Source: a virus. Taken from it: 47,645 nt of DNA. The DNA lies in the IMG/VR virus record IMGVR_UViG_3300033145_000804, positions 1-47,645 of that record; one strand, written 5' to 3'. The notes beneath the pieces were generated by a model. The model made no database searches, had not been told where the DNA came from, and was given only the letters and a program-made list of their open reading frames with translations. This document shows positions 1 through 47,645 of this stretch, in pieces (position 1 is the stretch's first letter; the number at the start of each line of letters is the position of its first letter). The position numbers were made by a program, and so were the translations under genes.

Positions 1-435
1 AACTACTTTGACTCTGACAAGGAGGCTTTTGATAAGGTAGCAGAGCTAGTGGACACAGATATACCACATGATGACATAGCAGAGTGGGCATATCGTAAGC
101 ATCACAGGGACAATAATAAAGATATTCTGATAGATTTAATAGAGAAGAGCATAAGTCTCAAGCAGGCAGGTATTAATCCAGCATCAGTTTTGTTACCACC
201 GATGGATAAAAGCAATGAGGTTGTAAGAAGACTTGCAATAGCCGAGAGACGGTTAAAGGTCATTAGAAACGCTGTGGTGAAAACAGTCGGTATGTTCATA
301 TGCTCTGATTGTGGCATAGAGATACCTAAAGGAGAGCAAACAATGACTTCTGAGGGCAAATATAGGTGTCCTTCGTGTGCACAAACGGATGCACAAGTTT
401 TAAGACGGTTGAGTGATAAAGATAGAGTGAGATAA
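1..435 (+). CDS. Zinc-finger protein, C-terminal part (5' end outside window)
   Basis: The frame is open from the first base, and the upstream codons read like ordinary protein, so the gene probably begins left of the window. A GTG at 49 is only an internal candidate start. The last third holds two CxxC pairs (CSDC and CPSC about 25 residues apart), a treble-clef or zinc-ribbon arrangement as in DksA/TraR-type and many phage proteins. The middle is helical and charged. The tail is basic (LRRLSDKDRVR). The specific role is unknown. It ends at a perfect hairpin, so it is probably the last gene of the preceding transcription unit. Confidence 0.7.
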   Translation, partial: NYFDSDKEAFDKVAELVDTDIPHDDIAEWAYRKHHRDNNKDILIDLIEKSISLKQAGINPASVLLPPMDKSNEVVRRLAIAERRLKVIRNAVVKTVGMFICSDCGIEIPKGEQTMTSEGKYRCPSCAQTDAQVLRRLSDKDRVR

Positions 436-454
436 GGCTTATACAAAGCCTTTT
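434..454 (+). terminator. Hairpin terminator after the first gene
   Basis: AAGGCTT (434-440) and AAGCCTT (446-452) form a perfect 7-bp stem with a 5-base loop, followed by TT. The stem starts inside the stop codon of the upstream gene. It could act as a terminator or an mRNA processing/stability element between the zinc-finger gene and the adhesin block. Confidence 0.45.
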
Positions 455-491
455 AAGACGGAAGATTAGAATTAAATGTAGGTGGTAAAGA

Positions 492-944
492 ATGACTAAG
501 GGAGAAGAGAAGATAGGTCTGAGAGGAGATATTACACTTACCCTAAGGGACAAATATGGCAGAATTAAAGACCAAAGGAAAATTAGGAACCTTATTGTAG
601 ATAGTGGCTATGACTTTGTCTGCGATGTTATGGGTAACTCAACTCAGCCTGCGGATATGGGCTATATTGCTATAGGTCAGGGAACTACTGCTTTTACTGC
701 AGGAGACACCGCTTTATACAATGAGTCTACTAGAAAAGCTAATTCATATTCACATACAGCTGGAACTAAGACATATGAGTCAGTTTCTACTTTCAATGCA
801 GGAGAGGGAACAGGGTCTATAACAGAGAGTGGATTATTTAATGACTCAACTGCAGGAACAATGTTGTGTGCGCAGACCTTCTCTGTAATTAATAAGGGTG
901 CAAATGACTCTTTGGAAGTAACGTGGAGAATAACTCTATCATAA
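492..944 (+). CDS. Small virion/tail-fibre-like protein, paralogue of the 17308 gene
   Basis: A 150-residue beta-rich protein. Its N-terminus (ITLTLRDKYGRIKDQ) and centre (GYIAIGQGTTAFTAGDTAL) follow a pattern common in phage fibre or tail-tip accessory proteins. It aligns end to end with the 17308-17964 product, which has the same N-terminal strand (ITAVLRDKNGNIKQQ), the same IAIGxGTT segment and the same GxMLxxQxF C-terminal strand. The only large difference is that the 17308 protein carries about 70 extra residues in the middle. The start ATG follows a GGTGG-type site. It heads the adhesin block. Role inferred as a virion surface component. Confidence 0.65.
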   Translation: MTKGEEKIGLRGDITLTLRDKYGRIKDQRKIRNLIVDSGYDFVCDVMGNSTQPADMGYIAIGQGTTAFTAGDTALYNESTRKANSYSHTAGTKTYESVSTFNAGEGTGSITESGLFNDSTAGTMLCAQTFSVINKGANDSLEVTWRITLS

Positions 945-984
945 GGCTAGTGAACTTATAACAAGACTTTGGAAGTGAGCTTAC

Positions 985-2289
985 ATGAAGGCCAAGATAC
1001 TAGTGGGAATTCCAACAAAGAAACATATAAATATTGAGACATACGCTTCTCTACCATGTCTTAGAAGAGAAGACGTTAGCATTGAGATACACTATAATTC
1101 CTCAGTAGTCTTGGATAAAGCCAGAAATGAGATTATAGAGAAGTTCTTAGAGGGAGATTATACTCACTTGTTATTTCTAGACAGTGATATAATTCTCCCA
1201 AGCAATATTCTATCTCTGCTTGATAGGGATAAAGCTGTTGTTTCTGGCCTCTATGGTATATGGAAGGACGGAATGGCTGTTCTGAATGTATTCAACAAGA
1301 CTAGAGAAAGAGGAATTTATAGAGCAGTCAACTATTATAGAAAAGGAGAGCTTATTGAGATAGCAGCATGTGGCCTTGGATGTCTGCTTATCAAAAGAGA
1401 GGTTCTTGAGAAGATTGAGCCTCCTTGGTGTGTTCTTGCTAGGTGGGATGAAGAGCAGAAGAAGATGTATTATGCAGAGGACTTTGACTTCTGCGATAAG
1501 ATAAGACGGGCAGGATACAAGATATATGCAGATACTGGTGTTGAATGTGGACATGCTGTCACTGTAGACATACTGGAGATAACTAACTATGTTGGGTCTA
1601 AGCTTGAGAGAGAAGAGCTTATAGATGAGCTTTCTGAGTATACAGGATTAAGTGAGCCTGAGGTAAGAAAGAATTTAGATGTAGCAACAGATTCTCTTGC
1701 TAATGAGTGGGATAGAAGGAAGCCAAAGACGGAAGATGATATACTATCATTTTATAGAGAAGCAGACATGTATATATACGATTTAGTCTGTTTGAATTCA
1801 AATCCACAGAGCATGCGAAGAAGAGGTGAAGTAAGATTCAAGCTTTATGGTAGTGTTCTTGACTACGGTGGAGGAATAGGGACATATTTAATAGATGCAT
1901 GGGGTGCTGGAAGAAGAGACTTGAGTTACGTAGACCTGAGAGGCAAGACTTGGGATTTTGCTGAGTGGAGATTTAAGAAGAGAGGAATTTCTGTAAAGAT
2001 GATGGAACCAGATGAGCTGGTTGGAAAATACGACTGCATTCTCTTGTTGGATATCTTAGAGCACATAGTGGATTGGAAGAACGTTTTGGCAAAACTTGTG
2101 AACGAGCATTTAAATGATAATGGTGCTCTGTTCATAACTGAGTCTTTTGGTGGGATAGAGAATAGAGGAAAACGTATGCACCCAATGCATTTTACATCAA
2201 AGAAGGGGGAACTCCGAGAGGTCTTGGATAATCTATTAGAGGGTAGAAATGCAACTTATTATTTGTGGGAGAAGAGGAAAGATGGTTAA
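985..2289 (+). CDS. Glycosyltransferase-methyltransferase fusion protein
   Basis: 434 residues in two domains. Residues about 1-230 look like a GT-A-fold glycosyltransferase: the N-terminus KILVGIPT, a metal/sugar-nucleotide DSD motif at residues 66-68 in LLFLDSDIILP, and a later YYAEDFDFCDKIRRAG that resembles the catalytic-base region. Residues about 280-430 look like a class I SAM methyltransferase: glycine-rich motif I (VLDYGGGIG, Asp at 293) and post-motif DCILLLDILEH. A linker at about 205-275 is helical. The gene sits among fibre genes, so the likely substrate is a virion or host-surface glycan; this is inference. Such fusions occur in polysaccharide pathways, and the acceptor cannot be read here. 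Confidence 0.75.
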   Translation: MKAKILVGIPTKKHINIETYASLPCLRREDVSIEIHYNSSVVLDKARNEIIEKFLEGDYTHLLFLDSDIILPSNILSLLDRDKAVVSGLYGIWKDGMAVLNVFNKTRERGIYRAVNYYRKGELIEIAACGLGCLLIKREVLEKIEPPWCVLARWDEEQKKMYYAEDFDFCDKIRRAGYKIYADTGVECGHAVTVDILEITNYVGSKLEREELIDELSEYTGLSEPEVRKNLDVATDSLANEWDRRKPKTEDDILSFYREADMYIYDLVCLNSNPQSMRRRGEVRFKLYGSVLDYGGGIGTYLIDAWGAGRRDLSYVDLRGKTWDFAEWRFKKRGISVKMMEPDELVGKYDCILLLDILEHIVDWKNVLAKLVNEHLNDNGALFITESFGGIENRGKRMHPMHFTSKKGELREVLDNLLEGRNATYYLWEKRKDG

Positions 2290-2389
2290 AGAGGATAGGC
2301 GTGGTTTGAAGCTTGTGCTCAAGGACAAAAATGGCAAGCTGAAAGTGAAGATAGAGTCTATAAATGGAAAGTGGAATAAGAGAACATAA
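2282..2389 (+). CDS. 35-residue basic protein, lone copy of a fibre N-terminal strand
   Basis: This ATG-started reading frame overlaps the stop of the glycosyltransferase gene by 8 bases. The product begins MVKEDRRGLKLVLKDKNGKL and is strongly basic. The segment LKLVLKDKNGKLK resembles the N-terminal strands of the 492 and 17308 products (LTLRDKYGRIK, AVLRDKNGNIK), so it may be a remnant or minimal form of that module. No other function is visible. It is shorter than most gene callers accept. Confidence 0.4.
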   Translation: MVKEDRRGLKLVLKDKNGKLKVKIESINGKWNKRT

Positions 2390-2409
2390 GTCAGTGGGAG
2401 GTGAGAGTG

Positions 2410-2739
2410 GTGACAATTGATGTTAATATTCCAGATTGGGCCAAAGGAAGAAATTTAAGAATCTTTGCTGGAATCGAGCTTTTGGCTTATAAGCGACCTA
2501 CAGACGAAAAGTGGCACGTTAAGGTTTCTAGATGTAATATGTGTGGTAAGTGCTGTATGAATTTACCAGATTATCATTATCTAAGGGAGTGGAGAGACCC
2601 TGAAACAGGCAACTGTAAATACTTAGAGAAGAGAGGAGATACATATGAGTGCAAGTTAGGAATGGGAAGACCCTTTGCTTGTTGTATGTCAAATCCTAGT
2701 CGAATTGAAGAGTGTTCTGAGAAATTTGAGGTGGTCTGA
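2410..2739 (+). CDS. YkgJ-like CxxCxxCC cysteine-cluster protein
   Basis: About 109 residues with CNMCGKCCMNL followed by spaced cysteines (GNCKYL, YECKLG, FACCMS). This is the layout of the YkgJ/UPF0153 family, thought to bind zinc or an Fe-S cluster. In-frame GTG codons occur at 2401, 2407 and 2410. GGAGG at 2397-2401 overlaps the first, so 2410 (8-base spacer) is the best start. It lies between the GT-MTase and the giant adhesin and ends 2 bases before the adhesin ATG. Family members often sit near modification enzymes, so a role in modifying a surface component is possible but unproven. Confidence 0.65.
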   Translation: MTIDVNIPDWAKGRNLRIFAGIELLAYKRPTDEKWHVKVSRCNMCGKCCMNLPDYHYLREWRDPETGNCKYLEKRGDTYECKLGMGRPFACCMSNPSRIEECSEKFEVV

Positions 2740-2741
2740 GA

Positions 2742-5700
2742 ATGGGGTATTCTGCAGTCAATTCTCATGCCAGATGGGGAACAGATGGAGCCTCTGTTTC
2801 TTGGGATGATGTTTGTGGAGCTAATATTACTGATGTGGAGACTTCTGATAACAAAGTTCTTTTGATGCAAGTTGATAACACTAATGCCCACGGAGACCAA
2901 AGTATTACTGTTGTTCTTCAATATTCTAAAGATGGTGGTGCATGGACAACGCTAACAAGTTCAACAGATTGGATTTATCAAGCAGCTCAAGCTTTCAATG
3001 ATGGAGATGCAACTACTGCAGGAGTTTGTTCAGCCCCAGTTGGTAATTGGGTTAATGGAGAGAAAGATGAGAATAACTCTTTACCTGCATTATTATTGGA
3101 TAAAGATGAGTGGACGGAGTATTGGTTCTCAATTAGAGGAGCAAATGCAGCAGGTGGCAGTGATTACGAATTTAGGCTCTATGATACTGCAGAGGGAGCA
3201 GAAGTGCCACCTGGTGGAAATCTTACAAGTTATATAAAAGCAACAATATCAACAGCAGGACAAGATTTATTTCAGACATGCACTGAAGGAATAGGTGTCT
3301 CAGATGCAAGATTGCTTGATGCGTCTTCTTTTAGGTCTGAGGCTTTGGGCGTTAGTGATGTTATAGTGAAGTCGTCTAGACCTGTCTTATTGGAGTCTTT
3401 GGGTGTATCCGATGAACTTGTGAAGGTGTTGACAGCATATAAACTTATTACGGAAGCTCTGAGTTTAGCTGACTCAACACTTAATATGCCTGGTTTGTTA
3501 AAGGCAGAGAGTATAGGCATAGCTGATAGCAGAATTGTATCAGATAGCATTCTTAAGGGTGAATCTATTGGTATATCTGATACGTTTTCTGAGAGCTGGG
3601 ATGCTTATAAAACTCTAACAGAGACCATGGGTCTAACTGATACGGAGTTGCCTTCTGTTGGAAAGGTTGTATCAGAGTCTCTAGGTGTATCAGATTCTAT
3701 ATTGAGTGTATGGTCAGCATATAGAATACTTGTTGAAACTTTGGGCTTTACGGACACGAAGCTTCTCAACACAAGACGAGTTGTGTTAGAGTCTCTTGGA
3801 TTAGGTGATGCAGTGCTGAAGAGAGCAAAGCCAGTTTATTCTGCAAATATCACTCTATCTGATGTTAAGCAACTTGGTGTTTCTAATATACTATCTGAGG
3901 CTCTTAGTATGACTGATGCTAGACTGACGACAACCTCTATAGTGAAAGAAGAGGCTTTAACCTTAGTTGACCAAGTAACAAGGTTATTGACATACATTAG
4001 GGTGCTTACAGAGTCCTTAGGTTTACTAGATGAAATTGTAACTCAGTTGACATATAAGAGGCTTTTCTCTGAAACTTTGTCTATCTTAGATACAAAATTA
4101 TTCCAGACACAGAAGATTCTGTTAGACACATTAGATATAGCAGATGCAGTATTGAAGCAGTTGACATATCATAGAACATTATCTGAGGCTCTTGGTTTAT
4201 CTGATGTTAAGCTATTGATGACAAGTCTGTTGAGGAGCGAGAGTATTGCTGTAAGTGATGCTGTTCTTGAACAGGTTTCCTTCTACAGAACTTTGGTTGA
4301 ATCATTTGGTATAGCAGACACTCGTCTGGCTAAGGTTATGTTCACGTTGACTGAGAGTGTAACTCTATCTGATGTTTTATTGACACTATTAACATACAAG
4401 AGACTTCTTGAGGAGTCCCTTGGACTACAAGATGTTACCGAGAAGGATATAGGGAGTGTTAGAAGCGAGAGTTTATCGTTAACTGATACATTTTCTAGAG
4501 AAGTTGTATACGAGAGACTCATTCAAGAGACTCTGGCTCTAGCCGATGCTATAGAGTTCTTGAGAACAAAATTGTTGCAGGAGAATATTAGTATACAGGA
4601 TGTATATTCTAAGACATGGAACTCATATAGAACCTTTGATGAATCTATGGCGATATTAGATTCAAGGTTATCTAGAATTAGCAAGCCTATATCAGAGACA
4701 TTAACACTGGGTGAAGCTATAAGGAAAGGAGCAGGTAAACTTGTAGAGGAATCGATAACTTTCTTGTTCCCCAATTGGACACGAATGAAGAAGAATAAAA
4801 TAACAGGAAGTTCTGCTGGGGCAGTAACTGACTATTGTGTGAAAATGATTGTTCATAAGGGTAGTGGTGTAGATAGCGCTACAGATGTTTACTGTGACGG
4901 TCATTGCAATGATGACTTCAGTGATATACGGTGGGCATCAGAGTCATTTGAGATACTTGATTACTGGATAGAAAAGGTTGTAAGTGGAGACTATGCTATT
5001 TTCTGGATAGAGCTGAATCAGATACCAGCAAGTCCAAATACTGTTGATATTCACATGTTTTATGGCAATGTCGATGCATCTTCAGAGAGCGATGGGGATG
5101 AAACATTTATATTTTTTGACCACTTCGACTCGTCTTTTGATGGTTCTAGATGGACGTATGGAATTACTTTTACAGTAGCTGATAGCATAGCAACACAGAG
5201 TGCAAAGAATGGTGCATTTATGGCATACACAAATGATACATTTCTCAATAAGGCCTGTCGTTTTCTGCGTAGACATAGAACATATGATGGCACGTCTAAT
5301 CATGCCCATCAGATTGGATTTCAGAATACATCTGTTGACAATGTATGTCGTGTATATTCATATAATACAGCTAACTTTGTGACGAATACACAAAAAGATG
5401 GGAATTCTACAGACATACAAGACGGTGCAGCTGATACAGGCTGGCATGTAGATGATATAAGGTGGAGTTCAAACAGAGTAGAGTTTCTAGTGGACGATAC
5501 ACAGGAGATACATACGACTAATATACCAACAATAAGTTTGCCATTTGCTATAAGGGCTTATGCTGCAGGAAGTGCGTATACTTATGTAGATGTGGATTGG
5601 ATGTTCATCAGAAATTATGTATATCCAGAACCTGCATGGAACAGTTGGTCTGAAGAGAGGACGATATACTTTGGTGTTGATATGTCTAGAGCAGAGACGT

Positions 5701-6257
5701 TAACTCTGGGCGATGCAAGAATATTTGATATAGGAAAGCCATTGTATGCTTCTTTGAGTATAGTGGATGCTGTTCAAAGGTCTGTTGGAAAGTCAATTAT
5801 AGAATATCTGGCTATAAGTGACTCAGATGCATTTGACTTTTCTAGGTATCTAACAGAGACACTAAGTTTGACAGATGAGGCCATTAAGGGCCATGGAAAG
5901 ATTATAGAGGAAAGCATTGCTATAGGGGACTCGCTTACTTATGTTAAAATACTAAAGAAGTATCTATCTGAAACTATGGTATTGACAGATAGCTTCTCAA
6001 GGAATGTCGCATACAAGAGAGCTTTTCTTGAGACATTGGCGATACAGGACATTAAGCTACTTAAGTCAATCAAGGAGTTACTTGAGTCAATGTCTATAGC
6101 AGAATCAACAAAACTAGTGATACCGAAGATTCTGGATTTATATTCTTCTGTGATAGCGTCACTCAATATGAAGCTAGAGATGTTAAGTTCTTTGAGTATG
6201 ACCACAAGCTTTATTGAGGCAACGGATATAGATATAGATGAGTTAGGAGAGGGATAA
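2742..6257 (+). CDS. Giant repeat adhesin / tail fibre with DUF2341-like domain
   Basis: 1171 residues. Residues 1-180 form a beta-rich head (WGTDGASVSWDD). Residues about 181-670 carry some 26 copies of an 18-19 residue unit with core E(S/T)LGLSD, often preceded by YxxL and followed by LL. Residues about 675-970 resemble DUF2341 plus a concanavalin-like jelly roll (KITGSSAGAVTDY, DIHMFYGN, EPAWNSWSEE), a module seen in carbohydrate-binding and adhesive proteins. About eight more repeats follow, then a short helical tail. There is no signal peptide. Related modules occur in the 17985 and 19264 products, so this is most likely a receptor-binding fibre. The ATG is about 8 bases downstream of a GAGGTGG site. 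Confidence 0.75.
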   Translation: MGYSAVNSHARWGTDGASVSWDDVCGANITDVETSDNKVLLMQVDNTNAHGDQSITVVLQYSKDGGAWTTLTSSTDWIYQAAQAFNDGDATTAGVCSAPVGNWVNGEKDENNSLPALLLDKDEWTEYWFSIRGANAAGGSDYEFRLYDTAEGAEVPPGGNLTSYIKATISTAGQDLFQTCTEGIGVSDARLLDASSFRSEALGVSDVIVKSSRPVLLESLGVSDELVKVLTAYKLITEALSLADSTLNMPGLLKAESIGIADSRIVSDSILKGESIGISDTFSESWDAYKTLTETMGLTDTELPSVGKVVSESLGVSDSILSVWSAYRILVETLGFTDTKLLNTRRVVLESLGLGDAVLKRAKPVYSANITLSDVKQLGVSNILSEALSMTDARLTTTSIVKEEALTLVDQVTRLLTYIRVLTESLGLLDEIVTQLTYKRLFSETLSILDTKLFQTQKILLDTLDIADAVLKQLTYHRTLSEALGLSDVKLLMTSLLRSESIAVSDAVLEQVSFYRTLVESFGIADTRLAKVMFTLTESVTLSDVLLTLLTYKRLLEESLGLQDVTEKDIGSVRSESLSLTDTFSREVVYERLIQETLALADAIEFLRTKLLQENISIQDVYSKTWNSYRTFDESMAILDSRLSRISKPISETLTLGEAIRKGAGKLVEESITFLFPNWTRMKKNKITGSSAGAVTDYCVKMIVHKGSGVDSATDVYCDGHCNDDFSDIRWASESFEILDYWIEKVVSGDYAIFWIELNQIPASPNTVDIHMFYGNVDASSESDGDETFIFFDHFDSSFDGSRWTYGITFTVADSIATQSAKNGAFMAYTNDTFLNKACRFLRRHRTYDGTSNHAHQIGFQNTSVDNVCRVYSYNTANFVTNTQKDGNSTDIQDGAADTGWHVDDIRWSSNRVEFLVDDTQEIHTTNIPTISLPFAIRAYAAGSAYTYVDVDWMFIRNYVYPEPAWNSWSEERTIYFGVDMSRAETLTLGDARIFDIGKPLYASLSIVDAVQRSVGKSIIEYLAISDSDAFDFSRYLTETLSLTDEAIKGHGKIIEESIAIGDSLTYVKILKKYLSETMVLTDSFSRNVAYKRAFLETLAIQDIKLLKSIKELLESMSIAESTKLVIPKILDLYSSVIASLNMKLEMLSSLSMTTSFIEATDIDIDELGEG
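3282..6110 (+). repeat. About 34 copies of an 18-19 residue ESLGLSD-type coding repeat
   Basis: Two arrays lie inside the adhesin gene (about 3282-4770 and 5688-6110), separated by the DUF2341-like domain. Each unit carries (S/T/L)E(S/T)(L/M/I)(G/S/A)(L/I/V)(S/T/A)D. The DNA has diverged (TCA, TCT and AGT serines all occur), so the units are old or selected at protein level, not a recent slippage array. A few copies are degenerate, for example SANITLSD and LDTLDIAD. Three more copies occur in the 19264 protein. Confidence 0.8.
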
Positions 6258-6539
6258 ATGGCAGAAAGCGCTTTCGATAATGGAGAAACTGCGATAATAA
6301 GGGTAACTATAACAGATTCCGAATATGGAGGCCTAATAGACCCAGATGCAGTTAAGATATCAATTAGTGTTGGTGGTATTGTTAAAGTAGATAATCAGCC
6401 AATGTCTAAGAAGTCAGCTGGTGTATATACTTACGATTATACCACAGCAACAGTTGGTAGACATAATGTAACAATAACTGCTATTCAGAATGCAGCCAAC
6501 AGAACGACAATAGAGAAGTCTACCTTCTTGGTGATTTAG
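6258..6539 (+). CDS. Small Ig-like beta-sandwich virion protein
   Basis: 93 residues, all beta in character: GETAIIRVTITD, an inner GVYTYDYTTATVGRHNVTI strand pair, and a terminal STFLVI strand. This is the pattern of a single Ig/FN3-like domain such as those that decorate phage particles. It follows the adhesin directly (the adhesin stop codon abuts its ATG region) and its stop overlaps the next gene's GTG. It is probably a fibre accessory, decoration or chaperone-like domain; no specific family recognised. Confidence 0.6.
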   Translation: MAESAFDNGETAIIRVTITDSEYGGLIDPDAVKISISVGGIVKVDNQPMSKKSAGVYTYDYTTATVGRHNVTITAIQNAANRTTIEKSTFLVI

Positions 6540-6793
6540 TGACAATAGGAATCGGTAATGTCAGAGAGATAGTATCGGATACTCTTCCTAAAAAGAATGC
6601 TGAAGAGTATTTAGCAACTAAGGCTCTTTTGGCTAGGCATATACAGATTCATCATCTATGGAATGTTTATAGGGACGTTAAATATGTAGAGGAACATATA
6701 TCAATTGTTGAGGAGATGAGAGATAAAGGTCTGATTCATGTCTATATGGACGATTTAGATGACACTCTTAGTGGGTATTCTCCTGAGTCATAA
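6539..6793 (+). CDS. Hypothetical 84-residue protein closing the adhesin operon
   Basis: Starts with a GTG that overlaps the previous TAG (TAGTG), implying translational coupling. The product is helical and acidic near the end (MDDLDDTLSGYSPES), with an EEYLATKALLARHIQIHHLW helix that could mediate assembly. I do not recognise a family. It is followed within a few bases by a run of six T. Confidence 0.55.
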   Translation: MTIGIGNVREIVSDTLPKKNAEEYLATKALLARHIQIHHLWNVYRDVKYVEEHISIVEEMRDKGLIHVYMDDLDDTLSGYSPES

Positions 6794-6795
6794 GC

Positions 6796-6973
6796 TTTTT
6801 TGGAGGTTGAGAAAGCCGTTGAATTGGGGTTGCTGACAATGAAGGCATTATGAATACTCTGTTCATGAAAATAAGCAAATGAGAAACTTTAAACGCTATT
6901 AAAACTATAGTTTAAGTGTATACAATAAAAGTAATGGTTGGAAGGTAAGATAGAAGAGGTAGAGAGGGATTAT
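6796..6973 (+). promoter_or_regulatory. Intergenic region: T-run terminator and promoter for the head genes
   Basis: Six T at 6796-6801 directly follow the last adhesin-block stop and resemble an archaeal oligo-T terminator. Further on, GAAACTTTAAAC (TATA-like CTTTAAAC at 6887-6894) could place a transcript start near 6915. That is upstream of the protease start, and a GAGGG ribosome site lies just before ATG 6974. Together these suggest the capsid operon has its own promoter. Confidence 0.4.
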
Positions 6974-9088
6974 ATGCCTATTGAAGAGACTGCGAATGAG
7001 ATAAGGGCACGAATACAGAATCCGAATAAGTTTGATTCGGAGTCATTTAGATATAAACCGTTTCCTCCTGATAATCCAATAAAGGGACTATATGCTATTT
7101 ATGCATGTCCAAAGGGCAATTGGTCTAATGGTAGATGTAAGGTTGGAGTGCAGGTTCAGTCATTTAGGTTTTCTAAGAAAGAAGGTTGGAACATGACAAA
7201 GGCTAAGGACTGGCTTGCTGAGCATAATTATACTGTTTTGAGTGGTGATACTACTAGTGCATCAGAATCTGCTATTCTCTCACAGAGCAACAACGATGGC
7301 ACATCATTTACTGTTCCAATTGAGTATAAGTTCTATCCACCTACTATTCCAGATACCGTTCTTTATCCGAAAGCTGAGTTGGATATAGCATTGAGTGAAA
7401 TTCTTAAGTTGCAAGATATGCTTAAGGAGAAAGATGCTAAGTTACAAGAGCTTGAGCCCAAAGCTACAGGGTCTGTTGTTACCCTTGAGGCGAATAAAGT
7501 TTACGGTATAGCTATAGTCGAGGGATTCTATAATGGAGAGTATTTCCTTTGGGAAGACATAAAGAAAGCACATAAGGCACTTGGTGGAAAGTATCATAAT
7601 CTAATGAAGAGAGATGATAAGGAAGTTCCTTTGCCAATTGTTCTTGAACACAGCAAGAATCTTAAAGAAAAGGTTGGCGCTGTAACTAAGACACTCTTAC
7701 ATGAAGGAAAGAAAGCATTGTTATATGAAGCTGAGATTTTCGATGATGTTATATATGAGGCAATAAAGAGGGAACTTATAAGAGGTGTATCTATTGGATG
7801 CAATAGAACTCCAGTGAACTATAAGGGTGCTAAGAAAGCAACAGAGATATTCTTATACGAAATAGCATTAACGGATAGGCCAGCAGTTAGAGCATCCACT
7901 CTGATAGCTGATGGTCTCAGCAAGGAGAATATATCCAAGTTAGAGTGGAATACAGACGAGAGGGAAAGGGTTTTAAATAAAGAATATAGATATCTAGAAC
8001 AGGATGCAGAGACAGGAGATGGAGATATGTCTGATATTAATGTAAAGACTTTGGGTGTTATACCCGATAATCCTGCTGGTTACGGGAAGTCTACAGGAGA
8101 TTGGGTTGCCCCGAATTTAGAGGACTTTACGAGCAAATCTTGGGGTGACTTAACAGATGTAGAGAAGAAAAATATTGCCTCGCACTTTGCTTGGTCGAGG
8201 ACAAGTCCTCCTGAGAAGTATGGAGACTTAAAGCTTCCGCATCACAATCCTAAGTCACATGCTGTGGTCTGGAGAGGAGTAGCAGCAGCTATGGCAACTC
8301 TGTTGGGTGCTAGAGGTGGAGTGGATATACCAGATAGCGATAAGAAAAAGGTATACAATCACCTTGTTGCACACTATAAGGAGTTCGAGAAGAAGCCACC
8401 AGAGTTGACAGCAATGTTGATGCAGGTGCTGGCTGAAGGCAGACCTAAGACTGACAGGGAGAGACTTATATCGCATTATGGCGAGGATATTGCACTTATG
8501 CTAATAGCCTTGATTGGCGATGATGCATATAAGCTCTTGCCACCTAGAGGCACTAAAGTAGAAAAACGAGGTTTATCTGAAGAACATGAAAAAGGAGGAA
8601 AAGAAATGGCAGATGAGAATAAGGATGAGTCAACAAAGGGGCCAGATTCTGAGAATCAGGTAAGTAAGCCTGAGGAGCAAAAAGCGACTGAGCCTTCTGC
8701 AGAAGATAAGGCTAAGGAAGAGGCTAAGATAAAAGCTGAACAGGAAGCTAAAGCCAAGGCTGAGGAGGAAGCACAGGAGAAAGCAAAGGCCGAAGAGGAA
8801 GCTAGGATTGAAGCAGAGGTTAACAAGAGAGTCGAAGAGAAGCTCAAGCAGATAGAAGAGACACGCAAAGCCGAAGAGGCGAAGAAAGCAGAGGAAGCTA
8901 AGAAAGCTGAAGAGGCCAAGGCGAAAGAGGAAGAAGAAGCTAAGGCAAAGGAAGAGGCAGCTCCGAAGGAAGAGGCACAGAAGCCAGAGAGCGAGGGTGA
9001 AACCACAGAGGCATCACCTGAAGAGGACAAAGTAACTGTTGATAAGACTGACCCAGTAGATGCTCTGTTCAAATTGGGAACAGATTAA
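6974..9088 (+). CDS. HK97-type prohead protease fused to scaffold
   Basis: 704 residues from ATG 6974, chosen for its GAGGG site; a TTG at 6938 is the alternative. Residues about 1-130 form an N-terminal domain with IRARIQNPNKF. Residues about 165-320 carry the serine protease fold of prohead proteases: His226 in IVLEHSKN, Ser273 in RGVSIGCNR, and the family signature YEIALTDRPAVRAS. A conserved domain at about 355-475 (HFAWSRTSPPEKYGDLKLPHH, then RGVAAAMATLLGARGG) accompanies this protease in many viruses. The last 160 residues are Lys/Glu/Ala-rich coiled coil, as in a capsid scaffold. It should guide capsid assembly and then digest the scaffold. Confidence 0.85.
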   Translation: MPIEETANEIRARIQNPNKFDSESFRYKPFPPDNPIKGLYAIYACPKGNWSNGRCKVGVQVQSFRFSKKEGWNMTKAKDWLAEHNYTVLSGDTTSASESAILSQSNNDGTSFTVPIEYKFYPPTIPDTVLYPKAELDIALSEILKLQDMLKEKDAKLQELEPKATGSVVTLEANKVYGIAIVEGFYNGEYFLWEDIKKAHKALGGKYHNLMKRDDKEVPLPIVLEHSKNLKEKVGAVTKTLLHEGKKALLYEAEIFDDVIYEAIKRELIRGVSIGCNRTPVNYKGAKKATEIFLYEIALTDRPAVRASTLIADGLSKENISKLEWNTDERERVLNKEYRYLEQDAETGDGDMSDINVKTLGVIPDNPAGYGKSTGDWVAPNLEDFTSKSWGDLTDVEKKNIASHFAWSRTSPPEKYGDLKLPHHNPKSHAVVWRGVAAAMATLLGARGGVDIPDSDKKKVYNHLVAHYKEFEKKPPELTAMLMQVLAEGRPKTDRERLISHYGEDIALMLIALIGDDAYKLLPPRGTKVEKRGLSEEHEKGGKEMADENKDESTKGPDSENQVSKPEEQKATEPSAEDKAKEEAKIKAEQEAKAKAEEEAQEKAKAEEEARIEAEVNKRVEEKLKQIEETRKAEEAKKAEEAKKAEEAKAKEEEEAKAKEEAAPKEEAQKPESEGETTEASPEEDKVTVDKTDPVDALFKLGTD
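8606..9088 (+). CDS. Nested scaffold protein from an internal start of the protease gene
   Basis: A strong ribosome site (GGAGG at 8594-8598) sits 7 bases before an in-frame ATG exactly where the coiled-coil scaffold part begins (MADENKDES). The site is written into the protease codons as EKGGKEM. Independent initiation would give a 160-residue scaffold lacking the protease, equivalent to Nu3 nested in the lambda C gene. This would supply scaffold in excess over protease. It is inferred from the site; expression is not shown. Confidence 0.6.
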   Translation: MADENKDESTKGPDSENQVSKPEEQKATEPSAEDKAKEEAKIKAEQEAKAKAEEEAQEKAKAEEEARIEAEVNKRVEEKLKQIEETRKAEEAKKAEEAKKAEEAKAKEEEEAKAKEEAAPKEEAQKPESEGETTEASPEEDKVTVDKTDPVDALFKLGTD

Positions 9089-9128
9089 ATAAGGTAGACA
9101 ACCATAAGTAAAGATAGGAGAGATAAAC

Positions 9129-9323
9129 GTGGAAGAAGAAGAGTTAAAGGAGTTAAGGGCGAGAATAGCCGAATTAGAGGCAGAAAGGGATAGAGCTAGG
9201 TTAGAAAAGGCTCATATGGATAACGCTAATAGAAAATCTTGTATGCATCTTACTAAACAAGAATTGTTAGATTTAGACTTGATGGAAGTCATAAAAGCAG
9301 CGGTAAGACATGATATAATATAA
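9129..9323 (+). CDS. Small coiled-coil protein between scaffold and capsid genes
   Basis: 64 residues starting at GTG, preceded by an AGGAG site. The first half is a regular heptad-like helix (EEEELKELRARIAELEAER) and the second half is amphipathic. It lies between protease-scaffold and capsid genes, where phages often encode decoration or assembly-aid proteins. No cysteines, membrane segment or recognisable family. Confidence 0.55.
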   Translation: MEEEELKELRARIAELEAERDRARLEKAHMDNANRKSCMHLTKQELLDLDLMEVIKAAVRHDII

Positions 9324-9346
9324 ATAAAATAAGGAGGGTAAATTAG

Positions 9347-10423
9347 ATGACTCGAAGGAGTGTTGAGTTAGCAACTATCAGTAAGTCTGATATAAGTGAA
9401 CTCTTACCGAATGTCATAGCAGCTAGAATAGAGGAAGCTGCTGACAGAAAGATGATAGGTAAGCAGACCATGATAGTTAACAACGATTTGAAGGCAGTTC
9501 CTGGTCAAGATACAATCAAGTTCACAGCAGTTGCTGAAGCACCTATGGCACAAGATATATCACCTGGAGCAACTTTCCCATCTGCAGACTGGACTGTGAC
9601 CTCACATTTGACTGTTACTGTAAGTAAGAAAGGTCACTCTGTCGCTATACAGAGGGAAGTGTTGAAGGCAGGCAGCAGAGACGTAGTTCAAATGTCTCTT
9701 GACAGATTAGCAGACAGTCTTGCTAGAAAGGCTGACTACGAGGTGCTGAAGAACGAACTTGAAGTGGGCACTGTTAACACGGACACCTTTACTGGAGATG
9801 GTTCAACGAAGAGTTTCACTATAGCATCTGGAAACAGGCCTGTAGCTTTTGTTGACTCTGCAACAGGAACTGTTGGTGGAGTAGCAAGCACAGACTTAGA
9901 GGTTCTTACAGTTGACCCAAGAACGGGTGTCGTGACTGTGAACAAAGCAGCAGACTCTGGAACGACTGTTACCATAAAGTCTTACAAGATAGGATGTAAC
10001 TATATTCAGTGTGCAACGGCAGACAAAATCACTGTTTCAGAACTGAGACAGGCAAGAGGTAAGATAACTGCAAGCAGATTTGAACCAGATGTTCTAATCT
10101 GTGGTGAGGAGTTCTATGCTATACTCGTAACTAACCTTGACAGTCTCTTTGTCGACAAAGCTAAGTATTCCGCAGGGACAGAGCTACTGAACTTTGAAGT
10201 AGGTCAAATAATGGGAATGAAAGTTATCATAACTACTGAGCTTAATCCAAAGCTTGCCATATTGAAGGACTCAGACAGAGCTTCAGTGTGGGTTGACAAG
10301 GAAGGCGTTGTTATAGAACACAAATACGAGCAGAGCAATCAGACTCGAAGTATCTATGCTTCTCAGATGTATGGATTAGGAGTATTGCAGTCAAACGCAC
10401 ACTGTGCAATGATTCTACAGTAA
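9347..10423 (+). CDS. Major capsid protein, HK97 fold, with inserted beta domain
   Basis: 358 residues, ATG preceded by GGAGGG. The N-arm, the E-loop/spine segment (DTIKFTAVAEAPMAQDISPG), the P-domain-like QREVLKAGSRDVVQMSLDRL and the A-domain C-terminal strands (LNFEVGQIMGMKVIITTE) fit an HK97-type capsid, as does the location after protease-scaffold. Residues about 145-217 are an extra beta module starting TDTFTGDGSTKSFTI and ending VTIKSYKIG. The same module recurs in five other virion proteins here. It probably projects from the capsomer surface. Assignment rests on gene order and fold-like features, and is strong. Confidence 0.88.
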   Translation: MTRRSVELATISKSDISELLPNVIAARIEEAADRKMIGKQTMIVNNDLKAVPGQDTIKFTAVAEAPMAQDISPGATFPSADWTVTSHLTVTVSKKGHSVAIQREVLKAGSRDVVQMSLDRLADSLARKADYEVLKNELEVGTVNTDTFTGDGSTKSFTIASGNRPVAFVDSATGTVGGVASTDLEVLTVDPRTGVVTVNKAADSGTTVTIKSYKIGCNYIQCATADKITVSELRQARGKITASRFEPDVLICGEEFYAILVTNLDSLFVDKAKYSAGTELLNFEVGQIMGMKVIITTELNPKLAILKDSDRASVWVDKEGVVIEHKYEQSNQTRSIYASQMYGLGVLQSNAHCAMILQ

Positions 10424-10430
10424 GCGTGAG

Positions 10431-10455
10431 TCTCTAATGAGAGATGCATAGCATC
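10431..10455 (+). terminator. Overlapping hairpins downstream of the capsid gene
   Basis: TCTCT (10431-10435) pairs with AGAGA (10440-10444), and alternatively GATGC (10443-10447) pairs with GCATC (10451-10455). The two stems share two bases and are mutually exclusive. They may attenuate transcription or stabilise the abundant capsid mRNA 3' end. Confidence 0.35.
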
Positions 10456-10499
10456 TTAAAGAGGCTTTCTAGTATTCATTTACAGAGAGGGTGCATTCT

Positions 10500-10793
10500 A
10501 TGCCTAGGAGTAACAAAGCCACTATCAGAGAGGTATGTTTGAAGCTGCAGCACATTAGAGACGAGTATGATGACATAAAAGAGGGCATTAGGGAGATAAA
10601 AGCCAGCAATAAGGAGACACATGATAAACTGTTTAATCATATAAGTGATGCAGCTAAAGAGCGTTCTGAAATAGTGCAGAGACTCGTCAGAGTGGAGACT
10701 AGGGTGCTGATTTATTCTGCCATTGTTGGTGGAATCGTTGGAGTAGTGGCGACTGTCCTCTCCATTGTAGCATTTTTAGCGACAGTTACATAG
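10500..10793 (+). CDS. XhlA/holin-like coiled-coil protein with C-terminal membrane anchor
   Basis: About 97 residues from ATG 10500, 9 bases after an AGAGAGGG site; the GTG at 10491 is too close. Residues about 8-70 form a charged coiled coil (RDEYDDIKEGIREIKASN ... VETRV) and the C-terminus is one hydrophobic segment (AIVGGIVGVVATVLSIVAFL). This is the layout of XhlA-type hemolysin/holin-associated proteins and other short tail-anchored phage proteins. Its place between capsid and connector genes is unusual for a lysis gene, so a membrane-associated assembly role is also possible. Confidence 0.6.
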   Translation: MPRSNKATIREVCLKLQHIRDEYDDIKEGIREIKASNKETHDKLFNHISDAAKERSEIVQRLVRVETRVLIYSAIVGGIVGVVATVLSIVAFLATVT

Positions 10794-10819
10794 AGTAGGG
10801 AGAAAAAGGTGTTGTTTCT

Positions 10820-11473
10820 TTGTCTTATGGCAACCTAGACGTTATAAGGATAATTTCTGGACTGACTGAGGCTAAGGTCAGTCAATCTACTCTGGAGACT
10901 CTCAGAGGTTTAGCGGAGAATATGATTCTCTCTGAGATATCTGGTAGGGTTTCCAATGAGGAGATGGATGGGTCTGTGGATGGAAGCAACACAAAGTTCA
11001 AGATACTGAATCCTCCCTTAGCAGATAGTAACTATGATAAAGTGATAGATGCAAATGACATATCAGTATACCTATGGACTGATACAGAGGATGAATCCAC
11101 AAAGACTTCTGCAACCGTTGATACAGTATATCCATCTACGGGCCTCGTTGTATTATCTACAGCACCAGCATCTACAGTTGAGGCAGTGACAGCTGATTAT
11201 AGACACTATTTTACGGCAATACCAGATTGGGAGTTAGTTGATAGTGCAACTAATTATCTGACAGCTTTTCTTGCAATGGTATCCATTAAAGGGTCTGCAC
11301 CAGCTAAGTATGCTCTTGGTAAACTAAGAGTGAATGATGATATGCCTGGAAGAACTTATGCAAGTGTCATGCAGGACATATTGGATATCATACGTGAAGG
11401 CCTTGTTGGTAGAGTAGGTAGAGCTGTATTTGAGAGTCGAGTTGGAACACTTATAGAGACTAATGGTGTCTAA
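10820..11473 (+). CDS. Head-tail adaptor-like protein with inserted beta domain
   Basis: 217 residues from TTG 10820. AAAGGTG ends 8 bases upstream, and no better in-frame start exists because a stop lies just before. N- and C-terminal helical parts (LDVIRIISGLTEAKVS; ELVDSATNYLTAFLAMVSI) match the helical bundle of head-tail adaptors encoded directly after the capsid gene. Residues about 48-130 (SVDGSNTKFKIL ... VTADYRHY) are a longer version of the DGST beta module found in the capsid protein. Function is from synteny plus helical pattern. Confidence 0.55.
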   Translation: MSYGNLDVIRIISGLTEAKVSQSTLETLRGLAENMILSEISGRVSNEEMDGSVDGSNTKFKILNPPLADSNYDKVIDANDISVYLWTDTEDESTKTSATVDTVYPSTGLVVLSTAPASTVEAVTADYRHYFTAIPDWELVDSATNYLTAFLAMVSIKGSAPAKYALGKLRVNDDMPGRTYASVMQDILDIIREGLVGRVGRAVFESRVGTLIETNGV

Positions 11474-11807
11474 GATGGAACACGATGTTGGTGTCATACT
11501 TGATTTACATGGAAAGAGTCTTACTTTACAAAAGATAACAAAGTCCGTGGATACTGAGTATGGTGGAATAGTGGAGGAGACTGTTACTTCCACCACAATT
11601 ATTGGTTTTTTAGAAGAGATTAATTTAATAGAGAGACTCTTAGTTTATGGTGATATGTCCACCACTACTGTAAGAGGATTCTTCAAGACTTCTGATGGAG
11701 TTGATGTTGGAGACAGAATAGTGGATGGTAGTATGACATACGAAGTTGAGAATATTGTTAGGTATACTCCTTACATTGAAGCGGAGCTGAAGAAGTATTC
11801 TGCATAG
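11463..11807 (+). CDS. Head-tail joining (stopper-like) protein
   Basis: 114 residues; overlaps the upstream gene by 11 bases. Mostly beta with paired strands (LTLQKITKSVDTEYGGIVEE, RGFFKTSDGVDVGDRIVDG, TYEVENIVRY), as in SPP1 gp16-like head-tail stoppers of about 110 residues. It lies in the expected slot between adaptor and HK97 gp10-like gene. ATG 11475 is an alternative start. Confidence 0.6.
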   Translation: MVSKMEHDVGVILDLHGKSLTLQKITKSVDTEYGGIVEETVTSTTIIGFLEEINLIERLLVYGDMSTTTVRGFFKTSDGVDVGDRIVDGSMTYEVENIVRYTPYIEAELKKYSA

Positions 11808-11820
11808 AGGAATGATATGT

Positions 11821-12327
11821 ATGCCTAGAAGGTCTGGTTTTAAGATAGATGAGAAAAGAACACATAGAGACAAAATGAGAGTTGTTGTCAAGTTGGGTAA
11901 ACTTAAGACATATATAGGACTTGGACAGAGGAGAATCACAGACAAGACGGCTAATGAGATAGTGCAGAAGGCAAAGGAGTTCTGTCCAAGGAAAGGGGAG
12001 ACAAGTCCAACTGGTTATGTGGCTACTGGAAGGCTTAGAGATTCTATAAAAGCCGAGCGAAGGGATTCTGGAACTGTTGTCATAGGAAGTGATGTTGAAT
12101 ATGCTCCACACGTAGAGTTTGGTGTTCAGCATCCTGGAACTACAAAGAGAGTAGCCTTTGTTAAAGAAGGAAGGCTTCATGTCATACCGACTGGAGTGAA
12201 GGCACACAGAATACCGTATCCTCCACCCAGAGCTTTCATGAGACAGGCTTTGATGTATGCTCAGAAGAGATTCTATAGAGAAGTTGGGGACATTTACACA
12301 AGATACGTCAGAGCTGCTTGTAGATAG
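11821..12327 (+). CDS. HK97 gp10-like tail completion protein
   Basis: About 168 residues from ATG 11821; GAGG ends about 10 bases before it, while the in-frame ATG 11812 is too close to that site. The family pattern is clear: KAKEFCPRKGETSPTG, then TGRLRDSIKAE, then VIGSDVEYAPHVEFGVQHPG, and the closing PPRAFMRQAL. Members of this family sit at the head-tail junction or help complete the tail. The gene order stopper, gp10-like, terminator-like, tube is standard for siphoviruses. A long basic N-terminus precedes the core. Confidence 0.8.
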   Translation: MPRRSGFKIDEKRTHRDKMRVVVKLGKLKTYIGLGQRRITDKTANEIVQKAKEFCPRKGETSPTGYVATGRLRDSIKAERRDSGTVVIGSDVEYAPHVEFGVQHPGTTKRVAFVKEGRLHVIPTGVKAHRIPYPPPRAFMRQALMYAQKRFYREVGDIYTRYVRAACR

Positions 12328-12335
12328 GTCGAATA

Positions 12336-12389
12336 GTTAAGCTTATATTCTTAACCTCTAGAAGATTTATGTGGACTCATGAGTGAGTC
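12336..12389. repeat. Two short inverted repeats in a connector-gene gap
   Basis: GTTAAG (12336-12341) and CTTAAC (12350-12355) flank 8 bases. GACTCA (12374-12379) and TGAGTC (12384-12389) flank TGAG; the second pair includes the 10-base palindrome ACTCATGAGT. They lie in the 79-base gap before the next start and may be RNA hairpins or a protein site. Confidence 0.35.
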
Positions 12390-12406
12390 TAAGGCATAAG
12401 GCGTGA

Positions 12407-13114
12407 GTGTTGGAAATGGTATACGATGAGATAGTAGCTAGGTTTAGAACCTTGCTACGTAATGAAATAACTGACCCCAAAAGCAGGGGTAGTGATAAGA
12501 CAGATACTTTTACTGGTGATGGTAGCACCAAGGAGTTTCAGTTAACTCAGGAACAGGTATCTAATGTTAAGACATGCACAGTTGGTGGCGTATCTAAATT
12601 GGAGTTTGTTGATTACGAAACTAAGTATAACTATCCATCTGTTAAGAAGGCAACGATAGTATTTGTTACAGCACCTGCTAGTGATGTTGCTATAGTTGTT
12701 ACTTATCATTATGGTGGAACTTGGATACACACATCATATCCAGAGGAGGACTTTGCATCTCCACGTATATCGATATCTCACATATCTAGTAGAGAGGATG
12801 AGTTGAGTCTTGGGTCTATAAATGAGAGTGGAGATGAGGCTATATACAATGTTGCTTGGTATCAAGTTGATGTATGGGTAAGACATGGAGATAAAGCTAC
12901 TATAAATGGTATGATATGTTCTGGTGGCAAGATGGTAGATGTTCTTGCTAGCAATATTGAGAAAGCGATATTTCGGAAGAAGCAGGATGGAACTTTGAAG
13001 AAACAAGGTATTAAAGATGTTATATTAAGGATGGCGAGAGATATATCTATGACGCAAGAGAAGTTGATGAGGAAGCTTATGGATTTCGAGATTATATATG
13101 AGTTAAAGCCCTAA
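12407..13114 (+). CDS. Tail terminator-like protein with inserted beta domain
   Basis: 235 residues starting GTG-TTG, with an alternative ATG three codons in. Outside the insert, the fold-like pattern is an N-terminal helix (YDEIVARFRTLLRNE), then strands RISISHIS and VAWYQVDVWVRHGD, a central helix and C-terminal LMDFEIIYEL. This matches tail terminator/completion proteins. Residues about 29-105 are the recurring module (TDTFTGDGSTKEF ... IVVTYHYGG). The position between the gp10-like protein and the tail tube supports the role; sequence similarity alone would not settle it. Confidence 0.6.
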   Translation: MLEMVYDEIVARFRTLLRNEITDPKSRGSDKTDTFTGDGSTKEFQLTQEQVSNVKTCTVGGVSKLEFVDYETKYNYPSVKKATIVFVTAPASDVAIVVTYHYGGTWIHTSYPEEDFASPRISISHISSREDELSLGSINESGDEAIYNVAWYQVDVWVRHGDKATINGMICSGGKMVDVLASNIEKAIFRKKQDGTLKKQGIKDVILRMARDISMTQEKLMRKLMDFEIIYELKP

Positions 13115-13143
13115 AAGGAGAATGAATAGGAGGAAAAGAAAAT

Positions 13144-13764
13144 ATGCCATTCAAAGGTTGGGAAGTTGAAGTATACAGAGGTGAATCTCAGACTGATAGC
13201 GCTACTGGTGATGGTAGCACAACTGACTATAACTTATCAGAGACTGTCATTACAGAAGAGCCTAGTAGAGCTACACCAATAGAACTAAAGGTCTACATAG
13301 ATTCTGTTCTTCAATCATCTGGATATACTTTTGTTCCAGGAACACCCGATAAGATATCATTTAGTGTTGCACCCAGTAGTGGAGCTGTTTTACAGTTTAA
13401 GTATTTTAAGGAAGTATTGGTTGGCAATGCTAGGGAGCTAACGTATGACATAGTTAGGAATCTAAAAGACATAATCGGTGTGGGCTCTTACAAGCCACAA
13501 TATATAAAAGAGCTTGGAGCAGAGTATACTGGCTCTATTGAGCACTTTATGACCGATAGTCAGTTTTGGGACGCTGTAGACCCTGCACAACAGTTCTTAC
13601 CAGAGTTTGTTATACAGGCTAAGGTGGGAAAACCAACAGCAACAAAGAAAGTTAACTTTATAGGAGTCAAGTTTGAGTCTCTTGGTGGAAGTCATCCACA
13701 GGATGATTTTGCTACGGAGTCTCTCGACTTTAGAGCAAGGGATGCTAAGTTCACTGAGGCTTAG
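13144..13764 (+). CDS. Tail tube protein 1 with inserted beta domain
   Basis: 206 residues; SD AGGAGG a few bases upstream. Residues about 16-97 hold the shared module (TDSATGDGSTTDYNL ... AVLQFKYFK). The remainder, rich in beta strands, ends with KKVNFIGVKFESLGGSHPQ and a DDFATESLDFRARDA strand, typical of tail tube subunits, where such C-terminal strands form the inner tube sheet. A second smaller tube-like gene follows 11 bases later. The pair may form tube and tube-initiator or alternating rings; no contractile sheath gene separates them. Confidence 0.6.
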   Translation: MPFKGWEVEVYRGESQTDSATGDGSTTDYNLSETVITEEPSRATPIELKVYIDSVLQSSGYTFVPGTPDKISFSVAPSSGAVLQFKYFKEVLVGNARELTYDIVRNLKDIIGVGSYKPQYIKELGAEYTGSIEHFMTDSQFWDAVDPAQQFLPEFVIQAKVGKPTATKKVNFIGVKFESLGGSHPQDDFATESLDFRARDAKFTEA

Positions 13765-13775
13765 AGGTGAAGTAA

Positions 13776-14186
13776 ATGGCAACTGAAGTATATTCTGGAG
13801 CGGAAGGAGTAGTCAAAGAGGGTCTAGCTGGTAGTGAGGTAACAATAGCATATGTTACTGGTATACGGTTTGAGGTTAACTCAAATGTATCTGGTATAAG
13901 GACACTTGGTTCAAGAAAAGTTAGTGGTCAGAAGATAGGCAATTTAGAAATTACTGGAACTATAGAGAAGATATGGCTTGACCATACTTATCTAAATAAA
14001 GTCAGACCACTTAACGACAGTTTGTCGCTCTATTCAATAGTTACAGAGGTTACTGGAAGCGATGGTGTTACCAAGACAGTGACTCTGTCTGATGTAGTGT
14101 TCAAGAATTGGAGCAGGGAACTACCTGAACTAGATGTATTGAACGAGTCAATAGACTTTGAGGCAGCAGATATAAGTGGGACTTAA
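13776..14186 (+). CDS. Tail tube protein 2 (major tail protein candidate)
   Basis: 136 residues, ATG preceded by GAGGTGA. Beta-dominated with GIRFEVNSNVSGIRTLGSRKV, then NLEITGTIEKIW and a final LDVLNESIDFEAADISGT strand, closely following the tail tube pattern (a small protein ending in a strand with DF). It directly precedes the tail chaperone genes, the classic position of the major tail protein. Unlike its neighbour it lacks the extra beta module. Confidence 0.6.
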   Translation: MATEVYSGAEGVVKEGLAGSEVTIAYVTGIRFEVNSNVSGIRTLGSRKVSGQKIGNLEITGTIEKIWLDHTYLNKVRPLNDSLSLYSIVTEVTGSDGVTKTVTLSDVVFKNWSRELPELDVLNESIDFEAADISGT

Positions 14187-14203
14187 AGTCCTGGTAATCA
14201 TAT

Positions 14204-14225
14204 AGCTCTTTAAGAGTAGAGAGCT
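14204..14225 (+). terminator. Hairpin between tail tube and tail chaperone genes
   Basis: AGCTCT (14204-14209) and AGAGCT (14220-14225) form a perfect 6-bp stem around a 10-base loop. It could lower transcription past the abundant tube gene, or process the mRNA, so that chaperone is made in smaller amounts. Confidence 0.35.
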
Positions 14226-14242
14226 TGTGGGAGTGAGTTCTA

Positions 14243-14623
14243 ATGGGAGATAGGAAAATTATAACAATTGCTGATGTAATAGCATCAGAGAAGATACAAG
14301 ACTTCGAGGTAACATATAAAGGAGCAGTTCTCAGGTTTAGATATCATCCTCTAACATATGGCAGCTTGAAAATGATGCTTAGAGCTAAAGCAGCTCAGGG
14401 TAAAGACGCATATGATAGAGGGGATGCATTACTATTGCACTGTATTAAGAAGCTTGAGTCAGATTCTACTGGTAAGCTTGTAGAGAAGGATATATCTACT
14501 AATGAATTGAACAATATGCCTTCTGGTCTTGTTGGAGACTTGCATAGCAAGTTTGGAGACCTATCTGGTATGGGCGTTAGTGAGGCTGACCTAAAAAAGC
14601 TTCTAGAGTCAATGACCAGCTAA
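14243..14623 (+). CDS. Tail assembly chaperone (G-like)
   Basis: 126 residues. It starts with a beta/loop part (FEVTYKGAVLRFRYHPLTYGS) and continues helical (LKMMLRAKAAQGKDAYDRGD, LHCIKKLES). Synteny is decisive: it lies between tail tube and tape measure. The 3' end carries an A AAA AAG slippery heptamer in the correct frame, and the -1 frame stays open into the following short gene. This protein should coat the tape measure during tail assembly, with the frameshifted G-T product made at lower level. Confidence 0.75.
   Translation: MGDRKIITIADVIASEKIQDFEVTYKGAVLRFRYHPLTYGSLKMMLRAKAAQGKDAYDRGDALLLHCIKKLESDSTGKLVEKDISTNELNNMPSGLVGDLHSKFGDLSGMGVSEADLKKLLESMTS
14593..14599 (+). other. -1 ribosomal frameshift slippery site in tail chaperone gene
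   Basis: The heptamer A-AAA-AAG is read in the zero frame as CTA AAA AAG. After a -1 slip the next codons are GCT TCT AGA GTC, and the frame stays open to 14817. A GAGG lies at 14582-14585, 7 bases upstream, where an SD-like stimulator would act. A stop in the -1 frame at 14587-14589 means the -1 frame opens only just before the slip site. Confidence 0.75.
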
Positions 14624-14817
14624 GTCCAAAGCGTATGGCGAGACTCGAAGCTAGAGCTGTAGAAGCTCTACTTGACAGTGGTAGGTCTTGGGACGAGATA
14701 AACAACATGACTCCTTATCAATTGAAGTTCATTTTAGCAGGAATGGCAGTTAGAGCAAAGAGAGAAGAGAGACTCATTAGAGAGGCAAAGTCAAAGGCAC
14801 GATATAGAAGGAGATAG
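14599..14817 (+). CDS. T-portion of tail chaperone G-T fusion (expressed by -1 frameshift)
   Basis: Read from the slip point, it adds about 72 residues (ASRVNDQLSPKRMARLEARA ...) to the first 119 residues of the G-like protein, giving about 191 residues. The part after the internal ATG 14635 (MARLEARAVEALLDSGRSWD) is helical and basic with a SARYRRR-like end. That ATG has no convincing ribosome site, which favours frameshift expression over independent start. In lambda the G-T tail recruits tube protein onto the tape measure complex. Confidence 0.65.
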   Translation, partial: ASRVNDQLSPKRMARLEARAVEALLDSGRSWDEINNMTPYQLKFILAGMAVRAKREERLIREAKSKARYRRR

Positions 14818-14831
14818 GAGATTGAGATAAA

Positions 14832-17288
14832 ATGGCTGGATTTGGTTTCCGTGGAGTTCTGGGAACTGTCAGCATAGTCATTTCTGTAGTTGATAGGGTT
14901 TCTAGGAGAGTCGAGAGAATAGGAGAGAACGTAATGGGGCTCGACTCAAAAGTCATGAAGGCAGCTAGAGGATTCAGAAATATGGGTATGATGCTTACAG
15001 CGTTTGCATCTATTGCAACAGCTGCTTTGGGTGACTTAGTTACCAAATCTACAGAATATTGGTTAGCGTTAAGAAGGACTGGTGTAGTTGCTGGTTGGTC
15101 TGCTTCTCAGACTGATGAGATGCGAGTTGCAGCTACTGCACTGTCGATGGAATTTGCTGCATTCGGTGTAACTCAGAAAGAAGTTGCAGAAGGAATGTAT
15201 CATGTTGCATCGGCAGGTATACATGAAGCAAGTCAGATTACCAGCTTAACCAAGACTGCATTGGAGTTGAAGGCAATTCATGGAGTGGAGCTACCAGAGG
15301 CAACATATACTCTTGTTACTTCTATGAAGGTCTTTGGGTATACTGCAAGTGAGGTATGGAAGGTAGCAAACAGTCTTAACTATGCTATCCGAAACTCTCT
15401 ATTGACTTTTGATGCTTTGTCAGATACCATGAAGTATGCAGCACCATTGGCTAAACTTGCAGGATGGTCTCTAGAGGAACTTATGGCTGGTATAATGGCA
15501 ATGGCAGATGCAGGTATTCAGGGAAGCAAAGCAGGAACTACTCTTAGAGCAGTAGTTACCAGGTTAGCTGCACCACCAGCAGCAGCTAGAAAAGCTCTAC
15601 GAGCACTTAACGTGGAGTTATTTGCACTTGATGATAATGCAAGAAGCATAAAGAGGAGCTTAGACAAGGCTGGAGAGGAGATGGCTAGACTTGAAGAGCA
15701 GACACAAGCTGTTGAGAGCAGAATAAAGTCTCTACAGGCCACAATGTCAAGATTTGGTATAGAAGAGAGAAAGATACGACTAAAGATTTCAGGCCTAAGA
15801 TTGAGAGCTGCTGCGGAAGATAGGGACTTGACAGCAGAAGAGGAGGAGAGAATAGAGAGATTGACCTTAGCTGCTGAGGGCTTATCTTATGAGAATGAAG
15901 TGTTGGCCATTCAAGAAGAAGAACTGCAGATACAGACAGATAAACTTAACGATAAAATGAATGAGGCTCAGGCAACAGAGGAGGCTTTGGCTAAACAATT
16001 CAATGCAGCAAAGGGAGCAATGCTACCGTTACCAGAGATATTGTCTAATGTAGGTCATGCTTTGTTAGGAATGAGCGTTCAGGAGAGATTGGCTACTATA
16101 GAAGCTATAGGTGGAAAGAGAGCATTGGCAGGATTTACTGCAATGCTGATGGCAGAGGTTCCTGCTCTGGCAAGTGCAGAGATGAAACAGGCTACTTTAG
16201 CAGCTGCAATAGAAGATGGAATAAATGTTACGGACGATGCTATGCTTGCTGTAATGGGTATAACTGGTGCTGTAACTCGACATTCCGAAGCTATGAAAGC
16301 AGAGGCTGATGGAACAAGGGAGGCAAGCTCTACTGCAGAGATGCTGAATTCTCTAATAAAAGATGAAATCTTAGTTCAGTATGGTAAGCTCCACAAGGAG
16401 GAAATGAAGAGAATTGATGATATGCTGAATAATGTAGATGCTATGCTCACTGCAATAGAGACTCAAATAGTAATGGCAAGAGTCATGACAACCTTCTATA
16501 AAGTTGTCCTTGGTGTTATAGGAGTTCTTGGAGACTTGGGTGCTGTTATTCTTATAGTGGGTGGGCCCTTCTTAATGATGGTAGGCTATATGTTTGCTGC
16601 AGGTGCAGCAATAGTTCAGTATATGGCTAAGTTGATTGCACTCATTCTTACCAAGTGGGCTGGTGTAGCAGCAAATACAGCATACGCTGCGTCTATATTC
16701 ATTGTTGGTATTGCTCTGGCAGCTACTATAATAGGGATGGTCTTGTATATCAAGAGCGTTATTGATTCAATATCAGCTACTGAGGAGGCTAGGCTGAACA
16801 ATCTGAAGTTTAGTGCAAGTCTTGAGAATCAGTCAAATAGTTTGGAGAATACATCTAGGGACCTTGATGAATACAATAAGAAGCTTGATTCTCTTAGAAG
16901 CTCACAGGAGAGTGTAAGAAAATCTATAATGTCAACAGAGGATGCTCTAACTGGGCACTCTCTGGTAGATTCTCTTAATGAGAGTAGCTCTGCGCTTAAG
17001 TTGATGGAAACCAGGGCAGCAAGACTGCGAGCAGGATATAGAATGCTGACATCCGATATAATAGGATTGGAGAATGCAATGAGTCCAGTTGTCGATACAA
17101 TGAAAGCTGGAGCACTTGGTCTGACACCACCACCAGCCGTGGCTACACGAGGTAGAGAGGGAGTAGAGAAGATTAATGTTAATATAACGGTAACGACTGG
17201 GCCTATATCTGGAGCAACTGATGCCAATGAATTAGGAAGAATTATAGGAGAGAAAGTCGTAGAGGAAATTAGGAAGGCTATACCATAA
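14832..17288 (+). CDS. Tape measure protein
   Basis: 818 residues, the longest gene of the assembly operon, directly after the chaperones. N-terminal region about 1-250 has a phage-minor-tail (TP901-like) pattern: TKSTEYWLALRRTGVVAGWS, YHVASAGIHEASQ, and AAPLAKLAGWSLEELMAGI. Residues about 275-400 form a charged coiled coil. Hydrophobic segments at about 555-600 and 615-640 (VVLGVIGVLGDLGAVILIVG; SIFIVGIALAATIIGMVLYI) may insert into the host membrane at DNA delivery. Tape measures usually span about 0.15 nm per residue, suggesting a tail of roughly 120 nm. Confidence 0.85.
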   Translation: MAGFGFRGVLGTVSIVISVVDRVSRRVERIGENVMGLDSKVMKAARGFRNMGMMLTAFASIATAALGDLVTKSTEYWLALRRTGVVAGWSASQTDEMRVAATALSMEFAAFGVTQKEVAEGMYHVASAGIHEASQITSLTKTALELKAIHGVELPEATYTLVTSMKVFGYTASEVWKVANSLNYAIRNSLLTFDALSDTMKYAAPLAKLAGWSLEELMAGIMAMADAGIQGSKAGTTLRAVVTRLAAPPAAARKALRALNVELFALDDNARSIKRSLDKAGEEMARLEEQTQAVESRIKSLQATMSRFGIEERKIRLKISGLRLRAAAEDRDLTAEEEERIERLTLAAEGLSYENEVLAIQEEELQIQTDKLNDKMNEAQATEEALAKQFNAAKGAMLPLPEILSNVGHALLGMSVQERLATIEAIGGKRALAGFTAMLMAEVPALASAEMKQATLAAAIEDGINVTDDAMLAVMGITGAVTRHSEAMKAEADGTREASSTAEMLNSLIKDEILVQYGKLHKEEMKRIDDMLNNVDAMLTAIETQIVMARVMTTFYKVVLGVIGVLGDLGAVILIVGGPFLMMVGYMFAAGAAIVQYMAKLIALILTKWAGVAANTAYAASIFIVGIALAATIIGMVLYIKSVIDSISATEEARLNNLKFSASLENQSNSLENTSRDLDEYNKKLDSLRSSQESVRKSIMSTEDALTGHSLVDSLNESSSALKLMETRAARLRAGYRMLTSDIIGLENAMSPVVDTMKAGALGLTPPPAVATRGREGVEKINVNITVTTGPISGATDANELGRIIGEKVVEEIRKAIP

Positions 17289-17307
17289 TGTATGGAGGAT
17301 ATAAAAA

Positions 17308-17964
17308 ATGAGGATTAGTGAAAAGATAACAGCAGTTCTTAGAGATAAAAACGGCAATATTAAACAGCAGAATGTGAAGGAGGACTTGATTACTACAGTT
17401 GGCTGGGATTATCTTTGTGACAAAGTGGGTAACACATCAACTACAGTTACTGGAGAGAGTGTTGGAACTGGGGATGGAAGCACTGTAACCTTCTCATTAG
17501 CTAATGAGGCAACATTTGACGTAGTTGGCAAGGTCGATGGTGTTGCAAAAGGGCTTGTATCTGTCAATAATAGAGATGGAACAATGACTTTTGAGACTGC
17601 TCCAGCGTCTGGCACATCAATAACGGCTGATTACAAATACTGGTCAGAGGGATGGAAGACAGATTACATAGCAATTGGTAGCGGAACAACGCCACCAAAC
17701 GTTTCAGATACTGCATTGGAGAGCGAGATTACTACAGGCGGTGGAGCTAGAGCGCAAGTGACATATGCTCATGTAGCAGGGACTAAAGTATGGTCTATAT
17801 CAAATGTGTTCACATTTACAGCATCCCTTAGCATCAATGAGGTTGGTGTGTTCAATGCAAGCAGTGGTGGGACTATGCTTAGTAGACAGTTGTTTCCAAC
17901 AACATTCAATGCATCTTCGGGAGACACTCTTACTGTGGAAGTTATCTATACCCTAGAAGATTAA
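17308..17964 (+). CDS. Tail-tip/fibre protein, paralogue of the 492 gene with beta-module insert
   Basis: 218 residues. Ends match the 492 product: KITAVLRDKNGNIKQQ and WDYLCDKVGN at the start, then DYIAIGSGTT, AGTKVWSISNVFTF and GTMLSRQLF. Between residues about 47 and 113 lies the recurring DGST module (GDGSTVTFSLANE ... ITADYKYWSEG), absent from the 492 paralogue. The comparison marks the module's boundaries. It sits between tape measure and tail-tip genes, where small tail-tip proteins are encoded. Confidence 0.65.
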   Translation: MRISEKITAVLRDKNGNIKQQNVKEDLITTVGWDYLCDKVGNTSTTVTGESVGTGDGSTVTFSLANEATFDVVGKVDGVAKGLVSVNNRDGTMTFETAPASGTSITADYKYWSEGWKTDYIAIGSGTTPPNVSDTALESEITTGGGARAQVTYAHVAGTKVWSISNVFTFTASLSINEVGVFNASSGGTMLSRQLFPTTFNASSGDTLTVEVIYTLED

Positions 17965-17984
17965 TATGACGGAGGATTGATACA

Positions 17985-19214
17985 ATCGCATGGCTAACTG
18001 GTTGGGGAGAGCGAAAGACTGGCATAATTAATGGAACTTCTGCTGGAGCACAGACTAATTACCAGATGAGAATTAAAGTCTACAAGGGTATAGGAACTGA
18101 TGGAACTGATGTTGTCTACTGCAACAATCAGTGCAGAGATGACTTTGGTGACATAAGATTCACTGATGATGATGGAGCAACGCTTATACCATATTTTATG
18201 AGCTGGCTGGTGTCTGGTGTAAGTGCTTATTTTGATATAAAGATACCTGATATACCAGTCGCTCCAGGAACTAAGACTATCTATATGTATTTCGACAAAT
18301 CTGATGAAACTACCACAAGTAGTATTTCTGATACATTTCCATTACTTTCTGATGACTGTGAGAGCTTAACAGGTTGGACATATTCGGAGAATGACCCAAA
18401 TGGAACTACCACTGGAGGCCAGAGCCAAGAGTGGAAGACTTCTTCAACATACAGTATAGGAGTGTGGAGAAGTGCTGAGATGACATATGCTGGAACATGG
18501 GGAAGGGAGACAAAGAGTTTTGATATGACTGGAGTAGCACTCTTGCTCATTGACGCAAAAGCTGTGCGAGAGTCATTTCATGAAGTTACTTTTTCTGTCT
18601 CAGATGTTGGAAGTTGGACACTTGATGGAGAGTATGATAGTTTTACTGTAGATGTTTCTGGTGCTACAGGAGCAAAGGATGTCTACATACAGCTAAAAGA
18701 CCTTCAGGACAACTATGGCATCTTCTCACCTAGAGCGCTCATAGATTCCATCAGAGGAAGGGAGGCTTTAGCAAGTCCTGAGCCACAGTTTCAGGTTTGG
18801 TCTTCTACATATACTGCATTCTCTGAGGGCTATGGTGTAACGGATGAAGCAATGCCATATTATCATTTTTCTCAGACTAACTATACTCCTTTGACAAATG
18901 TAAGAAAAGAAAACAAGATTGACGTTGCGACATTTACTTTTCCAAGTGGTGAGACTTCAGAAATCCAGATACTAGGCGAAAGTGCAGGAACTCTATCTCT
19001 GTCTGGCTACATATTATCCACATCGGACGACCCAACCGCAAGGGAGATGAAGAAAACAGAGTTACTGCATGCATTGAGACTTGGTATTCCTATTATTATA
19101 ACAATTCCTGGTGAGGGAACATTCAGAGTTGTATTTACGTCAATTGTCTTTGAGGATGTAGAAGGAGAGCCTGATTCATATAAATTCACAATAAACGCTG
19201 TTGAGGTAAGTTAG
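17985..19214 (+). CDS. DUF2341-like tail-tip protein, probable near-cognate start
   Basis: The domain's conserved N-terminus (WLTGWGERKTGIINGTSAGA, like GWRIRKKQTITGSTAGAQ in the 19264 protein) lies upstream of the first in-frame ATG (18066). No ATG, GTG or TTG occurs between it and the upstream in-frame stop. GGAGG at 17971-17975 is followed 9 bases later by in-frame ATC (17985), taken here as start; ATT 17976 is another option. Starting at 18066 would give 382 residues and lose about 27 conserved ones. The C-terminal 100 residues (LSLSGYILSTSDDPTARE ... FRVVFTSIVFED) resemble a distal-tail/baseplate beta domain. A sequencing frameshift near 17990 cannot be excluded. Confidence 0.6.
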   Translation: MAWLTGWGERKTGIINGTSAGAQTNYQMRIKVYKGIGTDGTDVVYCNNQCRDDFGDIRFTDDDGATLIPYFMSWLVSGVSAYFDIKIPDIPVAPGTKTIYMYFDKSDETTTSSISDTFPLLSDDCESLTGWTYSENDPNGTTTGGQSQEWKTSSTYSIGVWRSAEMTYAGTWGRETKSFDMTGVALLLIDAKAVRESFHEVTFSVSDVGSWTLDGEYDSFTVDVSGATGAKDVYIQLKDLQDNYGIFSPRALIDSIRGREALASPEPQFQVWSSTYTAFSEGYGVTDEAMPYYHFSQTNYTPLTNVRKENKIDVATFTFPSGETSEIQILGESAGTLSLSGYILSTSDDPTAREMKKTELLHALRLGIPIIITIPGEGTFRVVFTSIVFEDVEGEPDSYKFTINAVEVS

Positions 19215-19263
19215 GAAATAACAAGTATGTCTATATCTGTCGTTGAAGGGTAGTTGGTGACTA

Positions 19264-21783
19264 ATGGTAAGCCCTCTAGAAGGATGGAGAATAAGAAAGA
19301 AGCAGACTATTACTGGAAGCACTGCTGGGGCACAGACTAATTATCAGATGAAGATGACTGTTCACAAAGGTAGTGGAACAGACTCTTCAACTGATGTCTA
19401 TTGCGATGGTGCGTGTAGGGATGATTTTGGAGACATCAGGTGGACTAAATCTGATGGAACTACCCTATTGGATTACTGGATGGATGAAGCAAACTATGTG
19501 AGTGGCGATTATGCAGTGTTCTGGATAGAGATAGATTCTATTCCAGCCAGTCCCAGCACAGTTGACATCTATATGTATTATGATAACAGTTCAGCAACCT
19601 CTATTTCAAATGGGTCTAATACTTTTCTTTTCTTTGATGACTTTGAGTATACAGACAGTCCGTCTAATCATGGATGGTCTATTACAGATGGAAGTAGCTA
19701 CATTAGCACAAGCACGGACTACTCCAGAAGAGGGAGTCGAAGCTTGAAGATAGATGTGCCTGATACTAAATGGGCTAGAATGAAAAAGACATTTGCTGCT
19801 ACCAACGAGATAGCGGTTGAAGTAGACTATTACGAAACTAGTAGCTCCGAGACATCCATACATACTGGATTAGAGATAGACGAGGGTGTTGATGACTATA
19901 TAGATAGATTCCCCTGGGTCTACGATAATGCAAACTACAAGGGGTCTATTAATAATACAGATGGAGTTGTCTCTTCTGTAGCTAGGTCTAATGGGTGGCA
20001 CCACTTCAGAAATCAGAGGGATGGGTCTAATGCTAAATCACTAATAGATGGAAGTGTTGTCTCTGAATCATCCTACTCAAGCACTCAAACAGTTCAAGAG
20101 GCTGGCTTATGTAGTGGCTCCAGTGGAGGTTATTCAGGATGGGCTAGTGTTAGATATTGGGATACTTTCAGAATAATGAAATATGTCAGTCCAGAACCAG
20201 CATGGGGCTCATGGTCTGATGCGGAGACATTCGTGTTGGCAACAGAAACGCTGAATATCTCAGATACAGTGTCGTCAGTTGTTGACTTCCACAGAACGTT
20301 GGCTGAATCTGTGGCTCTAACTGATACAGGAGTCTTTGACTATAGTGTCGAGTTGAATGAGTCTCTTTCTTTGGCTGAAAAAATGGGTCTTAGTTGCGGT
20401 ATATTTCCACCAGTGTCACCAATACACACAGTAGAGCCCAAGACATCCTTTGCTTTTCCTAAGTGGGAGATAAGATGCTTTGATTCAGATGGCAATGAAA
20501 AGAAGACACTATCACCTATAAAGAACATTTTGTCATGGAGAATAGACAACTCTGTGACACCAGAGAGTGATTCATTCACAATTAATATAAACAATAAGGA
20601 TGGTAGATATACAGGCAAGTTTACTGTTGGAGACATAATATTGTTTTACATAGGCCGAACTCTGACGCCAAGACTAAGAGGTATCTTAGAAAGTGTATCA
20701 TGGAAGGTGGATAGTGGAGGAGAAATTATAACACTGAAAGGCAAGGATTACACTTCAATCTTTATAAGAAGAATCATAGATGCAAATTACACTGATGTTG
20801 ATGTCAAAAAGATTATAACAGCAACATTGGCGGTGGATGGATATTCAGGTCTTATAGAACTTGCAGGATTAAGTTCTGATATAACGACAAACAATGTAGA
20901 GGATACAGACCATAGTGTTAGTGTCAAGTTTAAGGGAAAGACTCTATTAGACTGTCTTAAAGAACTTGCCGATATGATGTTAGCTAAAGACGATGGAGAA
21001 AAATATATGTTTTACTTGGATGTTGATAAGGACCTACACTTTTTCAAGGAATCTTCTTCACAGACAAGCTCAGATAAGTTAGAAGTGGGTGTTAATATTA
21101 TATCATGTAACTTTGAGCAAGATACCTCCAGAATAGCTAATAAGGTAAAGGTAGAAGGAGCATATATAATCAATAAGAACATTGACACATTCAATGTCGG
21201 TGCAGGCGAGACACAATACACTTTTATTACAACATTTCCAAATATAGACAGGATAATTTATCTCAAAGTTGATGGAACAGAAAAAGAAGAAGGTGTAGAT
21301 TATACATCAAACTATCTTGCTGGTATCATTAGCTATTCCAATGGTGTTGCTGGAGCAGCCACCGTTGAAATATCATATTTATACAAGGCCAGAATATCTA
21401 CTACGAATGGCTGGATGGAAGATGCAGTATCTCAAAGTGTGTATGGTGTTAAAGAATATGTATTTAAGACAGATATCGACAATCAAAATACAATAGATAG
21501 TCTAACGCAGTATCTGTTGAATTACTACAAAAATGCAATATATAGAGGAACAGCAAAGACTACAGGCATTTACAAAACATATGCTGGAGATAAGATATCT
21601 GTGTATTACCCAAATGCAACGATATATAATACACTATATAAGGTCATCAAGATAACATTCGAGTATTCAAGTAGTGGTGGTTTGACAGAAACATTGACAT
21701 TTGAGGAAACTATACCAGACATAGCAGAACTACTGAAACAGCTTCTCAGAGAACACAGTGATACAGCTACCAGGATGCCCTAG
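19264..21783 (+). CDS. Tail-tip hub with DUF2341-like and ESLGLSD adhesive modules
   Basis: 839 residues. Residues about 1-320 are DUF2341-like plus a concanavalin-like domain (KQTITGSTAGAQTNYQ, DIYMYYDNSSA, SPEPAWGSWSD). Residues about 325-380 hold three repeats of the giant adhesin type (TETLNISD, AESVALTD, NESLSLAE). From about 395 the protein resembles a phage tail hub/late-control protein: DSFTININNKDGRYTGKFTV, GDIILFYIGR, RLRGILESVSWKV, LTQYLLNYYKNA and LYKVIKITFEY. One more DGST-like module lies at about 636-712 (GAGETQYTFITT). It should cap the tail and bind the cell surface. Confidence 0.7.
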   Translation: MVSPLEGWRIRKKQTITGSTAGAQTNYQMKMTVHKGSGTDSSTDVYCDGACRDDFGDIRWTKSDGTTLLDYWMDEANYVSGDYAVFWIEIDSIPASPSTVDIYMYYDNSSATSISNGSNTFLFFDDFEYTDSPSNHGWSITDGSSYISTSTDYSRRGSRSLKIDVPDTKWARMKKTFAATNEIAVEVDYYETSSSETSIHTGLEIDEGVDDYIDRFPWVYDNANYKGSINNTDGVVSSVARSNGWHHFRNQRDGSNAKSLIDGSVVSESSYSSTQTVQEAGLCSGSSGGYSGWASVRYWDTFRIMKYVSPEPAWGSWSDAETFVLATETLNISDTVSSVVDFHRTLAESVALTDTGVFDYSVELNESLSLAEKMGLSCGIFPPVSPIHTVEPKTSFAFPKWEIRCFDSDGNEKKTLSPIKNILSWRIDNSVTPESDSFTININNKDGRYTGKFTVGDIILFYIGRTLTPRLRGILESVSWKVDSGGEIITLKGKDYTSIFIRRIIDANYTDVDVKKIITATLAVDGYSGLIELAGLSSDITTNNVEDTDHSVSVKFKGKTLLDCLKELADMMLAKDDGEKYMFYLDVDKDLHFFKESSSQTSSDKLEVGVNIISCNFEQDTSRIANKVKVEGAYIINKNIDTFNVGAGETQYTFITTFPNIDRIIYLKVDGTEKEEGVDYTSNYLAGIISYSNGVAGAATVEISYLYKARISTTNGWMEDAVSQSVYGVKEYVFKTDIDNQNTIDSLTQYLLNYYKNAIYRGTAKTTGIYKTYAGDKISVYYPNATIYNTLYKVIKITFEYSSSGGLTETLTFEETIPDIAELLKQLLREHSDTATRMP

Positions 21784-21846
21784 TTCTAGATATCTACATC
21801 ATACGTATTCGCTTTTCAACGTCAACCTTTTATGGATACATGTTGA

Positions 21847-21855
21847 CTATATACT
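21847..21855 (+). promoter_or_regulatory. TATA-like promoter for the small zinc-ribbon gene
   Basis: CTATATACT lies about 28 bases before ATG 21883 in an otherwise noncoding 100-base gap after the tail operon, giving a very short or leaderless mRNA. A palindrome TAGATATCTA (21787-21796) lies just after the hub gene stop. Confidence 0.4.
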
Positions 21856-21882
21856 AGGTGTATCTGTTATGACAGATAATTG

Positions 21883-22080
21883 ATGTCTGTCAGAGAAAGA
21901 AGAAGATTTGCTATCCACTATACAGAGCGTGGAAGGAAAAGGTATACTAAGAAGGGTGGTCTTGTTAGTGCAACATGTAGAAAATGTGGTCTGAAGATAA
22001 GGGTGAAACCAACATCTTCAAGGCTTTGCACTAACTGCAGCTATGTCTGTAAGAAGCTACCGAGATACTATTTCGTGTAG
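21883..22080 (+). CDS. Small basic zinc-ribbon protein
   Basis: 65 residues from ATG 21883 (TTG 21880 also in frame). Arginine-rich N-terminus (RERRRFAIHYTERGRKRY), then CRKCGLKIRVKPTSS and LCTNCSY: two CxxC knuckles about 20 residues apart. Likely nucleic-acid binding; no family recognised. Convergent with the minus-strand operon, overlapping its last gene by 13 bases. Confidence 0.6.
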   Translation: MSVRERRRFAIHYTERGRKRYTKKGGLVSATCRKCGLKIRVKPTSSRLCTNCSYVCKKLPRYYFV

Positions 22081-22574
22081 CCGTTCTTACCTATTTTCTT
22101 AGCCCACTCTCTAGCGAAAGCTCGTAATATTTCTTGAGGGCCAATGTCTGCTTTGTGTCCATGCTTATGGCTCCAGTCATCTATGACTCTAGCTTCTTTT
22201 GGAGTAAGCCTAACAATGAACCTTACGTCTTTGGAATAGTATCTGTCTAGTTTCTTATCCCAAACATCTTTGTCTATATACTTTGGTGCCTCAAGCATAG
22301 CTCTTGTCTTCTCTGTCTTTGACATAGAGTCATATCCCCGTATATGCCTAAGGCCTTTATGAGTCAGAGGACCAGCTACTGCATTGAACAACTCTTCCAT
22401 GTCTTCACCGTCATATGCATCGCTGTTGTCTACCTCTTCCTGAATTGTGGGCTCTTCAGATTCTGTATCCAATAAGCAATCAAACATTTCTTTTGCATCC
22501 TCGACAATTGATATCTGTGATACATGTTCTGAATGTTCAGATTCTTTGGTCACACCAGTTTGCTTATCTGTCAT
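22068..22574 (-). CDS. Hypothetical acidic protein, last gene of the replication operon
   Basis: About 168 residues. ATG at 22574 overlaps the polymerase stop as TAATG, with GGAGG about 10 bases before; an in-frame GTG at 22583 lies too close to that site. N-terminal half is acidic (TESEEPTIQEEVDNSDAYDG). The C-terminal half is basic with a FIVRLTPKEARVIDDW helix and ILRAFAREWAKKIGKN, which looks like a small DNA-binding or ribbon-helix-like region. Translational coupling to PolB suggests a replication accessory role. Family not recognised. Confidence 0.6.
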   Translation of the reverse strand: MTDKQTGVTKESEHSEHVSQISIVEDAKEMFDCLLDTESEEPTIQEEVDNSDAYDGEDMEELFNAVAGPLTHKGLRHIRGYDSMSKTEKTRAMLEAPKYIDKDVWDKKLDRYYSKDVRFIVRLTPKEARVIDDWSHKHGHKADIGPQEILRAFAREWAKKIGKNGYTK

Positions 22575-24817
22575 TATAACCACGCCTCCATCTTAGTTTG
22601 TTGCTTCATCGCCACTATATCACATATTTCCTTAATGTTGGTCTTCAAGGAATTGAATAACTTTCTCTTATCTATAATATAACCCTTGGGGACTTCATCT
22701 ACAAAGGCAATGGAGTCTGTAAAAGGAACTCCTCTTGGACACTCTTTTATTGGAGCTACTTTGAACCTATCACCCTTGGAGAAAGAGGTTCCTATCCATA
22801 GATTAGAGTAGGCCACACCTCTTAAGACATTATCAGCCCTATCATAGCTTCTTGGGTCTTTTCTTAAGGTTGCTGGAGGGCATATTACTGAGGCTTTAGC
22901 TGCAGAGAACTTATTCCACAGATTCTCAAAGTATTTGGTGTCGATGCTTTTATACTTACCATCCAGTATGAGCTTTATTACCTCTTCTATTGTTGCGCAA
23001 GTGAACTCAGACATATTTCCTTTTTTAATCATATTTTTAACCTCAAACTCAAGCTTTCCGTTTCCAACTGTATACCCTGCATAAAACTTCTTATCCTTTA
23101 TTATAAGAGCCTTGAATACTCTGTCTAACTCAACAGATATTCTGGAATCTATGTTATACTTTCCCTTAATATACTCCTTCATAGCCTCCGTAAGTTCTTT
23201 TGCTAGGTGTAGACCCTCTTCATTCAGAGCATCTGTCTTTGCCAATATGAATATACTATCAGTATCTCCAGCCAATACAACATAGCCTCTCTTCTTGGCT
23301 TCTTCTTTCAGTTGCATCAGATACTCTCTTCCCTTTGCAGTTATCTTTTCTGCATATTGTAAATCTCTCCACCGACTAGACCCTGCACCCAATACACCAT
23401 AGAAAGAGTTTCCAATTGACTTAAGTGCAGCTTGGTCTAAGTCTAGAGTTTTCTTCACTATTGGATTAGTTTCTTTTGACAGAGCATTCTTAACCTCAGC
23501 TCTCCATATGAGGAAACGCTTAATTACTTTTGGTATAAGTCCTGGTGGTAGATTATGGTCTATCATTATGGAGGGATATGTAGTCTTGAAGTCAAGGACA
23601 ATCACATTGAAGTGTAACCCTTTGATGGGGTCTAAAACTATAGCAGCTTTGTATGTTCTCTCTTTCTTACCAATCATACCAGATTTGACAAAGCTATCTT
23701 TACATTCTCTCAGAAGGACAGTATCAACTATCTTATTATGACTGAATACTTTTTCTATACTGCATCCAACTTTCCTTCTTAGTTTCTCAAAGTAATTGGA
23801 TAAATCTCTTTTCTTATCTATGTCAACTAACCACTTTACATGCTTATAGTTCCTCTTTATTATCTTGGTGGGAGCATCAAGCCAAGTTGTTTCAAAGTCT
23901 GTGATAGTATGGTCTAGAGTTTCACCTAGTTCTGTCTTTGCTATATATTCAAGCGAATAGGAAGGAAGCTCTTTCTTGAGTTTCTTGAAGTATGCATCTC
24001 TAAGTTCCAAAGCTCTTCTACCTCTTATCCGACCAGTTCCGTCAGCTCTGACAAAAGTCCTATTCATTATAGACATTCTATTTGCTGGGAGATTGAAGCA
24101 GAATGCTCTATTTATTAAATATGCTAAGTCAAACTTTCTTACATTCCAACCAGCTATATAATCTGGGTCTACTTTTCTTAGCCACATTATGAAGTCATGT
24201 AGTAGAGATACCTCGTTCTTTTTCTTATGCATTATGGCATTCTCATGGTATAATACAAGGTCATGCGTATAGAATATGTGAAGCTTACACTCATATGAAT
24301 CATAGCACCCTATACATATTATTGGATATCTAGTTAATGCAGGACTGGGAAACTCTTCTCTAGACGCTACTTCTATATCAATATACAATATCCTTGGTGC
24401 TACATCAACTTTATCGCATGGAACTATTTCACCGTTCTCTATCTCAAAGCCACCAGTAAGTCCCTTTTGAATCATGTATACATCCTCAAAGGGAATATCT
24501 GCTTGATGTGCTTCTTTGTATCTTAATCTAAGGGCTCTTACGTCTCCTGGGGTTCTTGTCGTTATAATTTTAACTTTATCACCTTTCTCAGTCTGAAGAT
24601 GGTATGGCCTAGCACCAACTATGGCTTTATAAGATGTATTCTTTGCATCAGCAGGAACATAGAAATGTGGCTGTATTGATTCGTCTCTTATCTTCACTCT
24701 CTTTCTATTTTCATCTCTACCTATGAGATAAGTGACAGTTCTACCATGCTCTATGGAGTATTCAGTAGCGAAGATTACTCCACGCATACTAATACACTTT
24801 GGGATATCTCGATTCAA
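22574..24817 (-). CDS. polB: Family B DNA polymerase
   Basis: 747 residues. The exonuclease domain has Exo I YIDIEVAS (Asp147, Glu149) and Exo II IAGWNVRKFDLAYL. In Exo III the aligned Tyr position appears to be Lys (KWLVD, before IDKKRDL). Polymerase motif A is LDFKTTYPSIM (Asp409), motif B is ALKSIGNSFYGVLGAG and motif C is LAGDTDSIF (Asp518, Asp520). All catalytic residues of the palm are present. Length and lack of TPR-type inserts fit an RNA-primed archaeal PolB, not a protein-primed one. It overlaps the phosphoesterase gene upstream by 29 bases and is coupled to the gene downstream. Confidence 0.95.
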   Translation of the reverse strand: MNRDIPKCISMRGVIFATEYSIEHGRTVTYLIGRDENRKRVKIRDESIQPHFYVPADAKNTSYKAIVGARPYHLQTEKGDKVKIITTRTPGDVRALRLRYKEAHQADIPFEDVYMIQKGLTGGFEIENGEIVPCDKVDVAPRILYIDIEVASREEFPSPALTRYPIICIGCYDSYECKLHIFYTHDLVLYHENAIMHKKKNEVSLLHDFIMWLRKVDPDYIAGWNVRKFDLAYLINRAFCFNLPANRMSIMNRTFVRADGTGRIRGRRALELRDAYFKKLKKELPSYSLEYIAKTELGETLDHTITDFETTWLDAPTKIIKRNYKHVKWLVDIDKKRDLSNYFEKLRRKVGCSIEKVFSHNKIVDTVLLRECKDSFVKSGMIGKKERTYKAAIVLDPIKGLHFNVIVLDFKTTYPSIMIDHNLPPGLIPKVIKRFLIWRAEVKNALSKETNPIVKKTLDLDQAALKSIGNSFYGVLGAGSSRWRDLQYAEKITAKGREYLMQLKEEAKKRGYVVLAGDTDSIFILAKTDALNEEGLHLAKELTEAMKEYIKGKYNIDSRISVELDRVFKALIIKDKKFYAGYTVGNGKLEFEVKNMIKKGNMSEFTCATIEEVIKLILDGKYKSIDTKYFENLWNKFSAAKASVICPPATLRKDPRSYDRADNVLRGVAYSNLWIGTSFSKGDRFKVAPIKECPRGVPFTDSIAFVDEVPKGYIIDKRKLFNSLKTNIKEICDIVAMKQQTKMEAWL

Positions 24818-25754
24818 TAGAAGCGCTTTCAGCAGAATAGTTCTTTAGAATATACCAACCGACTTGTGCTGTCAGACCCATTCTTAGTATGTAGATAGAT
24901 TCCCTTTGCAGAGTTCCAACTTTAAAGAGTTTATAATTGGGTGGCTTCTCTATTAAGTCCATTTCATGCCAATGTCCCATAGCCAATATATCAGGTCTCT
25001 CAGTAAGGTTCCTGAATACTTTCTCTAGATTATATGATGCAGCATAACTAGACCCACCTTTACCATGCATCATCATAAGTTTGAACTGTTTATTCAGAGA
25101 CAGTATGGCTACATTATGATAGTAGTTAACTGATTTGACCTCCTTTGCTATCGCATCACATGCATCAAACCCTTGTTTGTGCCTTGCCTGTATCTTTCGT
25201 TCATGATTACCCATTATCAGATGAACTTTTGTCTTAGAGGGTAACTCTCTTAACATATCAACAGTAGCTTCTACCTGTTCGTCTATTGAATACATACTTA
25301 GGTCTTCCCTCTCTTCTGTGTAGACACCAAGTCCCTGTAATATGTCTCCACAATGTATTACATCTCTGATGTTATGCTTATCGATGTCAGAAACAAGCTC
25401 ACGATATCCAAGAGCCGAGAAACCCTTAGACCCTATGTGCCAATCTCCTGTAAGCATAATGGGTGTCTCTATTTTAGCTACGGGTTTATAGTAGTCTTCT
25501 GCCATGAGTTTGCCATACCTTACAAGGAGATAGAAAGGAGTTCCCTTTACTCTAATCTCTTTGACATCATATCCTCTCTTACGCAATACCTTGATATAGT
25601 CTTTGATTGTTAGTATTGAGATTGCTGTATGCATTTTACTCTCTATCTTATACTTCAGTTGAGTAATCGATATGGGTAACTTCTCCCTCTGTAAGCACTT
25701 CAGTATCACTTCATCTGGCGAGATGACTTTGATATCTTTTATATTCATTTCCAT
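24789..25754 (-). CDS. Calcineurin-like metallophosphoesterase with N-terminal winged-helix part
   Basis: 321 residues. Residues about 95-300 carry the full metal-binding series: TGDWHIGS, IHCGDILQG, IMGNHERK, MMHGKGG and MGHWHEMD. Residues 1-85 look like a winged helix (VILKCLQREKLPISITQLKY ... KDYIKVLRKRGYDV). The family includes Mre11-type nucleases and the DP1 exonuclease subunit of archaeal PolD. Its position just upstream of PolB with overlap makes a DNA-end or proofreading-related nuclease plausible. A phosphatase role on other substrates is not excluded. Confidence 0.8.
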   Translation of the reverse strand: MEMNIKDIKVISPDEVILKCLQREKLPISITQLKYKIESKMHTAISILTIKDYIKVLRKRGYDVKEIRVKGTPFYLLVRYGKLMAEDYYKPVAKIETPIMLTGDWHIGSKGFSALGYRELVSDIDKHNIRDVIHCGDILQGLGVYTEEREDLSMYSIDEQVEATVDMLRELPSKTKVHLIMGNHERKIQARHKQGFDACDAIAKEVKSVNYYHNVAILSLNKQFKLMMMHGKGGSSYAASYNLEKVFRNLTERPDILAMGHWHEMDLIEKPPNYKLFKVGTLQRESIYILRMGLTAQVGWYILKNYSAESASIESRYPKVY

Positions 25755-26014
25755 CCATACCTCTTTTTTAATTTTTTAATAGCTTTATGGTTTCCATAGA
25801 TAAGGTCTATGCCCTTTCTGAATGAAGAAATAATCCCCTTTCTTGTAAGTTCCTTACAGATTTTCTGAACTTGTGAAGCCCCCAATTTAAGCCTATCAAC
25901 CAATTCCTCCGCTGTATATACCTCATCATTTGGTGCGTTCTCAAAGAAATCAAGTAGAGCTTTCTTTGTAGGACTCCTACGCAGAAAAACTTTCTCAACA
26001 TCCTCTAATTTCAT
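25745..26014 (-). CDS. Winged-helix DNA-binding protein
   Basis: About 89 residues from ATG 26014, just after the stop of the small Cys4 gene; a GTG nine codons upstream (26041) is possible. Helix-turn-helix and wing are visible: SPTKKALLDFFENA, YTAEELVDRLKLGASQVQKI and LTRKGIISSFRKGI. Highly basic end (KAIKKLKKRYGWK). Overlaps the phosphoesterase gene by 10 bases. Probably a regulator of the operon or a replication adaptor. Confidence 0.65.
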   Translation of the reverse strand: MKLEDVEKVFLRRSPTKKALLDFFENAPNDEVYTAEELVDRLKLGASQVQKICKELTRKGIISSFRKGIDLIYGNHKAIKKLKKRYGWK

Positions 26015-26018
26015 TACA

Positions 26019-26156
26019 TCATACTTCCTTATAGAAATCACATTCAGTTACATTCAGAGTGCCCTTAAACTTTTCAGAGAAAGCCTCATTGTAGCTTCCT
26101 ATACATTTATCTCTCAAAGCACATTTCTCACATATGCCCTCAAGCTTTAGAGCCAT
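26019..26156 (-). CDS. 45-residue Cys4 metal-binding microprotein
   Basis: ATG at 26156 follows an AGGAGGG site with a 5-base spacer and overlaps the end of the XPF-type gene by 17 bases; the stop is adjacent to the next gene's start. Product MALKLEGICEKCALRDKCIG ... ends VTECDFYKEV. Cys9, Cys12, Cys18 and Cys39 suit a zinc site or a 4Fe-4S cluster. It may be an accessory subunit of a neighbouring nuclease or polymerase. Below the size cut-off of many gene callers but strongly supported by site and context. Confidence 0.7.
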   Translation of the reverse strand: MALKLEGICEKCALRDKCIGSYNEAFSEKFKGTLNVTECDFYKEV

Positions 26157-26817
26157 CTTTGCCCTCCTTATACTTTATCTCAACATGCAGGAAACGGTAT
26201 ACATTTTTCCCTACATTTCCCAGAACCGAGACTAGTTGTTCCTCACTCATTTGACTCAGTTTTGCTATTGAGTTAGCTACCTCTCGTATAATCTTTCTGG
26301 CTGTCTTTATACCAACTCCTTTTATCTGACATAACATATTTTCGACAACCACATTGTCTGGAGCTTTAGAATGTGTAAAAGGGACTGGCCTGACTGTTGG
26401 AGACCCAAGTATATCATGACCCTTGGCCAAGAAGTAAGCAAACTCCTCATCATCCTTGAACAACATAGTTGGGATGTGAAGTCCACCGAATAAGCTTCTT
26501 GCTCTATATGCCATGAATCTACTGTAGTCGAACTGATGTCCTCTCCTTATGATATCTTCTGGAGTTCCAGTCACGGCCAGTATTGCTCTATTACCAAAAG
26601 ACTGTTTCAGTCTATATAGCTGATTCCACAGTCTAGGTGGCTGACCATTAATACTTCTACACGAAGCTAGGTAGTCTGACATACTCTTTCTCTCAAAGCC
26701 CCAGTCTCCGATTTGTTCATCAGCACCAAGTTGGTGCTTCTGTTCACTTGGGACACCAAACTTTGAGAGATGCTTTCCTATTGCTAAGCTCTCGTGTGTG
26801 TCTATATGAACAGTCAT
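26140..26817 (-). CDS. XPF/ERCC4-type structure-specific endonuclease
   Basis: 225 residues. The nuclease domain shows Asp6 in VHIDTHES, then GDWGFERKSMSDYL, the hallmark GDxnERKxxxD (Glu42, Arg43, Lys44, Asp48). A C-terminal helix-hairpin-helix pair follows (MLCQIKGVGIKTARKI; VSVLGNVGKNVYRFL). This is the XPF/Mus81/Hef nuclease without helicase domain, like short archaeal XPF, which cuts branched or flap DNA and often binds PCNA. It starts 1 base after the upstream gene and overlaps the Cys4 gene. It likely resolves replication or packaging branches. Confidence 0.9.
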   Translation of the reverse strand: MTVHIDTHESLAIGKHLSKFGVPSEQKHQLGADEQIGDWGFERKSMSDYLASCRSINGQPPRLWNQLYRLKQSFGNRAILAVTGTPEDIIRRGHQFDYSRFMAYRARSLFGGLHIPTMLFKDDEEFAYFLAKGHDILGSPTVRPVPFTHSKAPDNVVVENMLCQIKGVGIKTARKIIREVANSIAKLSQMSEEQLVSVLGNVGKNVYRFLHVEIKYKEGKDGSKA

Positions 26818-26818
26818 T

Positions 26819-27823
26819 TCACTCCTCTTCGCCTATAGGCTCTCTGTTGACTACATAGAGTCCATAAACGTTGAGTTGTGGAATCTCTTCCTCTACAGAT
26901 GTTCCTTCTATGTTGTTGCTTCCTTTACCAAACCTTGGATTTGCTAGAAGAATCAAGTCACTCCCAACACCAAAGTCCAATGGGATTGTCGGAGGAACCC
27001 AACTCGTTACTGCGTCTTCACCCATTCCAGTAGATACATCATCCACCTTAATGACATAGTTACCAGTCCTAGTCGGCTTTCTTCCTATAGACGATGCATA
27101 GCATCTCACTAAGACTAAGAACTTCTTATCATTTATAGCAGCATTTAGCTCTACCAGATTTGTATAGAATGGAGCCAGGTCTTCACTATTCAGAACTTCC
27201 AGAATATCATTTCCCTGAATAGGTAGATACGTTGTGTATTTGCTAGCTCTGAGGTCTTTGATTTGGTTCTTCGGGAACCTATCCAGAGCCTCAAATGTAT
27301 ACCAAGTGTTGTCTTCTAGTGTAGAGAGACTCTTCACACCTTCCTCTCCACCAGCTCTGTATCGCATAGGCCTATATCCATCTCCAGTGAGAACAATTCC
27401 ACCAGCAGTTACAGCCCATAGATGCTCAGGCATAACTTTACCGATTCTGTTATCATCCTCACTTAAGAATCTACATGTCTTTGTAGACCACAGTGGCTTC
27501 ACTACACCATTCTCTTCAATAACAATATCCAGAGCCTTTGCTATTTCTGGGTCTTTCTTATATTGTTCCATAGCAGCTTTTCGTGCGTCTTCAACAAGGT
27601 CAACAACTGGGCTCTTACCCAAGAAGAAACCTTTAAATGGTCTCAGATGTTTCATTGCTTTACGTCTCTTTTGTATTCTCTTCAAAATATAGGTGTTGTC
27701 CACTTCTCTACCTCTGTTTTTTAACTCCTCTTCTATAACCTCTGCTTCATGTTGTAAAGCACCAGGTTCAACATTTAGTTCTTTTGCCCATTCATTCAAC
27801 GTATTAGTTAATTCTTCGTTCAT
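26819..27823 (-). CDS. Possible OB-fold single-stranded DNA-binding protein
   Basis: 334 residues, first gene of the minus operon. N-terminal third is helical and charged (IQKRRKAMKHLRPFKGFFLG). The C-terminal half is beta-rich with an OB-like strand series: KKFLVLVRCYASSIGR, NYVIKVDDVSTGMGED, SDLILLANPRFGKG and LNVYGLYVVN. The acidic tail EEIPQ ... EPIGEEE is typical of SSB proteins. Placement with PolB and nuclease supports an RPA/SSB-like role, but no family motif is decisive. An aminoacyl-synthetase-like OB or purely viral protein is an alternative. Confidence 0.5.
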   Translation of the reverse strand: MNEELTNTLNEWAKELNVEPGALQHEAEVIEEELKNRGREVDNTYILKRIQKRRKAMKHLRPFKGFFLGKSPVVDLVEDARKAAMEQYKKDPEIAKALDIVIEENGVVKPLWSTKTCRFLSEDDNRIGKVMPEHLWAVTAGGIVLTGDGYRPMRYRAGGEEGVKSLSTLEDNTWYTFEALDRFPKNQIKDLRASKYTTYLPIQGNDILEVLNSEDLAPFYTNLVELNAAINDKKFLVLVRCYASSIGRKPTRTGNYVIKVDDVSTGMGEDAVTSWVPPTIPLDFGVGSDLILLANPRFGKGSNNIEGTSVEEEIPQLNVYGLYVVNREPIGEEE

Positions 27824-27857
27824 GCATTTACCTCAATTAAATAAGGGTATAGCAAGG

Positions 27858-27879
27858 TATTTAAAGCGACTTAAATGCT
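27858..27879 (-). promoter_or_regulatory. Promoter of the minus-strand replication operon
   Basis: On the minus strand the order is AGCATTT (27879-27873), five bases, then GCTTTAAATA (27867-27858), with the ATG 35 bases downstream at 27823. The same two elements occur in mirror orientation in front of the 28068 gene. Confidence 0.65.
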
Positions 27880-28012
27880 TCCAATAAAAATTAGTTTTGT
27901 TCTATATTACGAGGCATTATCTAGAATGCATGATAGTGTATAGTGTTATATATTTCTGATACAGCGCAATGTGATAAGCTCCTTTTATATTGTTAATCCA
28001 TTTTTTCTTAGT

Positions 28013-28036
28013 AGCATTTCGCAAGTGCTTTAAATA
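28013..28036 (+). promoter_or_regulatory. Promoter of the DHH phosphoesterase operon
   Basis: AGCATTT (28013-28019), seven bases, then GCTTTAAATA (28027-28036), 32 bases before ATG 28068. TTTAAATA is a good archaeal TATA box and the upstream AGCATTT is shared with the divergent promoter. The 150 bases between the two promoters are AT-rich and contain GCATT-N6-AATGC. Confidence 0.65.
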
Positions 28037-28067
28037 TAGCATGTGGAGCTATTATTGAGGAAGTCTA

Positions 28068-29012
28068 ATGCAAGAAGTGATAAGAAAGAATGAAGAGTCT
28101 TCTACATCTACGAAGCCCACTGTGTTAGCAAGTGTTTCTCCAGATGCAGATGGACTTTCTTCAGCAGCTTTATACAAGCTAATGAAGAACATTGAATTTG
28201 AAATAGAGTGTCCAAGTTTTGGAAACATAAATCCTAGAGCAGCTTATGTGTTCGACCAGAAACCAGCAGACCCCAATCTAAAAGTAGTGGTCTTTGACCA
28301 TCACCCTCCTTACCCAGAAAAACACAACTGGGAACTACATACACAAGGAGACAAGAAACCAGCTACTCTTGTTGTAGCCGAACACTTAGGCATAAAAGAG
28401 GGCTGTCCACATGCTTGGAGAATACCAATAGGTCTAGATGGAGATGGTTCATCTGCTATGACACCAACTTGGATATGGCGACAATTCAGGGAACTCACAG
28501 AAATAACAGGTTATCCAAAAGAGACGTATGGTCAACTGAGAATTAGTCCAACCCTAGCATATGAGCAGGCAAAGTCTCTGATTAATTTTGGTTGCAGACT
28601 TGGTGCATATAGAGAAACTTTCTCGATATACTGTGATGCAACAGACGTATCAGATATATTGTCAAGTCGATATCTATTAGATTGCAGGGAGAAAGTCAAT
28701 AAGGAAATGAAGCGAGTTATTGAGAGGTCTCTCTTTGTATTAGACTTCCCAAGAATAACTTATTCAGAGTATTCAAGTCCATATAAACTATGGATTGCTC
28801 ACAAAGGGCATGAGTTAATGCATAAGACGAGTGTTGCTCTGAATTTAGAAGATGGAACTGGTTCTATAAGAGGGTCACTGGCTACTCTAGTCATAGAAGA
28901 ACTTCAGAAAGCAGGAATTAATGCAGGAGGACATCTCTACACTGCCTTTGGTGGTCTCTTATTTAAACCTGAAGAGATTGAGACAATCAAAGCTGTGTTG
29001 CGGAGAATATGA
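28068..29012 (+). CDS. DHH-family phosphoesterase, archaeal RecJ/GAN-like
   Basis: 314 residues. Motif I SPDADGLSSAALYKLM (Asp26, Asp28), motif III VVFDHHPPYP (Asp77-His78-His79), an inner GLDGDGSS and a DHHA1-like end with GTGSIRGS and GGHLYTAFGG. Archaeal RecJ/GAN proteins are 5'-3' exonucleases or Cdc45-like partners of GINS in the CMG helicase. A viral copy next to nuclease and RadA-like genes fits end resection or recruitment of the host helicase. The fold is sure; nuclease versus oligonucleotide phosphatase is not settled. Confidence 0.85.
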   Translation: MQEVIRKNEESSTSTKPTVLASVSPDADGLSSAALYKLMKNIEFEIECPSFGNINPRAAYVFDQKPADPNLKVVVFDHHPPYPEKHNWELHTQGDKKPATLVVAEHLGIKEGCPHAWRIPIGLDGDGSSAMTPTWIWRQFRELTEITGYPKETYGQLRISPTLAYEQAKSLINFGCRLGAYRETFSIYCDATDVSDILSSRYLLDCREKVNKEMKRVIERSLFVLDFPRITYSEYSSPYKLWIAHKGHELMHKTSVALNLEDGTGSIRGSLATLVIEELQKAGINAGGHLYTAFGGLLFKPEEIETIKAVLRRI

Positions 29013-29671
29013 ATGATAAGATTCCAAAAGAGCTATCTCCAGAAGAAGGGAGGATTCTAGAGAAGTTCATTAGGGATATAAAATATCATGGAAAGTCAAT
29101 ATCTCTGAAACTTGCTAAAGCTGTCTTGTCAGACTTATCAAATGGTAAGGAGGGCACAGCAAAGTTCAGATTGTATTGTAAGAAGACAATGGATGGATAT
29201 GAGGCAAATGGCAAGTGGAGCCAATATGAGAGAAAAGCAAAGAGTCTCCTTGAGTCCATAGGAATAAAAGAGAGGGTGCATTATCTGCATAACTTCAAGA
29301 TACAAAATAAGGAACAGACAGGATATTACAGCATTGACATGTTTTTCTTCTTACCAAAGGTTGCTCTAGAGTTTGATGGGAGCGTATGGCATGGTAAGAT
29401 GGGTAATGCACATAGTAAAGATTATAGAAAAGATGAATGGTTGAAGAGCTTGGGTATAAGGGTTGTTAGGTTCAGCAACAAGCACTTTAGTTTGAGTGAT
29501 GGAATACTCAAGGGACTTCTTGTTAGAGCATTATTTGATTCTCCAGCAAGAGACCCTGAATCAAGATGCTCTGTATGCAGAGTAGCTTTTCCAGCAGAGT
29601 ATGTCTACTGTCCTCTATGTGGTGACTTGCTTACAGGAATTGAAACAAAAGAAAGACATAAGGTGCATTGA
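29009..29671 (+). CDS. PD-(D/E)xK-like endonuclease with C-terminal zinc ribbon
   Basis: 220 residues; ATGA overlap with the DHH gene. Residues about 70-165 read like a very-short-patch-repair/DUF559-type nuclease: YERKAKSLLESIGI, then YYSIDMFFFLPKVALEFDGS (Asp and Glu-x-Asp), then RKDEWLKSLGIRVVRFSNKH. Residues about 187-212 form a zinc ribbon (CSVCRVAFP, VYCPLCGDLL). Could act as a nicking or repair nuclease, or degrade host DNA. N-terminal 70 residues are helical and basic. Confidence 0.7.
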   Translation: MNDKIPKELSPEEGRILEKFIRDIKYHGKSISLKLAKAVLSDLSNGKEGTAKFRLYCKKTMDGYEANGKWSQYERKAKSLLESIGIKERVHYLHNFKIQNKEQTGYYSIDMFFFLPKVALEFDGSVWHGKMGNAHSKDYRKDEWLKSLGIRVVRFSNKHFSLSDGILKGLLVRALFDSPARDPESRCSVCRVAFPAEYVYCPLCGDLLTGIETKERHKVH

Positions 29672-29693
29672 AGAAAATATGGAGTGATTTTAT

Positions 29694-30068
29694 ATGGAAA
29701 GTAAGAGTGAGAATGTCAAGAAACTTACATATGAAGAAGTCAGAGACAGAATAACAAGTGGCTTCAAGGAGGACATGGTATATAACTTGGAGAGAGTGTT
29801 TACATACTTCGTGTCTAAGAAGGACATCAAAAAAGCAATAATACACAACTTAGCCGAGATGAGGACAGAAAACGAGATGCTTGAAGCTGTCTTGAACAAT
29901 ATAATGCTGAAGCAGAGGTTCATAGCTATGCTGAATGTGAAAACTGAGGAGAAAAAGAGTGTTAAAGTAAAAGCCAAGGATAGCAAAGTGACAGACAAGA
30001 CCGAGAAAAAGACTAATAAGCCTGAAGCAACTAAGACTAAAACAGTAGAAGGACAGGAGAGAACATGA
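29694..30068 (+). CDS. Hypothetical protein with lysine-rich tail
   Basis: 124 residues. Folded helical part to about residue 80 (YEEVRDRITSGFKEDMVYNL; FVSKKDIKKAIIHNLAEM), then a long disordered Lys/Thr tail (KKTNKPEATKTKTVEGQ). The tail suggests nucleic-acid or multiprotein contacts. Overlaps the next gene by 4 bases (ATGA), so it belongs to the recombination operon. No family recognised. Confidence 0.55.
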   Translation: MESKSENVKKLTYEEVRDRITSGFKEDMVYNLERVFTYFVSKKDIKKAIIHNLAEMRTENEMLEAVLNNIMLKQRFIAMLNVKTEEKKSVKVKAKDSKVTDKTEKKTNKPEATKTKTVEGQERT

Positions 30069-30385
30069 AATATGAGCAGATTATAGAGCTTCTAAGAGCA
30101 AAACATCTCGTCATTAAGAGAGCTATAGTCAGAGCAGAGAACGTCAGCATTGCAGAAGTTGAACTCTATGAAGATAAGATAATTGGTAGAGTTGAGACAT
30201 CCAACAGAATGAACACTTTTGCTCTACTTCCAGAGACAGGAGGATTTCATTGCTCCTGTATGAAGAGTAGGTCTAAGAGGGTCTGTAAGGATATCTTAGC
30301 ATATCTTAAGACTCTATCACGTGTTAGAGATAAAAGAGTATTGAATGAAACGATGAAATGGTTGAATGAATTAGCTAAAAGGTGA
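30065..30385 (+). CDS. SWIM-like zinc-finger protein
   Basis: 106 residues. The C-terminal half contains GGFHCSCMKSRSKRVCKDIL: C-x-C followed by C-K-D. The SWIM motif is CxC...CxH, so the expected His is Asp here (CKDILAYL in place of CKHILAxL). The preceding strands (SIAEVELYEDKIIGRVET) fit a SWIM domain. In archaea and eukaryotes SWIM proteins partner RecA-family recombinases, and the RadA-like gene follows within 8 bases. A loading or accessory role is a reasonable inference. Confidence 0.6.
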   Translation: MKYEQIIELLRAKHLVIKRAIVRAENVSIAEVELYEDKIIGRVETSNRMNTFALLPETGGFHCSCMKSRSKRVCKDILAYLKTLSRVRDKRVLNETMKWLNELAKR

Positions 30386-30392
30386 GGTGTAT

Positions 30393-31241
30393 ATGGAAGA
30401 GTCTATTGAAGAGTCCAAAGGGAGATATGTAAGCACAGGGTCAGTAGCAGTAGACAAGTCCCTTGGTGGAGGATTCCCTGAGGGAAAGGTATCTGGTGTC
30501 TTTGCTGGGTATGATGTTGGTAAGACTCTGCTTATGGCACAGACAGCAAGCTACTTCTGGCATCTGACTAAGAAAGCTGTGTGTTACATAGACACCGAAA
30601 AGAGCTTCAAGCAACCAGAGGACAAGGCCAAAGTGATTGGTATGTTCAAGAAGAGATGGAAGATGCAGGGAGACCCAGAGATAGTGTTCAAGTTTCCAAC
30701 GAATATACATGAGCTTATGCGAATGTTGGGGAAGAAGCTCACAGTGAAGGACAAAATAGATGATAAAACTGGAGAATTAGTGATGACCATAGCTCAGGTG
30801 GCAAATGAAACAGATGAGAAACACTTTCCACTCTATATGGAAACAAAGGAGAAGAAGTATGGTCTGATTATTCTGGACTCCATTACAGAACTTATAGAGA
30901 ATTGTATCTCAATTCCTCCAAGACAGAACTTTCCAGCCAGAAAGACAATAACCAAGAGCATAGTGGCAAGACTAGACCAGCTGGCTTCTGACTTCAATAT
31001 TCCAGTGATATTGACAATACATGAATCAGCAGACCCTGCAAGAGGTAAACTTGATACAGGTGCACCAGTTGGTGGTGCAACACTTAGATACACAATTAAA
31101 CATATGATACAGATAAGAGGTCATCCTCATGGAGAGAAGAGAACATTTCATAAGTTCAGGTGGTTTGGAGAGCCCTCTAGCAGAACTTCTAAAGAAGGTC
31201 TAGAGGTGACTCTTGTTAAGGATGTTGGATATTCTCCATAA
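30393..31241 (+). CDS. RadA/RecA-family ATPase
   Basis: 282 residues from ATG 30393; AGGTGA site with good spacing (GTG 30387 also in frame). Core shows STGSVAVDKSLGGGFPEGKV, Walker A in AGYDVGKTLLMAQ (A-x4-GKT, lacking the usual GPESSGKT wording), YIDTEKSFKQ, and Walker B YGLIILDSI. The N-terminal HhH domain of full RadA is missing, as in RadB or viral recombinases. Likely binds single-stranded DNA for strand exchange or packaging-related repair. Sits in the SWIM-RadA pair at the end of the recombination operon. Confidence 0.85.
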   Translation: MEESIEESKGRYVSTGSVAVDKSLGGGFPEGKVSGVFAGYDVGKTLLMAQTASYFWHLTKKAVCYIDTEKSFKQPEDKAKVIGMFKKRWKMQGDPEIVFKFPTNIHELMRMLGKKLTVKDKIDDKTGELVMTIAQVANETDEKHFPLYMETKEKKYGLIILDSITELIENCISIPPRQNFPARKTITKSIVARLDQLASDFNIPVILTIHESADPARGKLDTGAPVGGATLRYTIKHMIQIRGHPHGEKRTFHKFRWFGEPSSRTSKEGLEVTLVKDVGYSP

Positions 31242-31277
31242 AGAGGCAAAGGCAAAGCATAATTAACTGAAGGCGAT

Positions 31278-31847
31278 GTGGTCTACATGAAACTTGGCTC
31301 TTGGACAGAGAAGGAACTGGAGTTGCTTAACATACTCTGGAATCCAGACAAGCCCAGAGAGACAAAGAGAGAGCTAATGAAGGCTCTAGATAGGAAATGG
31401 AAGAACATAAGGGACAAAGCTAAGAGAATGGGAATGAAGATGAATAAGCCTCTGAGAGCTTGGTCTGAAGAACAGGAGGCATATCTAAGAGATAATTGGA
31501 TGACAAGCTCCCCTAGGGCTTTATGCGACTTTATAGACAAGAGCTGGGATGCAATAAGGGATAAGGCCAAGAAGATGGGTTTACCACCAAAGAAGCTTAG
31601 AAGGAGAGCTTCAGTAACCATTATACCGCTGATGATATGTGATAAAAGATTAGTTACAGGGGAAGTAGGATATTCGGAACAAAAGCTTATAAGGTGTCTG
31701 AGAGATGATATCTTAATAGGTGAAAGGGCAACTATGTGTGTATTCTGTAAAGAGGCAAGACCTTTAAATGATGAGGAACGAGAGAGATATGAGGTGCTAA
31801 TGAGGAAGAGAGCACAGTCTCCTCTCATACAGGACAAATGGAGGTGA
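31278..31847 (+). CDS. Tandem Myb/SANT-like DNA-binding protein
   Basis: 189 residues (GTG 31278; ATG 31287 alternative). Two similar repeats: WTEKELELLNILW ... WKNIRDKAKRMGM at about 7-50 and WSEEQEAYLRDNW ... WDAIRDKAKKMGL at about 60-105. Each has the spaced Trp residues and IRDKAK recognition helix of Myb/SANT-like domains used in phage and archaeal regulators. The C-terminal part has MCVFCKEARPL, a single CxxC. Probably a promoter-binding regulator or replication-site binding protein. Confidence 0.75.
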   Translation: MVYMKLGSWTEKELELLNILWNPDKPRETKRELMKALDRKWKNIRDKAKRMGMKMNKPLRAWSEEQEAYLRDNWMTSSPRALCDFIDKSWDAIRDKAKKMGLPPKKLRRRASVTIIPLMICDKRLVTGEVGYSEQKLIRCLRDDILIGERATMCVFCKEARPLNDEERERYEVLMRKRAQSPLIQDKWR

Positions 31848-31853
31848 ATGTAG

Positions 31854-32111
31854 ATGGTGTATCAACTAATAGCAGGTATTATGGCTGGCATAGGTAGAGC
31901 ACTCGTTGGCTTCAAGAAAGCCGAGGGCGAAGAGTTCAACAAGGTTAAGTTCTTGAAGACTGTCGGTGTAGGTGCCGTGGGTGGTTTAATAGCTACTCTT
32001 ATGGGCATAGCTGATGTGAATGTTGGCATACAAGCAGCCACAATTCTAGGTTTTCCAACTCTGATAGAAGATGCTGTGAAGGCCTTCTATAGGTGGCAAC
32101 AGAACCGTTAA
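31854..32111 (+). CDS. Small holin-like membrane protein
   Basis: 85 residues with two or three hydrophobic stretches (LIAGIMAGIGRALVGF, VGVGAVGGLIATLMGIA, ATILGFPTLIEDAVKAFY) and positive ends. Size and topology fit a holin or small viral membrane protein. It opens the membrane-protein set ahead of the HExxH protein. No motif distinguishes lysis from membrane remodelling. Confidence 0.6.
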   Translation: MVYQLIAGIMAGIGRALVGFKKAEGEEFNKVKFLKTVGVGAVGGLIATLMGIADVNVGIQAATILGFPTLIEDAVKAFYRWQQNR

Positions 32112-32149
32112 GTAACATACATGCTACAATCTAGAGTGTGGTCAAATAA

Positions 32150-32257
32150 ATGACAACGGATTATGCTGTCTACGAGAATCTCCTACATGTGCATACGTGG
32201 GAGGACACTTCGGGATTTCATATGGTTTGCACATATAAGCTTGTGAGGGTATCTTGA
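32150..32257 (+). CDS. 35-residue microprotein coupled to the membrane HExxH gene
   Basis: Product begins MTTDYAVYENLLHVHTWEDT and ends KLVRVS. Its TGA overlaps the ATG of the next gene (TGATG), which supports translation and coupling. No strong ribosome site is visible and no family is recognised. It fills most of an otherwise empty 145-base gap. Confidence 0.4.
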   Translation: MTTDYAVYENLLHVHTWEDTSGFHMVCTYKLVRVS

Positions 32258-32736
32258 TGTCGACTGGTCTACTAGATAGGTTCTTTCCCAATTACAAGGA
32301 TTCTGCAACGTTCAAGATGATTGATTTTATTTTCACTTTTTTAATTTATTTCTTCATGGCTCTTGGAGCACATGAGATGTTTCATGCGCAACTTGGTAGA
32401 ATGCTTGGGTATCAAGCCATTGTTCATTTTCCGTCATGGACTTCTGGCTTTGTTACCTTCACACCCCTTCCAGTTGACTTATTGCATATCTTTCTCATAG
32501 GAATAGCTGGTGGTGGCTTAGTTGCTCTCTTCTTCTTTGGCATATCTTTCGTTACAGATGACTGGGAGACTGATATGGTGATGTGGTTCTTTGTTCCGTT
32601 TCAGGGCATTTATGCAATTCTAGAGGTCTTATATATGATGCACCTTGTGGGCATAGTGTTCTTGGGATTAGTTCCACCAGCTATAGCCGTTGTTCCTTTC
32701 ATATGGAAGATAACAGAGAGAAGGAAGCATATATGA
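32257..32736 (+). CDS. Integral membrane protein with HExxH motif (M50-like)
   Basis: 159 residues. Four or so hydrophobic segments; the first ends in ALGAHEMFHAQLGRMLGYQA, with His39-Glu40 and His43 forming HExxH inside or next to the membrane, as in site-2 protease (M50) enzymes. Gly/Pro-rich segments follow (LIGIAGGGLVALFFFG; LVPPAIAVVPFIW). The usual NPDG-type third-ligand motif is not evident, so it may be a minimal or degenerate relative. It could cleave membrane regulators or process virion proteins. The TGATG start couples it to the 35-residue gene. Confidence 0.55.
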   Translation: MSTGLLDRFFPNYKDSATFKMIDFIFTFLIYFFMALGAHEMFHAQLGRMLGYQAIVHFPSWTSGFVTFTPLPVDLLHIFLIGIAGGGLVALFFFGISFVTDDWETDMVMWFFVPFQGIYAILEVLYMMHLVGIVFLGLVPPAIAVVPFIWKITERRKHI

Positions 32737-33143
32737 CGTGTGCATCGACACTTAACAAGGCTATTGAAGACTGGATAAACGATGTAGGCACTCCAATTAT
32801 ATCGGCAGCCTACGATATTGCTGTTGCTAGACATATGATGGAACTGAATGAGATTAATATATTTCTATACTACCTTGGTCACACGGGAGCGATATATGAA
32901 ATAGAGCAGTCTACTAAGGTTGGCTATTTGTCTCGAAGGGAATCTAGCAGGCTTATCAAGAGAATAAAGAAAATCATAAGTGATGCAAACAATGTCTTCA
33001 ATGATGCATGGTTTAGAAGTAGTCTAGACTATGAACTTAGACAGATTCAGATATTTCTGGACACAAGACACTACAGTTCTTTCATATCATTTCTCAACAA
33101 CAGTAGAGATAAAAAGCCTTTTAAAGAGACTGGTATACCTTAG
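32733..33143 (+). CDS. Hypothetical helical protein
   Basis: 136 residues from the ATG whose last base overlaps the upstream TGA (ATGA). All-helical pattern: TLNKAIEDWINDVGTPIISA, then ELNEINIFLYYLGHTGAIYE, then YELRQIQIFLDTRHYSSFIS. No metal-binding motif or membrane span. Coupled to the HExxH membrane protein, so it may be its cytoplasmic partner. Family not recognised. Confidence 0.55.
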   Translation: MTCASTLNKAIEDWINDVGTPIISAAYDIAVARHMMELNEINIFLYYLGHTGAIYEIEQSTKVGYLSRRESSRLIKRIKKIISDANNVFNDAWFRSSLDYELRQIQIFLDTRHYSSFISFLNNSRDKKPFKETGIP

Positions 33144-33196
33144 TATAGAGTTACAATCGAAGCAAGGAATGAGCGTAAGTAAATAGGAGGGTTTTG

Positions 33197-33502
33197 ATGG
33201 CAAATGATAAGGAGAACAAGCCAGTTAAAAAAGAGACAGAAAAGCCTATTGTCTATGTTGGGGAGAAGAAGATATCCTCTTATGTTTTAGCAGGGTCTAT
33301 TCAACTCAACAAAGGAACTGAAGTAGTTATCAAGGCGAGAGGTAAGAATATCTCAAGGGCCGTTGATGTTGCAGAGCTTCTGAAGAAGAACTTTGCACCA
33401 AATCTAGAGATAGTTGAGACAGTAACTGGAACTGAGCCTTTTGTTGTAGATGGTAAGACAAAGGGTGTCTCCACAATCAGTCTGAAACTGAGAAAGAAGT
33501 AA
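33197..33502 (+). CDS. albA: Alba-family chromatin protein
   Basis: 101 residues from ATG 33197 after a GGAGGG site. The Alba pattern is near complete: IVYVGEKKISSYVLAG (with an AGSIQLN segment), TEVVIKARGKNISRAVDVAE, then a VSTISLKLRKK end. The lysine equivalent to Alba Lys16 lies in EKKI. Alba coats DNA and RNA in archaea and is regulated by acetylation of that Lys. A viral copy would organise viral genomes or compete with host chromatin. A GNAT acetyltransferase is encoded 4 kb away. N-terminal extension of about 18 charged residues. Confidence 0.93.
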   Translation: MANDKENKPVKKETEKPIVYVGEKKISSYVLAGSIQLNKGTEVVIKARGKNISRAVDVAELLKKNFAPNLEIVETVTGTEPFVVDGKTKGVSTISLKLRKK

Positions 33503-33601
33503 AGGGCATATATGGGCTCTTGTCTTGAGATGTCCCCAATTTGTGGGATATTTCACAGAAGAAGAATTGTCTTTGTTAGAGTAGACGGAGCTGTATTATG
33601 A

Positions 33602-33639
33602 GAAGAGATGGCTTCAGATATACATTAAGCCGTCTCTTC
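33602..33639 (+). ncRNA. Long hairpin, candidate structured RNA or processing site
   Basis: GAAGAGATGGCTT (33602-33614) pairs with AAGCCGTCTCTTC (33627-33639) over 13 positions with one T-G wobble; the loop is 12 bases. A stem this long is the strongest secondary structure seen in the window outside the tRNA. It lies downstream of alba and may end or process that transcript, or form part of a small RNA. Confidence 0.45.
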
Positions 33640-33786
33640 ACATGCAGCATTCATCTGGATTTTATTCTGACTTGTTTTGAAGAGGGAGCTATAATTCAGT
33701 GTATTCGGTATCAGATACCTAGTGTATTGTATTGTCAACATAGCCTGATTATACCTTATGTAATAACAAGATATCTAGAACAATAG

Positions 33787-33797
33787 GTATTTAAGCA
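33787..33797 (+). promoter_or_regulatory. TATA-like promoter upstream of the 33835 gene
   Basis: GGTATTTAAGC is placed 40 bases before ATG 33835; a transcript starting about 25 bases further on would carry the GAGGA site. It overlaps the more upstream ATG (33799), which argues for the later start. Confidence 0.45.
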
Positions 33798-33834
33798 TAT
33801 GCGTAGACTGTATTGTCAGATACGAGGACAGCAA

Positions 33835-34221
33835 ATGAGAGAAGAAATAGCAAGCATCAAGAAAGAACTTAAGCATCTGGATGAAAAGAGAAGACCCTTG
33901 CTTGATAAGCTCAACGCCCTAGAGTGCGCTGAGAGAATGCATAAGCATGAAAAGCTCATTGGTAAGACATTTAAATACAGAAATTCTAGTGGAAACAAAG
34001 ATTGGTGGCTATACCTGAAGATAGTTGATGTCGCTGAAGATGGAAGCCCCATAGTAGAGTGCTATCAAGAGACTCCATATAGTATCGAGGTTAAGAGGGA
34101 TGTCTGGTATTTGCTAGAGGAATCCATAGAGATATGCACAGGAGAGTTTGATAGAGAGGCAAACAAAGTCTTGAGTAAACTCACTCTATTCAGTGGCCGA
34201 GGAGAGAGAGCGAGAAGGTGA
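33835..34221 (+). CDS. Hypothetical protein with N-terminal coiled coil
   Basis: 128 residues from ATG 33835 (GAGGA site; the earlier ATG 33799 overlaps the promoter). Residues 1-40 form a charged coiled coil (REEIASIKKELKHLDEKRRP). Residues about 45-110 are beta-like (KTFKYRNSSGNKDWWLYLKI; SIEVKRDVWYLLEESIEI), resembling a small SH3/barrel fold seen in phage proteins of unknown role. Basic C-terminus (SGRGERARR). Confidence 0.55.
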   Translation: MREEIASIKKELKHLDEKRRPLLDKLNALECAERMHKHEKLIGKTFKYRNSSGNKDWWLYLKIVDVAEDGSPIVECYQETPYSIEVKRDVWYLLEESIEICTGEFDREANKVLSKLTLFSGRGERARR

Positions 34222-34225
34222 ATTT

Positions 34226-34543
34226 ATGAACGGCAATCAACCTCACTCAGAAGGGCGTGTTGAAATTATACACGACAATAAACTTCCTGTCTATGAGGAT
34301 TCCAACATAAAGACCATAGAATTCAAGGAGCTATACAAGGGCAAGAAGTGGTGGTCTGCAGTAGTATTACAGGAAGTCTATGGCAAGAAACAGGTTGCTG
34401 TATACCTTTGGATATGGGATTCTGTGAATGTGAGATGGAAGAGAAAACATAAGTTCACCATTACAAGCAAGATTGCCTGGGAGAATATCAAGAGGGCTGT
34501 TGATAGGTTCATTGATAAGCTTGATGAGGGTGTTCAGTCTTGA
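34226..34543 (+). CDS. Hypothetical, possibly PC4/whirly-like nucleic-acid binding protein
   Basis: 105 residues from ATG 34226 (AGGTGA site; GTG 34193 upstream also in frame). The centre KKWWSAVVLQEVYGKKQVAV, then WKRKHKFTITSKIAWENIKR, has the strand-strand-strand-helix and basic/aromatic content of PC4-like single-strand binding domains. The match is weak and by eye only. Ends four bases into the next gene (TTGA overlap). Confidence 0.45.
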   Translation: MNGNQPHSEGRVEIIHDNKLPVYEDSNIKTIEFKELYKGKKWWSAVVLQEVYGKKQVAVYLWIWDSVNVRWKRKHKFTITSKIAWENIKRAVDRFIDKLDEGVQS

Positions 34544-34914
34544 AGGGACACAAGAATAGAAAACATGACCCTATTGGGCATAAGTTACACGATATAGACT
34601 GCAACAGGTTCAGCAAATTGTATAAGCTTACCACAGAGGACTCAGCTGGAGTAATCAGAAGTCTCTTGGATAACATAAGAGCTAAAGCAGATACAATAGA
34701 GTTCTGCTTGGTATCATGTTATGAGAGTCCTCTGATGAGGGAGACTGAAGCAAATTCAGAAGTTGACCCTCTGTTGTGCTTGGATGTCTATTTGCGTTCC
34801 ATGATGAGAAGCATAGTAGACATTGGGGCAATAGCCCATATAAGGGCAGCAGACATATATGACATTAGAAAGAGAGCTAAAAAGAAATTCCTAGCAAGGA
34901 CATTGGGTGCATGA
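34540..34914 (+). CDS. Hypothetical helical protein
   Basis: 124 residues starting TTG, overlapping the upstream TGA. N-terminus basic (KGHKNRKHDPIGHKLHD), then helices (AGVIRSLLDNIRAKADTIEF; LRSMMRSIVDIGAIAHIRAA). Two or three cysteines without a metal pattern. No family recognised. Confidence 0.45.
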   Translation: MKGHKNRKHDPIGHKLHDIDCNRFSKLYKLTTEDSAGVIRSLLDNIRAKADTIEFCLVSCYESPLMRETEANSEVDPLLCLDVYLRSMMRSIVDIGAIAHIRAADIYDIRKRAKKKFLARTLGA

Positions 34915-34978
34915 TTATGCGTAAGCTGAACATGGTAATAGCTGGATATATTCATAAGCAACTGGGAGTCTGATGTGA

Positions 34979-35215
34979 ATGAAGTTCGAGATATTGGATA
35001 CTGAGCCGTGCTTAACTCTCAATGCAATACGTGTGAGAGTCAAGTATTATGATTCAGCGGAGACAATAAGTTCTTTCATACTGTATCCACATGAAGATTT
35101 AATAGAGAAAGCTAAAGAAAACTATGGCACTGAGATGAACGACAGGAGAGTTAGGGCTGCACTGGCCAAGAAGATTAATGCATACAGAGGCAAGGTATTT
35201 GAGTTTACAGACTAA
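34979..35215 (+). CDS. Hypothetical 78-residue protein
   Basis: Starts with a short strand pair (MKFEILDTEPCLTLNAIRV; VKYYDSAETISSFILYP) and ends in a helix (RVRAALAKKINAYRGKVFEF). Alpha+beta, no cysteine cluster or membrane segment. Family not recognised. Confidence 0.5.
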   Translation: MKFEILDTEPCLTLNAIRVRVKYYDSAETISSFILYPHEDLIEKAKENYGTEMNDRRVRAALAKKINAYRGKVFEFTD

Positions 35216-35279
35216 GCGAAGGGATACATATGAGTAAACACTGCATATATCTGAAGCTCTACGGGAGAAAAGAGACGTT

Positions 35280-35636
35280 ATGAATGATACAGATATAGAG
35301 ATAATGATTTTTAGCGATTTCTCAATTAAGTATTGTCCTAAGTGTGGAAGTGGCTTAGTATATGCTCCGCATAGTGTCCAGCCTGTTCATGACACAAAGG
35401 ACGATAGAGGTGGATTTGACTGCTACTGTGATAACTGTGGTTGGAGTGGAGACATATACCCTGATTCTCTAGGGGACTTTAGGAGAATATTCAAGCAGTA
35501 TAAAAAGAGATATATAAACGCAAACAAAGAAGGTAATAAGAGGGCGTGTAGCTCAACGGGAGAGCACCTGTTTTGCAAGCAGGAGGATATGGGTTCGAGT
35601 CCCATCACTGTCCATCTGCAAAACACCAAGGCATGA
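35280..35636 (+). CDS. Zinc-ribbon protein whose 3' end runs through a tRNA gene
   Basis: 118 residues as read. Residues about 17-62 form a zinc ribbon (YCPKCGSGLVYAP ... CYCDNCGWSG), followed by a helix (DFRRIFKQYKKRYINAN). The last 30 or so residues (RACSSTGEHLFCKQEDMG ...) are simply the translation of the tRNA-Ala gene. The true protein function must lie in the first 85 residues. The ATG overlaps an upstream 17-codon frame (35230-35283). The C-terminal tail may be tolerated, or the tRNA may have replaced the original end. Confidence 0.6.
   Translation: MNDTDIEIMIFSDFSIKYCPKCGSGLVYAPHSVQPVHDTKDDRGGFDCYCDNCGWSGDIYPDSLGDFRRIFKQYKKRYINANKEGNKRACSSTGEHLFCKQEDMGSSPITVHLQNTKA
35511..35518 (+). 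promoter_or_regulatory. TATA box for the tRNA-Ala gene, inside a coding region
   Basis: TATATAAA lies 24-31 bases before the first tRNA base (35542), the normal distance from TATA box to start of transcription in archaea. It encodes part of the zinc-ribbon protein (RYIN) at the same time. Confidence 0.65.
35542..35614 (+). tRNA. tRNA-Ala (anticodon TGC)
   Basis: D stem GCTC/GAGC (35551-35554, 35562-35565) with a 7-base loop. Anticodon stem CCTGT/GCAGG with loop TTTGCAA and TGC at 35574-35576. Variable region AGGAT. T arm ATGGG-TTCGAGT-CCCAT (35589-35605). Acceptor GGGCGTG pairs with CACTGTCC (35606-35613) only if one T is bulged; then G1-C72, G2-C71, G3-U70, C4-G69, G5-C67, U6-A66 and G7-C65 form. 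G3-U70 is the alanine identity pair and A73 follows. CCA is not encoded. Confidence 0.85.
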
Positions 35637-35640
35637 TACG

Positions 35641-35883
35641 ATGACTATTAGCGATGGTAGCGAATCTCTGAGCGAGTGGCAAAGAGCTAAGAGGGAGTGG
35701 GAGAAGTTCAAGTGTGAAATGATTAACTTCTCAATACCTAGGTTATACAAAGAAGAACTGGAGAGAGTTGTGAAGAAACTTAGAGAGACCAACCCTAGAA
35801 TGAACAGGTCTAGATTCATTGTGGAAGCTGTCGTTAAGCATATCAAAGAGGTCAAAAGAACACTTAAACTTGGTAAAGAATGA
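35641..35883 (+). CDS. Ribbon-helix-helix regulator (CopG/Arc-like)
   Basis: 80 residues. The strand MINFSIPRLYKEELERVV, then helix KKLRETNPRMNRSRFIVEAV with VKHIKEV is the ribbon-helix-helix layout: basic strand, helix, turn with NRSRFI, helix. Acts as a dimeric repressor or partition-type DNA binder. The N-terminal 20 residues are an extra helix. It starts 26 bases after the tRNA. Confidence 0.75.
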   Translation: MTISDGSESLSEWQRAKREWEKFKCEMINFSIPRLYKEELERVVKKLRETNPRMNRSRFIVEAVVKHIKEVKRTLKLGKE

Positions 35884-35908
35884 GCAAACATACATTGGAG
35901 GGTATACT

Positions 35909-36157
35909 ATGGTATTGGATGACTTTGGATATGGTATATGGATTTTGTGCACAATTATGTTCATCATAGGAGCTACTGTAGAGTGCTTTATCTACAAAGA
36001 TTACTTTGCATCAGTTGCTGGAGTAATATGCGCATTCATGTCGGTAGCTGTCTTTTATATATCCAAGAGGTTTATTGAGATAGAAAAGAGCCTTCTCATT
36101 ATAGCAAATATCTTAGAGAATGTATTGGGAATTGATGCAGATGAAGAGGAAGAGTAG
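35909..36157 (+). CDS. Two-span membrane protein
   Basis: 82 residues from ATG 35909 after GGAGGG; a longer frame beginning at 35819 is out of register with that site. Two hydrophobic segments (GIWILCTIMFIIGATVECFI; VAGVICAFMSVAVFYI) and an acidic end (LGIDADEEEE). The next gene overlaps its 3' end, again suggesting a coupled membrane protein pair. Confidence 0.6.
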   Translation: MVLDDFGYGIWILCTIMFIIGATVECFIYKDYFASVAGVICAFMSVAVFYISKRFIEIEKSLLIIANILENVLGIDADEEEE

Positions 36158-36578
36158 ACCGAAGAGAAATGCCTTTGGTAGACGTATACCTGCATTCTTA
36201 GTCATTTTGCTCATTATATTCATTATGACAACCGTAGGAGCTACAGCTATTCTGTTTCACACCCTGTCTGTCAAGAGAATAGATGCTTTTGGTGGACAGA
36301 TACAAGGAACAGACTTCAGCATCACAGACTGGAATATCAAGCTCAAGGGCAAGAAGACAGTAGAGGTTACAGTATATGTGTATAACACAGATTCATCTCA
36401 ACACACAGCTAATGTGTTTGCACAATTGCTGGATAATGCTGGTGTTCTGTTATTAGAAGACAATGTAATCGCTGTGATTGCTGGAACCAGCACATGGTCT
36501 AACAAATTTACATTTACTCAGGAAGACCTTGTAGCGAAGTTTACAGAAGCCGTCTTTTACATACATCAAATAGACTAA
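36120..36578 (+). CDS. Membrane-anchored extracellular beta-domain protein (pilin-like layout)
   Basis: 152 residues (ATG 36135 or 36141 are alternative starts). Basic N-terminus (KRKSRPKRNAFGRRIP), one hydrophobic span (AFLVILLIIFIMTTVGATAI) and an outside beta domain (DWNIKLKGKKTVEVTVYVYN; TSTWSNKFTFTQED) like CARDB/Ig repeats. The layout matches archaeal type IV pilin-like or surface anchor proteins, although no clean pilin peptidase site is seen. Possibly displayed on the host surface, for superinfection exclusion or egress. Confidence 0.6.
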   Translation: MYWELMQMKRKSRPKRNAFGRRIPAFLVILLIIFIMTTVGATAILFHTLSVKRIDAFGGQIQGTDFSITDWNIKLKGKKTVEVTVYVYNTDSSQHTANVFAQLLDNAGVLLLEDNVIAVIAGTSTWSNKFTFTQEDLVAKFTEAVFYIHQID

Positions 36579-36591
36579 GAGCAGTGTTGTG

Positions 36592-37344
36592 ATGAACGTA
36601 GTAGATGTTCAACAGACACTGACTGGACACAAATACATCTCTGTCCTGCCCACGTCAGTCATAGATGTGGGTCCACAGAAGTCTAGAGTAAGGGCTGGCA
36701 GTAAGCATTCTATGGAGAGTTCCAGAGCTACATTTTCACCATATCCAGAGGAAGTTGCCAGACTCTGTTATGAGTTATACTTAAGAGACTGCACTCATAT
36801 CATAGACCCCTTTGCAGGGTGGGGAGAGAGACATTATTGGGCAAAGAGATATGGTAAGCAGTATACTGGATATGACATATCAGACAATGCTATCAGATTT
36901 GCTAAGGAGACATATGGTGTCGATAACATTCTTGCAGACTCTAACAAGCTTGAGCCTATTCCTGCCTTTGATGGTATGATAACGTCACCACCATATTACA
37001 ACTTAGAGAAGTATTCCAACAAGAGTGATGATTTATCTAACTGCGTTACTCTTGGACAGTTCAGGGAAAATCTGTTGAACATATTCAAGAGATTCTATGA
37101 CAACGCTTCAAGAGGGTGTCCCTTTTGTATCTCAATAGGGGACTTCAGAAGAGATGGACGATATTACAATCTGAGCTACATCCTAGAGAATATGTTTGTG
37201 GACATTCTAAAAGCAGAGCTTATAGACAAGGTAATTGTGAGTAGAAAGAAAGTAAGTAAGATTAAGATAATGATACCTCAAGCTGTAAGACATGGATACA
37301 CAGTGAAGGTGCATGAGTATCTCTATGTGTTTAGTAAGCGTTGA
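36592..37344 (+). CDS. DNA methyltransferase (N4-cytosine/N6-adenine type)
   Basis: About 250 residues. SAM motif IIDPFAGWGERHYWAK, with the acidic YTGYDIS strand, precedes the catalytic GMITSPPYYNLEKYS (TSPPY). SPPY favours N4-cytosine; N6-adenine cannot be excluded. Order FxGxG before SPPY fits the alpha/gamma classes. No restriction gene sits next to it, so it probably protects viral DNA or marks it for regulation. Confidence 0.85.
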   Translation: MNVVDVQQTLTGHKYISVLPTSVIDVGPQKSRVRAGSKHSMESSRATFSPYPEEVARLCYELYLRDCTHIIDPFAGWGERHYWAKRYGKQYTGYDISDNAIRFAKETYGVDNILADSNKLEPIPAFDGMITSPPYYNLEKYSNKSDDLSNCVTLGQFRENLLNIFKRFYDNASRGCPFCISIGDFRRDGRYYNLSYILENMFVDILKAELIDKVIVSRKKVSKIKIMIPQAVRHGYTVKVHEYLYVFSKR

Positions 37345-37408
37345 ATACATGGACGAGCAAGAGCTATTCTGTGTTCTAGACCTCCAGTAATGTGAGGGGG
37401 TAAGACAA

Positions 37409-37576
37409 GTGGATAATTATCCTCCAGGAATGTCTGAGTATGGTCTAATGTGTGTTGGCGAAATTCCATCATATATCTGTAAGAGATGTCATCGTAAGTT
37501 GTGGTTTCCTTGTAAGAACTGTCCCAATCCCGAAGATTGTGATATGTTACAACATCGGGAGGTAGATTCAGAATGA
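37409..37576 (+). CDS. 55-residue zinc-binding microprotein
   Basis: GTG start 9 bases after a GAGGGG site. Product MDNYPPGMSEYGLMCVGEIP, then YICKRCHRKLWFPCKNCPNP with EDCD. Two CxxC pairs plus extra cysteines suit one or two zinc ions. Its TGA overlaps the ATG of the GNAT gene (ATGA), supporting translation. Likely a GNAT partner or regulator; family not recognised. Confidence 0.65.
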   Translation: MDNYPPGMSEYGLMCVGEIPSYICKRCHRKLWFPCKNCPNPEDCDMLQHREVDSE

Positions 37577-38115
37577 GAGTTGTAGAGGTGGGTCTGGTTA
37601 AAAGCTTCAAACTTAATCAGAAAGAGTTAGTCTCTCAGGTATATTCTATCTCAAAGCCGTATAGGGATGAGGGAAAGGTTGGTTTCAGACCACCAATAGT
37701 ATACCACAAGGCAATTGAGAATAATAGACTGATTGTGGCTTTGGAGAATTCAGAACTTGTTGGTTTTCTACATTTCAACTTGCGTAGAGACAACTCGATA
37801 AGAATCTATGCATTTGTTGTGAGACAAGATTGTGTAGGTAATGGAATAGGGACTAAGATGCTTGAACTTCTATCAACTCAGAACGGTGACAGCGTTGTCA
37901 TCGAGGTTTCGTCTAAGAACAGCAGAGCGCAGAGTTATTATAGACATCTAGGATTTGAGCAAGTTGGAGAGAGAAAGAAGGGTGATTTAACAACTCTTAT
38001 CATGTCTGTAAGTTCTAAACATCTAAAACTAAAGACTTATATGCCCACAGACAGAGTTAGAATACAGAACTTTGGAGGGATACAACATGGCAAGAAAGAG
38101 AACAAAGGAGACTGA
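37573..38115 (+). CDS. GNAT-family N-acetyltransferase
   Basis: 180 residues. The acetyl-CoA binding core is clear: IRIYAFVVRQDCVGNGIG (the R-x2-G-x-G-type loop), TKMLELL helix, VVIEVSSKNSRAQSYYRHLG and FEQVGERKKG. Residues 1-60 are specific. Substrates could be host proteins, tRNA-linked toxins or the virus-encoded Alba; acetylation of Alba controls its DNA affinity in some archaea, so that link is attractive but inferred. Confidence 0.85.
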   Translation: MRVVEVGLVKSFKLNQKELVSQVYSISKPYRDEGKVGFRPPIVYHKAIENNRLIVALENSELVGFLHFNLRRDNSIRIYAFVVRQDCVGNGIGTKMLELLSTQNGDSVVIEVSSKNSRAQSYYRHLGFEQVGERKKGDLTTLIMSVSSKHLKLKTYMPTDRVRIQNFGGIQHGKKENKGD

Positions 38116-38296
38116 AGCAGAGCCCATATCTTTCTACATGAGAGCTGTAGTCAGAGACGATGTCTATGAGATATCAGCACGAGGATATCTGATGGAAGCA
38201 CGGCTCAATGGAAAGCCAATCAATGTAGAGAAGGTAGATGTGAACTTTGCAGAGGGCGAATATCCAGTCATCCAGATTTCTAGTAGAGTGTTTTGA
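38087..38296 (+). CDS. Small hypothetical beta protein
   Basis: 69 residues from ATG 38087 following GGAGGG (38073-38078 area). Composition: KETEAEPISFYMRAVVRDD, then strands EARLNGKPINVEKVDVNF and PVIQISSRVF. Overlaps the GNAT gene's 3' end. Beta-rich and without cysteines; no family recognised. Confidence 0.55.
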   Translation: MARKRTKETEAEPISFYMRAVVRDDVYEISARGYLMEARLNGKPINVEKVDVNFAEGEYPVIQISSRVF

Positions 38297-38327
38297 TTAA
38301 GGATATAGACCGTATGAGTGAGAGAAC

Positions 38328-38786
38328 ATGTCAAGACCAACTAAGAAACTCAGAAAGAGTCAAAGGATAGCCTTTTTTGTGCAGGAACTAATTAGGGATA
38401 GGCCTTTACCATATGCTGAGGTAAGAGACAAGGTGGGGAAAGAGTTTAGTCTCTCTAAGACTGAGGCTGGTGGATGGTTAGGTGCACTCAATGGTAGATA
38501 CTTCATAATCTATCCAAGACAGAACTACTCTAATTCGTGTAAGGTCATCACTATTCCAACTCATATAGAAGATGCTAGAAAGATGTTTGAGAGACTAAGA
38601 GCACAAGTTCCAGTCAAATTTCTCATAAAACAAACTAGGGCAAGAATGAAGAATGCCAGTATGGTTGAGAAAATAATAAAGGACAGTCCCAATATAGACG
38701 TTCTTGAAATTTCTAGTAGGACAGGCTTATGTAAGAATACAGTCAAGGATATTATAGGCCAACTATATGCGGAGAGGAGAATATGA
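38328..38786 (+). CDS. DNA-binding protein with C-terminal helix-turn-helix
   Basis: 152 residues. The C-terminal part is a clean helix-turn-helix (NIDVLEISSRTGLCKNTVKD then IIGQLYAERRI). Basic N-terminus (SRPTKKLRKSQRIAFFVQEL) plus a first winged-helix-like segment (PYAEVRDKVGKEFSLSKTEA), so two DNA-binding units are likely. Regulator of the middle region, inferred. Confidence 0.6.
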   Translation: MSRPTKKLRKSQRIAFFVQELIRDRPLPYAEVRDKVGKEFSLSKTEAGGWLGALNGRYFIIYPRQNYSNSCKVITIPTHIEDARKMFERLRAQVPVKFLIKQTRARMKNASMVEKIIKDSPNIDVLEISSRTGLCKNTVKDIIGQLYAERRI

Positions 38787-39070
38787 TGTTCTGGATTGTT
38801 GGTGGATTACTTGCTATCAGCATAAGTGGTCTATTCATGCTTCTATGCCACATGGATGTGAAGGCAATGTCTAGTAAGGAAGAGGCATTACCTGAGAATG
38901 AGACAAGGCATGTTTCACAGCCAACAGGCAAACCAGACAGTGGAAACAAGCTATGTATTCTTTGTCATGAACGTCCTGCTGTTGATGGAACAGATGTATG
39001 CAGTCTCTGTGAAGAGGAGAACATAGGAACAGCTATGATATTTGACCAACCAGACAGTGAGGTTCCGTAG
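38783..39070 (+). CDS. Membrane-anchored zinc-finger protein
   Basis: 95 residues; ATGA overlap with the upstream gene. N-terminal span (FWIVGGLLAISISGLFMLLC), a linker (SSKEEALPENETRHVSQP), then KLCILCHERPAVDGTDVC with SLCEEE, a compact zinc knuckle. The topology places the zinc knuckle either in the cytoplasm or outside depending on orientation. Function unknown. Confidence 0.6.
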   Translation: MMFWIVGGLLAISISGLFMLLCHMDVKAMSSKEEALPENETRHVSQPTGKPDSGNKLCILCHERPAVDGTDVCSLCEEENIGTAMIFDQPDSEVP

Positions 39071-39072
39071 TT

Positions 39073-39426
39073 ATGGCAACCAGTGAAAGAGTGACTAAAG
39101 TTACGTATAAAGTAGATATACCACTAGTGCTATTGATGATTCTGTCCCTAGGATACTTTGTATACCCACAATGGCAAGGAGTGTTCGGAATATTCATATT
39201 CACTGCGGTTGTAGCCCTCAGTGCACTCATATCTGCAGTGCCATTGGTGGGTATATTCCTGCAACAGTTTGCTCTATCTACATGGATTGTTCCCAAGGTA
39301 TTTGAACTGACTGGCTTGTGGCATACATGGCTAACAGGCATTATATGGATAATGGCACTCATATTGGGGTTTATTATATATGTGTTGTCAACACTATGGA
39401 TATTGGTTGAACTTACAGACTCATGA
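39073..39426 (+). CDS. Multi-span membrane protein
   Basis: 117 residues with three or four hydrophobic segments: IPLVLLMILSLGYFVYP, GVFGIFIFTAVVALSALISA, GIIWIMALILGFIIYVLST. Short loops and few charges. Follows the anchored zinc-knuckle gene by 2 bases, so the two may form a complex. No family recognised. Confidence 0.6.
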   Translation: MATSERVTKVTYKVDIPLVLLMILSLGYFVYPQWQGVFGIFIFTAVVALSALISAVPLVGIFLQQFALSTWIVPKVFELTGLWHTWLTGIIWIMALILGFIIYVLSTLWILVELTDS

Positions 39427-39488
39427 TGATGTGTGCATATACTGTTGGGGAAGGTAAATGGAAAGTGTAATAGCAAAGGAAATAGGTA

Positions 39489-39570
39489 AATATATAATAG
39501 GGAATGTCGCCAGCCTCTCGTGTGCAGGGAGGTGCTATCCCCGACAGGTGCACAACCATAGAACACCAGC
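39489..39570 (+). ncRNA. GC-rich structured RNA candidate with TATA box
   Basis: 39501-39570 has 42 G/C of 70 bases by count, against an AT-rich background. CCTCTC (39514-39519) pairs with GGGAGG (39527-39532), or TGTGCA (39521-39526) pairs with TGCACA (39549-39554) around GGGA/TCCC; GTCG/CGAC and GGTG/CACC add stems. A TATATAAT box (39491-39498) lies just upstream. It is not a canonical tRNA (no TTCRA loop). A 44-codon frame (39458-39592) also spans it with atypical codons, so a protein reading is not excluded. Confidence 0.45.
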
Positions 39571-39588
39571 TATAATGGAGGAATGTAT

Positions 39589-39915
39589 ATGAAGAAGTTC
39601 ATTGGTATTAAAAAGCCAAGAGTCATAATAAACTACCTAAGAGACAGTTTCGATAAGAATGATTTGCTCTTGGTTGCTATAGAGAAAGTAGAGGGCAGTC
39701 CAATTGACTTTCTCCAGAGACGCTATCATAAGAGTGTTGAAAGTTTATCTAAGAAAGAAGAGAGAGTCTTCAGAACGATGTGTAAACTGTCGAAGAAGCT
39801 GAGATGTAAGAAAGCATGGTTTTCTGACTTAATTGAGCTTGCTTTCAAAGCTGGAGCAACAGATATGGCTATGGCTCTACATTGTGCCAGTGTGTATGCA
39901 GAGAACTGTGACTGA
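39589..39915 (+). CDS. Hypothetical basic helical protein
   Basis: 108 residues from ATG 39589, 7 bases after GGAGG (39577-39581); ATG 39583 is too close. Rich in Lys/Arg helices (KKPRVIINYLRDSFDKND; SLSKKEERVFRTMCKLSKKL). Three cysteines without a clear metal motif. No family recognised. Confidence 0.5.
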   Translation: MKKFIGIKKPRVIINYLRDSFDKNDLLLVAIEKVEGSPIDFLQRRYHKSVESLSKKEERVFRTMCKLSKKLRCKKAWFSDLIELAFKAGATDMAMALHCASVYAENCD

Positions 39916-39938
39916 ATACATTGAGAGGAGTTGTGTAG

Positions 39939-40352
39939 ATGCATGATGGTGAAGTCTTGTCTGACGATATGCTAGTGGCATGCAAGATATACGAGATTAC
40001 GATTCTACTAAAGAGAAATGTCGGCTTGAAGACCCTTGTAAGAGAGTTAAGTAAGAAGATGGATTCAGGTAGGGTTGAGAGAGCACTGAAGTCTCTGGAG
40101 AACTGGGAGATAATAAGAAAGCAACTTGGCTTCATAGATGGTGGTATAGAGTATAACTATGTGCTAAGTCCCATATGTGTAAGTATCATTGGAACAGTAT
40201 ACGATGAGGTCATACACAACATACGCTTGGTGAAACTTGATGCAAAGCAGTCAGAGGCTCTGCTTGCATACCTAAGAGATAACAAATCAAACATAATGAG
40301 AGACTTTGAGGGATTCGGTAGATTGAAGTCGTTATTGGCGCTACTAGATTAG
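39939..40352 (+). CDS. Winged-helix regulator
   Basis: 137 residues. MLVACKIYEITILLKRNVGL and VRELSKKMDSGRVERALKSL, then ENWEIIRKQLGFIDGGIEYN, give the helix-turn-helix plus wing of archaeal winged-helix regulators. The C-terminal helix pair (LDAKQSEALLAYLRDNKSNI) probably dimerises. Probable transcription factor acting on viral or host promoters. Confidence 0.65.
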   Translation: MHDGEVLSDDMLVACKIYEITILLKRNVGLKTLVRELSKKMDSGRVERALKSLENWEIIRKQLGFIDGGIEYNYVLSPICVSIIGTVYDEVIHNIRLVKLDAKQSEALLAYLRDNKSNIMRDFEGFGRLKSLLALLD

Positions 40353-40402
40353 ATTGTGGTAGGAAAAAAAGAGGTAGGAATGAAATATTTGGAGGATTAA
40401 AT

Positions 40403-40675
40403 ATGTCTAAAAAGAGAGGTCGTGTGAAGCTATTGGTAAAGGTCTGCAACTGTGAAGACCCACTACCACAACCACAGCTACAAGAGGGCATATGTCCAAT
40501 ATGCGGTAAGGTTGAAAAGGTTCTCTCTGGAGTAGTATGTGGTAGATGTGGATACACTATAGTAGACAGCAATCTTAGTGAGTATTCCAGCCTGGAGAGA
40601 AGGTGTGAACACACCGAGGAAAATCGGAATACTTCTATGAAGATAGACGTTAAAGCAGATAAGAAACACAGGTGA
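40403..40675 (+). CDS. TFB-like zinc-ribbon protein (no cyclin domains)
   Basis: 90 residues. The core ICPICGKVEKVLSGVVCGRC, then GYTIVDSNLSEYSSLERR, mirrors the N-terminus of archaeal TFB/TFIIB: a zinc ribbon that contacts the RNA polymerase dock, followed by a short B-reader-like segment. The two cyclin-like core domains that bind TATA/TBP are absent. A free ribbon could occupy the polymerase dock and alter promoter choice. Also possible is a generic zinc ribbon; the length and loop pattern favour the TFB type. Confidence 0.55.
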   Translation: MSKKRGRVKLLVKVCNCEDPLPQPQLQEGICPICGKVEKVLSGVVCGRCGYTIVDSNLSEYSSLERRCEHTEENRNTSMKIDVKADKKHR

Positions 40676-40681
40676 TGCTGA

Positions 40682-41011
40682 ATGAAGGGAGTATGGATTA
40701 AGTGCCTAAGCGATATAGTCAATTTGGCCAGACAGATAGGTTGTTTGATGTATTATAAATACAGTGACAACGCTCATATATATTACGTAAGAGCTTCTGG
40801 TGGTGGAGACTCAGACAGTGTCCACTATATTTTGGTTCGTCTTAATACACCAATTGATGGTGGTGGGTTTGTGACGTTGAATGAAGATGGCAAGATACAA
40901 ATCTCAAAGAGTCCAATAATGCCAGTTTGCGCTAAGATAGCAGAAGTTGAATACGATGAATACTTACTTAGTATAATTGAGGAGAGAAAGAAGTGGGATA
41001 CAACTCTCTGA
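40682..41011 (+). CDS. Hypothetical beta-rich protein
   Basis: 109 residues. Strand-rich centre (NAHIYYVRASGGGDSDSV; HYILVRLNTPIDGGGFVTLN) and a helical acidic end (EYDEYLLSIIEERKKW). Starts 6 bases after the zinc-ribbon gene. Family not recognised. Confidence 0.5.
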   Translation: MKGVWIKCLSDIVNLARQIGCLMYYKYSDNAHIYYVRASGGGDSDSVHYILVRLNTPIDGGGFVTLNEDGKIQISKSPIMPVCAKIAEVEYDEYLLSIIEERKKWDTTL

Positions 41012-41033
41012 TGTGCCATATGGTGCTTGATGA

Positions 41034-41426
41034 ATGTATCATATAAAAATAGACCTAAGTGATGAAGAGCTAAGGGCCATTGAAGCAGCTTTCTTCATGC
41101 AGTTGACTAAAGAAGAGTTTCAGAGCATAAAGCCTTACCTGATAGACATCTGGAGACGAATAGAGCGAGCTAAAGATGAGGGCGTAGAGATGCTAGCAAA
41201 GGCTAATTTGCTATCATGTTTATCTATTGGAACAAGCTATACCCTTGAAGCACTGCAGAGCATATATGAGAGCAAGTTTAGAGAGCCTATCTCAATAGAC
41301 ACAATTAGAGACATAGTCGATAAGATACACAAAGACGGCTTACTCGACATAAGAACAGATAAAGAACATGGCATGCTTGTTGGAATAAAGGAGAATATTG
41401 AACATGAAGAAGAGAAGAAGACATAA
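41034..41426 (+). CDS. Winged-helix-like protein
   Basis: 130 residues. N-terminal helical part (IDLSDEELRAIEAAFFMQ), a middle SCLSIGTSYTLEALQSIY, and a PISIDTIRDIVDKIHKDG segment with KEHGMLVGIKENI wing strand, typical of a winged helix. Acidic end (EHEEEKKT). Likely regulator. Confidence 0.5.
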   Translation: MYHIKIDLSDEELRAIEAAFFMQLTKEEFQSIKPYLIDIWRRIERAKDEGVEMLAKANLLSCLSIGTSYTLEALQSIYESKFREPISIDTIRDIVDKIHKDGLLDIRTDKEHGMLVGIKENIEHEEEKKT

Positions 41427-41601
41427 GAGACTTGAAGAAGAAAGAGGCAAATGTGGCATATGTGGAAGGGAGATAGATTCAGCTGTGCTTATAATAAAGG
41501 CAAAGGTAACAAAGAGGACATTTGAGACAAGTAGAGTTGTAGAGATTCTATGCTCCAGATGCTGGAATGACAAATATGCAAGGGAGGCAAGACAGACATG
41601 A
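41404..41601 (+). CDS. Small zinc-finger protein
   Basis: 65 residues from ATG 41404 (TTG 41398 also in frame). Very basic N-terminus (KKRRRHKRLEEERG), then KCGICGREIDSAVLII and VEILCSRCWND, a zinc ribbon. The start overlaps the previous gene; the stop is coupled to the next ATG (ATGA). Confidence 0.6.
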   Translation: MKKRRRHKRLEEERGKCGICGREIDSAVLIIKAKVTKRTFETSRVVEILCSRCWNDKYAREARQT

Positions 41602-41816
41602 GCAAGAATCGGTATGGAATGTATATTAAGCCTTCATTATCTCCTCCATTCAGAGCAACACCAAGGATGTCCGCTCTAAGGAGTATCAGGGTATGGTGTA
41701 AGAGACACTCTAGGCCAGTGTTGATGAGAGGCATAGTGCCCCCTGTAGCAGGCAAGATAATTATGGTGTATAGATGTCCTGAATGTGATAACATTATTGT
41801 TGTGGAGGAGTTGTAG
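41598..41816 (+). CDS. Small zinc-binding protein
   Basis: 72 residues. IRVWCKRHSRPVLMRGIV and MVYRCPECDNIIVVEEL give CxxH and CxxC, one zinc site. Basic N-terminus. Coupled to the previous zinc-finger gene by a 4-base overlap. Confidence 0.55.
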   Translation: MSKNRYGMYIKPSLSPPFRATPRMSALRSIRVWCKRHSRPVLMRGIVPPVAGKIIMVYRCPECDNIIVVEEL

Positions 41817-41883
41817 GAAAAGTGGATATTAGCGCCTCAATAGAAAGTATGGAGTGAAACGGAGAAACATTGGTGTATTGTAA

Positions 41884-42765
41884 ATGTTGATGATGAGAAA
41901 CATTCCAGCAACCGATTTTGATGCAAAGAAGGTCAAGTATCCTCGTCTAGACAGAATAATTAGGGTTCAGCCATATCCAGAGGTGCTCATTGATAAACTG
42001 ATATACTGGCAAGAGAAGAGATGTGGAAGCAATATAGGAATAAGGTTAGTGAGTGACGACAGATTAGAAATCAGAACTAGAAAGCAAGAGAGTGCTCATC
42101 CAGACTTTGTGGAAGCGTTCAATAGAACAGGAAGGGTCGATAATATCAGAGCAATGATGAAGTCCTTTCCAAAGCCACATGAGGTTGTTGTCTTTGCAGA
42201 ACTTCTACGAGAGGGAAGGAGTCCCAGTAGAGTGGAGTTACATGAGAGGGATGACTGCGTTGTCTTTGATATATTCACAAGGGAAGAGGGATTTCTAGAA
42301 TATCCAAGAGTTGTCTGCAAGTGTAATGTCTTTGGAATTCCAGTAGTGAGATGTTATGCGGAAACTAGACATACTTCCCTTAGTGAGATACTAGAGTTCA
42401 GGGACAGAATGGTTGCTCTAGCCGAAGAGAATGGTAGAGAGGGAGTTGTCGGAAAGACATGGTTTGATGGACAATGTATATTCTTCAAGGAAAAGATAGA
42501 CATGCCAAAGCTGGAGAGAGAGAGTAAGCCACCATCAGAGTGGTCTTTTCTACCAGTATTACCAGACTCAGAGGTCATGGGTGCCATAGAGAAGGTAAGA
42601 GAAAGCATAGGAGACGAACAGTTCAATGATAAAACAATAGCTATGCCACTTATAGCAAAGTATGTAAAAGAGGAATGTGAAAAGCATAAATATAGAGCCC
42701 CCAAGAAATTATTCAGGTATTACATAGAGCGTCTGGAAGACATCAAGATATCCAAGGAGAGATGA
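41884..42765 (+). CDS. ATP-dependent RNA ligase (Rnl-type nucleotidyltransferase)
   Basis: 293 residues. Motif I IYWQEKRCGSNIGIRL with adenylated Lys45 (KRCGSN resembles the KxDGxN/ KxxG class). Motif III EVVVFAELL, IIIa CVVFDIFTRE, motif IV GREGVVGKTW and motif V IFFKEKI are all visible. The C-terminal helical domain (about 215-290) fits RNA ligases of the Rnl1/Rnl2/Rnl3 group, not DNA ligases. Two genes downstream is an RlaP-like nucleotidyltransferase, a known companion of RNA ligases. Likely seals tRNA or rRNA breaks. Confidence 0.8.
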   Translation: MLMMRNIPATDFDAKKVKYPRLDRIIRVQPYPEVLIDKLIYWQEKRCGSNIGIRLVSDDRLEIRTRKQESAHPDFVEAFNRTGRVDNIRAMMKSFPKPHEVVVFAELLREGRSPSRVELHERDDCVVFDIFTREEGFLEYPRVVCKCNVFGIPVVRCYAETRHTSLSEILEFRDRMVALAEENGREGVVGKTWFDGQCIFFKEKIDMPKLERESKPPSEWSFLPVLPDSEVMGAIEKVRESIGDEQFNDKTIAMPLIAKYVKEECEKHKYRAPKKLFRYYIERLEDIKISKER

Positions 42766-42766
42766 G

Positions 42767-42943
42767 ATGACTAAATATAAATGTGGACATGAGACTGACA
42801 TTATAGTTCTAGATAGTAACCTATTATCCTTAGCTGCTTACTTCGAGTGGCTTGAATCCGTTGGAGAGGACGGAACAAGGGAGCTATGTTTCGAGTGCTT
42901 CAACAAAAAATGGAGACATAAAGAATGGGTGAGGTCTAAGTGA
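42767..42943 (+). CDS. 58-residue zinc-binding microprotein
   Basis: ATG follows an AAGGAGAG-type site. Product MTKYKCGHETDIIVLDSNLL ... LCFECFNKKWRHKEWVRSK: a CGH near the start and CxxC near the end, one zinc site. Stop overlaps the GTG of the DUF4326 gene (GTGA). It belongs to the ligase operon by spacing. Confidence 0.6.
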   Translation: MTKYKCGHETDIIVLDSNLLSLAAYFEWLESVGEDGTRELCFECFNKKWRHKEWVRSK

Positions 42944-43224
42944 AAAGAATACAACGCAAAAGAATAAAAGGATGGAAAATGCCCAAGAATGCAGTCTATG
43001 TAGGTCGTCCTACGAAATGGGGCAACCCATTTACAGTTGGTGTTGATGGAGATAGATTAACTGTAGTTGAGAAATACGAAATGTGGTTACGTGAGAGACT
43101 TAGGAAAGACCCATGCTTTCTGGATGAGCTGAAGGGAAGAAATTTAGCCTGTTGGTGTTCATTGGATAAGCCTTGTCATGCTGATGTCATTCTGTTGTTG
43201 TTTGAGCATGGTATGGTGGAATAA
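42940..43224 (+). CDS. DUF4326-family protein
   Basis: 94 residues from GTG. The DUF4326 signature is strong: NAVYVGRPTKWGNPFTVG, a WLRERLRKDP helix and GRNLACWCSLDKPCHADVIL. The family is widespread in phages and mobile elements; its biochemical role is not established, but conserved Cys/His and NP residues suggest nucleotide or metal binding. Lying between RNA ligase and nucleotidyltransferase it may belong to nucleotide repair or a conflict system. Confidence 0.85.
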   Translation: MKRIQRKRIKGWKMPKNAVYVGRPTKWGNPFTVGVDGDRLTVVEKYEMWLRERLRKDPCFLDELKGRNLACWCSLDKPCHADVILLLFEHGMVE

Positions 43225-43832
43225 TGACGAACACTGTCTTCAAAACTGTCGTGGGCTCTCACATGTGGGGTATGAATCATAAGGATAGTGATATAGACTA
43301 CTTCATCTGCTACTCTGTTCCAACGAGGGACATTCTATCTGGTGTTGCAAATATTAAGTCATCTCATACGAAGCATGGTATTGCGGATTATGCAAAGCAT
43401 GAAGTTGGTATAGTCGTTAATCAGTTGTTGAAAGGGAATGTTAATTTCCTATGGGGAGTGATGAGTCCAGTGGTAGAGAAGTCATCTAAGTGGCACAGAG
43501 AGTTGAAGAGAATAGTGAAGAAGAATGTATCTAAGAACTGTTATAACTCAATATATGGCCTAGCTGTTCACAATTATAAAAAATACATTGAGTCTGGAAG
43601 GGATGTATCGGAGAAACGATGTAATATTATTGCTCGCACAATTGAGTTTGGTATCAATCTTCTTAGTAGCAGAAAGATTGTCTTTAGGCCAGTCCATAGC
43701 GCTACTCCTGAAATGATTGAGAACATGTTGGACTGCCTATATGGTGCTTTGCTGGATAGTTCATTGCCAGATAAACCAAATGAGAAGCCATTCAGAGAAT
43801 GGCTTTTGAATTACAGATTGATGATTCTTTAG
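43224..43832 (+). CDS. RlaP-like nucleotidyltransferase (Pol-beta fold)
   Basis: 202 residues; TAATG coupling with DUF4326. The catalytic signature GSHMWGMNHKDSDIDYFICY fits GS...DSDID of the predicted nucleotidyltransferase group that includes RlaP (RNA-ligase-associated Pol-beta-like). The rest is helical (YNSIYGLAVHNYKKYIES; FREWLLNYRLMIL). RlaP proteins accompany RNA ligases in RNA-repair cassettes. Here the ligase lies 460 bases upstream. A role in end-healing before sealing is inferred. Confidence 0.8.
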   Translation: MTNTVFKTVVGSHMWGMNHKDSDIDYFICYSVPTRDILSGVANIKSSHTKHGIADYAKHEVGIVVNQLLKGNVNFLWGVMSPVVEKSSKWHRELKRIVKKNVSKNCYNSIYGLAVHNYKKYIESGRDVSEKRCNIIARTIEFGINLLSSRKIVFRPVHSATPEMIENMLDCLYGALLDSSLPDKPNEKPFREWLLNYRLMIL

Positions 43833-43845
43833 AATGTTAAGGAAA

Positions 43846-43853
43846 CTTTATAT
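43846..43853 (+). promoter_or_regulatory. TATA-like promoter of the microgene region
   Basis: GAAACTTTATATG (TATA part CTTTATAT) resembles the GAAACTTTAAAC box in front of the capsid operon. It sits 60 bases before ATG 43914 after the stop of the nucleotidyltransferase gene. Confidence 0.4.
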
Positions 43854-43913
43854 GTGTGACCACAATAAAAAATACAGACGAGTGAATAGAGAGGAAAACT
43901 GAGATGAATATGT

Positions 43914-44276
43914 ATGACAAAACCAAAATGGTGTAGATTATCGGAAAAACCAATAAAATCATTTAGGCTATTGGATAGTTTAAAGGAATATTGGCAACAC
44001 AAGTTGGGTCTATGCAGATTTGGTATAGAAGTCACTCTTACGCATGAGCCCTACTTTGGCAGATTGGATAGAGGGCTTAATGAGAATCACTGGTTGATAA
44101 CAGCTAATAATGAGCGTGTTCTGTTACATGAGCTATTGGAGTTGCTTCTGATTAAGAGTAATGTTGAGCCAAATAATCATGACATAATATTTCCTCTAAC
44201 AAACGCTCTGCTGAGACTGAAGTATACTAGGGGCAACATTGTTGAAGCAAGAACTAAAAATTATCGAATGGAGTGA
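43914..44276 (+). CDS. Hypothetical protein with HELxE segment
   Basis: 120 residues. WRL...KEYWQHKLGLCRFGIEV strands and a LLHELLELLLIKSN helix. HELLE resembles a zincin helix but lacks the second His of HExxH, so catalysis is doubtful. Alpha+beta; no family recognised. First gene of the microgene cluster. Confidence 0.5.
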   Translation: MTKPKWCRLSEKPIKSFRLLDSLKEYWQHKLGLCRFGIEVTLTHEPYFGRLDRGLNENHWLITANNERVLLHELLELLLIKSNVEPNNHDIIFPLTNALLRLKYTRGNIVEARTKNYRME

Positions 44277-44280
44277 ACAG

Positions 44281-44559
44281 GTGAGTTATGTGCCGAAAGA
44301 AACTAAAGAAATTGACAAAATGTCAGCAGTAAGAGAGGAAAGTCAGATAATTGGCTGTTTCTTAGATTGGCTTAGGCAAGATGGAGTTGTGCTCTGTCGT
44401 ATAGATAAAGAGCTTGCTAAAGAGGGATTTCTGAAGCTCTATGAAATTGGGGAGACAACTGAGGAGCTTCTGGCAAAGTATTTCGATATAGATATGTATA
44501 GGCTTGAGCATGAACAGAGGGAAGTGTTGAAAAAGATAAGGAGTAATGTGAGTGGGTGA
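44281..44559 (+). CDS. Small phage-type helical protein
   Basis: 92 residues from GTG 44281 (GGAGTGA site; the longer frame from 44239 runs back into the upstream gene). Sequence feature REESQIIGCFLDWLRQDGVV, then EELLAKYFDIDMYRLEHEQR, common in short phage proteins of unknown role. Its TGA overlaps GTG 44556. Confidence 0.55.
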   Translation: MSYVPKETKEIDKMSAVREESQIIGCFLDWLRQDGVVLCRIDKELAKEGFLKLYEIGETTEELLAKYFDIDMYRLEHEQREVLKKIRSNVSG

Positions 44560-44582
44560 GCGGAGAACATCCTTTGGAGTGA
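44556..44582 (+). pseudogene. Eight-codon relic of a duplicated small-gene N-terminus
   Basis: GTG AGC GGA GAA CAT CCT TTG GAG then TGA reads MSGEHPLE, matching the start MRGKHPLD of the 47154 gene; 13 bases (AACATCCTTTGGA) are identical. The remainder of the gene is missing or merged into the next one. It may now serve as a leader or as SD context. Confidence 0.35.
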
Positions 44583-44587
44583 ATAGA

Positions 44588-44785
44588 ATGAAGGAATTTT
44601 TAAAAGCCAGTGAAGAAAACGTCAAGTTTTTGAGGAATTTGTTTGGGTTGCCAGAGATAGAAGGAGAAGTTAAAAAAGATATTTTAGCCGAAATGAATGG
44701 AATGTGGAAAGAATTATCGGAGGAAGGAACCGACTCTGTTGAACTGGTTCGTCAGATTAGATATGATGAGTGTGATGTCCATTAA
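44588..44785 (+). CDS. Small helical protein, partial paralogue of the 47154 gene
   Basis: 65 residues from ATG 44588 after GGAGTGA (GTG 44552 also in frame). The C-terminal segment DSVELVRQIRYDECDVH resembles DPVEVVRSIRERRCDV in the 47154 product, whose N-terminus is echoed just upstream. Acidic helix in the middle. Role unknown. Confidence 0.5.
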   Translation: MKEFLKASEENVKFLRNLFGLPEIEGEVKKDILAEMNGMWKELSEEGTDSVELVRQIRYDECDVH

Positions 44786-44948
44786 ACCAAAACAGCATTT
44801 CAAAATAATTTGTTCAGAGTGCGGTGAGGAGATGCCACTTGTGGGAAGTTGCTACAACAGTGACCCTATTCAAGACCAATATCAGTGTGAGAATCCGAAG
44901 TGTAAGAACAGAAAGTTTGTAATTGTTTTGAGAGAGAAAGGATGGTAA
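44775..44948 (+). CDS. Zinc-ribbon microprotein
   Basis: 57 residues (in-frame ATGs at 44763, 44766 and 44775). KIICSECGEEMPLVGSCY, then YQCENPKCKNRKFVI: CxxC and C-x4-C, a zinc ribbon. Overlaps the previous gene by 11 bases. Confidence 0.55.
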   Translation: MSIKPKQHFKIICSECGEEMPLVGSCYNSDPIQDQYQCENPKCKNRKFVIVLREKGW

Positions 44949-44971
44949 GTAGAACATATGAGGCTGTAAAA

Positions 44972-44991
44972 AGGTGAGGTGAGGTGAGGTG
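44972..44991 (+). repeat. Four tandem copies of the ribosome-site word AGGTG
   Basis: AGGTG x4 lies directly before ATG 44993. The repeat matches the archaeal anti-SD (AGGAGGTGATCC) at several registers. It probably arose by slippage and could tune initiation. Confidence 0.7.
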
Positions 44992-44992
44992 G

Positions 44993-45103
44993 ATGAGCGA
45001 TTTCTGGCTTGGTTTTTTTGTGGGTTCGTGGATTGTATTGCTAATTCGATTGATACAGGTTCAAAAGAAGCTGAAGAAGCTTGAGAGAGAGGTGAGCGTG
45101 TGA
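44993..45103 (+). CDS. 36-residue membrane microprotein
   Basis: MSDFWLGFFVGSWIVLLIRL is one hydrophobic span, then a basic helix (QKKLKKLEREVSV). Preceded by the AGGTG array. The stop overlaps the next GTG. Could be a holin-like or regulatory peptide. Confidence 0.5.
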   Translation: MSDFWLGFFVGSWIVLLIRLIQVQKKLKKLEREVSV

Positions 45104-45183
45104 GAGTAAAGGAAGCTGTAAACGAATGGGTAAATGCGGTAAGACCGAAAATAAGCGACATGGTGAGGGAGTGGGTTGGGTGA
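45100..45183 (+). CDS. 27-residue microprotein
   Basis: GTG overlaps the upstream TGA (GTGTGA region). Sequence MRVKEAVNEWVNAVRPKISD ends REWVG: an amphipathic helix. Its own TGA overlaps the next GTG. Support comes from chain-like overlaps only. Confidence 0.35.
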   Translation: MRVKEAVNEWVNAVRPKISDMVREWVG

Positions 45184-45338
45184 GCGAGAAAAATGAGATA
45201 ATGATAAGTATCGACGGAATTGTCTTGACGCAGAGGACAATAGAGGAATGGATAGACGATTTTATCACATGGTTGGAATCACGAGGGGAAATGTTTGCAG
45301 GAGGACATAGGCTTGTGAAAAATGCGGTGGAAGGGTGA
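45180..45338 (+). CDS. 52-residue hypothetical protein
   Basis: GTG start (GTGAGCGAG) overlapping the previous TGA. MSEKNEIMISIDGIVLTQRT, then helix IEEWIDDFITWLESRG. Frame continues upstream to 45126 without a ribosome site, so the GTG is chosen. Function unknown. Confidence 0.5.
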   Translation: MSEKNEIMISIDGIVLTQRTIEEWIDDFITWLESRGEMFAGGHRLVKNAVEG

Positions 45339-45342
45339 GCAA

Positions 45343-45534
45343 ATGAAAGAAACAAGAAAAGTGTGGAAAGAAAAAATGTGGTGGAATGAAATGATTAAAC
45401 GTGCTAATGCTATCAAGCCATACAGAGAGTTTTTTGGCACTCCTTTAGCTAAAATTCCTGTTAACGAGGGCATAAGAATGATAGAGCAACTGGTGGATGA
45501 ATATAGGAGGAGATTGGTATTAGGAATGCAATAG
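45343..45534 (+). CDS. Small Trp-rich basic protein
   Basis: 63 residues from ATG 45343 with GGTGAGC upstream (ATG 45322 in frame). KVWKEKMWWNEMIKRANAIK shares WW(N/D)E-I-KR with the 46588 product (TWWDEIKRTK), so the two may be paralogues. Helical C-terminus. Confidence 0.5.
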   Translation: MKETRKVWKEKMWWNEMIKRANAIKPYREFFGTPLAKIPVNEGIRMIEQLVDEYRRRLVLGMQ

Positions 45535-45647
45535 AGCTAGGAATTGCGTTTCTAGAGTGGAGAAAGATTAGACAAGACTGCTTACTGTCAAAGAAGAAAC
45601 CAATTACTAGGAGGTTACGAAATGGTAACCAAGAGAGAGTTAGATAG
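45519..45647 (+). CDS. Possible ATT-start microgene
   Basis: No ATG, GTG or TTG opens this frame. GGAGG (45506-45510) is 8 bases before ATT (45519), and the frame then reads RNAIELGIAFLEWRKIRQDC, protein-like and ending basic. It overlaps the start of the 45622 gene. The start codon is inferred from spacing alone. Confidence 0.3.
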   Translation: MRNAIELGIAFLEWRKIRQDCLLSKKKPITRRLRNGNQERVR

Positions 45648-45876
45648 ACTCTGGAGTGAGCTCTCTTACAGTGCAGAGGAGCTAGCAGATGAGTTCGTGC
45701 AGAGAATAGGCAAGAAGAAGGCAATAGAGCTCATGAAGAGGATAGGAGAGGCAGTAGGACAGACACTAGAGTGGCACTTGCTTGGACTGGGATTAAAGAA
45801 CTTGGAGCTAGTAGAGAGAATCTATAATGAAATCAATAGAACTGAGGTAGATTCAACTGCCAATAGCAGGACCTGA
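45622..45876 (+). CDS. Hypothetical helical protein
   Basis: 84 residues; ATG after AGGAGG (about 8 bases). Entirely helical: KRELDRLWSELSYSAEELAD, KKKAIELMKRIGEAVGQTLE. No family recognised. Confidence 0.55.
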   Translation: MVTKRELDRLWSELSYSAEELADEFVQRIGKKKAIELMKRIGEAVGQTLEWHLLGLGLKNLELVERIYNEINRTEVDSTANSRT

Positions 45877-46060
45877 AGAGCATCCAGATACATATAAAAC
45901 ACGAGCAACTGCACATTTAATAGACATTCTATGTGAGATAAGGGATGATATCAAGAGAATGAAAAAGGACATCGAGGCTATACGCAATAAAGTAAAGAAT
46001 CCTAGAATAATTCGTGAAAAAGCAAAACTAAAGATTGTCGAGGACTTTGATTGTCGTTAA
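45857..46060 (+). CDS. Possible CTG-start helical microgene
   Basis: The frame is open from 45851 but contains no ATG/GTG/TTG until 45959. GAGGT (45844-45848) is 8 bases before CTG 45857; ATT 45851 is 2 bases after it. The product PIAGPEEHPDTYKTRATAHL, then DDIKRMKKDIEAIRNKVKNP looks coded (amphipathic, Lys/Arg-rich). A conventional ATG start would keep only 33 residues. A TATA-like CATATAAA (45891-45898) lies inside. Confidence 0.45.
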   Translation: MPIAGPEEHPDTYKTRATAHLIDILCEIRDDIKRMKKDIEAIRNKVKNPRIIREKAKLKIVEDFDCR

Positions 46061-46078
46061 CTGAAATGGAGTGAAAGA

Positions 46079-46231
46079 ATGAGTTCAGAGCATGAATATA
46101 GACGTGAAATCAGTAGGCGCTTGGGTATGTCAGAAGACTTCACAGAGGACCCTGAAGCGCTAGATAGACTTGCTGGTCTACTTGAAAAATTTGTCAAGAC
46201 AAAAGTCGATTCGGCTGAGGTATGTAGATGA
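46079..46231 (+). CDS. 50-residue hypothetical protein
   Basis: ATG 5 bases after GGAGTGA. MSSEHEYRREISRRLGMSED, then PEALDRLAGLLEKFVKTK. Its TGA overlaps the next ATG. Charged and helical. Confidence 0.6.
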   Translation: MSSEHEYRREISRRLGMSEDFTEDPEALDRLAGLLEKFVKTKVDSAEVCR

Positions 46232-46431
46232 GTCTAGCTGGAAATGTGGTGATGCGTGCACATCTGTCGAGCGTGTTAAGGCGAATGAACAGACTGCATC
46301 AGATATTAATTGAACTTGAAGCTCCAGAACTGTATGGAATAAAATCCTCCATGTTTCACGTTGCAGAAGCGAGAGCAATTTTAGACGAGTTATCTTCTTT
46401 AATGGTAGACGGATGTGAGGTGAGCGAGTGA
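46228..46431 (+). CDS. 67-residue helical protein
   Basis: ATGA overlap at the start and GTGA overlap at the end. RMNRLHQILIELEAPELYGI and MFHVAEARAILDELSSLM helices. No metal motif. Unknown function. Confidence 0.55.
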   Translation: MSLAGNVVMRAHLSSVLRRMNRLHQILIELEAPELYGIKSSMFHVAEARAILDELSSLMVDGCEVSE

Positions 46432-46583
46432 GAAAGAGGATAAGTTTTTCTTCTGTTTGTCCCTGCTGTGGTGGTGCAATCGAACCAAGCAGAATTACTC
46501 AAAAGGAGTTTCAAGGATTACATTGTATCGATTGCGGACGGAAATTTAGGATTCTGCGAAACATGAAAGGAGAACAGAGGTAA
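46428..46583 (+). CDS. 51-residue zinc-ribbon protein
   Basis: GTG overlapping the previous TGA. MRKRISFSSVCPCCGGAIEP, then LHCIDCGRKFRILRN: a compact zinc ribbon with CPxC/C-C and CxxC. Very basic. Likely nucleic-acid or protein binding. Confidence 0.65.
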   Translation: MRKRISFSSVCPCCGGAIEPSRITQKEFQGLHCIDCGRKFRILRNMKGEQR

Positions 46584-46587
46584 GCGG

Positions 46588-46740
46588 ATGAGAGCGAGGA
46601 AAGAGACGTGGTGGGACGAAATAAAGAGAACAAAAGAAAATCTGAATGATATCGAGGATTTGGATTTTGCACGAATGCTGGCGAGAAGGTCAGCCGAGTG
46701 GCAAGAGAACGCCCTCAAAAGGACTGTGTATGTAGGATGA
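46588..46740 (+). CDS. 50-residue basic protein, paralogue-like to 45343
   Basis: ATG with a GAGGTAA site. MRARKETWWDEIKRTKENLN has the WW(D/N)EIKR word of the 45343 product. Helical remainder (DFARMLARRSAEWQENAL). Unknown function. Confidence 0.55.
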   Translation: MRARKETWWDEIKRTKENLNDIEDLDFARMLARRSAEWQENALKRTVYVG

Positions 46741-46749
46741 GGTAAACGT

Positions 46750-47157
46750 ATGAGAAAAGTTGCTATTGTAGGAGCAGACAGAACTTTTTGGAAAGGTAAG
46801 AAAATGGAGCTTGCATCGAAAAATATTATAACTGATATACTTAAAATGGAAGCCAACGGTAATCCTGATAACATAGTGCTAATTTCAGGTGGTTGTCCGC
46901 AGGGTGGTGTGGATATCTGGGCAGAACAAATTGCAAAAAGACTTAACATAAAAACAGAAGTCTATCATCCAGAAGTCAATCAATGGTCGGATGAAAACGG
47001 AAAATGTGGATTTTGTTCGAGAAACAAGCAGATTGCCTTTGCCTGTGATGTAATTTATGATATAGAACCAAAAGGAAGAAGAGGTGGAGGAACTTGGACA
47101 CTTATGTATGCAAAGAAAATTGGAAAAAAGGGTTGTCTTATTGAGGTGTGTGAATGA
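46750..47157 (+). CDS. SLOG/DUF2493-like nucleotide-binding protein
   Basis: 135 residues. RKVAIVGADRTFWKGKKM, then IVLISGGCPQGGVDIWAEQI and a C-terminal GGGTWTLMYAKKIGKKGCL follow the SLOG superfamily (YspA/DUF2493 type), which binds nucleotides or nucleotide-derived signals. In conflict systems SLOG proteins sense nucleotides. Here it stands alone in the microgene cluster, coupled to the next gene. Confidence 0.7.
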   Translation: MRKVAIVGADRTFWKGKKMELASKNIITDILKMEANGNPDNIVLISGGCPQGGVDIWAEQIAKRLNIKTEVYHPEVNQWSDENGKCGFCSRNKQIAFACDVIYDIEPKGRRGGGTWTLMYAKKIGKKGCLIEVCE

Positions 47158-47387
47158 GAGGAAAACATCCTTTGGATAGGATTGCAGGACTTCTTGGAAA
47201 ACATCTAAGTAAAAACATGAAAGTTGACCCTGTTGAGGTTGTTCGTTCAATACGGGAGAGAAGGTGTGATGTGAGCCACTATAAAGGAGATATAAGAAAG
47301 CTAGTAGGTATTGAAAAATGTCCTCACTGTGGAGGAAAAATTATCAATGGACACTGTGTGAGATGTAGAAAAGGAGTCTACTTATGA
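47154..47387 (+). CDS. Small zinc-ribbon protein with conserved N-terminus
   Basis: 77 residues; ATGA overlap. MRGKHPLDRIAGLLGKHLSK, then VDPVEVVRSIRERRCDVSHY and a C-terminal zinc ribbon (KCPHCGGKIINGHCVRCRKG). Related in parts to 44556-44785. Unknown function. Confidence 0.6.
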   Translation: MRGKHPLDRIAGLLGKHLSKNMKVDPVEVVRSIRERRCDVSHYKGDIRKLVGIEKCPHCGGKIINGHCVRCRKGVYL

Positions 47388-47400
47388 GTGGTGTTGGTAA

Positions 47401-47598
47401 ATGGAAAGAGTCTGTCCTCTATATTCAATAATGTGTAAAACTGATGTTCAATGTCGCAAAGATTGTGCATGGTTTGACATAACGCTGAATAAATGCACAA
47501 TCGTCTCAATTGATTATGGACTAACTTCATTTAGAGAGGATTTGATTACATGCTTGGAACAGCTGATTAAGGCAATCAGCAAGGAGGCAACCGAATGA
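47401..47598 (+). CDS. Cys-rich 65-residue protein
   Basis: MERVCPLYSIMCKTDVQCRK, then DCAWFDITLNKCTIV: five cysteines in a pattern common in short phage proteins that bind a metal. Its TGA overlaps the next ATG. Confidence 0.55.
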   Translation: MERVCPLYSIMCKTDVQCRKDCAWFDITLNKCTIVSIDYGLTSFREDLITCLEQLIKAISKEATE

Positions 47599-47645
47599 GC
47601 GAGTCAACCCAAATCAAGTTTGAGAGAACATCAAAGATTCTAAAG
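47595..47645 (+). CDS. N-terminus of a protein truncated by the window end
   Basis: ATGA overlap; reads MSESTQIKFERTSKILK before the sequence ends. AAGGAGG lies about 8 bases upstream. Nothing more can be said. Confidence 0.5.
   Translation, partial: MSESTQIKFERTSKILK

Follow-up and report, generated by a model that had tools for sequence, protein, structure and literature searches.

Does a tRNA-Ala gene with one base too many in its acceptor stem, lying within an open reading frame of a viral contig, encode a working tRNA, and what does the extra base signify? The window analyzed here was the whole of that contig (47,645 bases), an IMG/VR record in which a simple test found no end repeats.

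The Contig Derives from an Archaeal Tailed Virus

The genes of the window include those for an HK97-type capsid protein, a tape measure protein, a family-B polymerase, Rad51-like and XPF-like proteins, Alba and an RNA ligase (Table 1). Based on this gene set, the matches of the polymerase to haloarchaeal tailed viruses and the match of the RNA ligase to a Methanofastidiosa virus vir521 protein (35.6% identity), we assigned the contig to an archaeal tailed virus. Searches of IMG/VR returned no relatives of the capsid and tail protein and one distant contig for the polymerase. No terminase was recognized on the contig and it is therefore probably incomplete. The tRNA gene sits among the viral genes for the capsid, tape measure and polymerase, which identifies it as virus-encoded. 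In addition, the RNA ligase, a DUF4326 protein and the RlaP-like nucleotidyltransferase are encoded consecutively (41884–43832) and may represent an RNA-repair cassette.

Table 1. Features of the tRNA-Ala locus and of related genes in the window.
Feature	Position	Strand	Basis or remark
Zinc-ribbon ORF (CxxC...CxxC), 118 aa	35280..35636	+	tRNA and trailer make up the final 31 codons
TATATAAA box, candidate archaeal promoter of the tRNA	35511..35518	+	sequence, spacing
tRNA-Ala(UGC), 73 nt including discriminator A73	35542..35614	+	ARAGORN, RF00005, 21/21 pairs
Acceptor 5' strand GGGCGTG (G3 of G3-U70 at 35544)	35542..35548	+	sequence, fold
Acceptor 3' strand CAC(T)GTCC, extra base 35609	35606..35613	+	minimum free energy fold, comparison with viral tRNAs
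Alba-domain protein, archaeal-host marker	33194..33502	+	Pfam PF01918, E=4.6e-17; ORF assigned from sequence
RNA ligase (PF09414)	41884..42765	+	E=6.9e-9
RlaP-like nucleotidyltransferase (PF10127, RNA-repair associated)	43224..43832	+	E=6.4e-12

The tRNA Has a Complete Alanine Identity Set and a Bulged Acceptor Stem

ARAGORN identified a single tRNA in the window, an Ala(tgc) gene at 35542–35613. The covariance search proposed in the preliminary description of the locus was run, and Rfam model RF00005 matched the same interval (model positions 1–71) with 57.2 bits (E=7.9e-10), above the gathering score of 29 that serves as its cut-off. With all 21 cloverleaf pairs also being standard, the original assignment as a tRNA-Ala was borne out. 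The alanine identity set was complete (anticodon UGC, A73 and, with the bulge, G3-U70), and U8, A14, G18G19, U33, the A15-U48 Levitt pair and the T-loop UUCGAGU could be read from the sequence. Position 15 (35556, in the D loop) is thus an A that pairs with U48 and not a G; in most archaeal tRNAs G15 bears archaeosine. The gene does not encode CCA, the absence of which is usual in many archaea. The nearest sequenced tRNAs were approximately 75–85% identical to that of the window, and searches of viral contigs and genomes returned no match to its exact core. In a neutral simulation of 10 random changes all of the pairs survived in 0.2% of cases, which suggests that the structure of the tRNA is under selection.

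The two strands of the acceptor are GGGCGTG and CACTGTCC-A. Five of seven pairs form between them without a bulge and all seven, including G3-U70, form when one base is bulged. Folding of the 73-mer for minimum free energy gave a cloverleaf with this acceptor bulge. The fold and pair counts therefore agreed with the extra base that had been noticed on first reading. As its seven acceptor pairs are interrupted, the tRNA fails the canonical 7/5 test. We placed the bulge immediately below the four terminal pairs, on the inner side of G3:U70, between positions 68 and 69. Bulging of C35608 (C68) gives equal pairing, which leaves an uncertainty of one base in this placement. We do not believe the extra base to be an error because tRNA-Ala on other virus contigs has an additional base in that place (see below).

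When the flanks were included in folding, a competing hairpin was predicted in which the trailer TCTGC takes part and which could outrank the cloverleaf in stability. Together with the extra acceptor base, the overlapping ORF and the absence of an encoded CCA, such a precursor fold might be expected of a captured tRNA in decay, carried along by the virus as a pseudogene. We consider this quite improbable as the 21 pairs and all of the tertiary positions have been retained, the promoter is well placed and the same lesion is found in other, apparently independent, viral tRNA-Ala. It had been suggested in the preliminary description that the locus might produce a decoy RNA for a tRNA-cutting defence and not a translating tRNA. 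The RNA ligase and RlaP genes situated 6–8 kb downstream of the tRNA do hint that damage to RNA is of consequence for this virus; however, a canonical anticodon loop and a full identity set make a decoy very doubtful.

A Promoter of Its Own and a Largely Fortuitous Overlap

The center of the TATATAAA box lies 27–28 nt upstream of the first base of the tRNA. In archaeal promoters this is the distance expected for transcription that starts at the first tRNA base. There are 36 occurrences of TATAWAW on the + strand of the window, and the probability of a chance match within five positions at this distance from the tRNA is approximately 0.4%. At the level of sequence, the claim that the tRNA has its own TATA box was upheld, the box being well placed and of archaeal type.

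The further claim, that the tRNA is embedded in a protein gene, stood only in part. A frame is open through the tRNA and a zinc-ribbon motif precedes it, but the portion that covers the tRNA does not resemble coding sequence: its 31 in-frame codons had a codon score that was exceeded by 99.5% of windows of this length in the genes of the virus. Based on this low score and a probability of 0.10 that 31 codons would be open by chance, we regard the overlap as real but mostly fortuitous, with the tRNA part not being protein-like. The ORF had no family match and no relatives in IMG/VR, and its structure model, which was of low confidence throughout (mean pLDDT of 41, lowest over the tRNA-derived tail), was given no evidential use. 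Processing of the zinc-ribbon mRNA at the tRNA would leave this message with no stop codon.

Integration into tRNA genes is frequent among archaeal viruses (PMC8651126), and it had been suggested that the locus might be an integration-site copy (attP), here derived from the tRNA-Ala of a host. The evidence did not favor this origin, which seems remote: there was no integrase among the scanned proteins of this contig fragment, the tRNA is complete, has its own promoter and is located mid-contig, and the bulge also occurs in the tRNA arrays of other viruses.

The Bulge Recurs in Viral tRNA-Ala

Viral contigs were searched in three ways. A search for tRNAs that share the 5' acceptor strand of the window identified two bacterial-virus contigs (L092 and L112) whose tRNA-Ala, GGGCGTG/CAC-G-GTCC-ACCA, has an extra base in the same place. 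A second search, which was blind to the 3' end, identified further bulged tRNA-Ala among the matches listed. The third, in which a base at position 5 that is unable to pair with T68 was required, produced a larger set that included the acceptors GGGCCAT/ATG-T-GTCC-A, GGGCCAG/CTG-T-GTCC-A and GGGCCTG/CAG-T-GTCC-A; GGGTCAT/ATG-T-ATCC-A was a further bulged acceptor among viral tRNA-Ala. All of these belong to a class of tRNA-Ala with a single additional base between 68 and 69, of which the window tRNA (CAC-T-GTCC-A) is also a member. The extra base is mostly U and sometimes G, and the bulge is kept as the pairs flanking it vary on both sides.

In these samples the bulge was confined to alanine tRNAs. 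Clean acceptor bulges, in a classification that covered the acceptor 3' strand only, were present in 20 of 1,998 distinct ARAGORN tRNAs from all viral loci, including contigs chosen for the feature, and all 20 were tRNA-Ala. In contigs selected without reference to the 3' end, among the matches listed, 8/152 tRNA-Ala were bulged versus 0/1,629 non-Ala tRNAs (Fisher p=2e-9, which is optimistic because rows are related). On the same contigs and matches, without the doubtful L098, there were seven bulged tRNA-Ala (p=3e-8). Three of the eight (L092, L112 and L187) have a G bulge and were accepted on a weaker criterion, having six pairs without the bulge; in these the bulge was deduced from where A73 lies and, in two of them, from where CCA lies as well. 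In L092, L112 and L219 the gene encodes CCA, the register of which fits the bulge.

Three contigs had bulges in every one of their tRNA-Ala. All three Ala isoacceptors of L254 (CGC, GGC and TGC) were bulged, as were all three of L264 (two by the weaker criterion) and both tRNA-Ala of L275; L219, L152 and L259 have bulged and unbulged tRNA-Ala mixed. Since the nearest neighbors of several bulged cores are unbulged, the bulge is likely to have arisen more than once, with recombination of the acceptor arm as an alternative. The window was the only archaeal-virus case found. Short BLAST searches recognized no named cultured phage with the bulge, the full-query matches being one base shorter, that is, unbulged.

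Other features of these viral RNAs were observed. The lone bulged tRNA-Ala of L092 (2803–2875) and of L112 (7440–7512), two related siphovirus-like contigs, lies amid structural genes and directly upstream of a lipoprotein-like ORF. Six contigs (L190, L202, L257, L258, L266 and L284), mostly chosen for T68, have a tRNA-Ala with a 4-bp T stem and the same U bulge (CCG-T-GTCC-A), the 3' side still being 12 bases. Seven others (L226, L263, L278, L270, L271, L248 and L261) have a tRNA-Ala mismatched at 5:68 and 6:67 (GGGCTCG/CTTGTCC or similar), which is the same place as the bulge. A tmRNA gene (tag ADNAFAYAVAA) with an unbulged acceptor is present at 7279–7638 of L275, a contig with 22 tRNAs. 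ARAGORN reported further tmRNA genes in L148, L158, L166, L211, L238 and L261, some having a GGGC start and GTCCA end like viral tRNA-Ala.

Cellular tRNA-Ala Sampled Are Unbulged

For comparison we inspected the printed sequences of cellular GGGC...GTCCA tRNA-Ala. None of the 156 comparable matches listed, which come from a few phyla only, was bulged; the comparable viral count was 7/127 GGGC tRNA-Ala among the matches listed. There were no bulges in 133 tRNA-Ala listed for Patescibacteria (145 genomes, with matches in 88), 19 listed for the phylum Nanoarchaeota (60 genomes) and four listed for the group of G004 (six genomes). Patterns that fit only bulged or mismatched acceptors were also applied: two sets of Bacillota-group genomes (399 and 200) yielded no tRNA, and 279 Nanoarchaeota-phylum genomes yielded no bulged tRNA.

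Proposed Function of the tRNA and Its Bulge

As all of the AlaRS determinants and a normal anticodon have been kept, we take the window tRNA to be, most likely, a working spare tRNA, which is the best-fitting of the options in the preliminary description. Our reading, to which we assign a probability of roughly 0.65, is that it is a working virus-encoded tRNA-Ala(UGC) with its own TATA box, charged by the host and belonging to a recurrent class of bulged viral tRNAs. We infer its expression, charging and translational use as follows. The tRNA would be transcribed from its archaeal TATA box with a start at or near its first base, after which its 3' end would be trimmed and CCA added by the host. 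Host AlaRS would then charge it with alanine via G3-U70, and would tolerate the bulge if it reads the terminal pairs only. No AlaRS gene was found in any of the 17 bulged virus records. In bacteria, AlaRS reads G2-C71, G3-U70, G4-C69 and A73 (PMC9976931). The bulge lies just below these pairs, which can explain its tolerance in tRNA-Ala alone. The reading of terminal pairs does not explain the recurrent position of the bulge or its being mostly U. Either position 68/69 is the least harmful one, or the bulge shields the viral tRNA from a factor that holds host tRNA-Ala by its acceptor stem.

The first of these possibilities corresponds to relaxed constraint, in which the tRNA works and the bulge is a functionless, near-neutral insertion, AlaRS contacting the terminal pairs and elbow and not the anticodon. 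Relaxed constraint would account for the bulge occurring in tRNA-Ala only and in viruses, where selection is weaker, and is consistent with several viral tRNA-Ala that were fetched for the T68 pattern being instead mismatched at 5:68 and 6:67. It sits less easily with the constant position, the usual U, the several apparent origins and the conversion of whole isoacceptor sets, and we rate it as a serious contender at somewhat less than even odds. The working spare tRNA that we favor may, by its bulge, be set apart from that of the host where acceptor-directed enzymes grip. That the bulge lets the viral copy survive inactivation of the host tRNA-Ala is conceivable but on the unlikely side. It is a decidedly speculative proposal, and an improbable one, that bulged tRNA-Ala is a convergent adaptation of bacterial and archaeal viruses in which charging by AlaRS is kept and a host enzyme that recognizes the acceptor stem is blocked. 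If true, it implies an undiscovered alanine-tRNA-directed defence or regulator.

Other candidate explanations were tried and rejected. tmRNA is a substrate of AlaRS, and the unbulged tmRNA of L275, a single case, disfavors a requirement of AlaRS for the bulge. A link between RNA ligase and the bulge was dropped, with ligase hits over the cut-off in 2/17 bulged versus 4/17 unbulged virus records. Codon supplementation was also set aside, GCA making up 46% of Ala codons, which is like CCA (52%), ACA (44%) and GGA (41%).

Relation to Known Systems and Significance

Virus tRNAs are common, tRNA-Ala included, and the reason that viruses carry them is still debated. HGTV-1 is an archaeal tailed virus that, like the virus of the window, encodes both tRNA and RNA ligase, with 36 tRNAs and two Rnl2-family RNA ligases (PMC8651126). 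The window differs in having a single tRNA-Ala, no tRNA cluster and an acceptor bulge, which is not reported for HGTV-1. Phage tRNAs with anticodon-loop changes have been reported to evade anticodon nucleases (PMC10264068), and phage tRNAs are reported to rescue phages from retron effectors (PMC11555353). These and the window tRNA are all virus-encoded replacements with a possible role against tRNA inactivation. However, the nuclease-evading tRNAs are changed in the anticodon loop, whereas that of the window is ordinary and the change is in the acceptor stem. Cas12a3 is an acceptor-directed defence that cuts tRNA CCA tails, and its structure was solved with tRNA-Ala(UGC) (PMC12851939). Because Cas12a3 tolerates an altered stem provided that CCA is there (PMC12851939), evasion of this enzyme is an unlikely role for the bulge.

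Departures from the 7/5 acceptor-T geometry are also known in tRNA-Sec, allo-tRNA and selC tRNA-Cys, which have 8/4, 9/3 or 8/5 helices and, in selC, a T-stem bulge, and the review of these unusual natural geometries is without viral examples (PMC7609411). The window tRNA shares the departure but differs in having a 7-bp acceptor with a 1-nt bulge at 68/69 that in our samples was confined to viral tRNA-Ala. A literature search that covered few subscription journals found no published description of an acceptor-bulged viral tRNA-Ala. Being restricted to one position and one amino-acid family, and to viruses but (so far) not cells, the bulge is a testable mark of viral tRNA adaptation, and it raises the question of whether viral tRNA-Ala looks different to AlaRS, to elongation factors or to defences directed at tRNA.
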